From the NCBI RefSeq assembly GCF_003173355.1, contig NZ_QGMY01000007.1, positions 186,001 to 250,000 on the forward strand: a stretch of 64,000 nt of DNA, read 5' to 3'. Both the position numbers and the translations under genes were made by a program. Below, piece after piece: positions 1-64,000 of the stretch. Source of the stretch: Methanospirillum lacunae (GTDB taxonomy: Archaea; Halobacteriota; Methanomicrobia; Methanomicrobiales; Methanospirillaceae). Below the pieces are notes generated by a model. The model saw only the letters and a program-made list of their open reading frames with translations. It searched no databases and was not told the DNA's origin. Every line of letters begins with the position of its first letter. The first letter of the stretch is position 1.

Positions 1-78
1 CCAATGCTTTAACTTTTTTTCCAGATTCCGTTTCCTTAAGCATACAAACATCATCTCATCGTTTTCGGTTAATATCCA

Positions 79-96
79 CCTGAATCACGATTCAGG
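79..96 (-). terminator. Perfect inverted repeat downstream of rubredoxin
   Basis: The arms CCTGAATC (79-86) and GATTCAGG (89-96) are exact complements around two bases. The repeat lies 41 nt past the rubredoxin stop on the minus strand. No U-tract follows it in that direction, so it could be an RNA end or processing hairpin rather than an intrinsic terminator. A separate T7 tract on the plus strand (14-20) could end a gene lying left of the window. Confidence 0.35.
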
Positions 97-136
97 ATAA
101 TGTTATCATTTACGCAAAAAAGAGGATTGAAGAACG

Positions 137-298
137 CTATGATGTTGGCTCGAACTGATCCTTGCCAACTCCGCAAACCGGGCAGACCCAGTCACCTGGC
201 AGGTCTTCAAACGCAGTGCCAGCAGGAATATCGGCACCCTCATCACCAAGTTCAGGATCATACACATAACCACACGGAATGCACTCGAACTTCTCCAT
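137..298 (-). CDS. Rubredoxin (53 aa)
   Basis: Small cytoplasmic one-iron electron carrier. In anaerobes rubredoxins pass electrons to oxygen- and peroxide-detoxifying enzymes such as rubrerythrin or flavodiiron proteins. Translation of the minus strand gives the full fold: C6-I-P-C9-G-Y-V-Y-D near the N-terminus and C39-P-V-C42-G-V-G-K-D near the C-terminus, so all four iron-binding cysteines are present, with the usual P-G-D-W-V-C approach to the second pair. The length is typical for the family. GGGGAGG lies about 6 nt before the ATG, so the start is well supported. The gene stands alone, facing away from the MFS gene to its right. A rubrerythrin is encoded at 45835, which could be a partner; that is inference. 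The identification is secure. Confidence 0.95.
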
Positions 299-469
299 TG
301 GACCCTCCCCAGAAAAAACCGGAATATGCAGATCTCAACCTGCAAGAGAGATAAAGATAGGGCTTGCTCGTAGCAGTTTTTCCGCATACCCTAAAAGCCA
401 ATAGCAGCATATCTCTCATAAAGCATGCAACACTATATTTCACAAAAAGGGCCAGGAAAAGAGCACAAT

Positions 470-1879
470 ATGGATAGTTCTTCACCTGTAACCAATTGTG
501 GTCCTGATAAAACACTAAAACGGATCGTTCTCTTCATCGCAATCCTTGCAGGATTTTTAACTCCCTTTGATGGTTCAGCAGTGAATATCGCTCTGCCAAC
601 CATCGGAGCAGAATTCAGCATGGATGCCATCTCGCTCTCGTGGATAGCTACTGCATATCTTCTGGCTTCAGCCCTCTTCCTCGTACCATTCGGAAGACTT
701 GCCGATATATATGGAAGAAAGAAGATATTTGAAAGTGGAATTGCCATATTTGCCATTTCCTCTTTATTAATGACCCTGGTCCCAACTACAGGGTCATTAA
801 TTGCTATCCGGGTTCTTCAGGGACTTGGTGGTGCCATGATCTATGGAACAAGTATGGCGATCCTGACCGGAGTCTTTCCTCCGGGAGAACGTGGGCGTGC
901 AATCGGTCTCTATGTCTCGTTTGTTTACTTTGGCCTCTCACTGGGGCCGTTTCTTGGTGGCATTCTTACTTCGTATCTTGGTTGGAGGAGCATCTTTCTT
1001 GTTAATGTTCCAATAGGCCTTCTGGCTGTCATCCTTATCCGGTTAAAACTGAAAGGCGAATGGACAGAAAGCAAAGGAGAACCATTTGATATAATTGGAT
1101 CAGTATTATACAGCCTTTCGCTTGTTGCAGTGATGTATGGATTCTCCACACTTCCGCACGAAGGAGCCATGACACTGGTCATTGCCGGATTAATTCTTGT
1201 TACTATCTTTGCATGGTATGAAAGCAGGGCGTCATATCCAGTCCTCAACGCCCGGTTATTCTCCGGGAACCGGGTATTTCTGTTCTCGAATGTTGCAGCA
1301 TTGATCAACTATAGTGCGACCTTTGCTGTGACATTCCTGCTCAGTCTTGATCTTCAGTATACCAAGGGGTTCTCACCTGAACATGCCGGACTGATTCTTA
1401 TTGCACAGCCAGCAGTGATGGCACTTGTATCAACCCTTTCGGGAAGACTTTCAGATCAGATAGAGCCAGGGAAAGTTGCATCAGCAGGAATGGCTATCAC
1501 AACACTCGGGCTTTTCCTGCTCGTCTTTCTCACTGAATCGACACCGCTCTGGTACATCATCATGAGTTTGTTGATCCTTGGAACCGGCTTTGGCTTCTTT
1601 ACATCACCAAACACAAATGCAATAATGAGTTCAGTGCAAAAACACGATTACGGAGTCGCTTCTGGAACCACATCCACCATGAGACTTCTTGGACAGATGC
1701 TCTCAATGGGTTTTACAACTATGCTCTTTGCCATCTATATAGGTCCGGTCGAGATCACTCAGGAGTATTATCCGGCTTTTATATCCTGCCTTCAAACCGG
1801 ATTTACTTTTTTCACAATCCTCTGTGGAGCGGGCATATTCTTCTCACTCATCAGAGGCCACATGAGGGAGAATGTTTAA
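470..1879 (+). CDS. MFS drug exporter, DHA2 (14-TM) family
   Basis: Predicted proton-driven multidrug efflux pump in the cytoplasmic membrane. About 14 hydrophobic segments are visible, as in the EmrB/QacA (DHA2) branch. The loop after TM2 carries the MFS motif A (GRLADIYGRKK), and TM5 carries a motif-C-like GPFLGGIL. I chose the ATG at 470, which follows a purine-rich stretch (AGGAAAAGAG). An in-frame ATG at 425 would add 15 polar residues but has no ribosome site. The gene is monocistronic; a kinase with its own TATA box follows. The substrate cannot be read from sequence. Confidence 0.9.
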   Translation: MDSSSPVTNCGPDKTLKRIVLFIAILAGFLTPFDGSAVNIALPTIGAEFSMDAISLSWIATAYLLASALFLVPFGRLADIYGRKKIFESGIAIFAISSLLMTLVPTTGSLIAIRVLQGLGGAMIYGTSMAILTGVFPPGERGRAIGLYVSFVYFGLSLGPFLGGILTSYLGWRSIFLVNVPIGLLAVILIRLKLKGEWTESKGEPFDIIGSVLYSLSLVAVMYGFSTLPHEGAMTLVIAGLILVTIFAWYESRASYPVLNARLFSGNRVFLFSNVAALINYSATFAVTFLLSLDLQYTKGFSPEHAGLILIAQPAVMALVSTLSGRLSDQIEPGKVASAGMAITTLGLFLLVFLTESTPLWYIIMSLLILGTGFGFFTSPNTNAIMSSVQKHDYGVASGTTSTMRLLGQMLSMGFTTMLFAIYIGPVEITQEYYPAFISCLQTGFTFFTILCGAGIFFSLIRGHMRENV

Positions 1880-1906
1880 CCTCAAAATTCCATAATCGCA
1901 GACACA

Positions 1907-1916
1907 TATATATCTA
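1907..1916 (+). promoter_or_regulatory. TATA box of a probably leaderless kinase gene
   Basis: TATATAT followed by CTAAA lies about 30-36 nt before the ATG at 1943, and no Shine-Dalgarno sequence precedes that ATG. This is the spacing expected if transcription starts at or near the start codon. Confidence 0.4.
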
Positions 1917-1942
1917 AACAGGCCCTTTTTTTACTTTATCAG

Positions 1943-3892
1943 ATGATACAATCTATTTCCAGAATATTATATGTCGATGATGAGCCCGGATTTCTTGATC
2001 TCTGTAAAACATTTCTTGAACGCTCTGGTGAACTTGTTGTAAAAACCACCCGTTCCGGGTCTGAAGCACTACGCTTGCTGAAAGAGGAGCGGTTTGATGC
2101 CATCATCGCAGACTATCAGATGCCAGGGATGGATGGAGTCGAACTGCTCATCGCCGTTCGTTCAGATCCCCTCATAAGTGAAATCCCATTTATCCTCTTT
2201 ACAGCACGGGGTCGCGAAGAGGTTGTCATCAAAGCCATCAATAACGGTGCTGACTTCTATCTTCAGAAAGGCGGCGAGACAGGAATCAGATTCCTTGAAT
2301 TGGCAGAGACAGTGAAAACTGCCATAAAACGTAGAAATAATAGAATCATGTATTACCAGGATGATGAGAATGTACATTCAAATACCTCATTATCCGGTGG
2401 TTCAGGTGATCCTGCCAGAGAAACTGCCAGGATTCACGGAATTCACCAAACTGATGAAATCAACACAGGAATTGAACACGTAAATAAGAAAAATAAGACT
2501 GAACAGCGTGAACTCCGGTGTACCAGTATTATCGCTCACGCACCATGGGGAATCCATTGTTACCGCCTTGAAAACGAAGTATTCATCTTTGAATCTGCAA
2601 ACCAGGCAGCTCAGAGAATGACGGGAATAAAGGCAGAAGGACTCCGTGGAAGACCTGTGACTGAAGTATTCCCGGTTCTGGTTTCTACAGATATTACAGA
2701 AAGACTGCAAGAAGTTAATCAGTTTGGACAGTCATGGCATTCAGATAATCCAGTCAGGTTTTCTGATAAACCAGATGCAAAAGCACTTGATCTCTTTGCA
2801 TTCAGAACATCCCCGGGTAATATTTCAGTAATTTTAAACGAACCTGTTCAAGGCAGAGAAAAAGAGATCATTCCTCCAAAAGAACTCTACCAGTCATTCA
2901 TAGAAGCATCACCAGACGTCATTATAATCACCGATATTACCGGAAATATCATTTTCAGTTCACCAAAATCACAAACTATGTTTTCACTTCCACCGGATAC
3001 AGAAGTCAACGGCACAGAAATACTGGCCTGGATATCTCCGGATTACAGATATCAGGCGTTTGATTCCATATCCAGACATTTGAGGGGAGAACAGACACCT
3101 CCAGCCATATACTGGTTACTTCGCATTGATGGAACTTCATTTCCTGCAGAGGTCCATTCAGCTCCTTTACATGACAAGACCGGAAAAATAACTGGGATTG
3201 TATCGATAATCCGGGATACATCAGAACGTACAGCACAACAAGACGCATTAGAGCGTGGAAACCGGAAACTCAACTTACTCTCATCGATTACTCGACATGA
3301 TATCCTGAACAAGATCACAGCACTTCGCCTTTATTGTTCCCTCATAGAGGAGGGAGAAGATCCGGCACAGAACAAGGAGATGATCATGAAGATAGAGCAA
3401 ATGGCTTCAAACATTTCCGATTTGGTAACATTCACAAGTTACTACCAGAACCTTGGGATCAACACTGCCAGATGGATTGCGCCGGGAGAGGTGGTGACCA
3501 GGATCGTTGACATGATCGAGCTTGGCAATATCAAGATTAAAAATGACTTTGGACAAATTAGAATTCTAGCAGATCCCCTGTTTGAGAAAGTCCTCTACAA
3601 TCTCTTTGATAACGCAGTGAAGTACGGCAGGAAGATAACAACTCTCAAAACAGGATATGAACTCAACAATGATGGAATTATACTCTATGTTGAGGATGAT
3701 GGAGTGGGAATTCCTCCGGAGGAGAAAGAGAAAATCTTTGATCGGAATGTAGGGAATGGAACCGGACTTGGCCTTTTCCTCATCAGGGAGATATTAAACG
3801 TTACAAACCTTTCAATCAGAGAGACAGGAATTGTAGGTGTAGGAGCGAGGTTTGAGATCCTGGTTCCTCCATCGAAATACCAGAACCCTTAA
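1943..3892 (+). CDS. Receiver-PAS-PAS sensor histidine kinase
   Basis: Cytoplasmic kinase of 649 aa with no membrane segment. An N-terminal receiver domain (about 6-120) has the acidic pair D12-D13, phospho-acceptor D57 in IIADYQMPG, T87 and K109. Two PAS-like regions follow (about 190-290 and 315-430). The dimerisation helix has H452 in SSITRHDILNKIT, then a HATPase domain with N557 (LFDNAVKYG), D585 (DDGVGI) and GTGLGLFLIRE. The H-box differs from the bacterial HExxTP form but recurs in every kinase of this window. With the receiver in front, the protein probably takes a phosphate or signal from another kinase. No DNA-binding output domain is present. It is first in a row of three kinases. 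Confidence 0.92.
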   Translation: MIQSISRILYVDDEPGFLDLCKTFLERSGELVVKTTRSGSEALRLLKEERFDAIIADYQMPGMDGVELLIAVRSDPLISEIPFILFTARGREEVVIKAINNGADFYLQKGGETGIRFLELAETVKTAIKRRNNRIMYYQDDENVHSNTSLSGGSGDPARETARIHGIHQTDEINTGIEHVNKKNKTEQRELRCTSIIAHAPWGIHCYRLENEVFIFESANQAAQRMTGIKAEGLRGRPVTEVFPVLVSTDITERLQEVNQFGQSWHSDNPVRFSDKPDAKALDLFAFRTSPGNISVILNEPVQGREKEIIPPKELYQSFIEASPDVIIITDITGNIIFSSPKSQTMFSLPPDTEVNGTEILAWISPDYRYQAFDSISRHLRGEQTPPAIYWLLRIDGTSFPAEVHSAPLHDKTGKITGIVSIIRDTSERTAQQDALERGNRKLNLLSSITRHDILNKITALRLYCSLIEEGEDPAQNKEMIMKIEQMASNISDLVTFTSYYQNLGINTARWIAPGEVVTRIVDMIELGNIKIKNDFGQIRILADPLFEKVLYNLFDNAVKYGRKITTLKTGYELNNDGIILYVEDDGVGIPPEEKEKIFDRNVGNGTGLGLFLIREILNVTNLSIRETGIVGVGARFEILVPPSKYQNP

Positions 3893-4092
3893 TATTCTGA
3901 TGGCCTCTTTCAGAAGAAAGATAAGTTTACCAATTCATTCCCAACAATTAAATAATAATCCACCCCATTTGCTGGATATATTTTCAGAAGCCTGGTGCTC
4001 ATGCACTGTTCTGAAATCTCTTCTGTAAACTGATGAACAGGGGGAAATCACGGTTTTCAGAGGTATCTGGCCAGTGTGATCGGGGGGACAGC

Positions 4093-5658
4093 GTGATATC
4101 GGTTCTGCATGTTGATGATGAATGTGGACTATTGGAAGCAGTAAAACTCTCACTAGAAGACACCGGAGCGTGTATTGTTGATACTGCCGAATCAGCAGAA
4201 CTGGCAATTGAGATGTTCAGGTCACATCCATATGATGCAATCATTTCAGATTATGCAATGCCAGGTACGAATGGGATAGATCTCCTTAAACAGGTCAGAA
4301 AAGAGTTTGGAGATATTCCATTCATCCTTTATACAATCATTCCCCGTGAAGATGTTTTAATAGAGGCAATAAATTATGGCGTTACATTTTACCTACAGAA
4401 AGGAACGGAGCAGGGATTACAGACCGCAGAACTTGTACATGTCATCGATCAGGCAGTGACACGACGGATAACTGAACAGGCACTTTTAGAAAGTGAAAAC
4501 CGATACAGGACAATTATCGAGAACATTATCGATGTATATTACAGGACAGATTCTGAAGGTACTCTTGTCTTCATAAGTCCATCCGTTCTTCCAATGCTTG
4601 GTTATAACTCATTGGATGAACTACTGGGAAGAAAAACTGGTGAGTTCTGGAAACACCCATCTGAACGTGATACTCTCATATCCATCCTTAAAGAGAAGAA
4701 GGAGATAAGAGATTATGAAGTGACCCTCCTCACCAAGACCGGAGATGATATTCAGGTCGCGGTAAGTTTAAGGATCTGTATTAATGAAAAGGGAGAATTT
4801 GATGGAGTAGAAGGGATAATAAGGGATATTTCTGAAAGAAAGAAGATTGAATATGAACTCATAACAAAGAATCTTGAACTCGAGAAAATAAACAGGGAAC
4901 TTTCTGGAACTCTAGAAGAACTAACTTCAACCCAGACTGCACTGGCTGAACGTAATCAGGAGCTTCTTACCCGTGAAGCATCACAGAAGAGATCTGCTGC
5001 TGCACTGAAAAGGGCAAATAAACAACTCAACCTCCTCTCAAGTATAACAAGACATGATATTCTCAACCAGATAACAGCCCTGAACGGGTACCTTACTCTG
5101 ATTAGAGATGAAATACGGGACGAAGAAGTTGCAAGGTACCTGGACAAACTTGAATCAGTTGCAGGTACTATCGAGACGCAGATAGCGTTCACCCGGGTGT
5201 ATCAGGATCTTGGATCACAGGAACCACAGTGGCTTGATGTTAAAAACCTAATTCCTCATGTCACTCTTTCAGGACTAACAATCATTGAATCAAATCTTGA
5301 TAATATACGGATTTTTGCAGATCCTATTGCAGGAAAAGTCTTTGAGAACCTCTTTGATAATACAATCAGGCACGGAGGGGACGTTAGCAGAATTGAAATA
5401 ACTGCCCGCAAAGAATCCGGACATTTGATAATAACCTGGGAAGATAATGGAATCGGAATCCCTACTCCCGAAAAAGAACTTATATTTAATCGAGGATATG
5501 GAAAAAATACTGGCCTGGGTCTTTTTCTTGTACGGGAGATCCTCTTAATCACCGGGATAACGATAAGAGAGATCGGAACAGAGCAGAAAGGTGCCATATT
5601 TGAGATATCAGTTCCAGAAGGGGGATACGAAATAGAAAAGACAAAAGGAGATGCGTAG
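4093..5658 (+). CDS. Receiver-PAS sensor histidine kinase
   Basis: Soluble kinase with an N-terminal receiver (D53 in ISDYAMPGTNG, K in FYLQKG), one PAS domain, a coiled-coil-like linker rich in Glu/Leu (ELEKINRELSGTLEEL), a H-box with H321 (SITRHDILNQIT) and a HATPase domain (LFDNTIRHG, WEDNGIGIP, NTGLGLFLVREI). I chose GTG at 4093 because CGGGGGG sits 5 nt upstream and the receiver begins at once. The ATG at 4033 would add 20 residues and has no SD. It is a paralogue of the preceding kinase. The receiver has IIPRED where the paralogue has ARGREE, so its conserved Thr position is altered (Y-T-I-I). Confidence 0.9.
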   Translation: MISVLHVDDECGLLEAVKLSLEDTGACIVDTAESAELAIEMFRSHPYDAIISDYAMPGTNGIDLLKQVRKEFGDIPFILYTIIPREDVLIEAINYGVTFYLQKGTEQGLQTAELVHVIDQAVTRRITEQALLESENRYRTIIENIIDVYYRTDSEGTLVFISPSVLPMLGYNSLDELLGRKTGEFWKHPSERDTLISILKEKKEIRDYEVTLLTKTGDDIQVAVSLRICINEKGEFDGVEGIIRDISERKKIEYELITKNLELEKINRELSGTLEELTSTQTALAERNQELLTREASQKRSAAALKRANKQLNLLSSITRHDILNQITALNGYLTLIRDEIRDEEVARYLDKLESVAGTIETQIAFTRVYQDLGSQEPQWLDVKNLIPHVTLSGLTIIESNLDNIRIFADPIAGKVFENLFDNTIRHGGDVSRIEITARKESGHLIITWEDNGIGIPTPEKELIFNRGYGKNTGLGLFLVREILLITGITIREIGTEQKGAIFEISVPEGGYEIEKTKGDA

Positions 5659-5893
5659 TGTATAAGGCAACATCCCCATTCCTCTAAAAACCATACAATT
5701 ATGGTAAACCATCAAAGCATCAAAAAGAGGAACCGGAAAGGGAACAACGATAACACTCCGGTTCACTGATGAATTTCGCTAAATCAGTCTCTTTATCACT
5801 GTATTGAGACACAGATCCATATACTTCCTGTATACATGTCTCTGGAGTTTTTTTTATGAAGATAAGTAAGAAGTTCAGAGGGGGCTGACCTGA

Positions 5894-8011
5894 ATGCAAA
5901 TTACTACAGAAGAGATAATCCCATTACTCTTTTTTCTTATGCTCGTTTCTTCAGCTTTTGTAATGATATGCCTTGGACTTTATTCCAGAAGGTTTTCCGG
6001 AAATCCTGCTGTTCTCCCGTACCAGATTTTAATGTTCAGTGCTGCATACTGGGCACTGAACTATGCAATCGAACTATCTACAGTTGATCTTTCACTGAAG
6101 ATCTTTATACAAGAGATTAGATTCGTTGTCATCGCATTCATCGGGGTACTTGATCTCTGGCTTGTCCTCTTGGTACTTGATAAAGCCGAATGGATCAAAG
6201 GATGGAAATGGAGATCTCTATTTGTCATTCCTGTTATCATTGTTTTAGCAGCCCTTACAAGCAGGTATCACACACTTTTTAGATACGACTACGGGATTGA
6301 TCTTACCGGTCCACTTCCCACACTGACATTTTCAACCGGGCCCTTGTATTATGTTCATGTTGGCTACACCTACTTCCTTATAATAATTGGACTAGCACTT
6401 CTGCTCCTTACACGGGGAGAATCTCATAGAGTTTATCAAAAACAACGAATTCTCCTTTTTGGAGCTCTTGCATTTCCGATTGTCCTTGATATCATGTTCC
6501 AGTTTGGCTGGACTCCGGTTCATAGGGTGAATCCAACTCCTATTCTCTTCTGGATTGTCGGCATTTTCTACGTTATCGCCCTATTCAGATTCGGATTCCT
6601 TAATGTTGTCCCAATTGCACGAAGCAGGGTTATCGAAGAGATGGGTATGCCGATGATAACGCTTAGCACCGATTCACGGATTGCCGATCTGAACCCTGCA
6701 GCAGAAAAACTGCTCAGTGGTGATTCAACCCAGATTCGTATTGGACAGTACATTGCCTCTGCTGCTGCATCTTGGCCAGAATTTATCTTGTTTTGTTTCT
6801 CTTCAGAGAACAGAACAGAACTATCAAAGCAAGATGATACAGAGACCCGCATTTATGATGCAAGCATGGAGTTGCTTTATTCATCAGAAGGGATTCCTGA
6901 AGGTAGATTAATTCTATTAACTGATATTACTGCACAGAAAAAACTCGAAACTGAGATCAGAAAGAGTGAGGAGCGGTGGAGAAGCATCGTGGATGGTGCA
7001 CCGTTTCCCATTGTTATCACCAGTATTTCAGATAACAAGATAATGTTTGTAAATCAGCGGACTATCAGGCAATTCAACCTCTCATACAGTGATCTCATTG
7101 GGAGGAATACTGAGGCCTTCTACACAGACCTGGGTACAAGAGAGCAGATTATTAAGACTCTCCAGGTTCAGGATGAAATAGATGATGCCGAAATGAAGAT
7201 GCATGCAGGAGACGGGAGAGAATTCTGGGTATATGCATCAGTCAGAAAGATCCAGTACATGAACCAGGACGCATTTTTCATTTCATTTGCAGACTTCACT
7301 CTGCGAAAAAACCTGGAGGAAACTCTCAAAAGGAAAAACTGTGAACTTGAGATGGTCACTTTCTCGCTAACTGAGACGAATAAAAAACTCAATCTCCTCT
7401 CCTCCATCACCAGGCATGACATTCTGAACATGGTTCAGGTCATCTCTGCAATATCTGAGATTATTGCCGTTGAAAACCAGGAGCCCGGCTTTCAGAAACA
7501 AATCAGAATGATAGAAGATGCAGGAAAGACTATCCAGAACCTGATTGAATTCACGAGGGAATATGAAGATCTCGGGCAAAAAAATCCAATATGGCAGAAT
7601 ATCTCACAAACCCTGCAACGCGCCAGTATCACACTGATCTGCTCAGGCATAACCCTTATTACACCAGAAAAACCGGTTGAGATTTTAGCGGATCAAATGC
7701 TCTCCAAGGTTTTTTTCAATCTTATTGAAAACTCCATTCGTCATGGCAGAGGGATCTCAATCATTCGGGTTTCAACAGAATTAGAGGGGGATTTACTCAA
7801 GATCATCTATGAAGATGACGGAGTGGGTGTTTCTCAAGATGACAAACTTCTGATTTTCTCCAGAGGGTTTGGAAATCATTCGGGCCTTGGATTATTCTTT
7901 ATTAAAGAAATCCTTGAGATCACCGGGATGACTATACGCGAAGAAGGAATACCCGGAGAAGGAGCCAGGTTTGTAATACGAGTTCCGGAGGGGAGATTCA
8001 GGTTTACCTGA
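5894..8011 (+). CDS. 7-TM input, PAS-PAS sensor histidine kinase
   Basis: Membrane-bound kinase of 705 aa. Seven hydrophobic segments fill about the first 230 residues, resembling the N-terminal 7TM region of some archaeal and bacterial kinases. Two PAS-like domains follow (about 245-350 and 360-480). The H-box has H508 (SSITRHDILNMVQ), and the HATPase carries LIENSIRHG, YEDDGVGV and HSGLGLFFIKEIL. The start is supported by AGAGGGGG about 9 nt upstream. An unexplained 235-nt gap with a T8 tract (about 5850) separates it from the previous kinase, so it probably has its own promoter. The ligand is unknown. The flavoprotein gene follows 50 nt later and may be co-transcribed. Confidence 0.92.
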   Translation: MQITTEEIIPLLFFLMLVSSAFVMICLGLYSRRFSGNPAVLPYQILMFSAAYWALNYAIELSTVDLSLKIFIQEIRFVVIAFIGVLDLWLVLLVLDKAEWIKGWKWRSLFVIPVIIVLAALTSRYHTLFRYDYGIDLTGPLPTLTFSTGPLYYVHVGYTYFLIIIGLALLLLTRGESHRVYQKQRILLFGALAFPIVLDIMFQFGWTPVHRVNPTPILFWIVGIFYVIALFRFGFLNVVPIARSRVIEEMGMPMITLSTDSRIADLNPAAEKLLSGDSTQIRIGQYIASAAASWPEFILFCFSSENRTELSKQDDTETRIYDASMELLYSSEGIPEGRLILLTDITAQKKLETEIRKSEERWRSIVDGAPFPIVITSISDNKIMFVNQRTIRQFNLSYSDLIGRNTEAFYTDLGTREQIIKTLQVQDEIDDAEMKMHAGDGREFWVYASVRKIQYMNQDAFFISFADFTLRKNLEETLKRKNCELEMVTFSLTETNKKLNLLSSITRHDILNMVQVISAISEIIAVENQEPGFQKQIRMIEDAGKTIQNLIEFTREYEDLGQKNPIWQNISQTLQRASITLICSGITLITPEKPVEILADQMLSKVFFNLIENSIRHGRGISIIRVSTELEGDLLKIIYEDDGVGVSQDDKLLIFSRGFGNHSGLGLFFIKEILEITGMTIREEGIPGEGARFVIRVPEGRFRFT

Positions 8012-8060
8012 TCTCCTAACCATAACCTTCACTTCATCAGGAGAAGGATCTTTGGTACAC

Positions 8061-8651
8061 ATGACACAAAGCCAGAGGTATGTTGTAGCCTTTAATTCAA
8101 GTCCACGAAAAGATGGGAATACTTCCCGATTGATTCGGTATGCCCTGAGCAAGATCGAAGAGCAGGGCATCAGAACCGAACTTGTTCATATCGGGGGAAA
8201 GCAGATCCATGGATGCACTGCTTGTGGAAAATGCTGGGAGAACCTGGATCGTCATTGCGCATTGACGAAAGATGTGGTGAATGATTGTATCGATAAAATG
8301 ATTGAGGCAGATGGGATCATCATCGGGTCGCCAACATACTTTTCAGATCTAACCCCCGAAGCAAAGGCCCTCATAGACAGGGCAGGATTTGTATCAATAG
8401 CCAATGGAGGACTTCTCACAAGAAAGGTTGGTGCGGGAATCGCGGCAGTCAGACGAGCAGGAGCGGTTGCAGCTCTTGATTCTATCAACCATCTCTTTGG
8501 AATATGTGATATGTTTACAGCCGGATCCACATACTGGAACCTGGGAATCGGGCTTGAGCCTGGAGATGTGGACAAAGACGAGGAGGGAATCAAAACCATG
8601 GAACGCCTTGGGGAAAATATCGCATGGTTTATCACACAACTCAAAAACTGA
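8061..8651 (+). CDS. NADPH-dependent FMN reductase / iron-sulfur flavoprotein family
   Basis: Flavodoxin-fold protein of about 196 aa. The N-terminal F-N-S-S-P-R-K-D-G-N-T-S is the FMN-phosphate loop. The compact cysteine cluster G-C-T-A-C-G-K-C-W (with another C 10 residues on) is the site of the 4Fe-4S cluster in archaeal iron-sulfur flavoproteins (Isf), which in methanogens are linked to reduction of oxygen and peroxide. SPTYF near the middle is a second flavin-contacting segment. An in-frame TTG at 8052 could be used, but the ATG at 8061, with AGGAG/AAGGA upstream, is the simpler start. Which electron donor and acceptor it uses is not visible. Confidence 0.88.
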   Translation: MTQSQRYVVAFNSSPRKDGNTSRLIRYALSKIEEQGIRTELVHIGGKQIHGCTACGKCWENLDRHCALTKDVVNDCIDKMIEADGIIIGSPTYFSDLTPEAKALIDRAGFVSIANGGLLTRKVGAGIAAVRRAGAVAALDSINHLFGICDMFTAGSTYWNLGIGLEPGDVDKDEEGIKTMERLGENIAWFITQLKN

Positions 8652-9060
8652 AAATCTCCACTTTTTTTGATTTTCTCCTACCCATGATCTTGTCACAAGT
8701 TACAGGATAAATAGAAAGGTTCGGAAATATTGAGATCTGTATTCTAATAAAACAGCAGATCTATGATGTACCGGTTTGATCTTTAAAAGACCAATACTCA
8801 AAACGTATGAGAGAAAGCCACCTGAAAAAAATGGGATTTCATTGAGGGAGAAGAAATGCCGTTCGAGAGAGCACTACTGATACCCGTTCCAGAAAGAAAA
8901 ATCCGATTCATCTGATAAGAAGTGACATAAGGTACACTGATCAGAAAGTTAAGTTTAGTTTCCGAGCATTCATCCATAAGAGAGAATTGTTTCTATCGAA
9001 CAGAAGGTACCATATCAACCCTCATTGGTGATCAAGTTAATAAAACAAATGTGAGTGATC
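8652..9060. other. Long intergenic stretch
   Basis: AT-rich, with a T7 tract (about 8663-8669) that could end the flavoprotein transcript. It holds a TATA-like CTTTAAAAG (about 8782-8790) and a 19-codon ORF with a good ribosome site, listed separately. Nothing else was recognised. The 3' part must hold the promoter of the binding-protein sensor at 9061. Confidence 0.5.
8856..8915 (+). CDS. Possible 19-aa small protein or leader peptide
   Basis: ATG at 8856 opens 19 codons ending in TGA. A strong GAGGGAG lies 5-6 nt upstream, and a TATA-like CTTTAAAAG lies about 30 nt before the expected RNA start. The product is short, with basic and hydrophobic residues, and has no recognisable family. It could be chance; the evidence is only the ribosome site and promoter spacing. 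Confidence 0.2.
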   Translation: MPFERALLIPVPERKIRFI

Positions 9061-10776
9061 ATGAACAAACCAGAACCAACGGGATATACTACTAAATGTT
9101 CGTATCCAAGCCCCGTTCTCCTATTTGGCATGGTCATTACCGGGTTCATCATTGCGGCTATTGTAATGCTCGTTATCCCCTCTTCTGGACCAATGGATGC
9201 CATTACAGGATATAGCCCGGTAAATCTTACTCCAGATGAGAAACAGTGGATTGCTCACCACCCTGAGATCCTTGTATGCCCTGATCTGAACTACCCCCCA
9301 TTTGAACAGATCACAAAATCTGATGACTATCTGGGAATATCTGCTGATCTACTCAGAGAGATTGCAAAAAATACAGGACTTCACATAAAGGTGTCTCATG
9401 AAAAAGACTGGGATTCATGCATCGCAAAGATCAAAAATGGATCTGTGGACATTCTTGGAGCGGTGTACATTTCAAGTCTCAGGGATGACTACCTCGTCTA
9501 CTCAGAACCCTATTATCACTCACTCCTTCCCATCATCACCAGATCAGATGCGACAGATATGACCCTAGACCAGCTCAGAGGAAAAAGAGTTGCATCAGTT
9601 GGAGAATATACAACAAACCTGTTGCTCAGAGAACAATTTCCAGACATCACTATCGTCACCGTTCCTGATGTCAGATCCGGCCTTATGGCGGTATCTCTAG
9701 GGACTGCAGATGCATACTTTGGAGATTTAGCATCTGCAACATACTATGTCGAGTCTGAAGGAATAACAAACCTCCATGTTTCTGGATCGTATATCCCACA
9801 GAATACTACTGAGTTTCAATATGCCTTTGGAATCAGAAAAAATGCACCAGAACTACTCAGCATTGTAAATAAAGGGCTCAAATCAATACCACCTGAAAAA
9901 CGTGAGGAGATATTCAGAAGATGGATATCTCCTGCACTTACAAAAAACCCGATTAATCCTGTGTTGATCCTGCTTACAATCGGGACACTGACTGCCCTCC
10001 TTCTTGTGACTGGAAGTGTAATCCTCTGGAACAGATCTCTTACCCGCATCGTGAGTGCGAAGACCTCTGATCTTGAACGTGAACTGGCTGATCACAAAAA
10101 AACCGCAGATACCCTGCTCATCACCAGATTCACGGTTGATCACAGTCAGGCCATGTTTCTCTGGATAGATAACAACAGAGTTATCCGTGACTTTAATGAG
10201 ACCTTCTGCCAGGCTACTGGTTATTCACATGAAGAAATCACAAATATGCATTTATCAGTCCTGAATTCACGGCTTAATGATGACAGGATACATGAACTCA
10301 TCATCAGAGTGAGAGATGAAGGGCGGATTAGGATAAAATCTGAAATTAAGACCAAATCAGGCAGTGACCTGCCAGTTGAGATCGTGCTTTGGTACTTTAC
10401 CTTTGAAGGCAACGAATGGTTCTGCGCAGAGATGCAGAACATAACTGAAAGAATACAGTTTGAACTTGAGCGGGAGACTGTCATTGCCCAGATCCAGCGT
10501 AACCTTGCCGAACTCTCTGTTCTGAATGATGGGATCAGAAACCCGCTCACTGTCATCCTTGGAACAAATGAGATCTACAACAATGAGGGTACACCGGTGA
10601 TTGAAGAGCAGGTTAAAAGGATTGATGCAATGATCAACCAACTTGATCACCGTTGGAATGAGTCTGAGAAGATCTTCAGGTACCTGAAAAATCATTATGG
10701 TGTCACAGTAAACCAGTCAAAAGAAAGTGATACAAAAACTCAGCAGGATTCAGAATTCACAGAGAACTCAGGTTAA
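9061..10776 (+). CDS. Solute-binding / PAS sensor lacking a kinase ATPase domain
   Basis: After an N-terminal membrane anchor (about 22-40) comes an extracellular family-3 solute-binding domain (about 60-300: PPFEQ, YLVYSEPYYHSL, LRGKRVASVGEY), a second TM (about 305-330), a PAS domain (about 360-470), and a C-terminal helical segment. That segment aligns by eye with a kinase dimerisation helix but reads LNDGIRNPLTVIL, with no histidine at the phospho site. The protein then ends after a short acidic tail with no HATPase. It probably senses an amino-acid-like ligand and signals through a partner. ATG 9061 was chosen; GTG 9055 is in frame two codons earlier. Confidence 0.85.
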   Translation: MNKPEPTGYTTKCSYPSPVLLFGMVITGFIIAAIVMLVIPSSGPMDAITGYSPVNLTPDEKQWIAHHPEILVCPDLNYPPFEQITKSDDYLGISADLLREIAKNTGLHIKVSHEKDWDSCIAKIKNGSVDILGAVYISSLRDDYLVYSEPYYHSLLPIITRSDATDMTLDQLRGKRVASVGEYTTNLLLREQFPDITIVTVPDVRSGLMAVSLGTADAYFGDLASATYYVESEGITNLHVSGSYIPQNTTEFQYAFGIRKNAPELLSIVNKGLKSIPPEKREEIFRRWISPALTKNPINPVLILLTIGTLTALLLVTGSVILWNRSLTRIVSAKTSDLERELADHKKTADTLLITRFTVDHSQAMFLWIDNNRVIRDFNETFCQATGYSHEEITNMHLSVLNSRLNDDRIHELIIRVRDEGRIRIKSEIKTKSGSDLPVEIVLWYFTFEGNEWFCAEMQNITERIQFELERETVIAQIQRNLAELSVLNDGIRNPLTVILGTNEIYNNEGTPVIEEQVKRIDAMINQLDHRWNESEKIFRYLKNHYGVTVNQSKESDTKTQQDSEFTENSG

Positions 10777-10802
10777 GGTCCTGAAAGAATGGTGCTCACC
10801 AC

Positions 10803-11936
10803 TCATTTCCTGAACATTCCGGAGAGCTCTTCAAGCGACCGGATTCTAAATATCTCATCAATATCAAGCCCTATCGTATAGGTAGGGAAGAGACCACCCA
10901 TATGCATCCTGGTGATATCGTGAATCCGGGACTCTATTATCAAGGGGAGGACCATGGCAGCCAGTTCATCCCTACTGAATACTGCACCTGATTTTGAAGT
11001 TGGATTATTAAGCATCTCATCTGCTTCCTGGATTCTGATTAACTGATCAGAACAAAGCGTTCGTGCAATCCTCCTGCTGAGAGCACTCTGAAAGTACTGC
11101 ATTAATATGAACTGGGATAAAAAGAGCAGTAGAATCCTGATATCTGCCCTGTCCTGAACAAGGACTGTGGCATCCACATACATACCAAGAGTAAATCCAG
11201 GCATCAGAATTGCAATAAGGAGAATAATGGTTGCACATGATGCAATGATCACCACCAGTATCCCGAAGACTGTAATCAACAGATATCGGATCCAGTGATC
11301 TGAAGTAATAAAAGAAAGTGACCGGGTGAAGAAAGAGAACTGGCGTTTGAGATAGGAGAGATCCAGATAAAAGATCAGAATCCCAAGGCACTGAATTATG
11401 ATGAGCAGTGAGGTAAGGAGAGGAATGTTACCATTTGCACCAAGGGCTATCGCAAAGATGAGGGAGAGGCTGTATATCAAAACCATTCCTGATGTAAGTG
11501 GCATGATGCCAAGGAGAAAGAACCGGATGGCTAGTTGCAGTATTATTCTGCGGTTTTTTACGAGATGCAGATTTTTTAGCCAGGGGAGCAGGGGATCGCG
11601 GTCAGACCTGCTTTGAGTTGTCTTTCTAAAAAGCCCGGGGATAAGGATGACAGCCACCGGAATGAGAGGATAGATAAGATAAAAGTAGAGGCTTGCAAGG
11701 ATCCACAGGACCATATAACTGCCGGGCCTGTCAACAAGACAGATGAGATTAAGAATCGCGGCCACAACGAGGGCGCCGTATCCAGCCGCATGAATGCGAT
11801 CTGAATCTATCACTTTAAGAAGAGCCAGGAGTCGTGATTTCTCATCTGCAATGGCATTTTCCAGATATGCAGCCTCATCGCGGCAAGCCTCCTCCATCTG
11901 TTCATCTGTTGGCTGATAATCCATATATTCTTGCAC
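10803..11936 (-). CDS. Multi-pass membrane protein of unknown function
   Basis: No family recognised. The 377-aa protein has an acidic N-terminal helix (about 1-45), then roughly six to seven hydrophobic segments between residues 45 and 290, and a soluble C-terminal part of about 90 residues. The GTG start is favoured because AGGGG lies 7 nt upstream; an in-frame ATG four codons later has no comparable site. It is divergent from the membrane protein at 11995 and convergent with the sensor at 9061 (26 nt between stops). Confidence 0.7.
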   Translation of the reverse strand: MQEYMDYQPTDEQMEEACRDEAAYLENAIADEKSRLLALLKVIDSDRIHAAGYGALVVAAILNLICLVDRPGSYMVLWILASLYFYLIYPLIPVAVILIPGLFRKTTQSRSDRDPLLPWLKNLHLVKNRRIILQLAIRFFLLGIMPLTSGMVLIYSLSLIFAIALGANGNIPLLTSLLIIIQCLGILIFYLDLSYLKRQFSFFTRSLSFITSDHWIRYLLITVFGILVVIIASCATIILLIAILMPGFTLGMYVDATVLVQDRADIRILLLFLSQFILMQYFQSALSRRIARTLCSDQLIRIQEADEMLNNPTSKSGAVFSRDELAAMVLPLIIESRIHDITRMHMGGLFPTYTIGLDIDEIFRIRSLEELSGMFRK

Positions 11937-11994
11937 AACAAGACCCCTGCGGCATATTAATACAATCTCTCGTCGATGGCTACCATACTGATGT

Positions 11995-12879
11995 ATGTCG
12001 CCAATCGAAGATTTTCTGCACCCTCTCCATGAAGGGATCTGGGAGGTGGTGATCCCCAGGGATCAGGTGACAGAACCACTCGGACAAGGATGGGAACGAT
12101 CACAGATCAACGTTCCGACACCGGGAACTATTGCCAGTTACCGGTGTGGACAATACCACCTGCATATGACAAAAACCGAATTCAGGGTTCATCTTGATCG
12201 GTATGATCCCAAGAAACATCCTATTCTTCATCTCATCGATGATGCACCTCTCCTGTTGATGATTTCAGAGACGTTCATAACGCTCATCTCTTTCACCAGG
12301 GAGTATTACCGGTCTGGCACCAGCGAAAAACTAAAAGAGCAAAATGCCATCCTTCGGCATCATTTATTACTAGGCCCACTTGTGATTTTTCTGGGCCTTA
12401 TTTTTATTCTTATTCCGGATATGACCTTTCTTGGGATTACAACCTATCTCATCCCGGGAGTGGTTTTAATTTCAGGGGCTTTCACCCTTAGAAGTAGTCT
12501 CTCAGTCCGTCCATTCAGAGTGATAAATCGCAATGACCTCATAGGAGGTATCTGGATCATCGGGGCGGGGCTCATACTGAGTGCAATATCCCCTGTACTA
12601 TGGGGGGGTGTTATCCTATTCATCCTTTCAGGATGGATGTTTGCCTCTTCAGTTATGCTCCTTCGGAGAGTAATAAAAGGAAGAAAAGCTGTTCCAGAGG
12701 GATTTGTTAGCAGAATGCTTATAGGAACAGTCTCTCTGGTTCTCGGAATTGCGAGCCTTATTGAACCGGCAGCAGTTCTTATGATCTTTATGGATGTTCT
12801 TGGTGCATTGACAATAGTTGTAGGAGGAATTATTACCCTCACAGGTGTCAGACTCAGAACGCTGATGCAACCGGTATAA
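11995..12879 (+). CDS. Membrane protein with HdeD-like C-terminal half
   Basis: Residues 1-80 are polar and have a compact, probably cytoplasmic fold. From about residue 125 there are six hydrophobic segments in two sets of three, separated by RVINRNDLIGGIWIIGAG, a pattern like the HdeD/DUF308 membrane family. The function is unknown. A TATA-like CATATTAATAC (about 11953-11963) fits the + strand start. It overlaps the promoter zone of the divergent gene at 11936, so the two may share control. Confidence 0.7.
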   Translation: MSPIEDFLHPLHEGIWEVVIPRDQVTEPLGQGWERSQINVPTPGTIASYRCGQYHLHMTKTEFRVHLDRYDPKKHPILHLIDDAPLLLMISETFITLISFTREYYRSGTSEKLKEQNAILRHHLLLGPLVIFLGLIFILIPDMTFLGITTYLIPGVVLISGAFTLRSSLSVRPFRVINRNDLIGGIWIIGAGLILSAISPVLWGGVILFILSGWMFASSVMLLRRVIKGRKAVPEGFVSRMLIGTVSLVLGIASLIEPAAVLMIFMDVLGALTIVVGGIITLTGVRLRTLMQPV

Positions 12880-12890
12880 TTCAATTTTTC

Positions 12891-12898
12891 AAAAAAAA
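12891..12898 (-). terminator. U8 tract after the TPR gene
   Basis: Eight A on the plus strand (U8 in minus-strand RNA) follow the stop of the gene at 12903 almost at once. On the other strand a T5 run ends the convergent gene. TTTTTC/AAAAA forms a small hairpin. It is probably a shared terminator. Confidence 0.5.
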
Positions 12899-12902
12899 GG
12901 AA

Positions 12903-13946
12903 TCAGAATACTCCATTATCTTCCAGTTGTCGCTCTATCATCTGAATCCGGGCTTCAATCTCATCGCTCATAAGGAGTTGCCCGGCCCTGATGAGATACT
13001 CTCTGGCTTTCATGAGATTATGTTCTTCAAGATAATTCTCAGCAATACCTGTAAGAAGTGAGATGATCACAGAGTCCGGGCCAATGGGAACGTTTCTGTC
13101 TGAGAGGATCTCTTTTCCATTGAGGTTAAAATATCCATAATCTAGATCTCCATTTTCTCCGGTGATGAGTTTGAGCTCCTCCCGACCATCATGTGACTCC
13201 TCCCAGGTCTCTGCCATCAGGTAGCAGGCTATGGCAGCCTCTTTATCTTCCTGTAATGATAAGAGGAATCCCTGATTTCTAAATGCAGCTGCAAGATCCT
13301 CTTTCATCCACGCTGTTTTGAATGACAATGCAAGAAGGGGGATTGCTTTGGCAATATTCCGGTGCCTCAACATGAGAGAGACCGTATCTCCCAGAATTCC
13401 TGCATGTACAGGACTCTGATGCCTGGCCTTATCAAGAACACTGAGTGCTTTCTCATCCTCTTTAATTCCTTTAAGATATTTTCCATATAAGTAAAGAATA
13501 TCAGTCGGGAGATAGGGAAGCACAATTACATCAAGATCAGGTTTACATTCAGTTACGTACCATGTGTATTCGATCAGATCACGAAATGACCTGTATTCTT
13601 CTGATCTAGATTCAGGCCACTGACGTTCACCAAACGGTAGGAGAAATGGGAGAACAACTAAAGCCTGATCATATGATCTTACAGAAATGGTACTGGAGAG
13701 ATCTTCGAGAATAGGTAAGAGAAATGGTTCAGGGTTCCTTGATTCCTCACAGAAATCAACAAATTCACTCGGAGAAGTTCGTGAGAGCAGGACCCTGCTG
13801 ATTTCCCCGGCAATGAGGAGGTAGCAGGGGTGACCCTCATATCGCTGGCAGACTGTGAGCAGATATTTCGTGAGATCTCCCGAAGCAGAAGGAAGATTTG
13901 CCAGAATTCTTTGTATGGCATCTTCACATAATCCGGTGCTTATCAT
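12903..13946 (-). CDS. TPR-like helical repeat protein
   Basis: A 347-aa soluble, largely helical protein. TPR-like pairs can be seen, for example YLYGKYLKGIKEDEKALSVL (about 150-170), the stretch around AKAIPLLALSFKTAW, and a C-terminal ENYLEEHNLMKAREYLIRAG. It probably acts as a protein-interaction scaffold; the partner is unknown. GGAG lies 6 nt before the ATG. It sits 60 nt after the DUF6506 gene on the same strand and may be co-transcribed. Confidence 0.65.
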   Translation of the reverse strand: MISTGLCEDAIQRILANLPSASGDLTKYLLTVCQRYEGHPCYLLIAGEISRVLLSRTSPSEFVDFCEESRNPEPFLLPILEDLSSTISVRSYDQALVVLPFLLPFGERQWPESRSEEYRSFRDLIEYTWYVTECKPDLDVIVLPYLPTDILYLYGKYLKGIKEDEKALSVLDKARHQSPVHAGILGDTVSLMLRHRNIAKAIPLLALSFKTAWMKEDLAAAFRNQGFLLSLQEDKEAAIACYLMAETWEESHDGREELKLITGENGDLDYGYFNLNGKEILSDRNVPIGPDSVIISLLTGIAENYLEEHNLMKAREYLIRAGQLLMSDEIEARIQMIERQLEDNGVF

Positions 13947-14006
13947 GCCTGCTCCGGTAGAAAATTTGAGAGATAATGTTCTCTCTCACAGGTCAGAAGA
14001 TCTGAT

Positions 14007-14321
14007 CTACCCGGTACGTGAGAACAAATCATCACCACTCCTGAATTCAAGGCCCGGGTGAGGATCAAAGCGTACAACCCCGACTACAGCTTTTCCAGCG
14101 ACTGCTTTTTTTACTGCAGCCGTGCCCTCAATTCCAAAACCTCCACAGAGTTCAATCGCTCCAACCCCTTCATCAACGAGGCTTTTTGCGATCTTTTCAG
14201 CCATCTGATAGTTTGCAACACCGACTGTTGTCAGGATAACTTCAGGGGTGGTGATAACCGAACGATGTTTTACCGGATCTGCATCAGGTGCAACAAAGAT
14301 GAATGCTGCCTTTAGTACCAT
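14007..14321 (-). CDS. DUF6506-family small protein
   Basis: A 104-aa soluble protein beginning KAAFIFVAPDADPVKHRSVI, with a Gly-rich centre (EGVGAIELCGGFG) and VGVVRFDPHPG. It matches my memory of the DUF6506 family, conserved in archaea and bacteria but uncharacterised. Alternating beta-strands and helices suggest an alpha/beta fold that could bind a small ligand. AT-rich TATA-like sequence (AAATTATAAAAT, about 14360-14375) precedes it, and AGGG lies 5 nt before the ATG. Confidence 0.7.
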   Translation of the reverse strand: MVLKAAFIFVAPDADPVKHRSVITTPEVILTTVGVANYQMAEKIAKSLVDEGVGAIELCGGFGIEGTAAVKKAVAGKAVVGVVRFDPHPGLEFRSGDDLFSRTG

Positions 14322-14392
14322 AGTACCCTGATTGCACCGGCACCGAGATATAACAGTGGTAAAAAATTTTATAATTTTTTTTCTCTACTTGA

Positions 14393-15469
14393 CTACCCAC
14401 TTGAAACATTGACCCTTGCATCAGGTGTTATCGTTACTGTGAACTTAATAACAGATCCTGCTGATACCGTCTCCTGCTCCCCGGTATACTGGTTTGTTAA
14501 TGTCTGCTTCGGATAATATGCATACAGGTAATTTCCCGGGGATTCGGGAAGTGGGATTGGGAAGGTCACTTGGAACATTTCTTCGGATTTTCCGGATAAT
14601 GGGTATAGAAGGTCGTTGAGGGATTGATCTAAGTCCGTTCGTTTAAGAGTGACGGTTTCGGATCCACTTGTTCTGGCCTGTAGGTTTGCTGGCTCTAATA
14701 CCAATGTAATCTGCGATTCAGAAGATTCAGGAGCAAGGTTTGACAGGGTGATTGTGATATCACTGGTCTTTCCTGGAGCTGCATCATCTGAAATCGATGC
14801 ATCTTCAATATTCAGGCTCATAGGTGGTGAAATGAATGGAGGGGGGTAATAAGTCAGTGTAGGTGTAGGGGTTGCTGTAGCAGTTACTGTGGGGATCACT
14901 GTAATGGTTGGAACAACTGTAACTGTGGGAGTCGGGGTAGGGGTGATATTAACAGTCTCGTTTGGAGTAGGAGTTACAGTAACTGAAGGCGTGGCTGTTG
15001 GAGTGGATGTCACGTCTCCTGCTGTAACATTGCTGACTAATGAGGCTTTTTGTAACAGGGAAGAGGATGAGGTGAGGGTGATTAGTGTACCATTAGACAG
15101 AGGAGTTGTTGATATCTGTCCGCTTGAACTGCTTAAAGGGACGATGTTCTCTGTTTCTGTGGGAGATACCACAGGGTATAAGGTAGGTTCAGGAATTTCC
15201 GAAGTAGGAGATTCTGTCGGTTTCACATTCGTATTCTGGATAAGATTATTTAGTAAATCAGTAGTGGCAACAATGGGCTCTGAGGATGTAGGTACCGGAG
15301 TATCAACTGGATCCTGCACCGGGACAGATTGAGGAGCGGGAGTCGGAGTAGGTGTTGTCGTAATACTTTCAGATGGTACCAGTGTTTCGTTATCACCCCA
15401 TACCGGTACCTGAAATAACAATACGAGAGAGATGATACAAGGGGTCAATATCTTATAATTAATCTGCAT
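14393..15469 (-). CDS. Pro/Thr-rich secreted surface protein
   Basis: A signal peptide (about 1-25, ending VPVWG) leads into a 200-residue stalk of Thr, Pro, Val and Ser with PTPTPT-type repeats (about 35-230), then a C-terminal beta-rich domain of about 130 residues resembling a CARDB/immunoglobulin-like repeat (ISDDAAPGKTSDITITLSNL). No C-terminal anchor is obvious. It is probably exported and O-glycosylated through the Thr/Ser stalk (inference). I chose ATG 15469 (GTGA 5 nt upstream); an in-frame start at 15583 would put 38 residues before the signal peptide. Confidence 0.75.
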   Translation of the reverse strand: MQINYKILTPCIISLVLLFQVPVWGDNETLVPSESITTTPTPTPAPQSVPVQDPVDTPVPTSSEPIVATTDLLNNLIQNTNVKPTESPTSEIPEPTLYPVVSPTETENIVPLSSSSGQISTTPLSNGTLITLTSSSSLLQKASLVSNVTAGDVTSTPTATPSVTVTPTPNETVNITPTPTPTVTVVPTITVIPTVTATATPTPTLTYYPPPFISPPMSLNIEDASISDDAAPGKTSDITITLSNLAPESSESQITLVLEPANLQARTSGSETVTLKRTDLDQSLNDLLYPLSGKSEEMFQVTFPIPLPESPGNYLYAYYPKQTLTNQYTGEQETVSAGSVIKFTVTITPDARVNVSSG

Positions 15470-15588
15470 GGTTTCACGATTTTTTAGTAGTTTTCGACAC
15501 CAAATTGCAGTAAGAAGAATCATTCTCGATATGGAAAAAGAAGTAAAAAGGGAGAACAAAGGTGACTGTTCTGATACAATCACCAGGT

Positions 15589-15909
15589 TCAGGCTTCAGT
15601 TTCTTCACCACGATCACAGAAGGAATCTTCATCCAGGTCGCTGTATAATGGGCAACCCGGACAGCTGCAATGGAACCCTTTTGGACAGGTCCCGGAGAGA
15701 GAGTCAGCTTGTGCCTGAGTGTCCTCGTCAATCAGGGTTGTGGCACCTGATTCGCTGATACTGTCCTTCTTTGATGAAGAAGTGGCGGCAATAGTGGGAT
15801 CCTGACACCCGTCTTTGGTATCTGCTGCAGTAACATTGCCAATGATACCTACAGCAAAACTGAGCAGACAGAAGATTTGCAGGATGATGAGAATTCTATT
15901 ATGATTCAT
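15589..15909 (-). CDS. Small secreted cysteine-rich protein paired with DUF4405
   Basis: A 106-aa protein with a signal peptide (about 1-28, ending VTAAD), a low-complexity Ser/Asp linker, and a C-terminal cluster C-P-K-G-F-H-C-S-C-P-G-C-P-L-Y, then an acidic DLDEDSFCDRGEE. Five Cys within 22 residues plus one His could bind a metal or Fe-S centre outside the membrane; the acidic part resembles a calcium loop. The family was not identified. The gene starts 9 nt after the DUF4405 gene ends, so the two almost certainly form one operon. Confidence 0.7.
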   Translation of the reverse strand: MNHNRILIILQIFCLLSFAVGIIGNVTAADTKDGCQDPTIAATSSSKKDSISESGATTLIDEDTQAQADSLSGTCPKGFHCSCPGCPLYSDLDEDSFCDRGEETEA

Positions 15910-15918
15910 ATACCGTTC

Positions 15919-16170
15919 CTACGATACCGTGCTCGTGATTATCCGTTTCATTCGTGCTTTAAACTGAACCACATGAAGCAGAGCACACACTGCCATCAAT
16001 ATTCCTGACCAATCATGGAGGTCAGTAATGAGGGCTATGGGAACCTGACGATAGGTAAACCCAAGTGTGGTCAATAGACCTGGCCATTTTATTATTCCAG
16101 TAATAACACAGATCACCGTTGAAACGAGGAGAATCAGTGTTGTTATATTGATGAGTGTTTTTCGCTTCAT
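15919..16170 (-). CDS. DUF4405 membrane protein
   Basis: An 83-aa protein with two to three hydrophobic segments. It carries LHDWSGILMAVCALLHVVQF, the His-containing helix typical of DUF4405, a family thought to resemble cytochrome b-like membrane helices, so heme binding is possible but unproven. ATG 16170 has GTGG 5 nt upstream and is better than the in-frame TTG at 16179. A TATA box GCTTATATTTCC lies at about 16227-16238 on this strand. It is first gene of a unit with the Cys-rich secreted protein. Confidence 0.75.
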   Translation of the reverse strand: MKRKTLINITTLILLVSTVICVITGIIKWPGLLTTLGFTYRQVPIALITDLHDWSGILMAVCALLHVVQFKARMKRIITSTVS

Positions 16171-16399
16171 AATCCACAAGATACCGGATAATCAGAGCCG
16201 GTATGCGATACCAGTTCTCTGATTACAGGAAATATAAGCAGCCAGGATATCCCAGGTTAGATCCCCCCTCTCACAGGTTCAATGTTTTACCGAATCAAAA
16301 CAAGAATGACACAGGTTGATAGGAAGAGACAACCACATGGTTGGAGAAATAGATCAAACAGTTGGATCTTCTTTTTGAGATATCAAACAGAGTCGAAGC

Positions 16400-16948
16400 A
16401 TGGATCTTCGAAAGAACAAACATATCAGACAGTTGTGTAGTTTGCTTCAGGTCTCCACATTTTTATCACTTTCACTTATTCTGATCCTGTCAGGAGTGGG
16501 CATATGTGCTGCTGATACTACTTCATATGACTGGAACAATCAGGGTGAATCATATTACAGCAGCGGAGATTATGATGATGCCATTACGGCATTCATGAAC
16601 GCAGTTACTGTAAACCCGAATAATGCAGAGGCGTGGAATAATCTTGGTAATGCATATGAGCAGGTGGGCAGATATGAGGATGCCGTGCTTGCATATCAAA
16701 GGGCGGTTGCAATTAATCCCCGTTTTACTGAAGCATGGAATAATCTTGGCAATGTCTACGAAAAACTGGGAAGATATGAGGAAGCACGTGATGCATATCA
16801 AAGGGCTACATCAATTTCTTCAGATATATCAAGGGTTCCACCAATGAACCAGTTCCCACCCAATGGTCAACCAGGTCAGTATCCGGGAAACCAACCTGCC
16901 GGACCACAAATGCCAGGGATGAATCCGGGTCCACAGCCTGGAAGATGA
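16400..16948 (+). CDS. Secreted or membrane-anchored TPR protein
   Basis: The N-terminal hydrophobic segment (about 18-37, ending GICAAD) is a signal peptide or anchor. Three TPR units follow (about 42-140), each with YxxAGxYxxAIxA-like pattern. The second and third are 34 residues apart and nearly identical in DNA, an internal duplication. The C-terminal 45 residues are rich in Pro, Gly, Gln and Asn and probably disordered. It is probably an extracytoplasmic scaffold. It is convergent with the DUF169 gene across a good terminator hairpin. Confidence 0.8.
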   Translation: MDLRKNKHIRQLCSLLQVSTFLSLSLILILSGVGICAADTTSYDWNNQGESYYSSGDYDDAITAFMNAVTVNPNNAEAWNNLGNAYEQVGRYEDAVLAYQRAVAINPRFTEAWNNLGNVYEKLGRYEEARDAYQRATSISSDISRVPPMNQFPPNGQPGQYPGNQPAGPQMPGMNPGPQPGR

Positions 16949-17011
16949 GTCATCCAATTACAACATCTGAAGTTTCCGTTAAAAAAACACCGGGCGATTA
17001 TGGTAAGAAGG

Positions 17012-17030
17012 AAGGACCCTTTGGGTCCTT
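17012..17030. terminator. Hairpin between convergent genes
   Basis: AAGGACCC (17012-17019) and GGGTCCTT (17023-17030) are perfect complements with a TTT loop. The hairpin sits 64 nt past the TPR stop and 41 nt past the DUF169 stop, with A/T-rich sequence on both sides. It is probably a bidirectional 3' end structure. Confidence 0.6.
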
Positions 17031-17070
17031 TGAATAAAAACAGATTTAAAAAATCCTTCTTTCAAATAAA

Positions 17071-17784
17071 TTATGATGAACCCGGAGCTCCGCAGACTAC
17101 TGGTAATGCATCAGCTATCTCTTGCAGCATCTCTGCCGGAATCCCCATGACCATCTCTCCTTCTTCAATTCCGGAGTACTTCCGTGACCCATCGCATCCC
17201 AGCGAAAAATTAATTTTTCCGGTCAGATACACCTGGGCTGAAGCATCTGCGCATACAGACTGAATCCCGGCGAAGTTGCACGTAATTCTACCTCCAATCC
17301 GGTACAGGTTGCTTTGTGCAAGTTTCAGCATTGCTTTTGGTTTGGTGACCAGAAGAACGATGGTGGGATCAAACGGGACTTTTTCAAGCGGTGCATAGGC
17401 CATGCCGTAAGTTGCATTAGATTCAACGTGAGGGATATTGAGAATCGTCCGTTTACACGCTGCCCAGCTGTCATATTTCCCAAGTTTGTAGTAAAACTCT
17501 CCACTCTTCAGGGTAGGGGTTATCTCACGTAATCCAAGAGCCCACGACCCCCCCATACAGGCATGATTCTCACTGAGAGTGTAAAAAGTTCTACCTTCTT
17601 TTCGAGCCAGGTTCACCATCTGACAGTGGGTTATTTTCTCTTCAAGAGCAGGGACACCTTCAGGGAGATGCTCTTTCCCAGTGATGAATTTGATGGCAAC
17701 CGGAGAACCTTCGAGGTGAAGGAGTTCTTTCATAATCCTGGATATTTCAGGATAATCTATCTTGGTTCGTATGGCATCCTGCAT
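17071..17784 (-). CDS. DUF169 family protein
   Basis: A 237-aa cytoplasmic protein with the family layout: an N-terminal EGSPVAIKFI, a Cys-containing core (THCQMVNLARKEG, HACMGGSWALGL), then KPKAMLKLAQSNLYRIGG and CNFAGIQSVCADASA, and a C-terminal SLGCDGSRKYSGI. Several conserved Cys suggest a metal or redox site, but the function of DUF169 is unknown to me. It lies 88 nt downstream of the radical SAM gene and may be its distal operon partner or separately transcribed; an inverted repeat separates them. Confidence 0.85.
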   Translation of the reverse strand: MQDAIRTKIDYPEISRIMKELLHLEGSPVAIKFITGKEHLPEGVPALEEKITHCQMVNLARKEGRTFYTLSENHACMGGSWALGLREITPTLKSGEFYYKLGKYDSWAACKRTILNIPHVESNATYGMAYAPLEKVPFDPTIVLLVTKPKAMLKLAQSNLYRIGGRITCNFAGIQSVCADASAQVYLTGKINFSLGCDGSRKYSGIEEGEMVMGIPAEMLQEIADALPVVCGAPGSS

Positions 17785-17808
17785 GATGATCTACCTTGGA
17801 AACAATAG

Positions 17809-17840
17809 GACCATCTACCATAAAGAGTTTGAGGATGGTC
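17809..17840 (-). promoter_or_regulatory. Inverted repeat between radical SAM and DUF169 genes
   Basis: GACCATC (17809-17815) and GATGGTC (17834-17840) are perfect 7-bp arms with an 18-nt loop, 25 nt upstream of the DUF169 start codon. It could be a 3' end hairpin of the redox operon, a leader structure, or an operator with widely spaced half-sites. Confidence 0.3.
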
Positions 17841-17872
17841 ATTTCAATTGTGAATTTTGAGGAGAAACCATG

Positions 17873-19033
17873 TTATTCCGGGTTACCCGGACCCGGAACA
17901 AGCAGTGACTGTGCCCATACCCTGTTTGCCCAAAGGGCGCATCCACCCCCCGATTCTGAAAGCATATGATGATTAACCCTGATTTTTGCAAGGAGATCGG
18001 ATTTGAGAGCTTCACGTAACGGAATCTTTGTAACATTCACATCAGAGATCGGAGCAGCAGGACAGGGCTCAAGATCACCGGAAGGGCTAATATGGACAAA
18101 ACCTCTTCCCGCAGAGAGACAGCCTCCAAATGCTTCTTCATCACCGGGAAAACCAATGACAAGAACGGGGTACTGATCAGAAAACCTGGAGAGAATATTG
18201 TTCAATGAATTGTGTTGGTCTTGAGAAAGAACCAGGTCAGATGTTCCTTCCCCAATGGGAACATACTCCACATACGTGATCAACCGACATCCACACGAGA
18301 TCATATCTTCAACAAACCTGTCACTCGTGACTTCTGTAAAATTTTTACTGCTTACAGTAACAGAACATCCAAAAAAATTGCCATTCTGGCGAAGTAATGA
18401 GAAAGATCGTATGGCAGCCTCATATACACCGTCTGCTCTTCTTGAATCTGTTGCCTCCCGGTCGCCTTCGATACTCAGGATAGGAACGATATTTTTATAT
18501 TTCCCTATTTTTGTCGCAAGAGTGTCATCAATAAGAAGCCCGTTTGTATATATGGCAAAGGTCATGAGGGGAAACTCTCTGGCCAGCATCAGGATATCAT
18601 CTTTCCTTACCAGTGGTTCTCCTCCTGCTAATACCAGAAACGAGACGCCGAGATCGACACACTGGGAGATCAGGTTCCTGATTTCATCAGAACTCATTTC
18701 CGGTTCCATGACCGGATGCAGGGATCTCATATAGCACCCATGACAGGCAAGATTGCACTGGTGGGTCAGGCTGAGCATGACTACTGCCGGAACCTGCACG
18801 CCTTCCGCAGCCAACATCTCACGCTTTCTAGCCGCCTTTTTTTGTGCTGATAATAGCCGTGTTGCAGTCAGAAGGAGAGAGGGATCAGCCCCAACAATGC
18901 TGACCACTTTTCTGATATTTGCGGTGATACTCTGCGAAAGAATATGTGTGTAGAACCCTGGCAGCCAGTCAGGATCATGACCGGAGGCAGAACCGGTCAC
19001 CGGGGTCGAGTACTGGATCTGCTGACTACTCAT
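17873..19033 (-). CDS. Radical SAM protein with SPASM-like C-terminus
   Basis: The cluster motif C-N-L-A-C-H-G-C (about 92-99) binds the 4Fe-4S that cleaves S-adenosylmethionine; LAGGEPLV is the following GGE motif. The N-terminal 85 residues are extra. The C-terminal part has GGCLSAGRGFVHISPSGDLEPCPAAP and a late GGGCALW, giving enough cysteines for an auxiliary cluster, though not a full classical SPASM set. The substrate could be a peptide or a cofactor. The gene overlaps the EFR1 gene by 8 nt, so it is translated as part of the redox operon, and the flavodoxins upstream could supply its electrons (inference). Confidence 0.88.
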   Translation of the reverse strand: MSSQQIQYSTPVTGSASGHDPDWLPGFYTHILSQSITANIRKVVSIVGADPSLLLTATRLLSAQKKAARKREMLAAEGVQVPAVVMLSLTHQCNLACHGCYMRSLHPVMEPEMSSDEIRNLISQCVDLGVSFLVLAGGEPLVRKDDILMLAREFPLMTFAIYTNGLLIDDTLATKIGKYKNIVPILSIEGDREATDSRRADGVYEAAIRSFSLLRQNGNFFGCSVTVSSKNFTEVTSDRFVEDMISCGCRLITYVEYVPIGEGTSDLVLSQDQHNSLNNILSRFSDQYPVLVIGFPGDEEAFGGCLSAGRGFVHISPSGDLEPCPAAPISDVNVTKIPLREALKSDLLAKIRVNHHMLSESGGGCALWANRVWAQSLLVPGPGNPE

Positions 19034-19835
19034 GTATCAGTTCCTTTTGTCTGCGTATATCTGCAGGAGTGACTGACGGGTGGTGATACCGTCCTCTTCC
19101 TTCTGTTCCAAGCATCATTTTCAGATTGATTGCCTGAACGGGGCAGTAATTTAGACAGGCACAACAGAGTTCACACCGGTCGGCATACACAGGCAGTTTG
19201 TCATTGAGGGTAATGTTACCGGATGGACAGACAGATACACAGGTCCCACAGGAAGTACAGGCATCAGATACGGAAAATTTCTCTCCAGCATTGTGAACAT
19301 TTTTCGCAAATGGTTCATAGAGCAGGAATTGAAGAAGGGATGACAATGGAGCAATTCCCGGGCGCTTTTCTTGATTGTTTCTGATTTCTTCAGCTATCAG
19401 GGAACAATCTTTTTCTGCTTTCGTAAGAATGGACCGCTGTTTTTCACCGGTAGGAGGTGAACTGATTGGAGGAAAGTTTGCAGGCATCTTTACCATAAAC
19501 CCTGCATTAATCCCTCTGCCATTGCGAGACTTCACAGCATGATCAATCGTCTTAAGGGCGGATGCACCGGTTCCCCCAAGGGTCAGAACTGCAAAGAGAT
19601 ACGAATCTGCGAAGATGGAAAGCCCATGCAGGAATTCCCGGACCATGACCGGGATGCCCATGTCATACACAGGGCAGCATATCCCGATCCGACCTTCAGG
19701 CACAGTGGTATCCTTCTTCTCATTCATCAGGGCAGCAATTGGAACAAGATCAGTATCTCCAAGAATTGTGGCAATGTTCTTTGCAACAACCAGGGAATTT
19801 CCGGTTCCAGTGAAATAATAGATCGTCGTCTTCAT
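19026..19835 (-). CDS. EFR1-type flavodoxin-ferredoxin protein
   Basis: A fusion of a flavodoxin domain (about 1-165, FMN loop FTGTGNS) and a double 4Fe-4S ferredoxin: C-T-S-C-G-T-C-V-S-V-C-P and C-E-L-C-C-A-C-L-N-Y-C-P (about 195-235). EFR1-family proteins move electrons between FMN and Fe-S partners in anaerobes. Start and stop overlaps (ATGA with the flavodoxin, 8 nt with the radical SAM gene) show tight coupling. The second cluster has an extra Cys (C-C-A-C). The electron partner is not known from sequence. Confidence 0.92.
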   Translation of the reverse strand: MKTTIYYFTGTGNSLVVAKNIATILGDTDLVPIAALMNEKKDTTVPEGRIGICCPVYDMGIPVMVREFLHGLSIFADSYLFAVLTLGGTGASALKTIDHAVKSRNGRGINAGFMVKMPANFPPISSPPTGEKQRSILTKAEKDCSLIAEEIRNNQEKRPGIAPLSSLLQFLLYEPFAKNVHNAGEKFSVSDACTSCGTCVSVCPSGNITLNDKLPVYADRCELCCACLNYCPVQAINLKMMLGTEGRGRYHHPSVTPADIRRQKELIHE

Positions 19836-20323
19836 GCTATTCCATCGACAGAACGAATTTTTTCGATAAGAGGGGTAATTGCTTGATCGCTAATTACAGC
19901 GTGCTTGTCAAGAATTCCTTCTCCAACAGGGATCAGCCCTGCATCAGTGACACGTGATCTCAGCAGAGTAATAGCCTGTTCACCACTTTTCGCATCATTA
20001 CAGGTAACAATCAGAAACACTCGTTTTCCATCTTCTCCAGATAGTGCCTTGAGTGCCCCATTCATGACAGGGGTGGGCTTTCCTGCCCAAACAGGGCATG
20101 CGAGAACCACAAGGTCTGCATCGTCAAGGGCGATTGAAGCAGGGGTGACTAAATCTGCTGTGCCTGTCAATGCACGATAGCATCCTTTCGTTACTGCTGA
20201 AAGAGTAGAATACTGCTGATTCGGGACGACTTCGATAAGATCTCCTCCAATCTTGTGGTGAATCTTCTCTACTATTATCCTGGTTTTTCCTGAATGTGAA
20301 TGATAGATGACAGTGATCTTCAT
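19832..20323 (-). CDS. Flavodoxin
   Basis: A 163-aa single-domain flavodoxin with the FMN-phosphate loop HSHSGKTR and the flavin-flanking CPVWAGKPTPV. It is clearly paralogous to the C-terminal half of the ArsR fusion upstream: both have GGDLIE followed about 20 residues later by a TKGC or TTGC turn, then VTP and PVWAxKP. It is second gene of the operon, 58 nt after the fusion and overlapping the next gene by 4 nt. Confidence 0.92.
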   Translation of the reverse strand: MKITVIYHSHSGKTRIIVEKIHHKIGGDLIEVVPNQQYSTLSAVTKGCYRALTGTADLVTPASIALDDADLVVLACPVWAGKPTPVMNGALKALSGEDGKRVFLIVTCNDAKSGEQAITLLRSRVTDAGLIPVGEGILDKHAVISDQAITPLIEKIRSVDGIA

Positions 20324-20381
20324 GATGGTCAGTCTCTCTTTTTGTATGAGTTCTTTCTGGTTGGATCAATTTCGTTACGGT

Positions 20382-21239
20382 TTATGTCTGATATGCCTCG
20401 ATGATCATCCTGATCAGTTCCATTACATGATGTGAATCCTCTGTTTCACGCCGGGAAAATGCTGCCTCCCCCGCAACAACAACTCCTTTTTCTTCCAGAT
20501 TTTTCTTGAGTATCGGAAGACAATGACCAGGATTACTGCTGTACGTGGTGCACACAAACGCCTTCTTTCCTGCACATCCGATTAATCCTGAAACTAGGGA
20601 GTTTGCAGCAGGAGCAGGTTTCCATGCCCACACAGGGGTTGCAATCACCAGGAGGTCATACGCAGATACATCGATGGTATCAGGTGTAACCTGATCCTTC
20701 TCTTCATTGCGGGAGCGAAGACATCCGGTTGTGAACGCAGTGAAAGACCTGTATTTTTTCAAAGTGTGAATTTCAATGAGATCCCCACCGCATACTTCCT
20801 GAACCTTCTCCATCAGACCCCGGGTAATCCCGGAATAGGAGTAATAAATGATAGCGATGTTAAGAGGACCTTCGGGAATTTTTTCTCTTACTAACTGCTG
20901 GTTACATCGTGAGAGCACGATGGAACGCACCTGTTCGAATTGCCCTGCTATCTGAACCATGCGGGCACGATTCAGGGTAAAATTTACGTGAAAACCCACA
21001 CGTTCCGACTCAACAAGCCCATCTGATTTGAGCAGTTTGAGATGTTGTGAAACGGCAGGTTGAGATATACCTACGCGTGCAGCCAGGTCAGATACACCTA
21101 ATGTTCCGGTTGTATCTGTCGCCAGATGAAAGAGGATACGAAGCCGGTTTGCATCGCTCAGGACTTTGAATGCCTCTGCAAGATCTCGAACCTGTGGACA
21201 TTCATCAGGAGCGTTGTCTTCAGGAACTTCTGCTGCCAT
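20382..21239 (-). CDS. ArsR-family repressor fused to a flavodoxin domain
   Basis: 285 aa. Residues about 18-105 form an ArsR winged helix (FKVLSDANRLRILFHL, then VSDLAARVGISQPAVSQHLKLL as recognition helix, LVESERVG wing). After a helical linker, residues about 128-280 are a flavodoxin: FMN loop YSYSGITR and ATPVWAWKPAPA. No ArsR metal-site cysteines are seen in the expected CxC position. The domain order suggests a DNA-binding protein whose grip depends on flavin redox state or on a partner flavoprotein (inference). It is first gene of the operon and probably self-regulating. No ribosome site is present; TATA spacing fits a leaderless start. Confidence 0.88.
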   Translation of the reverse strand: MAAEVPEDNAPDECPQVRDLAEAFKVLSDANRLRILFHLATDTTGTLGVSDLAARVGISQPAVSQHLKLLKSDGLVESERVGFHVNFTLNRARMVQIAGQFEQVRSIVLSRCNQQLVREKIPEGPLNIAIIYYSYSGITRGLMEKVQEVCGGDLIEIHTLKKYRSFTAFTTGCLRSRNEEKDQVTPDTIDVSAYDLLVIATPVWAWKPAPAANSLVSGLIGCAGKKAFVCTTYSSNPGHCLPILKKNLEEKGVVVAGEAAFSRRETEDSHHVMELIRMIIEAYQT

Positions 21240-21257
21240 GAAGTGTATAACTAATTA

Positions 21258-21272
21258 CTTATAGTCTTATAA
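21258..21272 (-). promoter_or_regulatory. Promoter of the ArsR-flavodoxin operon
   Basis: On the plus strand CTTATAG (21258-21264) and CTTATAA (21266-21272) form a direct repeat. Read on the minus strand, TTATAAG lies 27-33 nt before the ATG, the position of a TATA box for a transcript starting at the start codon. The repeated element overlapping the TATA box is a plausible binding site for the encoded repressor. Confidence 0.45.
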
Positions 21273-21382
21273 CAAATTTCTGTATGGTGCTGCGGGGCCT
21301 GACATGAGACTGAGAACCGGTACATACTACCGCTGATACCCTCCACCTCCTATAATATAAGCACTCAGTCTATTCTGCACGA

Positions 21383-21919
21383 ATGGATCCTGATCAGACC
21401 CCCGGCCTGGCACCTGTTTGCCTGAGATGTGGCAGGTGCTGCAGGTACGGCCCTTCTATTAATGCAAACAGTACAGATCTCAAGCGATGGGTTATTGAAG
21501 ATCGAACAGATATTCTCACTTTTTTTCAAGCATACTGCACGGATGGATCATATGTTAACTGCGCATTTTTCAAAAATCCACAATCCCTGTCCCGGGTTCT
21601 CTGGACAGATATGATAAATCCCGATACCAATGATTATTATAAGGATTGTCCATTTTTACGACCGCTTTCAGAAAACAAGTGGTATTGTTCAATATATGAA
21701 ACGAGACCTGCTATCTGTACAAGATTCAGACCATGGGAATGGGGAGAGAAAGGAGAGTTCTTCAACTGCCCGGTTGTTGAACGCATGTCAAGAGAAGCCT
21801 CAACCTCATTTTCAGGTACATTGATCCATTCTGAAAAAGAGGAACGTACAACAGATACTTGCAATCCCGGCCACGTAAAAGACAACCTGGGTACCAGAAA
21901 GATCCATCACCATCCCTGA
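21383..21919 (+). CDS. YkgJ-family Cys-cluster protein
   Basis: The cysteine layout of the YkgJ (zinc/iron-chelating) family is present: C-L-R-C-G-R-C-C-R near the N-terminus, then C-P-F-L and C-S-I-Y-E-T-R-P-A-I-C, and RFRPWEW. The function is unknown; family members probably bind Fe-S or zinc. The last 40 residues look unlike the family and lie inside the 3' end of the convergent MFS gene (108-nt overlap). Stop loss or a moved stop codon could have created this tail. Confidence 0.82.
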   Translation: MDPDQTPGLAPVCLRCGRCCRYGPSINANSTDLKRWVIEDRTDILTFFQAYCTDGSYVNCAFFKNPQSLSRVLWTDMINPDTNDYYKDCPFLRPLSENKWYCSIYETRPAICTRFRPWEWGEKGEFFNCPVVERMSREASTSFSGTLIHSEKEERTTDTCNPGHVKDNLGTRKIHHHP

Positions 21920-22975
21920 GAAAAGTGGGGATATGACGAGTCCGATTGAGAGTACAGTGTTCACCAGTGCCGATGCACTTCCCTGCCCAATCTCCCGGCC
22001 TGCTACGGTCACAACAGCATACATTGCCGGAAGTGAGACTGCTCTGCCAACACCCATCAAAAGAGCTGCAATTAGATAAGGGAGTAGTCCGGTAAACTCA
22101 GGAAGGACCAGGAGAGAAGTGCCAATCATAGCAGTTCCTCCGGCAATAAGGTAGTACCTGTCAAACTGATCAGCAATCCTGCTGAAAAAAAACTGGAAAA
22201 CAGGTGTCGCCAGTACTGATACCAGAATCACCAGTCCGGTCTCTGATGCAGAAAGCCCGCCGGTCTTTATCGCTGCAACCGGGAGAAAAACCATAAATGT
22301 GCCATTTGCGAGTGCATACATTAACTGGTACAAAATGGGTCCACGAAGCGGTTTGTAGGCTATTACTGTCCTGATTGGAGCCTTTTGAACAGGTCTTGAA
22401 GGGATGTCAGGAAGAAATATAATAACAGTTGCCAGGGCTGCCAGGGAGAGGAGAGTCATTGCATGAAAAACGGCATCCATTGTGAATATGTCAGAGATGA
22501 CTCCTCCGATAAGCGGACCAAGACTCATTCCCAGTGCGACTGAACTTGCAAATGATCCCACAAATCTTCCTTCTTCTCCGGTGGGGGCTATTTCACTGAT
22601 ATATGCAATTGCAACCGGAAGTACCATCGCAGAGGCTATACCATGGATAAACCGCAAAGCCGTGATTTCATACACTGATCCGGCAAATGTGTACAGAAAA
22701 GAGATGAGAGAGTACATACACAGCCCAAAAATAATGAGACGGCGACGGCCGTGATCATCTGATAACCTCCCAAAGACAGGAAGAAACAGGGCCCTGGATA
22801 ATGCAAACGCTGAAAATATCGCACCAATCCAGATCCCGGTTGCTCCAAGAGTGACTGCATAACGGGGAAAGAGCGGTATGACGATACCCACACCTATCAT
22901 TGTTGCAAACACTGCAGAGTAGAGAGAGAGAAAGATCCGCCTTCTGGTTCCTTGAGATGGCAGGCTGGCGATCAT
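21812..22975 (-). CDS. MFS transporter, 12-TM
   Basis: A 387-aa efflux-type MFS protein with twelve hydrophobic segments and the motif A GRLSDDHGRRRL between TM2 and TM3, and GPLIGGVISD in TM5, typical of DHA1 drug antiporters. No ribosome site precedes the ATG. The neighbour on the right, DUF3147, is on the same strand but 247 nt away. No regulator is adjacent. The substrate is unknown. Confidence 0.88.
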   Translation of the reverse strand: MIASLPSQGTRRRIFLSLYSAVFATMIGVGIVIPLFPRYAVTLGATGIWIGAIFSAFALSRALFLPVFGRLSDDHGRRRLIIFGLCMYSLISFLYTFAGSVYEITALRFIHGIASAMVLPVAIAYISEIAPTGEEGRFVGSFASSVALGMSLGPLIGGVISDIFTMDAVFHAMTLLSLAALATVIIFLPDIPSRPVQKAPIRTVIAYKPLRGPILYQLMYALANGTFMVFLPVAAIKTGGLSASETGLVILVSVLATPVFQFFFSRIADQFDRYYLIAGGTAMIGTSLLVLPEFTGLLPYLIAALLMGVGRAVSLPAMYAVVTVAGREIGQGSASALVNTVLSIGLVISPLFSGMVMDLSGTQVVFYVAGIASICCTFLFFRMDQCT

Positions 22976-23141
22976 ATAACTGTTGAATTCTAAAAGGCTG
23001 ACAGGTTGATGCAGGCTATCAATTCGAACATTACAGATGATCTAAATGCTCTCGTGAATCCTCTCATTCCATACTCACTCAGCATAAAAAGGGAAATAAG
23101 GACACGATCTAATCATCCACGATAATATCGGCATCCTACAG

Positions 23142-23194
23142 AAATATTTAAACTTCTAGTTTACTTATTGAGCAAGTTGAAAGGAGTATCGTGG
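23142..23194 (+). promoter_or_regulatory. Promoter-like element firing into DUF3147 antisense
   Basis: A strong TATA box AAATATTTAAAC (23142-23153) is followed at the right distance by GGAG (23183-23186) and GTG at 23191. The GTG opens a frame of fewer than 60 codons that lies antisense to the conserved DUF3147 gene, so a protein is doubtful but an antisense or short RNA is possible. CGTGG and CCACG (about 23190-23210) can pair as a hairpin. Confidence 0.3.
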
Positions 23195-23222
23195 TCTGGT
23201 TTCATCCACGCATTCACATGAG

Positions 23223-23564
23223 TTATGTCATACTCATGGCTCTGTTCATCACAAGAACCCCCCCAATCCATACCAGATACGCTCCACAGATACTTGACAA
23301 AAAAGAGAACCGTTCCGCAAGAAGATACAGCGACGCCAGGAAAATGAGCGAGGGGATGGCGAAATAAAACGAACCCAGGACAAGTTGGTGGGCGACATTG
23401 GTTCCTGACTCAGCATACGTGAAGAGAAATGCAATCGTAGTGGTTATGGGAGCAGCAGCAAGAATGCCACCATAGCGGGGATCAATATGCTGAACAATGA
23501 GGGTAACCCCGACAATGATACATCCGGCAACAATGAACTTTAAAAGAGTATACAAGTAATCCAT
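23223..23564 (-). CDS. DUF3147-like membrane protein
   Basis: A protein of about 113 aa with four hydrophobic segments: KFIVAGCIIVGVTLIVQHI, GGILAAAPITTTIAFLF, a helix around LGSFYFAIPSLIFLASLY, and CGAYLVWIGGVLVMNR. The PxxGGxLAAxPxT-like motif is typical of DUF3147/GlpM-type proteins of unknown function. I chose the internal ATG at 23564; an ATG at 23600 adds 12 polar residues. It is 89 nt behind the GNAT gene on the same strand. Confidence 0.75.
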   Translation of the reverse strand: MDYLYTLLKFIVAGCIIVGVTLIVQHIDPRYGGILAAAPITTTIAFLFTYAESGTNVAHQLVLGSFYFAIPSLIFLASLYLLAERFSFLSSICGAYLVWIGGVLVMNRAMSMT

Positions 23565-23689
23565 ATCAGAAAAGAGTGAATGCTGACTGGTATTAAACAT
23601 AAGCCAATTTTGTCATAATTTTGGAGTATTCAAAAATTACAAGCGGCTGTCCGGAAATCAAAATATCATTGTTATGAGATGCTAATGAC

Positions 23690-24232
23690 CTATCCTTCCG
23701 GGCTATCTTCATCTCTGAAGAGTACATACAGATGTTCATCAAGGATCTTTCCTTGTTTGGTGATCGCTTTTTTATGAATTGCCTCAAGGACAAACCCATT
23801 CTTTTCCAGCACACGCATGGAGCCGGGATTATTGGAGAAGACACCAGCCTGTATCCTGATGATATCTGGATTTTTAAACGCAATAGGGAGAATGGCACAA
23901 ACTGCATCTGAAATGATCCCTCTTCCCCAATATGGTTTTGACACCCAGTATCCAATTTCAGCACTTCTCCGGTATATATCAACAAGGAGGTGAATTCCAA
24001 TACCTCCCACTGCCTGATCGTCCACCACCACAGCCATAAACAGATGGGGATGATCACTGGTTGCCATGGCAAGGAATCTGTCTGCATCTGCTAGTGTGTA
24101 CGGGCTCGGAAATCCATCACGCATTGATGCTGCTATCTCCGGGCAGTCTGCATGTTTTACAAGAGAGGGACGATCATTTAATGACCACGGCCTGAGAAGA
24201 GAGGATGGAGTTTGTAGTATCATTTCTGACAT
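23690..24232 (-). CDS. GNAT-family N-acetyltransferase (RimJ/RimL-like)
   Basis: Soluble acetyltransferase fold: an N-terminal LRPWSLND, ADADRFLAMA, VVVDDQAVGGIGI, AEIGYWVSKPYWGRGIISDA (acetyl-CoA loop around WGRGI), then NPGSMRVLEKNGFVLEA, the hallmark of the ribosomal-protein/GNAT acetyltransferase branch. I chose ATG 24232, where the domain begins. The longer frame from 24340 carries a Cys/Phe-rich stretch that looks non-coding. The target may be a protein N-terminus or small amine. Confidence 0.88.
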   Translation of the reverse strand: MSEMILQTPSSLLRPWSLNDRPSLVKHADCPEIAASMRDGFPSPYTLADADRFLAMATSDHPHLFMAVVVDDQAVGGIGIHLLVDIYRRSAEIGYWVSKPYWGRGIISDAVCAILPIAFKNPDIIRIQAGVFSNNPGSMRVLEKNGFVLEAIHKKAITKQGKILDEHLYVLFRDEDSPEG

Positions 24233-24366
24233 CTCGTACTTTCCGATGCTGGTTGCTTTTTTTGAGTAAATCACCAGATAATTCCTAAAATATTTGCATG
24301 AGAACATAATATGGTGCAGGTTCGAGCAGGACAGGAACAAACAGAAGACCGAACATCTATGAAGTT

Positions 24367-24726
24367 ATGATGAGAATACCTCTATCATCTATGAGCCGTA
24401 TTCACCTTTCTCCATGTCAGACCTGTAGACATTATTACCAGAATAATCCAGATGATTTACTGGTCTGTGAGGCATTTCCTGACGGGATTCCAGACCCAAT
24501 ACTCACAGGAGAAGATAACCACCATCGGGCGTTCCCCGGTGACCACGGGATCGTGTTCGAGCCGATGCTAAACCATGAGATCATATCACGGGAAGAAGAG
24601 GAAATTAAAGGTACGACCATAAACATGGATTTCAACCTTGGAGATGATGTTATTAAACGACAGGGGATTGATATCGTGATACGGGTCAACCCGATAAAAG
24701 ACCGGTTTGGTGACCGGTATACCTGA
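24367..24726 (+). CDS. Small conserved protein with Cys/His site
   Basis: About 119 aa. It contains C-Q-T-C-R-H-Y-Y and then CEAFPDGIPDPIL, then HHRAFPGDHGIVFEPM. I know this Cys/His plus AFP-DGIP pattern from small uncharacterised bacterial and archaeal proteins, probably metal-binding. An internal ATG at 24391, just before SRIHLSPC, may be the real start. It is divergent from the GNAT gene. No further function can be given. Confidence 0.65.
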   Translation: MMRIPLSSMSRIHLSPCQTCRHYYQNNPDDLLVCEAFPDGIPDPILTGEDNHHRAFPGDHGIVFEPMLNHEIISREEEEIKGTTINMDFNLGDDVIKRQGIDIVIRVNPIKDRFGDRYT

Positions 24727-24755
24727 TAACCAGTATTAGTTCAATTTTCTAAATA

Positions 24756-25340
24756 TCACACAATACCATTTCTTTTGGCAATCAGTTTTTTTCCTGCAGA
24801 CAATGCAGCAAGAATGAGAGCGATAATGATCAACAACATCGTTGAGATATTGCTAACAAATTTGAGTTTTGTAAATACTGAGGCAACAATCACAATCTCC
24901 GGGTAATGAACCGGATAAAGGAGGAGAACTGCAACAAAGCAGAGATTCTCAATGATATCTGCAATTCCGCCTATCACCGGGATGATAATCAGACCCTGAA
25001 GTTCTTCTCTGCACGGGTACAGGTACCGGAGAAGAGAACTCAGAGTTATTGCAAAGAAGAAGAGGTAACATATGGAAAATATGGTATCAAGAGGAAGGAT
25101 AATTGAGAGCCAGAAATCCCTGCTGATCTGACCAAATGCATCAATAAGAGAGTATACAGAAAGGGGCGAATACCCAAAAGAAAGGTCAGGAACTTCAAGA
25201 CCACCAGTGAAGGCAGAAAGCTCACGGGTTCCAAGGGGTCTGCCTGTTGAAGCAAAAAAAGAGAGAAGGAACAGGATGGTAATGATCAGATACGATGGCC
25301 ATGATGAGAGGCGTCTGATGATGCCAATAAGATGAGCCAT
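24756..25340 (-). CDS. Membrane protein in the TetR operon
   Basis: About 194 aa with four to five hydrophobic helices; no family recognised. AGGAG at 25350-25354 lies 9 nt before the ATG at 25340, which I prefer. The in-frame ATG at 25394 would overlap the TetR gene by 20 nt. It is last gene of a three-gene unit with the membrane Fe-S protein and TetR repressor, so it is probably induced with them. Confidence 0.7.
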   Translation of the reverse strand: MAHLIGIIRRLSSWPSYLIITILFLLSFFASTGRPLGTRELSAFTGGLEVPDLSFGYSPLSVYSLIDAFGQISRDFWLSIILPLDTIFSICYLFFFAITLSSLLRYLYPCREELQGLIIIPVIGGIADIIENLCFVAVLLLYPVHYPEIVIVASVFTKLKFVSNISTMLLIIIALILAALSAGKKLIAKRNGIV

Positions 25341-25374
25341 CCAGAAGATCTCCTGACTTTCGTTTTTCTGATTG

Positions 25375-26037
25375 TTACACATCAATACTTCCATTCCCCC
25401 GGACTATGGATTCAATAAGATTAAGATAGTGAGAGATGAGGAGATCTTCATCAATATCACGCCTTTTCAGTGACCATACAAATTCAGGACTTTTATCCAT
25501 CACGCTGCTGATCATCATTCTGACGATGATCGCAAGTTCGATGGGATCGATATCGCTCCTGATAGACCCATCCTCTACTCCACTTTCAACAATATCTTCT
25601 GTAAGGCTAATCATGGCTTCAGAGTGTGAGATGAATTCAGTTACCTCGTCGTTATAACTCTCCCTTTGATCAAGAGAGAAACGTCCTGATTTAAAGAGGA
25701 GGATCATTGAACGGTACCCGGGATATTCGCGTGAAAACCTGATACCCGCCATCCCCAGTGCTGTCAACTGACTGATTGCAGGACCCTCGCACTCATGTAC
25801 TGCATCACTGATTTTCTGATGGAAGAGTTTGATTCCCTGTAGGACTATGGTAAAGTATAAGGCCTCCTTATTTTTAAAATAGAAAAAAATTGTCCCTTTT
25901 GAGAGTTCTGCTTCGTTCGCAATCTGCTCCATGGAGACTTGATCATACCCGTATTCAAAAAAAAGATGTTCAGCTGCAGATATGATCTGCATTCTTCGCT
26001 CTTCCCGCTCCCGTTCTTTGCGCTCGGTAATCGTCAT
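25375..26037 (-). CDS. TetR-family repressor
   Basis: The N-terminal winged/helix-turn-helix region is typical: RRMQIISAAEHLFFEYGYDQ, then SMEQIANEAELSKGTIFFYFKNKEALYF. The C-terminal 140 residues form the ligand-binding helical domain, like the C-terminal domains of AcrR-type regulators. The N-terminus is very charged (KEREREERR). It sits second in the unit, 9 nt after the membrane Fe-S gene. A TTGACC palindrome upstream of the operon is the likely operator. The ligand is unknown. Confidence 0.9.
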   Translation of the reverse strand: MTITERKEREREERRMQIISAAEHLFFEYGYDQVSMEQIANEAELSKGTIFFYFKNKEALYFTIVLQGIKLFHQKISDAVHECEGPAISQLTALGMAGIRFSREYPGYRSMILLFKSGRFSLDQRESYNDEVTEFISHSEAMISLTEDIVESGVEDGSIRSDIDPIELAIIVRMMISSVMDKSPEFVWSLKRRDIDEDLLISHYLNLIESIVRGNGSIDV

Positions 26038-26046
26038 GAAAGGATG

Positions 26047-26772
26047 TTAATTCCTGAAGTCATACGTAATCGCATTTTTAGGGCAGATATCAGAGCATGA
26101 GGCGCAGAGAATACATTCGGTATTTTCCATCTGCCCCTTTTCCACCATCTCTTTAACGTCCAGTCCCATCGGACATACCGTGGAACACCGGCTACATCCG
26201 GTGCAGAGATTATTATCACCTGATAAATGAAGGGCAGGCCATCTGAAGAGATTGCGGACCTTTCTACCAATGATTAATAAGACACAGGTAGGGCAGATGT
26301 AATGACAGAAACCCCTCTTTCCTGATATTATGGCAAACAGAAAAATGCCGCCAAAGATTATGAAGTAGACCAGATACGAGATCGGTTCGGTGAGGGAGAC
26401 TCCGGAGGTTGTACTGTAGAAGATATTTACTGAATGGATACCTCCTGCAGAGAGTAGTGTGGAAATAATCAGGATAACCCAGAACACCCATACACCGTAT
26501 TTGATGAGGTTGAGTCGTCCTCCGCTAACCGGTTTATCCTGTATTCCTTCACAAAGTTCCTGAAATCCACCCATGGGGCAGAGCCAACCGCACCAGAACC
26601 TGCCGAGGATCAGTGAAGACAGAAATGTTATGATAAACAGGATCATGCTCCCGGTGGCTATCCCTTCAGATGTGCCCATCAAGAGGATGATTGGCGATAC
26701 ATAGAACAGAGTTGCCGGTATGCTTGTAAAAAGCAGAAGAATCAATGCCTTCCGCATCTGTTGGCGTTTCAT
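26047..26772 (-). CDS. Membrane 4Fe-4S protein (NapH/CcoG-like)
   Basis: About 241 aa with four to five TM segments. It has GRFWCGWLCPMGGFQELCE and KRGFCHYICPTC, the twin CxxxCP motifs of NapH-type membrane proteins, then two ferredoxin clusters C-T-G-C-S-R-C-S-T-V-C-P and C-I-L-C-A-S-C-S-D-I-C-P. These proteins carry electrons from quinol or soluble donors to Fe-S or periplasmic partners. ATG 26772 has AAGGGA at good distance; the ATG at 26778 is too close to it. It is first gene of the TetR unit. Confidence 0.88.
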   Translation of the reverse strand: MKRQQMRKALILLLFTSIPATLFYVSPIILLMGTSEGIATGSMILFIITFLSSLILGRFWCGWLCPMGGFQELCEGIQDKPVSGGRLNLIKYGVWVFWVILIISTLLSAGGIHSVNIFYSTTSGVSLTEPISYLVYFIIFGGIFLFAIISGKRGFCHYICPTCVLLIIGRKVRNLFRWPALHLSGDNNLCTGCSRCSTVCPMGLDVKEMVEKGQMENTECILCASCSDICPKNAITYDFRN

Positions 26773-26841
26773 GACCATTCCCTTCCATTATGCCATATAT
26801 CAAAAGTGTCCAGATTCATCATACCAATTCACAACATAATT

Positions 26842-26874
26842 TTGACCGTCGGTCAATACATATCCTTCGGTCAA
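26842..26874. promoter_or_regulatory. Predicted TetR operator
   Basis: TTGACC-GTC-GGTCAA (26842-26856) is a perfect 6-bp-arm palindrome. A second CGGTCAA half-site begins 18 bp further on (26868-26874 versus 26850-26856). Both lie upstream of the Fe-S/TetR operon, about 70 nt before its start codon and beside an AT-rich TATA-like stretch. Size and place fit a TetR dimer site; binding is inferred. Confidence 0.6.
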
Positions 26875-26895
26875 AGTGGTCTTAATGTCTTTTAA

Positions 26896-27357
26896 TTAAG
26901 CAGGATTATTTTCTGCGAAACCATCCTCACCCTGAAGATTTCTAATGATTCGCCTGAGTTTCTCCTCAAATTCCATGATCTCATCAGGAGAGAATCCAGC
27001 GTAAAACTCATCAATCATCTCGCATGATACCTGAAGGAAGAGATCTCTGATGATCTCATGATCCCGTGCAAGGAAGATGAGAATGACACGCCTATCTTTT
27101 TCAGAAGGATTTCTGGTAATCAGTTTATCCTGTTCGAGCCGATCAAGCATACTTGTCAGGGTGGACTTTTGCAGTTTGGTCCTGCTTGCAAGTTCGCTAA
27201 TCGGAATACCATCACCCTTCCAGAGGGCAAACAATATTCTTCCTTGTGCCGGGTTAATCGCCTCGAGCCCATGTTCGCGAAGTTTGCGGGCAAATACCCG
27301 CCCGGCAAGCTGATGAACCTGAGAGATCAGAATCCCGCCTTCAGAGAGTGACTTCAT
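26896..27357 (-). CDS. MarR-family regulator
   Basis: A 153-aa protein with the MarR winged helix: NPAQGRILFALWKGDGIPIS, ELASRTKLQKSTLTSMLDRLEQDKLI, RNPSEKDRRVILIFL (wing). The helical N- and C-termini form the dimer interface. The gene overlaps the preceding flavin-fold gene by 4 nt, so the two form an operon. The perfect palindrome just upstream of that operon is the probable target. Confidence 0.9.
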   Translation of the reverse strand: MKSLSEGGILISQVHQLAGRVFARKLREHGLEAINPAQGRILFALWKGDGIPISELASRTKLQKSTLTSMLDRLEQDKLITRNPSEKDRRVILIFLARDHEIIRDLFLQVSCEMIDEFYAGFSPDEIMEFEEKLRRIIRNLQGEDGFAENNPA

Positions 27358-27827
27358 TGGCTATCTGAAGGATTCCAGGATACAGAATCAAGATATTCAT
27401 AGTACTTTGCGACCCGTGGTACAAGACAGAGTATTGAGTAATCTGGATCAAAAACTCCACCAGGGTAGTACATCGTCCAGTCCTTCTGCCAGATCTTCTC
27501 TTTTATTGCAGGATCAGAAACTACAGATATTACTCCACCAAGCATCAGACCACGCCATGTCAGGGGATCGCAATAATAAACTGAAGCTTTTTCATTATTC
27601 TTAATCTGACTTACTTTCCCAGAAGAAGTATTGGTGGTAAAGTAAACCAGAAGATCGTTCTGGTGAGAATCAAAAACAGGGGCAAGATCAGGATAAGTTT
27701 CCATGTTTCGCAGATTGAGCATTGCCCTGGTACTTGGCCAGCCCTGTTCATCGATAGTGGTTAGAACAGTTGCTTTAGCTTCAGACATCAAAGTTATGGC
27801 ACGATCATGCCCAGTCATTTGATCCAT
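27354..27827 (-). CDS. Pyridoxamine 5'-phosphate oxidase-fold protein
   Basis: 157 aa, split-barrel flavin-binding fold: KATVLTTIDEQGWPSTRAM, LLVYFTTNTSSGKVSQIKNN, EKASVYYCDPLTWRGLMLGG and a C-terminal ARKYYEYLDSVSW-like end. Relatives bind FMN or F420 and act in general stress or small-molecule reduction. No conclusive F420 signature can be read by eye. No ribosome site precedes the ATG, and the upstream palindrome almost touches it, which fits a leaderless transcript. Confidence 0.85.
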   Translation of the reverse strand: MDQMTGHDRAITLMSEAKATVLTTIDEQGWPSTRAMLNLRNMETYPDLAPVFDSHQNDLLVYFTTNTSSGKVSQIKNNEKASVYYCDPLTWRGLMLGGVISVVSDPAIKEKIWQKDWTMYYPGGVFDPDYSILCLVPRVAKYYEYLDSVSWNPSDSQ

Positions 27828-27828
27828 A

Positions 27829-27851
27829 TAGTATTATGTAAGATAATACTA
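27829..27851. promoter_or_regulatory. Perfect 9-bp-arm palindrome, MarR operator candidate
   Basis: TAGTATTAT (27829-27837) and ATAATACTA (27843-27851) are exact complements around GTAAG. The site begins 2 nt before the start codon of the flavin-fold gene and lies between it and a TATA-like TTTTATG. A protein bound here would block transcription start. Total length 23 bp is normal for MarR sites. Confidence 0.65.
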
Positions 27852-27962
27852 CATAAAACTAATTTCAATAAAAAATAAAAATTTGCTGCTATACCTCATT
27901 TCTCTTTGTCCGAAACAGGTATCCCACGAATTATAATGCATGGGTGATCCAGTACATAACCA

Positions 27963-28412
27963 ATGGATCTCGGAGAGTTGTTTCTCCAATTTATTGAACA
28001 ATACCATGAAGTTCTCCGCGAAGCTGATGCGGAAGAGATGAAAGCAACGGGCCTGCCAGATATCACAATTCACCAGTTTTTTTATCTCAGGGAGATCCGT
28101 CGTCAGGAACAGACAACGCTTACTGAGCTTGCCCTTTCACTTCAGGTAACAAAACCATCTGCGACAGCTGCAGTCACAAGGTTGATCAAAGATGGTTTCG
28201 TATCACGGACTCAGTCAACCTTAGACCAGCGAAAGTTCCATCTTTCCCTCACCAAACAGGGACAACAGATATTTATTCACAAAGAGAGGGCATACAAACA
28301 GTTCATCCAACAGGTAGAACGTCGGGCGACAGAAGAGCAGAGGGCAACCCTGGCCGAAGCATTCAAAATTATGATATCCAGTTTTCCGGAAAAAGATCAT
28401 AACCTAATATAA
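27963..28412 (+). CDS. MarR-family regulator
   Basis: A 149-aa MarR-type protein: DITIHQFFYLREIRR, TLTELALSLQVTKPSATAAVTRLIKDGFV, STLDQRKFHLSLTKQG. It is divergent from the flavin-fold/MarR pair and 49 nt upstream of a carboxymuconolactone decarboxylase-like gene that it probably controls. No clear ribosome site precedes the ATG. Confidence 0.9.
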   Translation: MDLGELFLQFIEQYHEVLREADAEEMKATGLPDITIHQFFYLREIRRQEQTTLTELALSLQVTKPSATAAVTRLIKDGFVSRTQSTLDQRKFHLSLTKQGQQIFIHKERAYKQFIQQVERRATEEQRATLAEAFKIMISSFPEKDHNLI

Positions 28413-28439
28413 TTAGTTAGATCAAACAAACTATTTATT
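28404..28439 (+). promoter_or_regulatory. Promoter with small palindrome before the CMD-like gene
   Basis: CTAAT and ATTAG (28404-28416) are 5-bp arms around ATA, spanning the stop of the MarR gene. A TATA-like CTATTTATT (28431-28439) lies 23-31 nt before the ATG at 28462, which has no ribosome site. This fits a leaderless gene with a nearby repressor site. Confidence 0.35.
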
Positions 28440-28461
28440 CTGCAACATTGAATATCACTGT

Positions 28462-28836
28462 ATGGAACAGAAACAGGTAGAGACAGGTTTTAAAAAACTT
28501 TCAGAAATCGATGGACGAGCAGGAGAAGAAGTCTACGAGCGATTGCAGAAGATATCACCATTTATGGCAGATTATCTGCTTGGATCATTCGGAGAAATCT
28601 GTTCTATCACGGATATTGATAACAAAACAAGGGAGGTAGCAGTTATCGGGGCATGTACAGCTCTCGGCTATGCTATCCCACAATTAAAAGTTCACATCCA
28701 TGCAGGACTTAATGTAGGTCTCACAAAAGAGGAAATTTTGGCAATCATTAACACGATGAGTGCATATGCAGGGTTTCCTGCCACCCTTAATGCATTGTAT
28801 GCTGCCGAAGAGGTTTTTAAAGATGAAGGCATCTGA
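28462..28836 (+). CDS. Carboxymuconolactone decarboxylase-like (AhpD fold)
   Basis: A 124-aa helical protein: ITDIDNKTREVAVIGACTALG, QLKVHIHAGLNVGLTKEEILAIINTMSAYAGFPATLNAL, the core pattern of the CMD/AhpD family. The single Cys of GACTALG is present but the C-x-x-C peroxidase pair of AhpD is not, so a thiol-peroxidase role is unlikely. H in HIHAGLNVG is conserved. It follows the MarR gene and is probably its target. Confidence 0.88.
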   Translation: MEQKQVETGFKKLSEIDGRAGEEVYERLQKISPFMADYLLGSFGEICSITDIDNKTREVAVIGACTALGYAIPQLKVHIHAGLNVGLTKEEILAIINTMSAYAGFPATLNALYAAEEVFKDEGI

Positions 28837-28949
28837 TAGGTCCTGAAAAAGATCAAATCTCTGAGCGCGAGATGGGATCTTATTACCCTCTCTATCCCTA
28901 TGGTAAGTTCCAGGATCGCCAGTATCGATCACGAACTTATTTTTTTCAA

Positions 28950-29063
28950 TTAATCGGCCATTTCTATCATATCATCGACTTTTTTAGCCCTTAATGCCAG
29001 TTTTTCTGAATGATCCCTGAGCAATAAGTACAGACAAGTTACCATCACCAGTGGCTTTATCAT
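28950..29063 (-). CDS. Doubtful 37-aa ORF or gene remnant
   Basis: A minus-strand frame of 37 codons in the gap before the transglutaminase-like gene, with a hydrophobic first half and a charged second half (RDHSEKLALRAKKVDD). A second minus-strand frame here also reads protein-like. No ribosome site is present. It could be the tail of a decayed gene. Confidence 0.15.
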   Translation of the reverse strand: MIKPLVMVTCLYLLLRDHSEKLALRAKKVDDMIEMAD

Positions 29064-29106
29064 GGCTTGAGGATATGGAATATCTGACGTTTCTCCAGAG
29101 GTAAAG

Positions 29107-29718
29107 ATGCAAAGTCAAAGAAATGATAGAAATGATCACTTCAGGAAAGAACTCTTTACCAGATGGACAACAGGACTCGAACCACTAGAACAACGGGTCA
29201 GCATTTTTTCTCATATCCGGGATATTCCCTATGCAATAGTGCCTGAATGGCGTGACTTTGAGGATGTTGAAAAGAAAATGGTCATTGCCAACAGGGGATG
29301 GTGTGGACCAAAACATCATCTCCTTGCATGGATGTTTCACTCTCTCGGAATTGAAATCAGATATACATACATTCCATTCAGATGGCAGAATCAAAAAGTG
29401 GAATATCCACAGGAACTGAGAGAACTACTCCCATACATCCCGACATCAACACATCTCTGTTGCACTGCACTCCTTAACGGAACCTGGCGACTTCTGGATG
29501 CAACATGGGATCCTCCACTCAGAATAGTAGGATTTTTTGTAAATGAACCCTGGGACGGGATGTCAGAAACCATTCCTGCGGTTACCGGTTTTGAACCAAA
29601 TGACAGGGACTCTGCATTGTCCGATCCTTCTTCCTGGGAAAAGAGAAGAGAGTTTGTGAAGGTCCTTAATACATGGCTTGAAGAGATCAGGGAAGAGACA
29701 AACCAATTTAAACAGTGA
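29107..29718 (+). CDS. Transglutaminase-like superfamily protein
   Basis: 203 aa, soluble. The papain-like triad is readable: Cys in RGWCGPKHHLL, His in STHLCCTALL, Asp in WRLLDATWDPP, in the right order and spacing for the archaeal/bacterial transglutaminase-like fold (protease or amide-transfer chemistry). AGAGGT precedes the ATG. Its stop codon is followed directly by the stop codon of the convergent methyltransferase, with no intervening base. Confidence 0.8.
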   Translation: MQSQRNDRNDHFRKELFTRWTTGLEPLEQRVSIFSHIRDIPYAIVPEWRDFEDVEKKMVIANRGWCGPKHHLLAWMFHSLGIEIRYTYIPFRWQNQKVEYPQELRELLPYIPTSTHLCCTALLNGTWRLLDATWDPPLRIVGFFVNEPWDGMSETIPAVTGFEPNDRDSALSDPSSWEKRREFVKVLNTWLEEIREETNQFKQ

Positions 29719-30360
29719 TCAGGAGTCCACCGGCTTTTCAAGAATTATTGTATATGAAAACCGGTTTCCAGAAAATTCTTTCACCCTGAATCCTACACCC
29801 TCTGCAAGCTCTGTTACAGTGGAGCGTGACTGAAAATGTGGATCCCGGATCGTCTCCTCTACAAGGAGGAGACCGCCTTGCTTTAACGTTTTGAAAAGGC
29901 TTTCCATCGCAGTTTCCCGGTTTGGGATCTCTCCAAGGACAGTAATCAGTACAGCCCGATCATATTTTTCAGATGGAAGGTCGATGTTGCCTATTCCCCC
30001 CTGAATGAAGGATATATTGAAGATTTTATTTTTGTCTGCACGTTCACGGACTATGTCAAGCATCCCATCCTGAAGGTCCATTGCGGTGACAGTTCCATCA
30101 GGTCCGACTGCTGCTGCCAGTGGAATTGAGAGTCTCCCAGGACCGCAACCGGCATCAAGCACCTGCATACCAGGTTTGAGAGACAGATTTGTTATTGTTC
30201 TCCGGGTCCGGGAACTCACTCCTTTTCCTGATGAAGGATCAAGAAGCCACCTCATCCACACCGGACAGGGAAGTGCAGTTCGCCGGGATGCGAACCTCCA
30301 GGCAAGACACGAGAGGAGAAGAATCAAGATGAGAAGGATCAGGAGGATTGTCAGGGTCAT
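29719..30360 (-). CDS. Membrane-anchored class I SAM methyltransferase
   Basis: A 213-aa protein with one N-terminal hydrophobic helix (about 2-22), then the Rossmann methyltransferase: VLDAGCGPGRLSIPLA (SAM-binding motif I), TAMDLQDGMLDIV (motif II), FIQGGIGNIDL, and KQGGLLLVEETI. The substrate is unknown. Family members with a TM helix often modify lipids or quinones, which is only a suggestion. It is convergent with the transglutaminase-like gene. Confidence 0.88.
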   Translation of the reverse strand: MTLTILLILLILILLLSCLAWRFASRRTALPCPVWMRWLLDPSSGKGVSSRTRRTITNLSLKPGMQVLDAGCGPGRLSIPLAAAVGPDGTVTAMDLQDGMLDIVRERADKNKIFNISFIQGGIGNIDLPSEKYDRAVLITVLGEIPNRETAMESLFKTLKQGGLLLVEETIRDPHFQSRSTVTELAEGVGFRVKEFSGNRFSYTIILEKPVDS

Positions 30361-30427
30361 TATGATAGGTATCAGGTACTATTCATAAAAAGATATCATC
30401 GCTTTTGCAAAACGTGATATTCAAACT

Positions 30428-30453
30428 AAAAAAAGGGTGTTCTGTTGTGAACA
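30428..30453 (-). terminator. Hairpin and U7 terminator
   Basis: In minus-strand RNA the arms TGTTC and GAACA (30453-30438) form a hairpin followed by CCC and seven U (30434-30428), 8 nt past the stop of the exported protein. It is probably an intrinsic terminator. Confidence 0.55.
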
Positions 30454-30460
30454 TCAGAGC

Positions 30461-31069
30461 CTATACTTTAGGAGTCCTCACTTCAGCAGGCAATTCTCCA
30501 AGTAATGAGGTGACATTTGCGTAATCATCGCTGTAAGCTGCATTATAGAAATCAGTCACCCATGATGATGAGATATCAGTCCTGCCATAATACTCCTTGG
30601 ACGCGGCATATTTCATAGAACTCAGTTGAACCTGCTGTTTGTCACCAAGTTTGAAGACATTCTCGCCAGCCTGGTAGTATGGAATATTCACAAGCATTAA
30701 AGCGACTTCCTGTGCTTTGGTAATAAGATTCTGCTCATCTTGTGTCAGCTCCGCACCAGTTTGCTTTTTACTTGACGTAACGGGCTGAATGGTGGGGTTA
30801 TTCGGATCTGATGGAGGAAGAACCAGACGCTTCTCTACCTTGCCAATGGACAAAGACTTACGTTCATCCCAGAAGGAGGGATCAACAGTAGATTCCATGA
30901 CATTGCTCCTTGAAGTATACAGGCTGTCATCATAGGTGTCAGAAGAACCAGAAGTAAAAGTTCCGCTAAAAGGGTCATCTGCGGCAACTGATACAATACC
31001 TACGAGAACAAAGAGGAACAAGATACTTATCAACATATAAAATCCTGAAAATCGCATATTTCTTGTCAT
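30461..31069 (-). CDS. Exported protein of unknown function
   Basis: 202 aa. A signal peptide (about 10-30, ending SVAAD) is followed by a Ser/Asp-rich segment and a soluble domain of about 130 residues (LTQDEQNLITKAQEVALMLVNIPYYQAGENVF). No family recognised. The gene is preceded by a long structured leader. The neighbouring gene at 61022 encodes an exported protein with a similar N-terminal region but no clear homology by eye. Its role is unknown. Confidence 0.65.
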   Translation of the reverse strand: MTRNMRFSGFYMLISILFLFVLVGIVSVAADDPFSGTFTSGSSDTYDDSLYTSRSNVMESTVDPSFWDERKSLSIGKVEKRLVLPPSDPNNPTIQPVTSSKKQTGAELTQDEQNLITKAQEVALMLVNIPYYQAGENVFKLGDKQQVQLSSMKYAASKEYYGRTDISSSWVTDFYNAAYSDDYANVTSLLGELPAEVRTPKV

Positions 31070-31098
31070 TTTATCACCAAACGCATTTTTACACTAAT

Positions 31099-31234
31099 AA
31101 AAAAAACACTGCACAATATGATTTGAGCCAGGGAGATACAAAGTTTCAGGGTACTTTGTGATTATTCACGATCTCAATCATCTCCATCAGGGAGATCGCG
31201 GAAAGAAATATATATTGGAATACTTATATTTATT
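31099..31234 (-). promoter_or_regulatory. Structured 5' leader of the exported protein gene
   Basis: On the minus strand TATA-like AATAAATATAAG (31222-31234) or CCAATATATATTTC (31204-31217) places the RNA start near 31185-31200. The leader of about 120-130 nt holds two hairpins with perfect 7-bp arms: CGATCTC/GAGATCG (31169-31198) and ACAAAGT/ACTTTGT (31138-31159). A U8 run (31106-31099) comes 31 nt after the second, before the ATG at 31069. The layout resembles a leader with conditional termination. Confidence 0.4.
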
Positions 31235-31334
31235 CGCTTAAATTTCAGGATAAACCTAAATAACCAATGATTTACTCTTGTATAATTCAAACAAAGAGAT
31301 ACAAGGCAGACACAAGTTTTAGAAGAACCAACAA

Positions 31335-33169
31335 TCATGTCAAGGTATTTGAATGGTTATACACTCTTTTCCTGCAGACAGTCTTTGGAATATCCAATTA
31401 AAACCGACTCCTCCAGGAGATGACCCAGTCTCCTTAATAGAAATATGAATAATTGAATGAATTTCACGGGTTAGAAAGAGACCAAATCCGGTGTTTTTAC
31501 CAAACCCCTTCTCAAAGATGCGTTCCTTTTCTTCTAAAGAAATTCCAATCCCATCATCTTCGTACAGTAATAAATTTTACTCAGTATGTTCAACCCATGA
31601 GAGTACTATTTTCGTAGCACCTTTTCCATGTCGTACAGTATTTTCAAACAGATTATACAAGACTTGTTCAATAAGAGGATCAGTAAATAGTTCTAGATCA
31701 GGAATCTGACTCTCGATGACAGGAAATGAATCATTGTTACAAAAGAATGCTTTTGCGTGACATATTATTGTATCAAGGCTATTCCAGCCAGGTGCATGGA
31801 GTCCAAGATCCTGGTACATCCTAGTAAATTCCATCAGATGTATGAGATCTTCCACACTCTTTCGCATCAATTCCAGTATGTTATTTTTTACTTCCTACGA
31901 ACTCTGATCTCTCAGAAGATCAAACGAAATATCAAGTGCTGAAAGTTTATTCAAGACATCATGACGGATGAGGTTTGATATCAGGTTTAACTTTTTATTT
32001 GTCAATGAAATTGCATTTTCAAGTTCTTTCCGTTTAATAACATCGAAAAAGGAGTTCTGGATACAGATTTCACCCTTAACAGATATGGGGGAAGATCGTA
32101 TCTCCAGGGTCCTTATAGTCCCATCCGGCCTTATAACTTGAAATCCTGATACCGATTGATCCTTTTCTACTGTTTTATCAAATAAAATTGATAAATATTT
32201 TTTTGAATCCTGTGTTACTAGTTCTGATAATAACAGGGATTTTACAGGATCTAGGGATTTAATCCCAAGTATTGTGAGTGATGCCTGATTTGCATAAATG
32301 ATTCCCATGATATGAGTAATTATTACTCCAAACCTTGATGTTTCAACAAGAGAGCGATACTGTTCTTCGCTTTCTGCAAGCCTGCGCTGGATAATATTTT
32401 TTTCTGTTACGCCATGAACAATAGAGTAAAGATATTTCTTCGAATGAATTGAGATTGGACCTTAAAAAACTTCAACATCTCGAATTTCCCCAGAGGTAAG
32501 TTTATGTTTAAATTCAAAGAAATTTCGTTTCTCAATAATTGCCTGGTTCATCTCACGAAAGATTTCATCCCTTGTAAACTGATTAATATCAGTTATGTTC
32601 ATCCTGACAATATCAGTGTGAGAATATCCATAATACCGGCATGCATACGGATTTGCATCAACGATCTCCCCACTTTCCTGATTAATGATGAGCATCACAG
32701 AATGGTCGTTCGTGAAAAGACTTTTGTATCGCTCTTCATTATCCCGAAGGTCACATTCCAACTGTTTCTGGCTGAAAATATCCCGAATGGTTTCAATGGC
32801 ACCAATAACGTCACCATTCCCTGACCGTAGAAGAGAGGCTTTTCCCCAGAGAACCCTTTCTTTTGAACCTGATTTCTCATAGGTGATTTCAGCTTCAACC
32901 ACATCACCATTCCGGGAGAAAGGGTTGTACATCCTGATTATTTCAGGATCTTCGGTGAGGATATAATCAATCAGTGTCGGCCTGTTGAATCCATAAATTG
33001 ACAATGAAGTAAAGATATTGCCTCTTCCCAGTACTTCATTAGCAGAATTCCCTGTCAGAATCTCCATTGCTCTGTTCCATACAATAACCCTGTGATCTTT
33101 ATTTACTGCAAAGACAGGATCAGGAAGGAAATTCAGGATATCAAGTTGTGAGATATCATCAGGATTCAT
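31335..33169 (-). pseudogene. PAS-PAS histidine kinase pseudogene
   Basis: A single reading frame on the minus strand (33169 to 31340) codes for PAS domain, PAS domain, PAS-like segment, H-box (ISNLIRHDVLNKL) and HATPase (LFENTVRHG, DDGIGIS, NTGFGLFL), but is cut by three in-frame stops: TAA 32462-32464, TAG 31895-31897 and TAA 31577-31579. Near the 3' end the frame also slips: the expected SRF-x-LDIP ending lies in the +1 frame, itself with a TAA at x. No full protein can be made. GGAG precedes the original ATG at 33169 (an in-frame ATG at 33175 is too close). Confidence 0.88.
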
Positions 33170-33362
33170 ATTCATCTCCAGGGTGACAGGTTCTGAAAGG
33201 GCTTTTCAACAGATATTAGGATATGCCTATTATCTCATATATCATGGAGATTATTTTACTGCCGATGAAACTACTTCCGACCTATAAACAACGCATTATT
33301 TAAGATATACAGGAAATTAAACGATATCTTCAGGTACACGGATAGTATATAAAAAAAGAGGA

Positions 33363-33395
33363 CCTGAATCGTGATTTTCAATCTTTTTATTCAGG
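33363..33395. terminator. Terminator hairpin overlapping the MFS stop codon
   Basis: CCTGAAT (33363-33369) and ATTCAGG (33389-33395) are perfect complements; the stop codon of the MFS gene lies inside. T/A runs flank both sides (seven A at about 33350, seven T at 33399-33405). The arm sequence matches the inverted repeat at 79-96. Confidence 0.5.
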
Positions 33396-34535
33396 AGATT
33401 TTTTTAGCCTTGGTGATTTGACCATCATAAAGAGTATACTGGCAGCTACAAGAAGCACCGGGAAGACCGCCAGGGTCGCCATCAGACCGATCTGATCTGC
33501 AATCGCTCCGGAAATAGATACGCCTATTCCACCTGCACCCATGGCGATACCAAGGAATAATCCAGATATGAGTCCAATCTGCGAGGGGACCTGTTCATGG
33601 GCCATTGCTATGGTTACAGCGAATGAGGCCCAGAGTAAATATCCGAATAACAACATGCAAAGAATCAGCACAAAACCATGGGTCATCAGGATCCCGACAA
33701 ACGGGGGGATGGATGCAACCGTTGTGATCACAACTACTTTCTTTCTTCCAATCCGGTCTGATAGAATTCCACCACTTATCTGACCAATAACACCAGCCAC
33801 CAACATGAGACTGACAAGGGTTGTTGCCTCGATAAGGGGATAACCCTGGAGGACAAGAAAGGTCGGGAAGTAGGTCATTGCCCCGAATGTGACCCAGGCT
33901 CGCAGTGTTGAGCCTGCAAAGAGCAATTTTACCGGGTTCCAGTCTTCTCCACCGGGTTCACTCTTCTCTTTTACAGCCGGGCAGACATCTGGAATTGGTT
34001 TGACATAAAGGACTGCTGCAGCTAACATTGCAGGAATAATCAGTATTGTCACCATAGGAATTCCTCCTGAGGTGAGTACTATACCGGCAATGATGGGGCC
34101 AAGTGCCATGCCCATATTTCCACCAACCACAAAAAAGGAGGTCAACCGGCCACGGGACTGACCGGTGGCAAGAGCAGAGACTTTACAAAGTGCTCCGGGA
34201 TGGAAACTTGCATGTCCCACAGCAGATATGAGTACACACATGAGCATGACCATATACTGATCAGGGATGAATCCAAGTAGTGAGATACCGATTCCTGAAA
34301 GCATAATTGAGAGCCCGACGCTCACCCGAAGTCCCCTGGTATCAGCAAGATGTCCGAAGACAGGCTGAAGAAGTGACGAGACAAGACTATGAGTTACGGG
34401 AAGAAGGGCTGCCTGGAAATAACTATACCCGTACATCGTGATCAGCACAGGCTGAAGCGCCATGAGAACAGGGGCATAAATGTCATTTACCAGATGTGCC
34501 AGGGTCAACTGACCAATTTGTCTGAGTTGACTCAT
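33387..34535 (-). CDS. MFS transporter, Fsr (fosmidomycin resistance)-like
   Basis: A 382-aa 12-TM efflux protein. The start HLVNDIYAPVLMALQPVLI closely resembles the Fsr branch, and VFGHLADTRGLR is its motif-A variant. The known Fsr exports fosmidomycin; here the substrate is unknown. The gene shares a 4-nt overlap with the MarR gene upstream, so the two form a regulator-pump operon. Confidence 0.88.
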   Translation of the reverse strand: MSQLRQIGQLTLAHLVNDIYAPVLMALQPVLITMYGYSYFQAALLPVTHSLVSSLLQPVFGHLADTRGLRVSVGLSIMLSGIGISLLGFIPDQYMVMLMCVLISAVGHASFHPGALCKVSALATGQSRGRLTSFFVVGGNMGMALGPIIAGIVLTSGGIPMVTILIIPAMLAAAVLYVKPIPDVCPAVKEKSEPGGEDWNPVKLLFAGSTLRAWVTFGAMTYFPTFLVLQGYPLIEATTLVSLMLVAGVIGQISGGILSDRIGRKKVVVITTVASIPPFVGILMTHGFVLILCMLLFGYLLWASFAVTIAMAHEQVPSQIGLISGLFLGIAMGAGGIGVSISGAIADQIGLMATLAVFPVLLVAASILFMMVKSPRLKKSPE

Positions 34536-35044
34536 ATCTCTCCCTCTTTACGGGTTTTCTGTTCTTTCATCTCATTTCTCACTGTTTCTATTCGCTCATC
34601 ATAGACAGACTCCACAGCATGGAGAACATGTTCAAGAAACGTATTTTGGTCTGAAGATAGAGGCCCAATCCTTTCAACAATCTTTTGAAACACCATCTCA
34701 TGGATCGTCTCATGTGCTTGATATGCAGTAATACCCGAAGGAGTCAGTTCGAGGTGAACCTCTTTCTCGTTCTTGAGTCCACGGACCTTTGTAACAAGTT
34801 CCCTTTTCGAGAGTTTGCTTATCATCTGGGACGCTGCTCCAGGGGTGATCCCGAGATGCTCTGCGACAGTTCTTACATTGGCTTGTGGATGATCGCCAAT
34901 GACCTGAAGAGTATGGATCTCAGACGGATATAACGGGACATCAACACCAAATTTGCGGGGGATACTTTCAGATTCGTTTAATTTGTTCATAATCCGCATC
35001 CAGATCTGATACAGATCACGAGCAGATTGATCAGGAGACACCAT
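34532..35044 (-). CDS. MarR-family regulator of the Fsr-like pump
   Basis: 170 aa with the MarR winged helix: LYPSEIHTLQVIGDHPQANV, RTVAEHLGITPGAASQMISKLSKRELV, LKNEKEVHLELTPSGI. The C-terminus is long and very charged (RNEMKEQKTRKEGE). It is first gene of the operon, and a palindrome 35 nt upstream is its likely operator. It probably represses the pump until a toxic ligand binds. Confidence 0.9.
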   Translation of the reverse strand: MVSPDQSARDLYQIWMRIMNKLNESESIPRKFGVDVPLYPSEIHTLQVIGDHPQANVRTVAEHLGITPGAASQMISKLSKRELVTKVRGLKNEKEVHLELTPSGITAYQAHETIHEMVFQKIVERIGPLSSDQNTFLEHVLHAVESVYDERIETVRNEMKEQKTRKEGEI

Positions 35045-35078
35045 CGTTAGTATGTAATTGATTTAGCAGCATAATAAT

Positions 35079-35093
35079 TTAGTGCGTTACTAA
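35079..35093. promoter_or_regulatory. Palindrome upstream of marR-pump operon
   Basis: TTAGT (35079-35083) and ACTAA (35089-35093) flank GCGTT; imperfect symmetry extends outward by ATT. It lies 35-50 nt before the MarR start codon, over the expected promoter, and has the 5-5-5 layout of a small MarR site. Confidence 0.5.
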
Positions 35094-35374
35094 TTTGATT
35101 CTGACTTAGTGACAGTATCATACTCACAAGGAAAGGGTCCCAGATCCTGACTCAAATAACGTAGATTGTTCAACAAATATCAAGGATCAATCCTCGTTTA
35201 CACAGCCGGATCAAAGGTTGTTGCCTTTTCAAACAACAGAATTTCGGATTAATCCTGACAAAAAGATCTCAGCAAAAGAGGAGGGAACATGTATCATTCT
35301 CAAGAGGAACAAGGATTGAGATCTTATTAAAAAAGTCTAGCCAGAAAGAGGAGAGGGAGGTATCATAGAGAACC
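35094..35374. other. Intergenic region between marR and BMP gene
   Basis: A U6 tract on the minus strand (35334-35329), 40 nt past the binding-protein stop, probably ends that gene. GTTGTT and AACAAC (about 35217-35238) can pair. A 13-codon plus-strand frame beginning at the ATG after GAGGAGGGAAC (35279-35289) has a good ribosome site but is too short to call. Confidence 0.45.
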
Positions 35375-36349
35375 TCACGATCTATACCGATCTTCGGCCT
35401 GGGCTGCCTCTTTAACCCGGTCTCTAATTAGTGATGACAGGTTGCCAAAGTTCGGGTTAAAAACTATACCAGACCCATTATCTTCAGGTCCTGACATTTC
35501 TACCCCGGGTGTAAAGTTACCTTCAATAACTGAAGAGATCTCGTTGTAAACAATCTGGTCAAGATTTTTCAGCACTGATGCGACAACAACATCAGGACCA
35601 AGAACTGACTGATCAGAATCAACTCCGATGACCTTGAGACCAGATGTGTTTTTGGCATGCTCTATTACACCTATTCCTGATCCACCTGCCACCGTAAAGA
35701 TAACATCAGTCCCATTCGCGGATAAATTTCTCGCGATTTCTTTCGCTTTGTCCGGGCTCCAATATCCGGAATTATCGTCAGCGACATAGGCAGTGGCTAC
35801 CGATACATCTTTTCCAGACTGGGCTGCACCATTAGAAAAGCCCTGAATAAACTCGTTCATAGGTGCATTGTCCCTTCCTGCTATCACTGCTACCTTTCCG
35901 GTTCGGGTCTCATTAGCAGCGATGATACCTGCCAGATAACTAGACCCATACATTGGAAAAATGACGGTTTTTGTATTATTACCCTGAAGCGGATCGCTGT
36001 CAAGTGCTACAACCGGCAGAGTAGGATAGGAATCCGCTATTCCCTGTGCCATACCAGAGAGCGGATTTCCAACCAACAAGACCATTGCCGGTGGCTCCCC
36101 TTCAGGTCCATTGAGTTGTGGAACAGGATCAACAGAGGCATTCATGATAGAATACTCCTGTGTAGTAAACGAGTACTTTTCCAAAGCCTTAGTGAGCCCT
36201 CGATATACACTGTCAATGAAAGAGTGATCACCCTTTCCTCCAGAGTAGATGACATCTACAAGCGGCTTCGTGTTGGATTCTCCCACGACAGGTATGCAGA
36301 TAAAAGCAGTGAAAAGACAGAGTAGGATTATCAAAGATTCTAATTTCAT
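35375..36349 (-). CDS. BMP-family (PnrA-like) substrate-binding protein
   Basis: 324 aa with a signal peptide (about 1-23, ending VVGES) and no lipobox Cys. The mature part has the BMP/sugar-binding fold: VDVIYSGGKGDHSFIDSVYRG, YLAGIIAANETRTGKVAVIAGRDNAPMNE, IFTVAGGSGIGVIE and VIGVDSDQSVLGP. In bacteria such proteins bind nucleosides for ABC import. No ABC permease or ATPase lies next to it, so it may be an orphan or serve a distant transporter. GGAAAA is the ribosome site. Confidence 0.85.
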   Translation of the reverse strand: MKLESLIILLCLFTAFICIPVVGESNTKPLVDVIYSGGKGDHSFIDSVYRGLTKALEKYSFTTQEYSIMNASVDPVPQLNGPEGEPPAMVLLVGNPLSGMAQGIADSYPTLPVVALDSDPLQGNNTKTVIFPMYGSSYLAGIIAANETRTGKVAVIAGRDNAPMNEFIQGFSNGAAQSGKDVSVATAYVADDNSGYWSPDKAKEIARNLSANGTDVIFTVAGGSGIGVIEHAKNTSGLKVIGVDSDQSVLGPDVVVASVLKNLDQIVYNEISSVIEGNFTPGVEMSGPEDNGSGIVFNPNFGNLSSLIRDRVKEAAQAEDRYRS

Positions 36350-36495
36350 ATTGGTTTTCCTGACCGGGCGATCATAGAGACAGAGATACTCTGATGTGAG
36401 ATATTCTCCTTGTACTGAAAACTTAAGATCTGCCCGCCGATAAGGATTTCTTTATTCTTCTGAAAGAAAAGAAACAAGAAAAGGAGTTATCAAGG

Positions 36496-36927
36496 TTACC
36501 AGGTGATAGTGAGATTTGGCTTTGCTGAACTTTGATTTCCAGAAATTTTAGGTGCAACAGTGGTGTTGGTGCCGTGCTTCAGGCTTGTTCTATTCAGGAC
36601 CGGGGTCTGATTCATACCGGCAAGTTGCTTGTAAAATCCGTCACTCAATGCACCTTCTGGAAACGAACCATTACCCATGAGCATGGCACCCGTATCACCA
36701 AAGTTCATTCTATCTACAACATGAAGCGGATTATCATCATCAGAATTTATCATGACAGTTATTGGCATAAAGACAACGATATTGACCGTTGTTCCGTTGG
36801 GAAGAGTGACCATATCCTCATAAGGCACATCTGACATGTTTTCATCGTAAAAGGCTGGTTCAGCATAGACACTCAACACGCAAAGAGACAGCAGGAGTAG
36901 ACCACAGATGAGGATACCATTTTTCAT
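36496..36927 (-). CDS. Small exported protein of unknown function
   Basis: A 143-aa protein with a signal peptide (about 1-22, ending SVYAE). It contains many N-x-S/T sites (for example NMSDV, NGTTV, NRTSL, NTTVA) that could be N-glycosylated, and a Met-rich centre (GAMLMGNG). No family recognised. It is 146 nt upstream of the binding-protein gene on the same strand. Confidence 0.6.
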   Translation of the reverse strand: MKNGILICGLLLLSLCVLSVYAEPAFYDENMSDVPYEDMVTLPNGTTVNIVVFMPITVMINSDDDNPLHVVDRMNFGDTGAMLMGNGSFPEGALSDGFYKQLAGMNQTPVLNRTSLKHGTNTTVAPKISGNQSSAKPNLTITW

Positions 36928-37371
36928 GATCGTGAGTTAGGTAGGAATGGTAAAATCGTTTCTTGATACTGGAAGAAGAGACCTAAAAAATGAAGAGAAA
37001 CCTGAATACATCATTACCAAACCCTGACTCCACGCATACTTGGATAGTAACATCGTTATCCGCGCTGCTTTATAGATCTCCTGTTGCAAGTTATCGAAAT
37101 TTAAGCGTGGATCGCATGACAAAGAGCTCTGCTTGGGTCTCTGAAGTAACTACAGCGCAGGTTTAATAGGTACATGAAATCTCACATAATTGCCGTAAAT
37201 TGACAATTAAGGAGTTATTTTCAATAAATATCCGAAGGAATCACAGAATCATCTGATGGACAGAAGGAGATCAATAGATGGATTGAGGGGGGTCCATAGG
37301 ATACATCAGGGACAGTCAACATACCCACAGAATGCCCACGAAATCACAATATTTCCGGATTCAAAGCATAG
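36928..37371. other. Long intergenic region upstream of histone
   Basis: No gene recognised. AATTG and CAATT (about 37190-37212) can pair, and GAGGGGGG at about 37285 has no start codon in register with a useful frame. The long gap before a short, highly expressed gene is normal for histones. Confidence 0.45.
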
Positions 37372-37407
37372 CTTTTATATCTTATTCAGGATATTATCTT
37401 TAGAGGT
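37372..37407 (+). promoter_or_regulatory. Histone promoter and ribosome site
   Basis: The TATA box CTTTTATATC (37372-37381) predicts a start of transcription near 37400. GAGGT (37403-37407) lies 9 nt before the ATG at 37417. The leader would be only 15 nt or so, just enough to hold the ribosome site. Confidence 0.6.
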
Positions 37408-37416
37408 AGGAAAAAT

Positions 37417-37623
37417 ATGGCAGACTTACCAATTGCAGCAGTAACCAGAATCGCTAAGAATAACGGTGCAGAACGTGTCGGTAGCGATGCAGCAGAGGCA
37501 CTCGTTAAGATGGCAGAAGACTACATCGCACAGCTTGCCCGTGAAGCAAACAAACTTGCTCAGCATGCTGGACGTAAGACCATCAAGGAAGAAGATGTAG
37601 AGATGGCTTCCCAGTCCCTCTAA
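37417..37623 (+). CDS. Archaeal histone
   Basis: 68 aa, the single histone fold of the HMf type that wraps DNA in archaea: LPIAAVTRIAKNNGAERVGSDA (alpha 1, with the conserved IAAVxRI start), AAEALVKMAEDYIAQLAREANKLAQHAGRKT (alpha 2 and loop), IKEEDVEMASQSL (alpha 3). The conserved R-T/R-I loop residues that touch DNA are present. It is convergent with the protease gene (21 nt). Confidence 0.97.
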   Translation: MADLPIAAVTRIAKNNGAERVGSDAAEALVKMAEDYIAQLAREANKLAQHAGRKTIKEEDVEMASQSL

Positions 37624-37644
37624 ATCTTTTCACTACAGATTACT

Positions 37645-38661
37645 CTATTCTTCGTCAAGATACACAGCTCCTTCACCAATCCTGGACGAGTTCACAGCTA
37701 TCCTGAACCAGCCATCTTCGCCCCACTCAGTTCCAAAACTATTCTTCCCAATGAAGTACTCATTCCCATTTTCATAGCCCCATCCAACAAGGATTACAGC
37801 ATGATTCGTTGTCTCTTCCGGGGGTGGGGCAGTACTTGAATAAATTCCTCCTTGATAATCATCAAAGGCATCATCATCATCAACACCCGTTGCAATAGGC
37901 CCTTTGAGATAGATTGCAGCTTTCAACTCGCCTACTGGAGGGATGGAAATTTCAGGATCACCCTCGCCAGAAGAATTGACATATGCCCAATGTCCGGCTT
38001 TGTACCGCGTTGCATTCCCAAGATCAGCACAGGAATCATCAGTAATGTCAACAGGATACACAGATTCGTTGACCGTGCCAATTTTTCCATCAGGACCGGG
38101 TGTATCCACAAGATAGGCCAGTGCAGTCTCAAAGTCACCACCATCACATCCATCATCATCCTCATCACAGGAGATCAGATATTGTTCAGAGAGATCTGGA
38201 GTGAGGGTTGGATTGTGCTGAATAATCTTCATATGAGATTCAAGAAGCCCGACTGCGGCATATGCCCAGCAGCTTCCACACTCTTCCCCTTGATCCTTGA
38301 CCGGAGTTGTCCAGTCCCCATTATTAGTACGCCAGTCAAATGTCCGGGGAAGGACTGGAGGAATAGTAAGTGGAGAAGTGGTAGATGGGACCGATCGGTT
38401 ATTCTCACGATGCAGAAGGCCTGGTGCATGTTTCTCTCTTTCTCTATCTGATCCAGGAAGAGGAAGGTGAGAGGAATTTATCGATGTTGTGTATATCCCG
38501 TTTGATGGAGAACTCCCGGAGTTATACTCATTTTCAGGCCCGCTGTCCAGCCATGCACTCTTATCATCAGGAAATGCTCCTAAAACAGGGATGGATGGCA
38601 GGCAAAGAAATAAAATTAGGACAATAGTTATGATCGAGGCGATTGTCCTGAATGAAATCAT
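37645..38661 (-). CDS. Secreted papain-like (C1) cysteine protease
   Basis: 338 aa with a signal peptide (about 1-28), a Ser/Pro-rich prosegment of about 75 residues, and a C1 peptidase domain from PRTFDWR. The catalytic triad is clear: Gln in TPVKDQG, Cys in CGSCWAYA, His in TTNHAVILVGWG, Asn in GKNSFGTEWGEDGWF. The disulfide Cys of the papain core (CDEDDDGCDGG) are present. It has many N-x-S/T sites and is acidic, suiting an extracellular enzyme. It is divergent from the ABC exporter operon across a 250-nt gap with a palindrome. Confidence 0.92.
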   Translation of the reverse strand: MISFRTIASIITIVLILFLCLPSIPVLGAFPDDKSAWLDSGPENEYNSGSSPSNGIYTTSINSSHLPLPGSDREREKHAPGLLHRENNRSVPSTTSPLTIPPVLPRTFDWRTNNGDWTTPVKDQGEECGSCWAYAAVGLLESHMKIIQHNPTLTPDLSEQYLISCDEDDDGCDGGDFETALAYLVDTPGPDGKIGTVNESVYPVDITDDSCADLGNATRYKAGHWAYVNSSGEGDPEISIPPVGELKAAIYLKGPIATGVDDDDAFDDYQGGIYSSTAPPPEETTNHAVILVGWGYENGNEYFIGKNSFGTEWGEDGWFRIAVNSSRIGEGAVYLDEE

Positions 38662-38770
38662 ACCGTAGAATTGGCTGGCATTAGAATAATGAAGCTGTTC
38701 TTTCTGTCTTGACGGTACTTTAGTCGCTTCTTGAAATGATTTGTGATAATAATGTTTTAATTGATGAAAT

Positions 38771-38785
38771 ATTCATTACGTGAAT
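38771..38785. promoter_or_regulatory. Palindrome between protease and ABC genes
   Basis: ATTCA (38771-38775) and TGAAT (38781-38785) flank TTACG. The 5-5-5 layout is like the MarR-type site at 35079. No regulator gene is adjacent, so it may be controlled from elsewhere. Confidence 0.35.
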
Positions 38786-38848
38786 AATGTTTTGAAATCT
38801 CCGATTACAAAAAAACTACAGATAGCCGGATTTGCAATGAACTGATGA

Positions 38849-38905
38849 ATATATATCATCCGGTTCCAGATAAGAAGTATCAGGATTCAACATATTTATG
38901 GAGGG
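38849..38905 (+). promoter_or_regulatory. TATA box and SD that place the ABC start at TTG 38911
   Basis: AATATATATC (38849-38857) predicts an RNA start near 38880. GGAGGG (38900-38905) follows and lies 5 nt before an in-frame TTG at 38911. The ATG at 38845 would be upstream of that RNA start and has no ribosome site. Confidence 0.55.
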
Positions 38906-38910
38906 AGAGG

Positions 38911-39945
38911 TTGACCGGGACTGCCAGGATATCAGGTTTAGATCACACAAACGTTCAGGAGGATGCCAGGATCATACGGATTGAACACCTGAGCAAAGTT
39001 TTTAGTGGAAAACGGGAAGTTCGGGCTGTAGACGATATCTCCTGTTCCATCATGACTGGTGAGATATTCGGACTCCTCGGTCCCAACGGGGCAGGAAAAA
39101 GCACATTGATAAGAATCCTCACTACTCTCCTGACTCCATCCTCTGGTACTGCATTCATCGGACCATATGATGTCACAAAAGATCCAGAAGCAGTTCGGAG
39201 GATCATCGGAGTCTGCCCCCAGAACGGGACCCTGGATCTTGATTTGACAGCCTATGAAAACCTCTCCTTTTATGGAAAGTTACAAGGAATAGGTGATGCT
39301 ACCCTCAAAGAACGAATCAATGAACTCCTGGAAATGGCTCATCTCACAGACAGGGCTCATACACCGGTTCAGACTTTTTCAGGAGGAATGAGAAGAAAAC
39401 TTGAGATAGTCAGGGCGTTTATTCATCATCCTCTCATCCTCTTTCTTGATGAACCAACTATCGGACTCGATCCGGATTCCAGAAGACAGGTTTGGCAACA
39501 GATCACCCTTCTAAACCAGGAGCATACAACAGTTATTCTCACCACCCATTATATGGACGAGGCTGAAAAACTTTGTAACAGGATTGCATTTGTAGAGGGA
39601 GGGCGGCTGGTCGCTCTCGATACTCCGGAAAAACTCAAACAATCACTACCTGCAGGAGACCTGATAGGAATATCAACCGGAACAGTCGTCCCAGGACAGG
39701 AGATGCTTACAACAATCCGCAATCTCTCAGGAGTCATTTCTGTTTCCACAATAGGATCTAATATTCAGATCGCTGCAATGGGAGGAAGTACTCTCCTTCC
39801 CGCCATAATCGGGATCATTGAAGGAGCATCACTTCCCATAACCTCGATAACTATCCGGTCGCCTTCACTTGAAGATGTTTTTATCGAACTGACCGGCAGG
39901 TATCTTGATACAACTGATTCAGGAGCCGGGAGGCTGCACTCATGA
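38911..39945 (+). CDS. ABC-2 exporter ATP-binding protein
   Basis: The nucleotide-binding subunit of a drug/polysaccharide-type ABC-2 exporter: Walker A LLGPNGAGKST, Q-loop CPQNGTLD, signature FSGGMRRKLE, Walker B LILFLDEPTIGLD, H-loop TTHYMDEAE, with a C-terminal extension common in DrrA-type proteins. TTG start at 38911 is supported by promoter and SD placement (344 aa); an ATG at 38845 would add 22 residues. It overlaps the permease gene by 4 nt (ATGA). It is a paralogue of the ATP-binding protein at 52074. Confidence 0.9.
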   Translation: MTGTARISGLDHTNVQEDARIIRIEHLSKVFSGKREVRAVDDISCSIMTGEIFGLLGPNGAGKSTLIRILTTLLTPSSGTAFIGPYDVTKDPEAVRRIIGVCPQNGTLDLDLTAYENLSFYGKLQGIGDATLKERINELLEMAHLTDRAHTPVQTFSGGMRRKLEIVRAFIHHPLILFLDEPTIGLDPDSRRQVWQQITLLNQEHTTVILTTHYMDEAEKLCNRIAFVEGGRLVALDTPEKLKQSLPAGDLIGISTGTVVPGQEMLTTIRNLSGVISVSTIGSNIQIAAMGGSTLLPAIIGIIEGASLPITSITIRSPSLEDVFIELTGRYLDTTDSGAGRLHS

Positions 39946-41030
39946 TAAGAGGTGCATATGCCATATTTGAGCGGGATATCAGGAAGTTTCTCAGGTCGCC
40001 GTTCTTCATCTTTATGACCCTGATCTTTCCCCTGGTATACCTGGTAATATTTGGAAATGCAATGGGCGGAACCATTGTTCACATTCCAATAGGAGTCACC
40101 CAGGAGGAACTCTTCAAGAACGAAACACCGCTCTTTGCAGGAACAGTTGATGCACTTGCCCAGGCACATGAACGAAACAAACCGCCACTCTTTCAGGTGA
40201 CCAGGTATGTTGATGAAGAAACAGCCAAACTAGACCTGGCAACCGGCAGGATCATGGCAGTCCTGGTACTTCCACCTGCAGTAGCTCCTGCAAATCCAAT
40301 CAGGATTTATCTGGACAGTTCTGAATACATGATTCCTGCCCTGATTCAGTCAGGTATCACATCTGTGCTGATGCAGACCGGTGTACATAGTGAGGTCCTC
40401 ATCCAGAACATATACGGAAAGATCGAGTATATTCAGTTCTTCGGAGTTGGTGTCATTGTTATGGCCATTTTCATGACCACAATGATGGGCGGGGGCAATG
40501 CCCTGATTAGAGACCGGGAGATGGGAATCATTGAAGGGTACCTGGTCACACCGGTCAGGAGATCAAGCATTGTGCTTGGAATGATCGCAAGCGGGACAGT
40601 GAAAGCCTTCATTGCCGGAGTTTTTGTGCTTCTCATCGACATCTTTGTTGCAGGAGTGCCGGTGAGGAGTGCTACAGATATCTTGATGGTTCTTGCTGTT
40701 ATCTTCATCATCTGTCTTGGTATCAACAGCCTTGTTATATCATTTGCTTCACGATTCTCAAACCAGTCAGCTTATAGTTCTGTAGTAGCATTCCTCAACC
40801 TGCTTTTGTTTATGACAAGCGGGGCTTTTTATCCGGTTATTGGAATGCCTGACTGGCTCAGGTGGATTACAGTTATTAATCCTGAAGCATACGCTGTTCA
40901 TGCTCTGCGTAGCATCATCCTCCGGGGTCAGGGACTTGAAGTGATGGGGGTTGATCTTTTTGCCCTTGGGATCTTCTCTGTAGCTGCCATCATTATCGGC
41001 ATTACAAGCTTTAGAAGGACCCTTGAATAA
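39942..41030 (+). CDS. ABC-2 type permease
   Basis: A 362-aa membrane subunit: one TM near the N-terminus (RSPFFIFMTLIFPLVYLVIFG), a large extracytoplasmic domain (about 45-170), then five TM segments including GFGVIVMAIFMTTMMGGGNALI-like and GYLVTPVRRSSIVLGMIASG, the conserved ABC-2 core. It forms the channel with the ATP-binding protein upstream. The substrate is unknown. Confidence 0.88.
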   Translation: MIRGAYAIFERDIRKFLRSPFFIFMTLIFPLVYLVIFGNAMGGTIVHIPIGVTQEELFKNETPLFAGTVDALAQAHERNKPPLFQVTRYVDEETAKLDLATGRIMAVLVLPPAVAPANPIRIYLDSSEYMIPALIQSGITSVLMQTGVHSEVLIQNIYGKIEYIQFFGVGVIVMAIFMTTMMGGGNALIRDREMGIIEGYLVTPVRRSSIVLGMIASGTVKAFIAGVFVLLIDIFVAGVPVRSATDILMVLAVIFIICLGINSLVISFASRFSNQSAYSSVVAFLNLLLFMTSGAFYPVIGMPDWLRWITVINPEAYAVHALRSIILRGQGLEVMGVDLFALGIFSVAAIIIGITSFRRTLE

Positions 41031-41114
41031 GAAAACCTAGATTTTTAGTTTTTACGTGATGTAGAGACAGAAAAAATTACGAAATAGTTGTTCAGATTAA
41101 CTCATCCACGAACT

Positions 41115-42347
41115 CTATTTCCTTTCAGGTCTGGTCTGCTTACTCATTGATGCGATTCTGCCAGGACCCCGCCCACCTGCTGTAACTCCCGGGGATGATC
41201 CCATCAATCCAAAGATGAAAGCGGGATCCCGCTCAGAAAGATCTTTTAGCAGGGCTTTACTCTCCTCTTCTTTCCCGACAGAATTCAAAGCCCAGGCCTT
41301 TCCAACTCCTGACCTGATGTCAGCAGGATCAGAGTCTACCAGTTTACCGAACAAGTCAAGTGAAGCTTGGGGGTCATCGTCAATGAGAATAAAGGCTTTC
41401 TGCCTGATGAAGGCACGGTTTTCAGGATCACTCTCAATCGCCTTATCAATCCACGTAACCGCTTCAGGAACCTGTTTATTGAGTTTGTAAAGTGAGGCAA
41501 TACCTGAAAGAGCATACCCATGGGAGGGATTAATTTCCAGAATCTTCTGCAGATCAGACTCTGACATTAACTTTTTTCCTCCCTCATTCTCCAGAGAAAG
41601 AAATGCCCGGTAGTAGGTTGCAGCAAGAAAATCTGGATCTGCCCCTGTTACACTCCCCTGGTGCTGATACTCATCGCTCTCCCTGACTATTGGACAGAGC
41701 ATCTCATACATATGTGACGAAAGGAGGGTCGTCTCAACAATGCGGGAAAATATTTTTCGTGCACGGGTGAAATTGCCAATTTTGTATAGGGATTCTCCAA
41801 ATATTATCTGCAGATCCGGATGATCGCCAATAACTCCTGATGCCTGTTCTGATTCCTTTACTGCATCATCAAATCTTCCTAAGAGGAAGTAAACCTGGGC
41901 AAGTGTCAGATGTCCAATTTCATAATCCGGCCTGATAGTTATAGCCTTTTCAAGCAGGGAGAGCCCTTCTTCTCTTTTCTCAAGTTTCACAAGAAGGGAG
42001 CCGAGATTATGCATTGCCCGGTAATTTTCCGTATTAAGTGCAAGAGACCTGCGAAAAGACTCTTCTGCCTCTTCTGTTTTTTCTAGTTTGGCATAACTGG
42101 TGCCCCGAAACATCCAGGCTTCTGCATTCTGCGGAAAGAGTTCAACAAGCCGGTCTGATTCTTCAACATTCTTCTCACCAGGCCTCTCATCAGATGAACA
42201 TCTGAAGAATTCAATATTGGCCTGTTCATGATTCGGTTCAATCTTCAGGACTGATTCATAGAGTTCACAGGAACGTTCATAATGCCCCATCCGGTGATGT
42301 TTCTCTGCATCCTGCATCCTGCGTTTGATTAGTTTATCCTTGTTCAT
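41115..42347 (-). CDS. TPR-repeat protein
   Basis: About 410 aa of soluble TPR repeats, at least eight (for example HHRMGHYERSCELYESVLKI, AWMFRGTSYAKLEKTEEAEE, LTLAQVYFLLGRFDDAVKE, GYALSGIASLYKLNKQVPEA), ending in a Gly/Arg/Lys-rich tail. It probably holds protein partners. I prefer ATG 42347, preceded by GGGG at 6 nt; ATG 42365 is in frame but has no SD. A near-perfect palindrome lies just upstream. Confidence 0.82.
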   Translation of the reverse strand: MNKDKLIKRRMQDAEKHHRMGHYERSCELYESVLKIEPNHEQANIEFFRCSSDERPGEKNVEESDRLVELFPQNAEAWMFRGTSYAKLEKTEEAEESFRRSLALNTENYRAMHNLGSLLVKLEKREEGLSLLEKAITIRPDYEIGHLTLAQVYFLLGRFDDAVKESEQASGVIGDHPDLQIIFGESLYKIGNFTRARKIFSRIVETTLLSSHMYEMLCPIVRESDEYQHQGSVTGADPDFLAATYYRAFLSLENEGGKKLMSESDLQKILEINPSHGYALSGIASLYKLNKQVPEAVTWIDKAIESDPENRAFIRQKAFILIDDDPQASLDLFGKLVDSDPADIRSGVGKAWALNSVGKEEESKALLKDLSERDPAFIFGLMGSSPGVTAGGRGPGRIASMSKQTRPERK

Positions 42348-42369
42348 GAGCGACCCCAATGACATCGAA

Positions 42370-42385
42370 GATGGTACGTGCCATC
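42370..42385. promoter_or_regulatory. 16-bp near-perfect palindrome before the TPR gene
   Basis: GATGGTACGTGCCATC is self-complementary except for one T-G pair. It lies 23-38 nt before the TPR start codon (42347), where a repressor would block transcription start. It could also form a short leader hairpin. Confidence 0.4.
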
Positions 42386-42876
42386 AAATTGCAATATTCA
42401 GTATACAACGATCTCAAAGAGACAAATGGATTGCTAAAAGATAACCAAGATCGAAACACGGACTATATGTGTCAACAGATTTACAAAAAAAGCAGGAGGG
42501 TTTGTTGATATGATATAAGAGGACGGTGATATCTGTTTGATATCTGCATGTTGGGGTTTTACTTTACTGGATGGATGTGCTGTCTGTCTGTTCTGTATTC
42601 TGTTATCAGCTCAGGTAGGTTCTCATTGCGGATTTCAGGGTATGGAGTTCCGCATTTCATAGAACCGTTACATACAACCGGGCATTGCCGATTGTACAAG
42701 TACTAATCTGGGCCCGGATTACATACGCTTTCTTCTCTTCAGCAACGAACTACATGTCTTGGTAAAAAGGACTATGTCAATAGAGTGATTGATTGTTAAT
42801 CAGAAACATGAAAACACTAATAATTCATAATCAAAGAAGGCCGGAGTCTATTGACAGAAAAAAGGACACGAGTGAA
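42386..42876. other. Long intergenic region
   Basis: Between the 3' end of the beta-helix gene and the TPR promoter. Tracts of A (about 42484-42490) and short repeats of GTCTGTCTGTTCTGT (about 42584-42598) are seen. No gene, tRNA or hairpin terminator was recognised. Confidence 0.5.
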
Positions 42877-45687
42877 TTAGGATTTCTGAAGGATAACCTT
42901 AGGAATATAGGTAAATGTTCCTGAGTTTATCTGAACATATCCTATCCAGTCATGATATCCTGCTGAAGAAACCCTGATCTGATGAATACCTGCCGGGAGT
43001 CCAAGTGACTGAAGAGGGGTCACCCCTGCCTTCACCCGGTCAACATATACCTCTGCTCCCTGTGGTGCTGAACTGATCCAGATCATCCCGTTCGGACCAG
43101 TTACCCTTCCGGATGTCGTGACAATATATGAAGGAATTCTCTTAATGTCCTGGCCTTGGACATTTCTTACCTCTAGAGTCACGGTATATCGCCCGATACC
43201 ACCGTATACATGAACAGGGTTCTGCTCATGTGAGCCTGACCCGTCACCAAAGGTCCAGTTCCATCCAACCGGTGAGCCAGGCGAAGAATCTGTGAATTGT
43301 ACAGTCAGAGGGGGAGTTCCGGTCCTTGACGTTGCCGTAAAATTGGCTGTAATTGGCTGAGGAATCGGAGTTACAGTCGGCGTCACTGTCGGGGTTGGTG
43401 TAGGAGTAGGGGTCGGTATTCCCGGCATATGAAGTGGCAGATAATCAGTGTTGTTTGCATCAAAGACATAGGGCTCACCCACAAACCCATCTCCCCGATC
43501 AGGATGAGTCTCAGACCAGCCTGTTCCATTCAGCGTTGCATAGTAATTACCACCAATAAACGAGCCATTAACAATGTTTATCCCTGCGATCTTTGTTGTA
43601 TTCCAGATATTGGGATATCGTTCTCCTGTTTCATTTCGAATTGATCTTGGAAGAACGCTACCCCACTGGGATCTTTTAAGTTGCAGACCCTGATAACCGG
43701 TGTCACTTGAGATGAGATTCACCGGATTTGCACTTTTGATATAATTATTTGCAAACAGATTATTCTTTGAGACTCCACCACTGCTATTCTGTGATTTCAC
43801 CAGGCAAACACCTTCAGAATACTGATACGAGTTATTGATGACATTACCTGAGAGAACATTGTTTTGAGCACCGTTCAGGTTAAATCCAACACCAGTCCCT
43901 GTGATCAGGTTATTGCGGATCTGAAATCCCACCGCTTCAGAGAAGAGCATCCCATAGGTCGTGTCAGATACGGTATTGTTGGATATCATGACTGTTGCTC
44001 CATCAGCATCCATTATGGCAAATCCATGACTTTTTCCAGACAAAACTCCGGTAATTGTGTTGTTTGATATCTGCACACGGTCAGGACTCGCACCGTGAAC
44101 AACAACACCGGTGTCTGCAAATCCTGATATCGAATTATTTATTACCGTCGTTTTGCTGTTGCCACCAACACCCATCCCAACCCACCCACCAGAGATTAAG
44201 TTACTGCCAACATCTACGGAGTCTGAACTGACAAGCATCATTCCGGTGTTCGAATCAACAATCCTGTTGGATGTGACTGAAATATTCTCTCCCTGGTATA
44301 CTCCGATTCCAAGACCTGATCCCGAAATGGTGGTGTTATTGATACTCATATTTCTACAAGACATCAGTATCACCATTGCAGGAGATGAAGTGTTGATCAT
44401 GGCTCCATCTTCCTTCTCATAGTACAGGACAGGGTGGCCGTCTGCAGTGTTAGAGGAGTCAAATACCATGCTTGGTTGCATGTAAGGCCCGGGAGCATAG
44501 AAGAACCCGTATGGACTGACACCACTGAGAGAATTATTCCTGATTGTTGAGTTGGTAACCTGAGTGACAGCCATACCTGCCCATCCTGCTTTTCCGTTTA
44601 CCACTCCTCCCCTGACTGTGTTATTTTTTATCGTGAACCCCTGAAGAGCGTTCAGTTCAATTCCATCTCCATTAACAGTAAAATTATCTACGAGGTTGTT
44701 GGTGACAGATCCGCCAGAAATACTCTTGACAGCTAGTGCTCCATCACTGCCATGGATCCCGGTGATGTGGTTTCCGCTCACATTGAAGTTCTTGAGGATA
44801 TGCTGATCTCCATGGTTCTCAAATCCTCCAGCATGAATACCCCAGGAGTTGGAGTTCACAATCGTGTTGTTCCGAATCTCTATCTCGTTCATAGGAAGAT
44901 TGTCAACACGGTCATCCACCGGGTTTACAGGGCCGACAGATATACCTCCACCTTCAATTTGGTTATTCTCAACATAGAGATTGTTCTGCTCATAACCGTA
45001 ATTATTCGGGGTGAGATTTATTCCGGTTCGTAAATAGCCGGTGTTGTTTGCAAGTGCTATTCTGCACCCTCTTACAAGTACAAGACTGGTGTTGGTAAGC
45101 GCGATACCTGTAACTCCAGATGATGCAATGGAGCAGTTTAACAAAACTGTCCCCACAGCAGCATTACCGGTGATCACCGGAGAAGTTTGATTATCAGGAT
45201 CATGAGCAGTGATATTCAGATTCCCCAATGCCGTGAAGTTACCATCTATGTATATAGCGGATTTTTTTGCCGAAACCAGTGAAAGATCTGCAACATCCAC
45301 CAGGTCACTGGTGCTCACAATGGCGTAGTCCTGCTCTGGATCGCCAACAAGAACAGTTCCATTCACCCCCTGGATTGATACTGCCTTATTTATAGTCAGA
45401 GATTCGGGGTAAATTCCCCCTTCAACCTTGATGATATCAAAATCTTTGGATGCATTGATGGCATCCTGGATATGAGAATAATTACATCCAGAGGAACATA
45501 CCGAGATAGTCGAGATATTTTGAGATTTAAGTGTTTGATCCGGGCTTGTCGGGAATGGTGCACCAGGAAACAAGGCCTTCCAATTTAGATCTGGATTGCC
45601 ACCGTCCGCAACAGCCAGTACACCGGACGATACGACGAGCATGATACAAACGAGCCCCCATACTCCGAAAGTAAGAACATTCCCCAT
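42877..45687 (-). CDS. Large secreted beta-helix protein with PKD and PEGA domains
   Basis: 936 aa. A signal peptide (about 1-28), then a NosD-like right-handed parallel beta-helix (about 70-690; DIIKVEGGIYPESLTINK start and many repeats of N-N-x-I-x-G-x), a Pro/Thr stalk (about 775-795), a PKD domain (about 798-875; PLTVQFTDSSPGSPVGWNWTFGDG) and a PEGA domain (about 883-935; WISSAPQGAEVYVDRVKAG). Dozens of N-x-S/T sites suggest heavy glycosylation. It is a cell-surface or sheath protein that may bind polysaccharide. GGTAGGG and a TATA box (AATATTATATATTC, about 45720) precede it. Confidence 0.9.
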   Translation of the reverse strand: MGNVLTFGVWGLVCIMLVVSSGVLAVADGGNPDLNWKALFPGAPFPTSPDQTLKSQNISTISVCSSGCNYSHIQDAINASKDFDIIKVEGGIYPESLTINKAVSIQGVNGTVLVGDPEQDYAIVSTSDLVDVADLSLVSAKKSAIYIDGNFTALGNLNITAHDPDNQTSPVITGNAAVGTVLLNCSIASSGVTGIALTNTSLVLVRGCRIALANNTGYLRTGINLTPNNYGYEQNNLYVENNQIEGGGISVGPVNPVDDRVDNLPMNEIEIRNNTIVNSNSWGIHAGGFENHGDQHILKNFNVSGNHITGIHGSDGALAVKSISGGSVTNNLVDNFTVNGDGIELNALQGFTIKNNTVRGGVVNGKAGWAGMAVTQVTNSTIRNNSLSGVSPYGFFYAPGPYMQPSMVFDSSNTADGHPVLYYEKEDGAMINTSSPAMVILMSCRNMSINNTTISGSGLGIGVYQGENISVTSNRIVDSNTGMMLVSSDSVDVGSNLISGGWVGMGVGGNSKTTVINNSISGFADTGVVVHGASPDRVQISNNTITGVLSGKSHGFAIMDADGATVMISNNTVSDTTYGMLFSEAVGFQIRNNLITGTGVGFNLNGAQNNVLSGNVINNSYQYSEGVCLVKSQNSSGGVSKNNLFANNYIKSANPVNLISSDTGYQGLQLKRSQWGSVLPRSIRNETGERYPNIWNTTKIAGINIVNGSFIGGNYYATLNGTGWSETHPDRGDGFVGEPYVFDANNTDYLPLHMPGIPTPTPTPTPTVTPTVTPIPQPITANFTATSRTGTPPLTVQFTDSSPGSPVGWNWTFGDGSGSHEQNPVHVYGGIGRYTVTLEVRNVQGQDIKRIPSYIVTTSGRVTGPNGMIWISSAPQGAEVYVDRVKAGVTPLQSLGLPAGIHQIRVSSAGYHDWIGYVQINSGTFTYIPKVILQKS

Positions 45688-45834
45688 TGATACATCCCTA
45701 CCACAACATTGGGTTTAGAATATATAATATTAAGGATATTAATCAGGGCTCCGAATCTGGGGACTTATGAATTTCTTTTTTAGAGGTGGTTATTTACCTG
45801 TCTCCCAAATAGTATACATCAAGGAGCAGATCAC

Positions 45835-46407
45835 ATGGACCTGAAAGGAAGCCTGACTGAGAAGAATTTATTAGCTGCCTTTGCCGGAGAATCCCAGGCA
45901 CGATCACGATACACCTTCTTTGCAAGTGTGGCAAAGAAGGAAGGATATGAGCAGATTTCGGCATTCTTTATGGAGACTGCAGAAAATGAGAAGGAACATG
46001 CAAAACTATTCTTCAAAGCACTGCCAGGTGGAGAAGCTGAGATAACGGCATCATACCCATCCGGAAAGATAGGGACTACAGCCGAAAACCTGAAAGCTGC
46101 GGCAGACGGTGAAAAAATGGAGTGGGGCACCCTTTATCCCGGGGCCGCTGATACTGCAGATAAAGAGGGGTTTCCACAAATTGCCGAGATATTCAGACAG
46201 ATAGCAAAGGTTGAAGCCGAACATGAAAAGCGATACCGCAAACTTCTCGAAGATGTAGAAAAATCCACCGTTTTCAGCAGAGAGTCAGAAGTCAAATGGA
46301 AATGCCGGAACTGCGGATATGTGCACAGCAATAAAAATGCACCACAGATATGCCCGGTTTGTTCACATCCGATTAGTTACTTTGAACTCTGGTGCGAGAA
46401 CTACTGA
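45835..46407 (+). CDS. rbr: Rubrerythrin
   Basis: 190 aa. A ferritin-like diiron domain (about 1-140: AFAGESQARSRYTFFA, ETAENEKEHAKLFF, EIFRQIAKVEAEHEKRY) carries the E..E..H iron ligands, and a C-terminal rubredoxin domain (WKCRNCGYVHSNKNAPQICPVCSHP) has four Cys. It reduces hydrogen peroxide to water with electrons from rubredoxin or other carriers. AAGGAG lies 8 nt before the ATG. It faces the surface-protein gene and is convergent with the kinase (11 nt). Confidence 0.96.
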   Translation: MDLKGSLTEKNLLAAFAGESQARSRYTFFASVAKKEGYEQISAFFMETAENEKEHAKLFFKALPGGEAEITASYPSGKIGTTAENLKAAADGEKMEWGTLYPGAADTADKEGFPQIAEIFRQIAKVEAEHEKRYRKLLEDVEKSTVFSRESEVKWKCRNCGYVHSNKNAPQICPVCSHPISYFELWCENY

Positions 46408-46418
46408 TCAAATTCGTT

Positions 46419-48128
46419 TTATTTTTCAAGAGATGGCCTGAACGCCTGGGCAGGAACGATCATCTCAAACAGAACTCCTGATCCAGGGATTCCATCTTCC
46501 CGTATTGTAATCCATGTAATCGAGAGAATCTCCTGGATCAAAAACATACCAAAGCCGGTGTTTCTGCCGAATCCTTTCTTGAATATCCTGTCTTTCTCAT
46601 CAGAAGATATACCTGCCCCGTCATCCTGGTAAATCAGGTGCATGGTCTCATCTTTACATTCTTCAGAGAGAGTGATGGTTGTAACCTGACCGCCATGCCT
46701 AACAGAATTATCAATCAGATTGTAAAATACACGTTCGAGGAGGGGATCAGCCAAAATATCATACCTAATATCAGATACTGAAAACTTTATCCCCTGATCT
46801 GCAAAAGAACCCGCCACCTTCAAAAAGGCTGCACCCGGATTCTGCCAGGAGGGCTGATGTATGCCGATATCCTCGTATTCTCCCGATGATTCAGCATGCT
46901 GTTGCATTAACCGTAGTGTCCGATTCATCCGGTCATAATATTCGAGAGCTTCCTGTTCTGTTGGATTCTGCTTTAAAAGATAGAGGTACAATTTTAGGGC
47001 AGATATCTGATTTAATATATCATGCCTTGAGATCCCTGACAGAAGATGAAGTTTCTGATTCATTCCTACAAGTATCTCTTCATTGTGCTTTTTTTCGGTG
47101 ATATCATGAAAATTCAGAGCACGACCTCTGACTAGACCATGTACTCTGTACGGTGCTATAGAAAGATCATAAATCCTTCCTGAACGAGAGGTGAGTTCAG
47201 TTGTGAATACCTGATTTTCTTCAGGAAGCGCAAAGAAGAGTGATTCATCCAGAGAATCAGGTTTTGCCATATGGTATTGTATCAGACGGGAGATCATAAG
47301 TTCATCTTCTTTTGTCTCATCCGGGGACCTGATATCCAGTATCTCCCTTGCTGTCCGATTATACCCTTTCACTTTTCCTTCAGGATCGATAACCAGAATT
47401 CCATCAGCTGTTGAATCTATTGTTGCCTGGGTAAATGCATTAATATCGCTTAATTCCGCTGTACGCTCCTGGACCATACTTTCCAGATGTTCCTGATACC
47501 TAATCAGACTCTCTTCGTTTGCTCTCTTGTTGTCAATCTGAATAATCGTAAATCCAAGGAGAAAAAGTCCAAAAAAGATGACAATGCCTGTATCATCATG
47601 ACCAATGAGGTATCCCGGGTGATCCATTCCACCATCATGAGTAAAGAATGAGAGAGTTGTAACAGTGATTCCTGCGAATAATAAAGCCAAGATAAATATT
47701 TCAAAAACCGGAGGAATGAGGATTATTTTTCGTTTGCGAAGTTCATAAAAAAGACACCCGACAGTTGCAGCAAAAATGGCAATGACAAGGTCAGGAGTGT
47801 TACCCGTACCTCCACCAGAAAGGATTCTGTAAAGGACAAAAAAAATGGTGATAATGCCTGCTGATACAAAACCCCCAACATATCCGGCAAGGGGAATGAG
47901 GACTCCATTCAGCCCAATTACGGGGTGACTTGTTCCAGTCCAGGGAACAAGGATTCCCATCGCAGCAGCAAAACAGAATATCACCCCGACAAAGACAGAA
48001 AACCAGAACGTTTTATTTCGATAGATCCGGGAAGGGATAAAATTGTATAAGAGGATAAGCATTATGAGGATACTGATATTTTCAAACCAGTGACGTGCGG
48101 GGTCAGAAATGACAGGAACGATATCCAC
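46419..48128 (-). CDS. LytS-like membrane sensor histidine kinase
   Basis: 569 aa. Five to six TM segments (about 15-195) hold the 5TMR-LYT-like pattern (IPLAGYVGGFVSAGI, FVLYRILSGGGTGNTPDLVIA), followed by a coiled coil, a PAS domain (about 235-340), the H-box with H369 (SGISRHDILNQIS) and a HATPase (LIDNSVRHG, YQDDGAGIS, NTGFGMFLIQEIL). GTG start is well supported: GGAGG ends 4 nt before it (48131-48135). Family members in bacteria sense cell-wall or carbon stress. Confidence 0.92.
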   Translation of the reverse strand: MDIVPVISDPARHWFENISILIMLILLYNFIPSRIYRNKTFWFSVFVGVIFCFAAAMGILVPWTGTSHPVIGLNGVLIPLAGYVGGFVSAGIITIFFVLYRILSGGGTGNTPDLVIAIFAATVGCLFYELRKRKIILIPPVFEIFILALLFAGITVTTLSFFTHDGGMDHPGYLIGHDDTGIVIFFGLFLLGFTIIQIDNKRANEESLIRYQEHLESMVQERTAELSDINAFTQATIDSTADGILVIDPEGKVKGYNRTAREILDIRSPDETKEDELMISRLIQYHMAKPDSLDESLFFALPEENQVFTTELTSRSGRIYDLSIAPYRVHGLVRGRALNFHDITEKKHNEEILVGMNQKLHLLSGISRHDILNQISALKLYLYLLKQNPTEQEALEYYDRMNRTLRLMQQHAESSGEYEDIGIHQPSWQNPGAAFLKVAGSFADQGIKFSVSDIRYDILADPLLERVFYNLIDNSVRHGGQVTTITLSEECKDETMHLIYQDDGAGISSDEKDRIFKKGFGRNTGFGMFLIQEILSITWITIREDGIPGSGVLFEMIVPAQAFRPSLEK

Positions 48129-48135
48129 TTAACCT

Positions 48136-48475
48136 CCGTTCATAAGAACAGTAATTAATTCTTGATCAGGTAAGGATAATATTCTTCTTTTCAGGTTTCT
48201 CCAAGACATTCTCATCATAGGGGAAATATTTCCAACCTTCTCATATCAGATATAGTGCCATCCTCACCCATACTCAAAATGGTGACGTTGAACAGAGTTC
48301 TTTCCGGAATAGTGGATCTTTCATTGTATCCTTATCCCACCGAATTCATCAATCATAACATTTCCAATAGACAGATGAAGTGGATGATGTGTATCCATGA
48401 TTGCAATTCAAAACATAAAGCCACTTCCTGGTACAAAACTAAAATGATAAACAAAGAAGAGAACGAGATCACATT
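48136..48475. other. Intergenic region between kinase and PreA-like gene
   Basis: Divergent promoters of the kinase (left) and PreA-like gene (right). CTAAAATGATAAAC (about 48438-48451) could be the TATA region of the latter. A 78-codon plus-strand frame here is judged spurious. No RNA gene seen. Confidence 0.5.
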
Positions 48476-49675
48476 ATGCCTGATATTCTAAAGACAACTC
48501 TCGGATCGCTCGCACTTCCAAACCCATTTATTCTGGCTTCCGGACCACCTACTGCATCAGGAGAGATGATCAGAAGGGCTTTTCAGGCAGGGTGGGGAGG
48601 GGCAGTCATCAAAACAATCCATCCAGACGGGATGGAGATTCAGGATCTTTCTCCCAGGTTTGCTGCATGGACTGGAACAAAAGGGGAACTTTTCGGGTTT
48701 GAAAATGTTGAACTGCTCAGTAAAAAGACGGTTTCATATTGGGAAAATGAGATCAGAAGTCTCAAACAGGATTTTCCAGCGAATCTCCTTGTTGCAAGTA
48801 TCATGGGGGATACGGATTTTTCTACATGGCAGAATCTCGCAATAAGGGTTGGAGATGCTGGCTGTGATGCGATTGAACTGAACGTCTCATGTCCGCATGG
48901 AATGCCGGAGGCTGGACTCGGGGCAGCAATAGGACAAAACCCGGATTTAATCAGGAAACTGACAAAGATGGTTTCAGCAGTTGCCAGCGTGCCGGTATTT
49001 GTCAAACTTACCCCAAACATCACTGATATCGGCACATCAGCATTGTCTGCAGAAGAAGGTGGAGCAGACGGTGTGTCTGCAATTAATACGATTCAATGTA
49101 TATTGGGAATAGACATCGATTCCTTTGAACCATTGCCCTCAACAGGAGGAAAGGGAACTTCAGGAGGATACTCAGGCCCTGCAATAAAGCCAATCGGACT
49201 AAAGATGGTATCAGACATATCACAGGCAGTTTCACTTCCAATCATGGGAATCGGAGGAATCAGCAAATGGCAGGATGCTGTTGAATATATCCTCCTCGGT
49301 GCATCAGCGGTGCAGATCTGCACCGCAGTGATGTGGAACGGATATGAGATAATAAGGGCGATGAAAACAGGAATGGAAAATTACCTGATCCAAAATGGAT
49401 TTAATTCTCCAGATGAGATCAGAGGAACCATTCTTGGAAAAATGCAACCTCATCATACTATCAGCAGATCAATCAGGGTTGAACCTGCCATTTCAGAGAA
49501 CCAGGTCTGTTTACAGTGCGGAAAGTGTGTCACAGCCTGCAGGGATGGCGGATATGATGCACTCATACTAACACCAAAAGGGCCGGTTGTTGAGAGAACG
49601 CGATGTGACGGGTGTGGGCTCTGTCTTCTGGTATGTGGCTCAAAGGCACTCACGCCTATGATAAGGTCTGGATAA
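48476..49675 (+). CDS. preA: PreA-like dihydropyrimidine dehydrogenase / DHOD-fold Fe-S protein
   Basis: 399 aa. Residues about 1-310 form an FMN-binding dihydroorotate dehydrogenase barrel: NPFILASGPPTASGEMIRR, ELNVSCPHGMPEAGLGAAIGQ, VKLTPNITDI, MGIGGISKWQDAVEYILLGASAVQICTAV. A double ferredoxin follows (C-L-Q-C-G-K-C-V-T-A-C-R and C-D-G-C-G-L-C-L-L-V-C-G). PreA partners PreT to reduce uracil and thymine, but no PreT lies beside it, so the archaeal role and partner are unsure. The gene is monocistronic. Confidence 0.85.
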   Translation: MPDILKTTLGSLALPNPFILASGPPTASGEMIRRAFQAGWGGAVIKTIHPDGMEIQDLSPRFAAWTGTKGELFGFENVELLSKKTVSYWENEIRSLKQDFPANLLVASIMGDTDFSTWQNLAIRVGDAGCDAIELNVSCPHGMPEAGLGAAIGQNPDLIRKLTKMVSAVASVPVFVKLTPNITDIGTSALSAEEGGADGVSAINTIQCILGIDIDSFEPLPSTGGKGTSGGYSGPAIKPIGLKMVSDISQAVSLPIMGIGGISKWQDAVEYILLGASAVQICTAVMWNGYEIIRAMKTGMENYLIQNGFNSPDEIRGTILGKMQPHHTISRSIRVEPAISENQVCLQCGKCVTACRDGGYDALILTPKGPVVERTRCDGCGLCLLVCGSKALTPMIRSG

Positions 49676-49745
49676 AGATGCCCGGGGAAATACCGAAGAT
49701 ACTGGGCCAAGACTAATATTCAGCCTTCTGATCCTGTACCAGAAA

Positions 49746-50600
49746 TTATGATAACCTGCTTGCAAATCCCAGAAGCCGGGATTTGAGCTGTACCGGATCC
49801 TGATCGTGAAGATCTCCGGCATCCATTAGGACCTTCACGAGTTCACTATTTCTCCCGGATTTCTCCTGCCTGACAACCTCGTGAATTAACCGCATATTCA
49901 AATTCCACCGGTGTACCGGACCATATGATCCAAGGTGAGCAGAATCTATCAGAGTTTCATCCCTCACTGCACGGATATACGCAATGTTCTCCTTTATCAG
50001 ATCTCTCGTTACAAGACCTGAATGGGCGGAGATGAGAATCCTGGCCGGATGGTCAAGAAGGGATGTGAGTGTGTCAATATATTGATCAAGGTCATATGCA
50101 TCCAGATATGGGATTGGATCTTCCACAAGGTCTCCTAAATAGAGAACTTCGTCTGTCATATCATAACAGACTGTTGAGTCCACTGTATGGCCGGGAGCAT
50201 AAGTGAATCTTATTCCCTCATCTTCAAGTGTAAGTTCATCAGAAAATGTAAGGTTTGGAGGGATGAGTTCAACGTCTCCACGCTTTTGTGCCGCATTCTG
50301 TATAAGATCAAAAGCACCCCTCTCGTTCATTCGCTGGCGGCACATTTCATGACCGATTATGATATGATCACGAAATACACAATTTCCCCAGATATGATCC
50401 CAGTCCGAGTGTGAGTTAAAGATCAGCAACCTGTGGTTTTCCGGTTTGATCTTTAGATAGGAATTGATCTCCTCAATGGAAACCGGTCCGAGGTGAGTAT
50501 CACAGAGCAGATCAAACATTTTACCTGAGATCAGATACAAGGAGATTTCATCATCAAAAGTCAGAAGATGTCCTCTGTCTGCAATCCGCTCAACTCTCAT
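49746..50600 (-). CDS. Metallo-beta-lactamase fold hydrolase
   Basis: A 284-aa two-metal hydrolase fold. The metal loop reads NSHSDWDHIWGN, which is the HxHxDH motif with a Ser in the first position (SHSDWDH), so the first His is missing. Further ligands are H in APGHTVDS, D in YLGDLV and H in SAHSGLV. The C-terminal 90 residues are helical and extra. The substrate is not predictable; the missing first His may lower or alter activity. Confidence 0.85.
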   Translation of the reverse strand: MRVERIADRGHLLTFDDEISLYLISGKMFDLLCDTHLGPVSIEEINSYLKIKPENHRLLIFNSHSDWDHIWGNCVFRDHIIIGHEMCRQRMNERGAFDLIQNAAQKRGDVELIPPNLTFSDELTLEDEGIRFTYAPGHTVDSTVCYDMTDEVLYLGDLVEDPIPYLDAYDLDQYIDTLTSLLDHPARILISAHSGLVTRDLIKENIAYIRAVRDETLIDSAHLGSYGPVHRWNLNMRLIHEVVRQEKSGRNSELVKVLMDAGDLHDQDPVQLKSRLLGFASRLS

Positions 50601-50708
50601 ATATTATATTAGACTAAACCGGGTAAAAACCTGAATTATGACAGTTCCCTTATGGTCGGATATGAGACACGGAAAAAAGAGTTATCTTCTATCGGGTTTT
50701 TCTGAACC

Positions 50709-51428
50709 TTACTTCACGCTGAGCGTGGAAAGTATTGCATCCCTGACAGGTGCCTCAGCCTCTGCCCGTTCATAATTTGCATAAACAAAGTTGATATTAT
50801 AGACCAAACCAGGTCTGCAGAACAGGTATGTAACCGCGGCTCCATTCTCTGAATTTACGGCTGTGACCTTGATCACACCAGTACCGTCATCAAATTTTGC
50901 CCCTTCGACATCAAACCGGACAAATGTCATGGCCGAAACATTCACCGAGCCATTGACCGCAACCTCATGGGAGATGGTCATCTTCTCGTTGTATAATCCA
51001 TCGAGTGTGGCGTCTGTGTTCTGCCAGGTTACCTGGATTGAATCTTTACTGTCTGTGGCTGTTAAAATAGTCAGAATATTGATCCCTCCCTGTCCAGCAA
51101 CAGCCCGCATCTTTTCGAGGGATAAATTGCTGATCTGCTTGAACCGTTCAGGGTAGGAAAATATTACCCCCCCTTCATTATAGGTAATATTCCCAGTTAC
51201 ATGAGTCTGATCACCCGCCAATCCGGATTGGGGCGGGAGAATCGAACCACTATTGGTATTATTTTCAGAAGAATGAGATATAGTAACCCCAGGAACGGCT
51301 GTCTGTCCTGTTTGTATTGCCGCAGGAGCAGACGCTTGCTTCTCCTGGCTGTGGGATGTACATCCGGCAATGATTACTCCAAAAGCCAGGAGAATGAGAA
51401 GTATTCCGAAGATTCGTTCCTGCTTCAT
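50709..51428 (-). CDS. Lipoprotein with PsbP-like domain
   Basis: About 239 aa. The signal peptide ends in a lipobox (GVIIAGC), so the protein is tethered to the membrane by a lipid on Cys. A Ser/Gln/Thr linker follows, then a beta-rich domain of about 140 residues (GVIFSYPERFKQI, IQVTWQNTDATLDGLYNEK, TYLFCRPGLVYNINFVY) that resembles PsbP-like proteins. ATG 51428 was chosen; ATG 51443 is in frame. Function unknown. Confidence 0.75.
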   Translation of the reverse strand: MKQERIFGILLILLAFGVIIAGCTSHSQEKQASAPAAIQTGQTAVPGVTISHSSENNTNSGSILPPQSGLAGDQTHVTGNITYNEGGVIFSYPERFKQISNLSLEKMRAVAGQGGINILTILTATDSKDSIQVTWQNTDATLDGLYNEKMTISHEVAVNGSVNVSAMTFVRFDVEGAKFDDGTGVIKVTAVNSENGAAVTYLFCRPGLVYNINFVYANYERAEAEAPVRDAILSTLSVK

Positions 51429-51542
51429 AAGCTCTTCATACATGTACTGGAAGGTAGAAATATCTCTTTTCCGGTTCAGGAACCAATTGAGAAAATCTAC
51501 ATTGATTCATTTTTTTGTCCAACCTATTTGGATGGATGAAAG

Positions 51543-51878
51543 GTGAAAACTCATCATCCATCAAGCCAATCAGAGTACATGGATATGGTCAGGCAGGTCC
51601 TTGAGACGATATCTGAAACAGATGATGCAGTCACAATCAGACATATATCTCATAAGACCGGGCTTGCTCCCACAACTCTCATTGGAGTCATGATGGGAAT
51701 GATAAACCAGGGGTACATTGGTGAGGTTTTGCCTGATGGGGATAATCAACAGCCCTCACGATGTACCTGTGGTTATTGCACCCGTGATCATGGAAAGAAC
51801 AGTTCACTTGACAGGAGATTATACCAAATCTCACCCAGAGGGAGAATATACCTCAGGAACTGGGAGGGAAAGGCCTGA
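51543..51878 (+). CDS. Winged-helix DNA-binding protein with Cys cluster
   Basis: 111 aa. A helix-turn-helix is readable (TIRHISHKTGLAPTTLIGVMMGMINQGYI), and a C-terminal C-T-C-G-Y-C with a nearby His could bind zinc or an Fe-S cluster. The GTG start has GGATGG about 10 nt upstream; ATG 51579 (MDMVRQ) is an alternative. The layout resembles FeoC or IscR-like small regulators but no family was fixed. It precedes the ABC exporter operon and could control it. Confidence 0.65.
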   Translation: MKTHHPSSQSEYMDMVRQVLETISETDDAVTIRHISHKTGLAPTTLIGVMMGMINQGYIGEVLPDGDNQQPSRCTCGYCTRDHGKNSSLDRRLYQISPRGRIYLRNWEGKA

Positions 51879-52073
51879 TAAAAAAACACCTCACCTTGTC
51901 CGGACTCTCCATTTTTTCAAAAATCAGGGTCATATTCTGGCCACCATTGATGGAGTGCGTACACTCAAGGCCTCATTTTCGGCATCTGTCTAGAGGGATT
52001 GATGGCGCCATTACACAGGTATAAAGAGAAACAGGGCTGATCCTCGTATCAGATAAACGGAGACCACATATAT

Positions 52074-53039
52074 ATGCGCATGGGACAGGTAATAGAGATC
52101 GAAGGACTATCAAGGAACTTTGGTGATCTCTGTGCTGTCGATGATCTAAATCTCTCTATTGGAACTGAAATATTTGGTCTGCTCGGGCCGAATGGATCAG
52201 GAAAGACAACAACGGTTCTGATGCTGACAACCCTGTTGAAACCGACATCGGGAGCCGCATTTATTCATGGTCACTCTTGTTTATCAGAACCAATGAAAGT
52301 CAGGGAGCATATCTCATATGTTCCCCAGGAGATGGCAGTTGATATCAAACTCACAGGCAGAGAGAACGTCTGGTTTTTCGCTAAGATGTATGGAGTTCCA
52401 CGACCTCATGACCGGGTTGATGAAGTACTGGGGATCCTGAATCTGACTGACCGGGCAGATGATCTGGTTAAAACGTACTCTGGAGGAATGAGACGGAGGC
52501 TGGAACTCGCCCAAGCTCTTGTGCATGAACCCGATGTACTTTTCCTGGATGAGCCAACCATCGGACTCGATGTCTCTGCACGTCGGAGTATCTGGGAGCA
52601 TATCACCCGGCTTCGCAGGGATGGTATGACAGTCTTTGTAACCACCCATTACATGGATGAGGCTGATCACGCCTGCGACAGGGTCGGGATCATCGATCAT
52701 GGCAGACTTGTTGCGGTAGACACGCCTACAGCACTCAAACACCAGTCAGCTCCCGATGTTATCTCGGTCAGAATTTCAGGAGCATATCACCCGATAACTG
52801 GTGATTATTTCACTCCTATTGGAAGGGACGGGGAGGTATGGAGCTTTGCTACAGCAGATGGTGTAGCAGCTCTCCCCCAGATCAGGGAACTGCTTGAAAA
52901 GGCAGGAAACACCATAAGAGGCGTTTCACTCCGTTCAGCAACCCTCGATGATGTATTTCTCCAGCGAATCACTACACAGAAAGAGCCAGAAGGGTTTGAT
53001 GAGCGTAAGTTCAGGACCATGCTCAGGAGACGCCGATGA
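52074..53039 (+). CDS. ABC-2 exporter ATP-binding protein
   Basis: 321 aa: Walker A LLGPNGSGKTT, Q-loop VPQEMAVD, signature YSGGMRRRLE, Walker B VLFLDEPTIGLD, H-loop TTHYMDEAD. It is close to the ATP-binding protein at 38911, a paralogue. GGAG lies 11 nt before the ATG. It overlaps the permease by 4 nt. Confidence 0.92.
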   Translation: MRMGQVIEIEGLSRNFGDLCAVDDLNLSIGTEIFGLLGPNGSGKTTTVLMLTTLLKPTSGAAFIHGHSCLSEPMKVREHISYVPQEMAVDIKLTGRENVWFFAKMYGVPRPHDRVDEVLGILNLTDRADDLVKTYSGGMRRRLELAQALVHEPDVLFLDEPTIGLDVSARRSIWEHITRLRRDGMTVFVTTHYMDEADHACDRVGIIDHGRLVAVDTPTALKHQSAPDVISVRISGAYHPITGDYFTPIGRDGEVWSFATADGVAALPQIRELLEKAGNTIRGVSLRSATLDDVFLQRITTQKEPEGFDERKFRTMLRRRR

Positions 53040-53761
53040 AGCAGATTGCATATTACTTCTGGCGTGACCTGATCCGCTGGAGCCGGAGCAGAGCATCGGT
53101 GATCTCCTCCCTGGTGATGCCTGCTGCCTGGCTCATCTTTGTCGGACTAGCCCTTCCAATCAGGTTTACTGACAACTACCTCGAGTTCATCACTCCGGGA
53201 ATTCTTGTCATGACTGTGTACATGACCTCACTGCAAGGGGGAGCCCTCATCCTTTTTGACAAGATTCTTGGGTACTTCAACAAGTTTCTGGCTCTTCCAG
53301 CCCCGAGAGAGACACTTCTCCTTGGTAAGATCTTCTTTGTCACCTTCAGAGGGCTCGTGCAGGCTACGATCATCCTTATACTAGCAATCATCCTCGGGGC
53401 AAAACCATTCTCCCCTGCCGGACTTCTTCAGACCTATCTTCTCCTATTTCTCCTAGGGATGCTCTTTTCATGTATTGCCAGCACTATTGCCCTCTACCTT
53501 GGAGATCATGACAGTTATGCAGCCGTCAACTCGATGATCAGCATGCCCCTCTTTTTTACATCAAGTGCCCTTATGCCGTATGACAAGATGCCTGCTTGGC
53601 TCAGCATCCCTGCTCATCTCAATCCATTAAGTTTTGCAATCGATGGGATTAGGGAAGCAGCAGCAGGAGTCTTCCCATGGGTACAGATATGCGGTCTTTC
53701 TGCTGCTCTGTGCCTTGTTCTTGTAATCGCTGTGGTACTGTTCAGACGGATTACTGTGTAG
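53036..53761 (+). CDS. ABC-2 type permease
   Basis: 241 aa with six TM segments in the ABC-2 layout (FWRDLIRWSRSRASVISSLVMPAAW, TPGILVMTVYMTSLQGGALIL, ILGYFNKFLALPAPRETLLLGK, SSALMPYDKMPAWLSIPAHLNP). Unlike the permease at 39942 it has no large external domain. With the ATP-binding subunit it forms a full exporter, likely for a drug or lipid. The ATGA overlap shows translational coupling. Confidence 0.9.
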   Translation: MKQIAYYFWRDLIRWSRSRASVISSLVMPAAWLIFVGLALPIRFTDNYLEFITPGILVMTVYMTSLQGGALILFDKILGYFNKFLALPAPRETLLLGKIFFVTFRGLVQATIILILAIILGAKPFSPAGLLQTYLLLFLLGMLFSCIASTIALYLGDHDSYAAVNSMISMPLFFTSSALMPYDKMPAWLSIPAHLNPLSFAIDGIREAAAGVFPWVQICGLSAALCLVLVIAVVLFRRITV

Positions 53762-53803
53762 AACTCCGAAAAAGAGATCATGTAGCGAAACCGATGAGAA
53801 GAT

Positions 53804-54424
53804 ATGTGTATGTCCTCATCACCGATCCCCTCATTTGAGGAGGTCGTCAGATTTCATGGCCATGTTTGTCCAGGGCTGGCAATCGGATACCAGATCTCGC
53901 TGGCTGCGATGAATGCACTTGGAGTCACACGACCAGATGACGAGGAACTGGTTGCGATCGTAGAGACTGATGCCTGTGGTATTGATGCAATCCAGGTGGT
54001 AACCGGATGCACTGCAGGCAAAGGAAATCTTATCATAAAAGACTATGGAAAACATGTATTTACCTTTATAAACCGGGCAAATGGAGAAGCAGTAAGAGTA
54101 ATTGGGAAACAGCCTAACATCCCGGAGCAGGCAGAACTCAGCAGCATGAGACCAAAGATATTTGGGGGTAGTGCCAGCGAAGAGGAACATCAAGCCTATC
54201 ATATCCTGACACACACAGTCGTGAAGAAAATCATAGCCTTACGTCCCGAAGAGGTCGCAACCGTAGAGAAAGTTACCGTAGATCTTCCTGCCACAGCAAA
54301 GATATTCTCCTCTATTCCATGTGGATGCTGTGGTGAGATGGTTGCAGATGGCAAAACAAAAGAATACAATGGGAAGAGGATCTGCGTCCCCTGTTATCTG
54401 AAACACTCAGCCGTAAAAAAATAA
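53804..54424 (+). CDS. fmdE: FmdE-family protein
   Basis: 206 aa. FHGHVCPGLAIGYQ and the Cys/Gly core ACGIDAIQVVTGCTAGKGNL mark the FmdE family, named for a protein seen with formylmethanofuran dehydrogenase, the enzyme that starts methanogenesis from CO2. The exact role of FmdE is not known to me; it is probably a metal-binding accessory. A C-terminal zinc-ribbon-like C-G-C-C and C-V-P-C completes it. No other fmd genes lie nearby. An in-frame ATG at 53810 is an alternative start. Confidence 0.88.
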   Translation: MCMSSSPIPSFEEVVRFHGHVCPGLAIGYQISLAAMNALGVTRPDDEELVAIVETDACGIDAIQVVTGCTAGKGNLIIKDYGKHVFTFINRANGEAVRVIGKQPNIPEQAELSSMRPKIFGGSASEEEHQAYHILTHTVVKKIIALRPEEVATVEKVTVDLPATAKIFSSIPCGCCGEMVADGKTKEYNGKRICVPCYLKHSAVKK

Positions 54425-54460
54425 CTGAACCCAGTGCAGGGATTAGTAACATTTTTCATA

Positions 54461-54931
54461 TTATGGGGACTTTTCATCTCCGTTTCTCGTGCTAGTTTCA
54501 TCATGATGAGTCAGTGCCGAATACTCAGCGCCCGGAATACAGTCAAGCCCGGGGATATATGGCTTGATGTCAATTACCGGAGATCCATCAAGCGCCTCGA
54601 TACCAGAGACTGTGATAATCCCGTTCTCAAAGGCAACAATCCGACCAATTGAAAGGGCAACGGGATTAGGACGAGCAGGGGACCGGATAGTAAAGACCGG
54701 TCGATCCTCGATCCAGTCAGGTCTTCGGGAAAACAACTTGCTTCGATCCGCACGATCCATCCAGTATAGCACCCAGATATGTGATATCCCGATCATCTCT
54801 CCAAGACCATCCCTGAATTCAGGAAAAATAGTGATCGTAGAGCACCCCTCACATTCCCGTCCCTGCCTAGGTGCCTGCTGACTGTCTTTGAATGGTGAAC
54901 TGATGACACCGATTGGGGTAAGCTCAATCAT
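54461..54931 (-). CDS. trmO: TrmO, tRNA t6A37 methyltransferase
   Basis: About 156 aa of the TsaA/TrmO family: IGVISSPFKDSQQAPRQG, HIWVLYWMDRADRSKL, RPNPVALSIGRIVAFE, LDGSPVIDIKPYIPGLD. TrmO adds a methyl group to N6-threonylcarbamoyladenosine at position 37 of tRNA. I chose ATG 54931 where the domain begins; the frame is open to 54979. It is convergent with fmdE (36 nt). Confidence 0.9.
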   Translation of the reverse strand: MIELTPIGVISSPFKDSQQAPRQGRECEGCSTITIFPEFRDGLGEMIGISHIWVLYWMDRADRSKLFSRRPDWIEDRPVFTIRSPARPNPVALSIGRIVAFENGIITVSGIEALDGSPVIDIKPYIPGLDCIPGAEYSALTHHDETSTRNGDEKSP

Positions 54932-54991
54932 AAGAGAACAATGTACATTCCACCGATTAATATGTGATCCAGATAACACAGGATTTTCAAA

Positions 54992-56020
54992 TTATGAAAC
55001 AGAAGAGTCAGATCTGGCATCTGGAATTACTCCGAAATCAATCACCCGTTCTGCGATATCACCGGAGTACTCACCAATTCTGCGAATGCTGTCTGTAATC
55101 TTCCTTGCAACCATCACTGAGTCTGTGGGAAGAGCAAGAATATCCTGATTTATCTGATGAAGGATCTGTTCAAGGGGAGAAGTGGTTCCCAGAACACGGT
55201 TAGCCTTTTTCATATCCCGGGAAAAGAACGCAGAAATACTCAATTCAAACAGTTTATCGGCCTCTGCCATTGCCTTGCCAATCACCACACGGACATCTTC
55301 TGCCAGGATCTCCTGCTCTATCATGTTAATGCTCCTCGCTATGAGAACACAGTGATCAGCAACCCGCTCCACAATTCTTCCAGTCTGCAGGTAATGCAGG
55401 ACTTCAGATATGTTTGTCTTCATCCGCTCTGCATTGCGAGGGCTTTGTAGAATCATATTTGTCTGTCTCGAGATCAGCCAGAACAAACGATCAACATCTC
55501 GGTCCCTGAACTCTACATCCTGTACCCTTCCCTGATTACATGATTTTAATCCCTCAGCCGAATCGGTGAGCATACCATGTGTGACTGCATACATTCTTCT
55601 GAATGAGGTGTCAAGGGGCATATCAAGGGGGTTGAAGAGATCCCTGAGTATTATTATTGTCTCCTCTTCTTCAACAGGTTCAAGCCCGATGACCTGGTCT
55701 GAAAAAGCTCTGATAGTTCTCCGAAGAGTCCCCTGAATACGGTCTTTTGATTTGATCTCGATGATATTGTACCCTGCAATATAGATTCCCACCAGAATCC
55801 TGAAAAGCATCTGCGAGTCCATTCCCTGATCAATGGTAACAACACGTGAACGGGGGGGGAGATCGCCGGAAAGATTTCCGGTGATCATCAGATCACCATC
55901 AGCCTGGATCATCACACCAACCGGATCATTTTTTCTGATATTGAGGGAGGTGACCCACTCTTTTGGCAACGTGAGCACATATGATGAACCTCCGGTCATC
56001 TGAACCCTTCTGATATCCAT
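54992..56020 (-). CDS. AbrB-PhoU phosphate regulator
   Basis: 342 aa. Residues about 1-45 are a SpoVT/AbrB swapped-hairpin DNA-binding domain (GGSSYVLTLPKEWV), followed by two PhoU helical bundles (about 110-330; RNAERMKTNISEVLHYLQTG, RIVERVADHCVLIARSIN, SIRRIGEYSGDIAERVIDFG). In archaea this layout is linked to phosphate-controlled transcription. It is divergent from the pst operon and probably acts on the shared 206-nt gap. Confidence 0.88.
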   Translation of the reverse strand: MDIRRVQMTGGSSYVLTLPKEWVTSLNIRKNDPVGVMIQADGDLMITGNLSGDLPPRSRVVTIDQGMDSQMLFRILVGIYIAGYNIIEIKSKDRIQGTLRRTIRAFSDQVIGLEPVEEEETIIILRDLFNPLDMPLDTSFRRMYAVTHGMLTDSAEGLKSCNQGRVQDVEFRDRDVDRLFWLISRQTNMILQSPRNAERMKTNISEVLHYLQTGRIVERVADHCVLIARSINMIEQEILAEDVRVVIGKAMAEADKLFELSISAFFSRDMKKANRVLGTTSPLEQILHQINQDILALPTDSVMVARKITDSIRRIGEYSGDIAERVIDFGVIPDARSDSSVS

Positions 56021-56049
56021 CTATGCTCGGGTCATGCTACTCCCCAGAA

Positions 56050-56092
56050 TATAGTAACTTTCCCCGGCAACTACAGAGACCTCTATAGTTAC
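56050..56092. promoter_or_regulatory. Repeated TATAGTWAC motif in the pst promoter gap
   Basis: TATAGTAAC (56050-56058) and TATAGTTAC (56084-56092) are direct repeats 34 bp apart, about three helical turns. GTAACT and AGTTAC are also inverted relative to each other. They lie between the AbrB-PhoU gene and the pst operon, about 130-170 nt upstream of the permease start and 30-70 nt upstream of the regulator start. They could be a Pho-type control element. Confidence 0.4.
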
Positions 56093-56226
56093 CATACCCC
56101 ACAAGAATCTCCGGGAAGAATCATGATAACACAACCGGGGAGATACTAGGACCAGAAAGTATCCAGAGACTGATATGCCGTATTGGTATAATCCGGGCTC
56201 TGAACACTCGGCACGAAACGATTATC

Positions 56227-58176
56227 ATGACCATAACGGGCTCTGAACGAACATTCAAGGAACGTCTCACACATCGTCCGATGGAGCAGGGTGTGAAAGT
56301 TCTCTGGTTTCTGTGTGCGATCTCATCCATCATAGCGATATTCTGTATACTGGGATTTCTCCTCTATGACGCAATTCCTGCGTTCATGGAGATCGGCTTA
56401 ATACCATTCCTTACCGGAGACCGGTGGGACCCGACAAGCGTCATCCCGAAATTCGGGACCGTGCCTCTTATCGTCGGCACCTTGCTAGTCACTTTCGGTG
56501 CCATGGTCTTTGCTGTCCCACTTGGACTTGCATCAGCCATTTTTATCTCTGAACTTGCATCCCCAAGGCTCAGACAGACATTGAAACCAGCCATTGAACT
56601 CCTTGCAGGAATTCCTTCTGTGTTGTATGGTTTCTTCGGACTGGTAATTCTTGTCAGGCTGATCCAGGACTGGGCTCATGTATCAAGTGGGGAGTCAGTC
56701 CTTGCAGGATCAATTCTCCTAGGGATCATGGCCCTTCCAACAATCATCAGTGTTTCTGAGGATGCTTTGAGTTCAATACCCAGATTTTTGAAAGAAGGAT
56801 CACTTGCTCTTGGAGCAACCCACTGGCAGACTATAGCAAGAGTGTTACTTCCTGCTGCTCTTCCTGGAATCACTGCTGCAATTATCCTCGGAATAGGCAG
56901 GGCAGTAGGAGAGACCATGGCAGTGATCATGGTAACCGGAAATGCAGGGATCATCCCTGATCCAATCTGGAACATCTTTTCTCCGGTCAGAACCCTGACA
57001 GGAACACTGGGTATCGAAATGGGAGAGGTGGCTGTAGGATCCCTTCACTATCACGCCCTCTTCGGAGTTGCAGTACTCCTTCTGATAATATCACTCATAG
57101 TAAACCTCCTTTCACTTGAGGTAATGAAATGGCTGCATCGCACACAGACCGGTGGAAAAAATGGCCATAAATCACTGCTTCAATCTATACCAGTAGATCT
57201 TACATTCATTACCCCATACCTCTCATGGATTGTGATCATTGGATGTCTGCTCCTGCTGACCCTTGTGGGACTCTGGGAAGGTGCTGTTGCAGTCCTGGTA
57301 ATACTGGCAATCAACGCCCTGGTTTGTCGGTTCTGCAAAAAACAGCAGATACAACAGATCTGGTTTTCTGGAATTGCACTGGTGATGGTGCTTGTCGTTG
57401 CAATCCTTATCTTCATCCTGTACGACATCTTCTCGCACGGGCTCCCGTATGTGAGCCTTGAGTTTATCACGCAGCCACCCACAAACCTCGGGCGTGGAGG
57501 TGGAATCTTCCCTGCAATCGTCGGAACCTTTTACCTGATCCTTGGATCAATCGCACTCGCATTCCCACTAGGTATCGGAGCGGCAATCTACCTGGTCGAG
57601 TATACCAAGGAGAATACACTTACTAAAATCATCAGGACTGCAACAGACCTCCTGAATGGAACACCATCTATCGTGTTTGGACTCTTTGGATTTACCTTCC
57701 TTGTTATCTTTCTCGGGTTTGGAATCTCACTCATTGCAGGTATCGTCACTCTTGCCCTGATGGTGCTTCCAACCGTAATACGAACTACAGAAGAAGCTCT
57801 TCGTAGTGTTCCTGACAGCCTTCGTGAAGGTTCGTATGCCCTGGGCGCTACCAAGTGGCAGACAGTTCGCAGAGTGGTTCTCCCACCCGCAATGCCGGGA
57901 ATTATTACAGGAGCGATCCTGGCGATTGGCAGGGCTGCCGGAGAAACTGCTCCTATAATGTTCACGGCTGTTGTCTTCATGCAAAAGAGACTCCCAGAAT
58001 CCCTCCTTGATCCTGTCATGGCCCTGCCATATCATCTCTTTGTCCTGGCAACTACGGTTCCAGGAGCCCGAAATAACCAGTATGCAACAGCTGTGGTTCT
58101 TCTCGTCCTAGTAATTGCAATATACGGAGTAGCAATCGTGATACGAAATCATTTTGACCGGAAAGTCAGGTGGTAA
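56227..58176 (+). CDS. pstC-pstA: Fused PstC-PstA phosphate permease
   Basis: 649 aa, both halves of the phosphate ABC permease in one chain. The PstC half (about 1-310) has EAA-loop [20 protein letters not shown]; the PstA half (about 325-649) has [20 protein letters not shown]. Each has five to six TM segments and one more links them. The usual proteins are separate. A TATA-like TTGGTATAATCC (about 56182-56193) lies 35-45 nt before the ATG, which has no SD, so the leader is short. No PstS binding protein is encoded in the window. Confidence 0.93.
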
Positions 58177-58178
58177 CA

Positions 58179-58940
58179 ATGAACGACGATACAATCATCA
58201 ATGTCAGAAATCTCAACCTCTGGTACGGAGAGACCCAGGCACTGAGAAATATCTCTATGCCCATAGCCCACCAGAAGGTTACATCTCTCATCGGACCATC
58301 AGGGTGTGGAAAATCAACGTTGATCCGGTGCTTTAACCGAATGAATGATCTCGTCTCGGGCTGCCGGATAGAAGGCTCACTCACATTCCATGGCAGGGAC
58401 ATCTACGGATCTGGCGCTGACGCCGTTGATATCAGGATGCAGATTGGGATGGTCTTTCAAAAACCCAATCCCTTCCCAAAGACAATCTATGAAAATATTG
58501 CCTATGGACCGAGGATTCATGGCATCAGAGACCGGGCAGAGCTGGATCGGATCGTTGAGTCTAGTCTGAAAAAAGCAGCCCTCTGGGAAGAGGTCAAAAC
58601 TAGGCTTCATGACTCTGCACTAGGTCTGTCAGGTGGTCAGCAGCAACGCCTCTGTATCGCTCGCACCCTTGCAGTAAACCCCGAGATTATTCTGATGGAC
58701 GAACCATGTAGTGCTCTTGACCCAATCGCAACCGCAAAGATAGAAGACCTGATTGATGAACTCAAGAAGGATTACTGTGTTGTGATCGTTACCCACAGCA
58801 TGTCGCAGGCTGCACGTGTCTCTGATTTTACCGCGTTTATGTACCTTGGTGATCTTATTGAATTCGGAGAGACGAGACAGATCTTTGAGAATCCAAAGAA
58901 GGAATTGACTGAAAATTACATTACCGGAAGATTCGGGTGA
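58179..58940 (+). CDS. pstB: Phosphate ABC transporter ATP-binding protein PstB
   Basis: 253 aa. Walker [12 protein letters not shown]-loop [11 protein letters not shown], signature [10 protein letters not shown], Walker [13 protein letters not shown] and the Pst-type [12 protein letters not shown] follow the family exactly. It energises phosphate import by the fused permease. ATG 58179 has GGTGG 5 nt upstream and is preferred; an in-frame GTG at 58170 would overlap the permease stop. The gap to the permease is 2 nt. Confidence 0.96.
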
Positions 58941-58947
58941 GAAGATC

Positions 58948-59598
58948 ATGACAGAAAAAAGCCAGGCAGAACTAGAGCAACTCCACCAGTCGGTGGTATC
59001 ATTTGGCAAATTCGCATTAAGTATGCTGAAAGAGAGTATTGATGCTTTTGAGTCAGGGAACACAGAGCAGGCAATGGAGATATCACGATTAAAAAACGAG
59101 TTGAAATCCATGTTTGTTCCGCTGGAGGACTCACTCTTCCAGTATCTTGCTCTCTACCAGCCCGTAGCCAAGGATATGCGTGAATGTGTCGCTTCAATCA
59201 GAATTATTTACAATTTTGAACGAATCGGCAGAATGGGATATGATATCGCGGAAACAACTGCAATCCTGACAAAATGCTGCAACCTGAAGGACTGTGAGGC
59301 CCTCATCTCCATGGGCAGACTCGTCATAGGAATGATTGAGGATGCATTAAGTGCATATGATGAACGCAACATCACAAAGATCATCACAATGCGTGATCGG
59401 GATGAAGAGGTTGACACTCTCTACTGTGATGTACTCACCGGGTTTATCAGCAGAATGCAGGAAGAAAAAGAGGATGTCCCAGTCCTTACAAGATATGTGA
59501 TCATTGACCGTTATCTTGAGCGTTGTGGTGATCAGGCGTGTAACATCGCTGAAATGAGTATTTACATGGTCACCGGGGACCGGATCGAGATAAACTAA
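58948..59598 (+). CDS. phoU: PhoU phosphate signalling protein
   Basis: 216 aa, two three-helix PhoU bundles (DRYLERCGDQACNIAEMSIYM; ERIGRMGYDIAETTAILT). PhoU dampens phosphate transport and signalling, often by contacting PstB and a sensor kinase. It is the last gene of the pst operon, 7 nt after PstB. The overall layout (PstCA-PstB-PhoU) is normal apart from the fusion. Confidence 0.93.
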   Translation: MTEKSQAELEQLHQSVVSFGKFALSMLKESIDAFESGNTEQAMEISRLKNELKSMFVPLEDSLFQYLALYQPVAKDMRECVASIRIIYNFERIGRMGYDIAETTAILTKCCNLKDCEALISMGRLVIGMIEDALSAYDERNITKIITMRDRDEEVDTLYCDVLTGFISRMQEEKEDVPVLTRYVIIDRYLERCGDQACNIAEMSIYMVTGDRIEIN

Positions 59599-59630
59599 CC
59601 TGATTTCGGGAATAAAAAGTAAAAAAAACC

Positions 59631-60923
<1,293 letters not shown>

Positions 60924-61021
60924 TCAGTATCTTCACTCAGTGGGAGTGAGACCTGAAATACCCTGTCTTCTAACACAACCAACGCGACTCATGATCATAC
61001 GGGTGTCTGATGGATGATGAA

Positions 61022-61894
61022 TCAAAGTTTCAACCCAGATTTATAGCCAAAGGATTTCTGCAATAGGGAGATATCACCAGCCACATCAGTCTCATCCTTC
61101 CATGTGTTGGTTGCAGCAGTCTTATTCCAGTCATTCGCATAGGGGTTTTTACTTTTACTCTTTGATGAAGTGGTTGTCTTTTTGTCACGTGCCTCATTGA
61201 TAATGCCGGCAAATCTCGTTTTTACTATCCCCTCTGCAGACTCCTCTCCTAATGAGATGTCAGGACTGACTTCAATCTGATATGAGAGCCCTGCAGAGGT
61301 GCTGATTCGTGATCCAACTGCGCGAACCTGGCTCTTTGTTGACACCTCCCCACTATTGAAATTTATCAGTGAGCCCTGAGCCTCAACATAATCAGAGAAA
61401 GCTGGATTCGGGATCAGATAATCTTCATCACTAAACACACACATCACAGAATCAGTTGAATTACTTGTATAGTTCCCATTCACATCAAGGAGCAGGTAGT
61501 CATTTCCAACAAGGTGCGATCCATCGGTTCCTGAATAGGTCATGACCTTTTCGGATTCAAGGTTAAAGGACGAATCCCGTTGATCAGATGAATCAAACCC
61601 GGTATTCTTCACACCGTCAAAGAGGCCTCCATTAGAAAGTAGCGATTCCCGGTACACAGCAGACGAGATCAGCTCACCCTTTCCAATGGTTGTATCGGTT
61701 GTCGATCCATTCTTTACTGTAATCCAGTCCATCTTTGTAGAATCATCAAGAGGTCCGTTTGCTTCAATCTGGGATTCAATGGTCATCTCCTGGATCTCCG
61801 GAACTGTTGAAGGAAGCCTGTCCGCATCAGCCGTATCAAGTATTCCTGAAGATAGTACCAAAAAAATGAGACAGCAAAAGGAAGATGGTTTCAT
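61022..61894 (-). CDS. Exported protein at end of CotH-VTC operon
   Basis: About 290 aa with a signal peptide (about 1-24) and a mature part rich in Ser, Asp and Thr, mainly beta (SSAVYRESLLSNGGLFDG, GSHLVGNDYLLLDVNGNYTS). No family recognised. ATG 61894 puts the signal peptide at the start; ATG 61966 is in frame and lies 18 nt after the DUF4956 stop, so the longer form could be used. It is last gene of the operon running from CotH. Confidence 0.65.
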   Translation of the reverse strand: MKPSSFCCLIFLVLSSGILDTADADRLPSTVPEIQEMTIESQIEANGPLDDSTKMDWITVKNGSTTDTTIGKGELISSAVYRESLLSNGGLFDGVKNTGFDSSDQRDSSFNLESEKVMTYSGTDGSHLVGNDYLLLDVNGNYTSNSTDSVMCVFSDEDYLIPNPAFSDYVEAQGSLINFNSGEVSTKSQVRAVGSRISTSAGLSYQIEVSPDISLGEESAEGIVKTRFAGIINEARDKKTTTSSKSKSKNPYANDWNKTAATNTWKDETDVAGDISLLQKSFGYKSGLKL

Positions 61895-61984
61895 TGGCCT
61901 GTGTTGCCAGCAGCCATGTACAAACTGTTTAGCCGTTCCACTAGGAGAATTATCAGATACTATCATGTTTATCTCAAAAAGGGG

Positions 61985-62650
61985 TTACTGACCTGTGATC
62001 CCTATTGAAGGAAGTTGATCAGGATTGTTCTGAAGTGGTGAAACCAGGGAAGGATCTTTGGGAACCAGGGGAGCGTTCTCATCATACGAGATCATGAGGT
62101 CAGCTGAGTCACGTAGATAATCCATCTCAATAACCTCAACCTTCGTCACCGGAAGGCCAGTTCGATCCCTGATATCGGCGATCAATTCATCCCGCATATC
62201 TGCCCGTACGAGTTCGATCCTTTCGTACCTGACCAGTTTACACTGTTCATACCTAAATCCCCATTTTTTCTCAAGGATCCAGAGAACCAGGATGATCATG
62301 AGATTTGAAAGGACCATGTTGACATACTGACCACTCCCAAAAAGGATCGAGTTCAGGATCGGGAGAGCGATGATGACAAAGAGATAGGTCATCTCCCTGA
62401 TCGGGACCGTATCGGTGCGGTACCGCAATACAGAGAAGAGTGCAAACAATCCAAACCCGGCACCTATTGAGAGCTCGACCGATGTGAAAAGACCCATTAT
62501 CAGGTATACAACCACTGAGAAGGCCATGAATGTAAAGACATAGTCCTGTGCCCGCCGATGAGGATAGTAAATTCCTCTGACAATGATCAGGGAGAAGATG
62601 AGATTTATTACCATCCCGGCGACAAATAAAACAGAATCTGAAATTACCAT
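61985..62650 (-). CDS. DUF4956 membrane protein
   Basis: 221 aa. Four hydrophobic segments in the first 125 residues and a soluble C-terminal domain (ELIADIRDRTGLPVTKVEVIEMDYLRDSADLMISY) fit DUF4956. The RYRTDTVPIREMTYLF motif between TM segments is typical. GGAGG lies 10 nt before the ATG. The gene overlaps the VTC gene by 7 nt. In bacteria and archaea DUF4956 is often encoded beside VTC and CotH proteins. Confidence 0.85.
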   Translation of the reverse strand: MVISDSVLFVAGMVINLIFSLIIVRGIYYPHRRAQDYVFTFMAFSVVVYLIMGLFTSVELSIGAGFGLFALFSVLRYRTDTVPIREMTYLFVIIALPILNSILFGSGQYVNMVLSNLMIILVLWILEKKWGFRYEQCKLVRYERIELVRADMRDELIADIRDRTGLPVTKVEVIEMDYLRDSADLMISYDENAPLVPKDPSLVSPLQNNPDQLPSIGITGQ

Positions 62651-63447
62651 CGTATCGGTCCTCCGTGCATCATCTTCTGGAGTAAGCGGAGTGTCATGTT
62701 GAAGTTGTTATGTTTGATCAGGTTACCGTACAATAATGAGATCCCGATACAGTACTTAGAGAATCCTTTTGGTTTTACCCGCATCCGGGTCAGATAGTCA
62801 AAAGCTGGTGAGTCAGAGTGTTCACTACTCCGCTTCAATTCAGCAATCACAATTTCAGGAAGGGCTAGATCTGTCGATGCACAATGATAAGAGAGATCAA
62901 CATCCAGAGTGATACGTTCAGGACCGGTTGTTGATACAAGTGTGATACGTTTGTATTCATTGACTAAAACCGGCATGAACTGGGAGTAATCATATGGAAG
63001 ACATGAACTAAAAAATTCACGGAGATCTGCCCCCAGGGTTGTAATGAGCCCATCAGTTTGCAGCCTGTGTTTTACTGTCCTTCCGGTGTTCTTCTTCTCT
63101 TTGACTTCAATGAAACTCAGATCAGACCCAACATACGACCTGGTCCTTACTTTGTAGCGTGGTTTGTTTCCGTTATGATGGGTCAGGTAAAGGCTCAAAT
63201 GAGGTGAGTCATAATATGTTGTCGAATAGGTCTGGACACGTTGCCCATTTACCTCAAATACCCGGTATGTATCAGGGAGATGTAAGATAAGATCCCGAGC
63301 CTGCTCTGCAGTAAGCAGGTATTTAGACTCTTTACGGTCCTGCAAACTGGCATGCTCCATCTCTTCAAGTCCAATGGACTGGAACCGATCAAGAACAGTA
63401 TCAGGTGATTGTTCTTTTTCGGATACATGTTGCACGGATTCCATCAT
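62644..63447 (-). CDS. VTC-domain protein (polyphosphate polymerase fold)
   Basis: 267 aa. The tunnel fold of the VTC family: basic residues in KESKYLLTAEQ, RYKVRTRSY, FIEVKEKKNTGRTVKHRL, EYKR and ELKR line the active tunnel, and acidic residues (ESK, EVK, E in EIVIAELKRS) could bind metal. The yeast VTC4 domain makes polyphosphate from ATP. The protein here has no SPX or TM part; function is inferred from the fold. 4-nt overlap with the upstream CotH-like gene. Confidence 0.88.
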   Translation of the reverse strand: MMESVQHVSEKEQSPDTVLDRFQSIGLEEMEHASLQDRKESKYLLTAEQARDLILHLPDTYRVFEVNGQRVQTYSTTYYDSPHLSLYLTHHNGNKPRYKVRTRSYVGSDLSFIEVKEKKNTGRTVKHRLQTDGLITTLGADLREFFSSCLPYDYSQFMPVLVNEYKRITLVSTTGPERITLDVDLSYHCASTDLALPEIVIAELKRSSEHSDSPAFDYLTRMRVKPKGFSKYCIGISLLYGNLIKHNNFNMTLRLLQKMMHGGPIRW

Positions 63448-64000
63448 GCAACCCCCTGATCTTTAAGGAACTTCTGTGCAGCCTCGTACTGTGATGAGGT
63501 GTGGGAGATCAGTGAGTCAAGGGATTTCGTGAAATCCTCTGAACTCTTTAGGTGTGTATATCCTTCCTGCTCTCCATTCTCCCCCACCACATACGGGCTG
63601 ATGAGTTCGTGATTTCTGGTATAGATGGCATTCATCCGATCCGGGTTGAACACTTCAGTGATGACTGCATCAACTGCACTCACATATTTCTGGTGATATA
63701 CCGGATCATCCATCAGATACCTGATAAGAGGCCAGTCACTCGTGACATTTCCAAGACTGATCTCCTGCGTTGCGCCACCAGGTCCCATATGGGTCATGTT
63801 CATCCCATCCCCCATACCCCCAGGACCTCTCATTGGGAATGCTTTGGGTGTCAGGTTCACATTGGTGCCCACATCCTGATTGCCAACATTGTCCATACCA
63901 GATGAGAACGGGAAGTTGTTTCCGGCAGAGAAGTTACCAAAATCAGGGTGATCTCCACCCATACCTTCAGAGCCATTCTGCAGTGCAAAGTTGTTGTCCC
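63444..64000 (-). CDS. CotH-family protein, C-terminal part (truncated by window)
   Basis: The visible 185 C-terminal residues are open to the window edge. The first part is Gly/Asn/Met-rich (a low-complexity run of about 60 residues), and the rest (DWPLIRYLMDDPVYHQKYV, VFNPDRMNAIYTRNHELISPYVV) matches the C-terminus of CotH-type proteins, whose kinase-like domain lies beyond the window. The assignment also rests on the VTC-DUF4956 neighbours that often accompany CotH. A start at 63962 would not include the real N-terminus. Confidence 0.7.
   Translation of the reverse strand, partial: DNNFALQNGSEGMGGDHPDFGNFSAGNNFPFSSGMDNVGNQDVGTNVNLTPKAFPMRGPGGMGDGMNMTHMGPGGATQEISLGNVTSDWPLIRYLMDDPVYHQKYVSAVDAVITEVFNPDRMNAIYTRNHELISPYVVGENGEQEGYTHLKSSEDFTKSLDSLISHTSSQYEAAQKFLKDQGVA

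Follow-up and report, generated by a model that had tools for sequence, protein, structure and literature searches.

What might a DNA-binding domain of the ArsR family be doing in the same polypeptide as an electron carrier? The question is raised by a gene of the methanogen Methanospirillum lacunae, located in a stretch of 64,000 nucleotides (the window) from a genome of 3.74 Mb in 25 contigs. The gene encodes an ArsR-type winged helix followed by a flavodoxin domain, and it heads a run of genes for a flavodoxin, a ferredoxin and a radical SAM protein (Table 1). A sequence-only reading of the locus had proposed that the fusion regulates this electron-transfer operon, of which it is itself the first gene, by responding to the redox state of a flavin or to contact with the neighbouring flavodoxin. 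Here we ask which parts of this proposal hold, and what the protein could be sensing.

Table 1. Features of the fusion operon and its promoter (positions within the window)
Feature	Position	Strand	Basis or remark
ArsR-flavodoxin fusion regulator, 285 aa	20382..21239	(-)	single-frame ORF, domain scans, alignment, model
FLD2, flavodoxin-like, 163 aa, paralogous to the flavodoxin domain of the fusion	19832..20323	(-)	domain scan, alignment, tree
EFR1-family ferredoxin, 269 aa, flavodoxin-like N-terminus and two 4Fe-4S motifs	19026..19835	(-)	NF038196
Radical SAM protein, 386 aa	17873..19033	(-)	domain scan, alignment, predicted fold
DUF169 protein, operon membership uncertain	17071..17784	(-)	88-nt gap after radical SAM gene
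Predicted operator, near-palindrome TATAAGTAATTAGTTATA, 16/18 symmetric	21246..21263	(-)	ends 6 nt before ATG
Probable TATA element TTATAAG	21266..21272	(-)	just upstream of operator; suggested by its position and by the conserved ATATAAG block

The fusion itself is read directly from one uninterrupted frame, and both of the domains recognized earlier exceed their profile cut-offs. The winged helix (residues ~20-100) belongs to the ArsR/SmtB family (NF033788, PF01022) by profiles above the curated cut-offs, with 46.8 bits against 22 for HTH_5 (E=2.7e-12) and 75.7 bits against 55 for the metalloregulator profile NF033788. A helix and linker containing Cys112 lead to the flavodoxin domain (residues ~125-285), which is placed in the flavodoxin superfamily by Flavodoxin_4 at 26.2 bits against a cut-off of 24 (E=6.2e-6). 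An alignment of 16 orthologues shows the stretch from S59 to K68 of the helix-turn-helix to be invariant, and displays neither the CxC of alpha-3 nor the DxH..HxxE of alpha-5, in agreement with the earlier remark that the usual metal-site cysteines are missing; these ligands are typical of the ArsR/SmtB family, not obligatory.

Could such an architecture be an assembly artefact or a chance reading frame? Full-length fusions occur in 16 of 61 relatives, and an order-wide search returned 49 of 232 Methanomicrobiales genomes with matches over most of the fusion length. Two of these (G061 and G062) are split gene pairs, which leaves 47 true fusions in 47 of the 232 genomes (47 species), and the existence of 47 orthologous full-length proteins rules out both an artefact and a chance frame. 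Outside the order, no fusion was seen in a 393-genome sample of the phylum (E<=1e-60), and among the matches listed in a scan of 85,000 species fusions appeared in Methanomicrobiales only, the named members including metagenome-assembled genomes of Methanoregula and Methanoculleus; a possible bacterial case (L082) proved to consist of two tandem ArsR genes. In the split pairs a 115-aa ArsR gene ends in TGA and is followed, after three bases (ATT), by the start of a separate flavodoxin, while G071 has a similar unfused neighbourhood. The adjacency of the unfused genes in these three genomes suggests that the two domains are functionally tied. A tree of flavodoxin domains unites the 47 fusions in one clade (support 0.984), whose sister is the FLD2 group of Methanospirillum (0.979); the flavodoxins of the unfused pairs fall elsewhere. 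We take the fused architecture to be old, a single origin being the simplest account, and ArsR and flavodoxin also occur paired without fusion.

The genes that follow the fusion are closely packed, with 58 nt between it and FLD2, a 4-nt overlap of FLD2 with EFR1 and an 8-nt overlap of EFR1 with the radical SAM gene, so that the overlaps noted earlier agree with the coordinates, as the gene identities do with the profiles. FLD2 shares 33% identity with the fused flavodoxin domain over 156 aa (E=2e-30) and carries the previously listed motifs in the same order, which together with the sister-group relation in the tree upholds its description as a paralogue. The EFR1 assignment is firm at 229.6 bits against a cut-off of 75 for NF038196. 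The radical SAM protein falls into its superfamily by PF04055 (55.8 bits against 29.5, E=8.2e-15), and its CxxxCxxC cysteines (C93, C97 and C100), as well as three C-terminal cysteines (305, 324 and 365), are invariant in 22 homologues. It reaches the cut-off of none of the curated NCBIfam subfamilies; the heme-pathway equivalogs AhbD and NirJ were rejected at 85.3 against 500 and 70.4 against 515.45 bits, respectively. The best fold matches of its model are SuiB, SkfB, viperin, anSME, MoaA and PqqE, which do not settle the substrate. The DUF169 gene is a doubtful operon member, adjoining the operon in three close Methanospirillum genomes only.

This gene content is not a peculiarity of one genome. 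Downstream sequence of 4.5 kb or more is available for 37 fusions, and every one of these precedes redox genes: EFR1 in 31 cases, a radical SAM protein in 28, a NapH-like membrane Fe-S protein in 21, a second flavodoxin (FLD) in 19, a further flavodoxin family (FLD6) in 15 and an FMN reductase in seven. The corresponding numbers at 36 standalone-flavodoxin control loci are zero for EFR1, one for radical SAM and three for NapH; these loci, some of which overlap one another, were drawn from other Methanomicrobiales genomes and form an unmatched sample, yet the contrast is still large. The proposed association with electron-transfer and radical SAM genes is thus tight and conserved, and the co-occurrence with flavodoxin-type genes holds across the neighbourhoods. 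The adjacent flavodoxin belongs to different lineages in different genera, as seen in the tree, and in about half of the operons none was found. Contact with this neighbour is therefore not a general means of sensing.

What evidence connects the fusion to the regulation of these genes? Upstream of the fusion start a conserved ATATAAG block, shared across genera, is followed by a near-palindrome with the consensus TATAAGYAWAYRCTTATAYA, represented in the window by the variant TATAAGTAATTAGTTATA. In most members 5-8 nt separate the palindrome from the start codon, and the DNA farther upstream shows no conservation between genera. Exact consensus sites number 28 in the 232 genomes, one per genome, compared with a chance expectation of about 0.01-0.24, depending on G+C, and with no sites for the reversed pattern in the same genomes. 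Each of the 28 lies upstream of a fusion gene in the same orientation: in 27 cases the distance to the aligned fusion is 5-16 nt, and in the last, where the N-terminus is masked (G084), the aligned part is 93 nt away. Taken alone, the palindromes of several members do not rise above dinucleotide shuffles; given the weakness of these per-sequence statistics, the argument for an operator comes from conservation and genome-wide exclusivity.

Methanospirillum fusion members carry variants of the palindrome, and that of the window is the sole exact copy in its genome; being a variant that occurs once, it owes its presumed role there to position and homology. No further operator-like site with 0-1 mismatches was found in this genome, and at up to three mismatches such sites are fewer than in the reversed control, a lack of excess that led us to reject a wider regulon there. 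Such a nearly private site suggests an autoregulator dedicated to its own locus. The earlier expectation that the fusion regulates its own operon, with binding proposed at 21240-21280, is reinforced by the presence within that interval of a conserved candidate operator whose consensus appears upstream of fusion genes only. Judged from sequence, control of its own operon by the fusion is strongly supported and very probable, and with the site lying downstream of the probable TATA element and ahead of the start codon, repression is favoured over activation.

Whether the flavodoxin domain could hold a cofactor is suggested by its predicted structure and conservation. An AlphaFold2 model built from 16 orthologues (mean pLDDT 82.8) comprises an ArsR fold, a long helix at residues 91-120 and a flavodoxin fold, with the relative placement of the domains uncertain owing to the low pTM of 0.61. 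The flavoproteins among the structural matches listed are 4j8p and 4ici (both Z 18.3), 3klb (17.7) and 3edo (17.6), aligned over 143-153 residues at rmsd 2.1-2.5 A; 3klb and 3edo were solved with FMN. Residues S134, G137, T139, P202, V203, W204 and T232, which include those of the phosphate loop and the W-loop (aromatic 60s loop), are identical in all 47 fusions and kept in nearly all standalone flavodoxin relatives. The flavin site thus appears to be under selection, and its loss in the fusion can be rejected. These observations support a flavin-competent domain, and we consider it likely that the fusion binds FMN. The protein probably acts as an ArsR-type homodimer through an alpha-1/alpha-5 interface; the modelled helix 91-120 and the conserved palindrome would fit a homodimer on a palindromic operator.

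The explanation that we find the best overall, and somewhat probable as a whole, is a one-component autoregulator of the redox operon, with the flavodoxin domain as its sensing part. An ArsR-type homodimer would place its two winged helices on the TATAAG...CTTATA palindrome, flanked by the TATA element and the start codon, and so block transcription of its own operon. The flavodoxin domain, joined to the DNA-binding domain by the long helix and most likely holding FMN, would equilibrate with the low-potential carriers of the cell, such as flavodoxin and EFR1. A change in redox state or occupancy of the flavin could then pass through the linker with Cys112 and either release or tighten DNA binding, and the flavodoxins, ferredoxins, membrane Fe-S protein and radical SAM enzyme would be made when needed. 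That the flavodoxin domain is the sensor seems to us rather probable; that the signal is the flavin redox state is plausible, at slightly less than even chances.

Alternatively, the domain could serve as a carrier or a scaffold. The main rival to flavin sensing assigns the reading of the signal to thiols or metals: Cys112, as a disulfide, a persulfide or a metal(loid) ligand, would act with or without an Fe-S or zinc site at an N-terminal Cys4 motif, leaving the flavodoxin domain merely to stabilize, dock or reduce. Cys112, at the end of the long helix, is present in all 47 fusions and has an equivalent in the split ArsR proteins, the metalloregulator profile scores above its cut-off, and methanogens do possess a cysteine-dependent redox regulator, MsvR (PMC3729527). 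The Cys4 motif (CxxCxxCxxxC) found in 27 of the 47 orthologues, among them the one from M. hungatei JF-1 (G003:C1:1863808-1864692), adds to this case, but it is partial or absent in the other 20, including the copy in the window, which has lost it, and is therefore not needed in all members. With the classical alpha-3 and alpha-5 motifs also missing, and the complete conservation of the flavin site in want of another reason, we regard thiol or metal sensing as unlikely, if to be taken seriously.

Two further explanations retain the flavodoxin domain at the centre without sensing of redox potential. The fusion might register FMN occupancy (apo versus holo) or a partner such as EFR1 or the radical SAM enzyme, letting the amount of product act back on transcription. 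The close relationship of the fused domain to the operon's own carrier and the natural suitability of the operon proteins as binding partners lend this some appeal, whereas the changing lineage and frequent absence of the adjacent flavodoxin, together with the failure to identify any docking feature, make it improbable. Still harder to sustain, and in our estimate very improbable, is a bifunctional carrier whose flavodoxin domain transfers electrons in the pathway while its fusion to ArsR provides constitutive, signal-free autoregulation. The domain does keep carrier features, and the remaining parts of an electron chain are encoded in the operon; however, many of these operons also contain separate flavodoxin genes, and the combination of one conserved architecture with a matching operator speaks for regulatory coupling.

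How does the proposed autoregulator compare with known systems? Its winged-helix fold and family profile are those of SmtB, CzrA, NolR, BigR and TsoR, but solved ArsR/SmtB relatives measure ~100-120 aa, while the fusion adds a flavodoxin domain of ~160 residues and lacks the alpha-3 and alpha-5 metal ligands. Conversely, 3edo, 3klb, 4ici and 4j8p share the fold and the phosphate-loop and W-loop motifs with the fusion but are standalone flavoproteins, without its DNA-binding domain. Among the papers searched, none joins the ArsR family to a flavodoxin domain. In PutA, which sets a precedent here, the flavin state controls DNA binding. That protein differs in its unrelated ribbon-helix-helix and proline dehydrogenase domains and in being substrate-driven; it is a flavoprotein that also represses its own regulon (PMC5293562). 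The nearest counterpart in organization is MsvR, a methanogen autorepressor with a conserved inverted repeat in its own promoter and a link to redox genes (PMC3729527), which provides a measured precedent for the repression favoured here by site position. Like the fusion as proposed here, MsvR is a one-component regulator with an ArsR-like helix-turn-helix, a dimerization interface and a C-terminal sensor domain (PMC3729527), but the sensor of MsvR is a V4R domain with cysteines in place of a flavodoxin, and its TTCGTA-N4-TACGAA boxes follow the same logic as the TATAAG/CTTATA palindrome in another sequence. Such boxes were not found upstream of the fusion gene, where the conserved repeat is TATAAG...CTTATA, and the fusion is not itself an MsvR: NF053755 reaches 15.6 bits against a cut-off of 220, over the helix-turn-helix residues 23-79 alone, and no V4R domain appears among the listed matches.

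The sensing of low-potential electron-carrier state by strict anaerobes is poorly known. In these methanogens an electron carrier, fused as it is to a repressor, would itself act as the sensor; the operator is predicted to the base and the operon is defined. We tentatively propose a new class of one-component factors, in which a dimer with an FMN flavodoxin sensor would equilibrate with the carrier pool and set the expression of carriers and of a radical SAM enzyme. The fusion operon also gives access to an uncharacterized radical SAM family of Methanomicrobiales, together with the electron-donor chain dedicated to it. The arrangement suggests that these methanogens switch electron-transfer genes by reading an electron carrier directly; if true, sensing by an FMN flavodoxin would couple reductant supply directly to gene expression.

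A CxxCxxCxxxC motif occurs at the N-terminus of 27 of the 47 orthologous fusions when their N-termini are compared, and resembles an iron-sulphur or zinc site. The motif has eroded in the window lineage, where a single cysteine is left, and in several other fusion lineages.

The fusion and the divergent PF03692 gene have a 143-nt intergenic region in common, and the 3' end of the latter overlaps an MFS gene. Separate, adjacent ArsR and flavodoxin genes are found at three loci from relatives; at two of these, L237 and L238, three bases lie between the ArsR stop and the flavodoxin start, and another AT-rich palindrome, AATATAATTATATT, is located upstream. A standalone flavodoxin relative lies near a radical SAM homologue at only one of the 36 standalone loci, L054, within 4 kb in a genome (G057) without the fusion; this homologue is 41% identical to the radical SAM protein of the window operon.

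Coordinates of the features discussed (window positions unless a relative's locus is named)
Feature	Position	Strand	Context
Membrane protein without Pfam match	24756-25394	-	cluster 24756-26778
TetR regulator	25375-26037	-	cluster 24756-26778
NapH-like membrane Fe-S protein	26047-26778	-	cluster 24756-26778
CxxCxxCC-type gene (PF03692)	21383-21919	+	divergent from fusion
Methyltransferase	29719-30360		
Separate ArsR and flavodoxin genes	L237:5440-6276		adjacent
Separate ArsR and flavodoxin genes	L238:5686-6522		adjacent
Separate ArsR and flavodoxin genes	L239:428-1349		adjacent
Standalone flavodoxin relative and radical SAM homologue	L054:5351-9394		G057
Orthologue N-termini cited for CxxCxxCxxxC	L037, L039, L211-L224, L226-L232		

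A homologue of the window's methyltransferase adjoins the fusion or sits just downstream of it in two relatives (L206 and L212). Many Methanoregula relatives carry homologues of the NapH-like protein and of the membrane protein without a Pfam match; these are encoded next to the radical SAM gene, downstream of the fusion. Because two of its members have such homologues, the window cluster may be part of the fusion's system, placed here under a different regulator.
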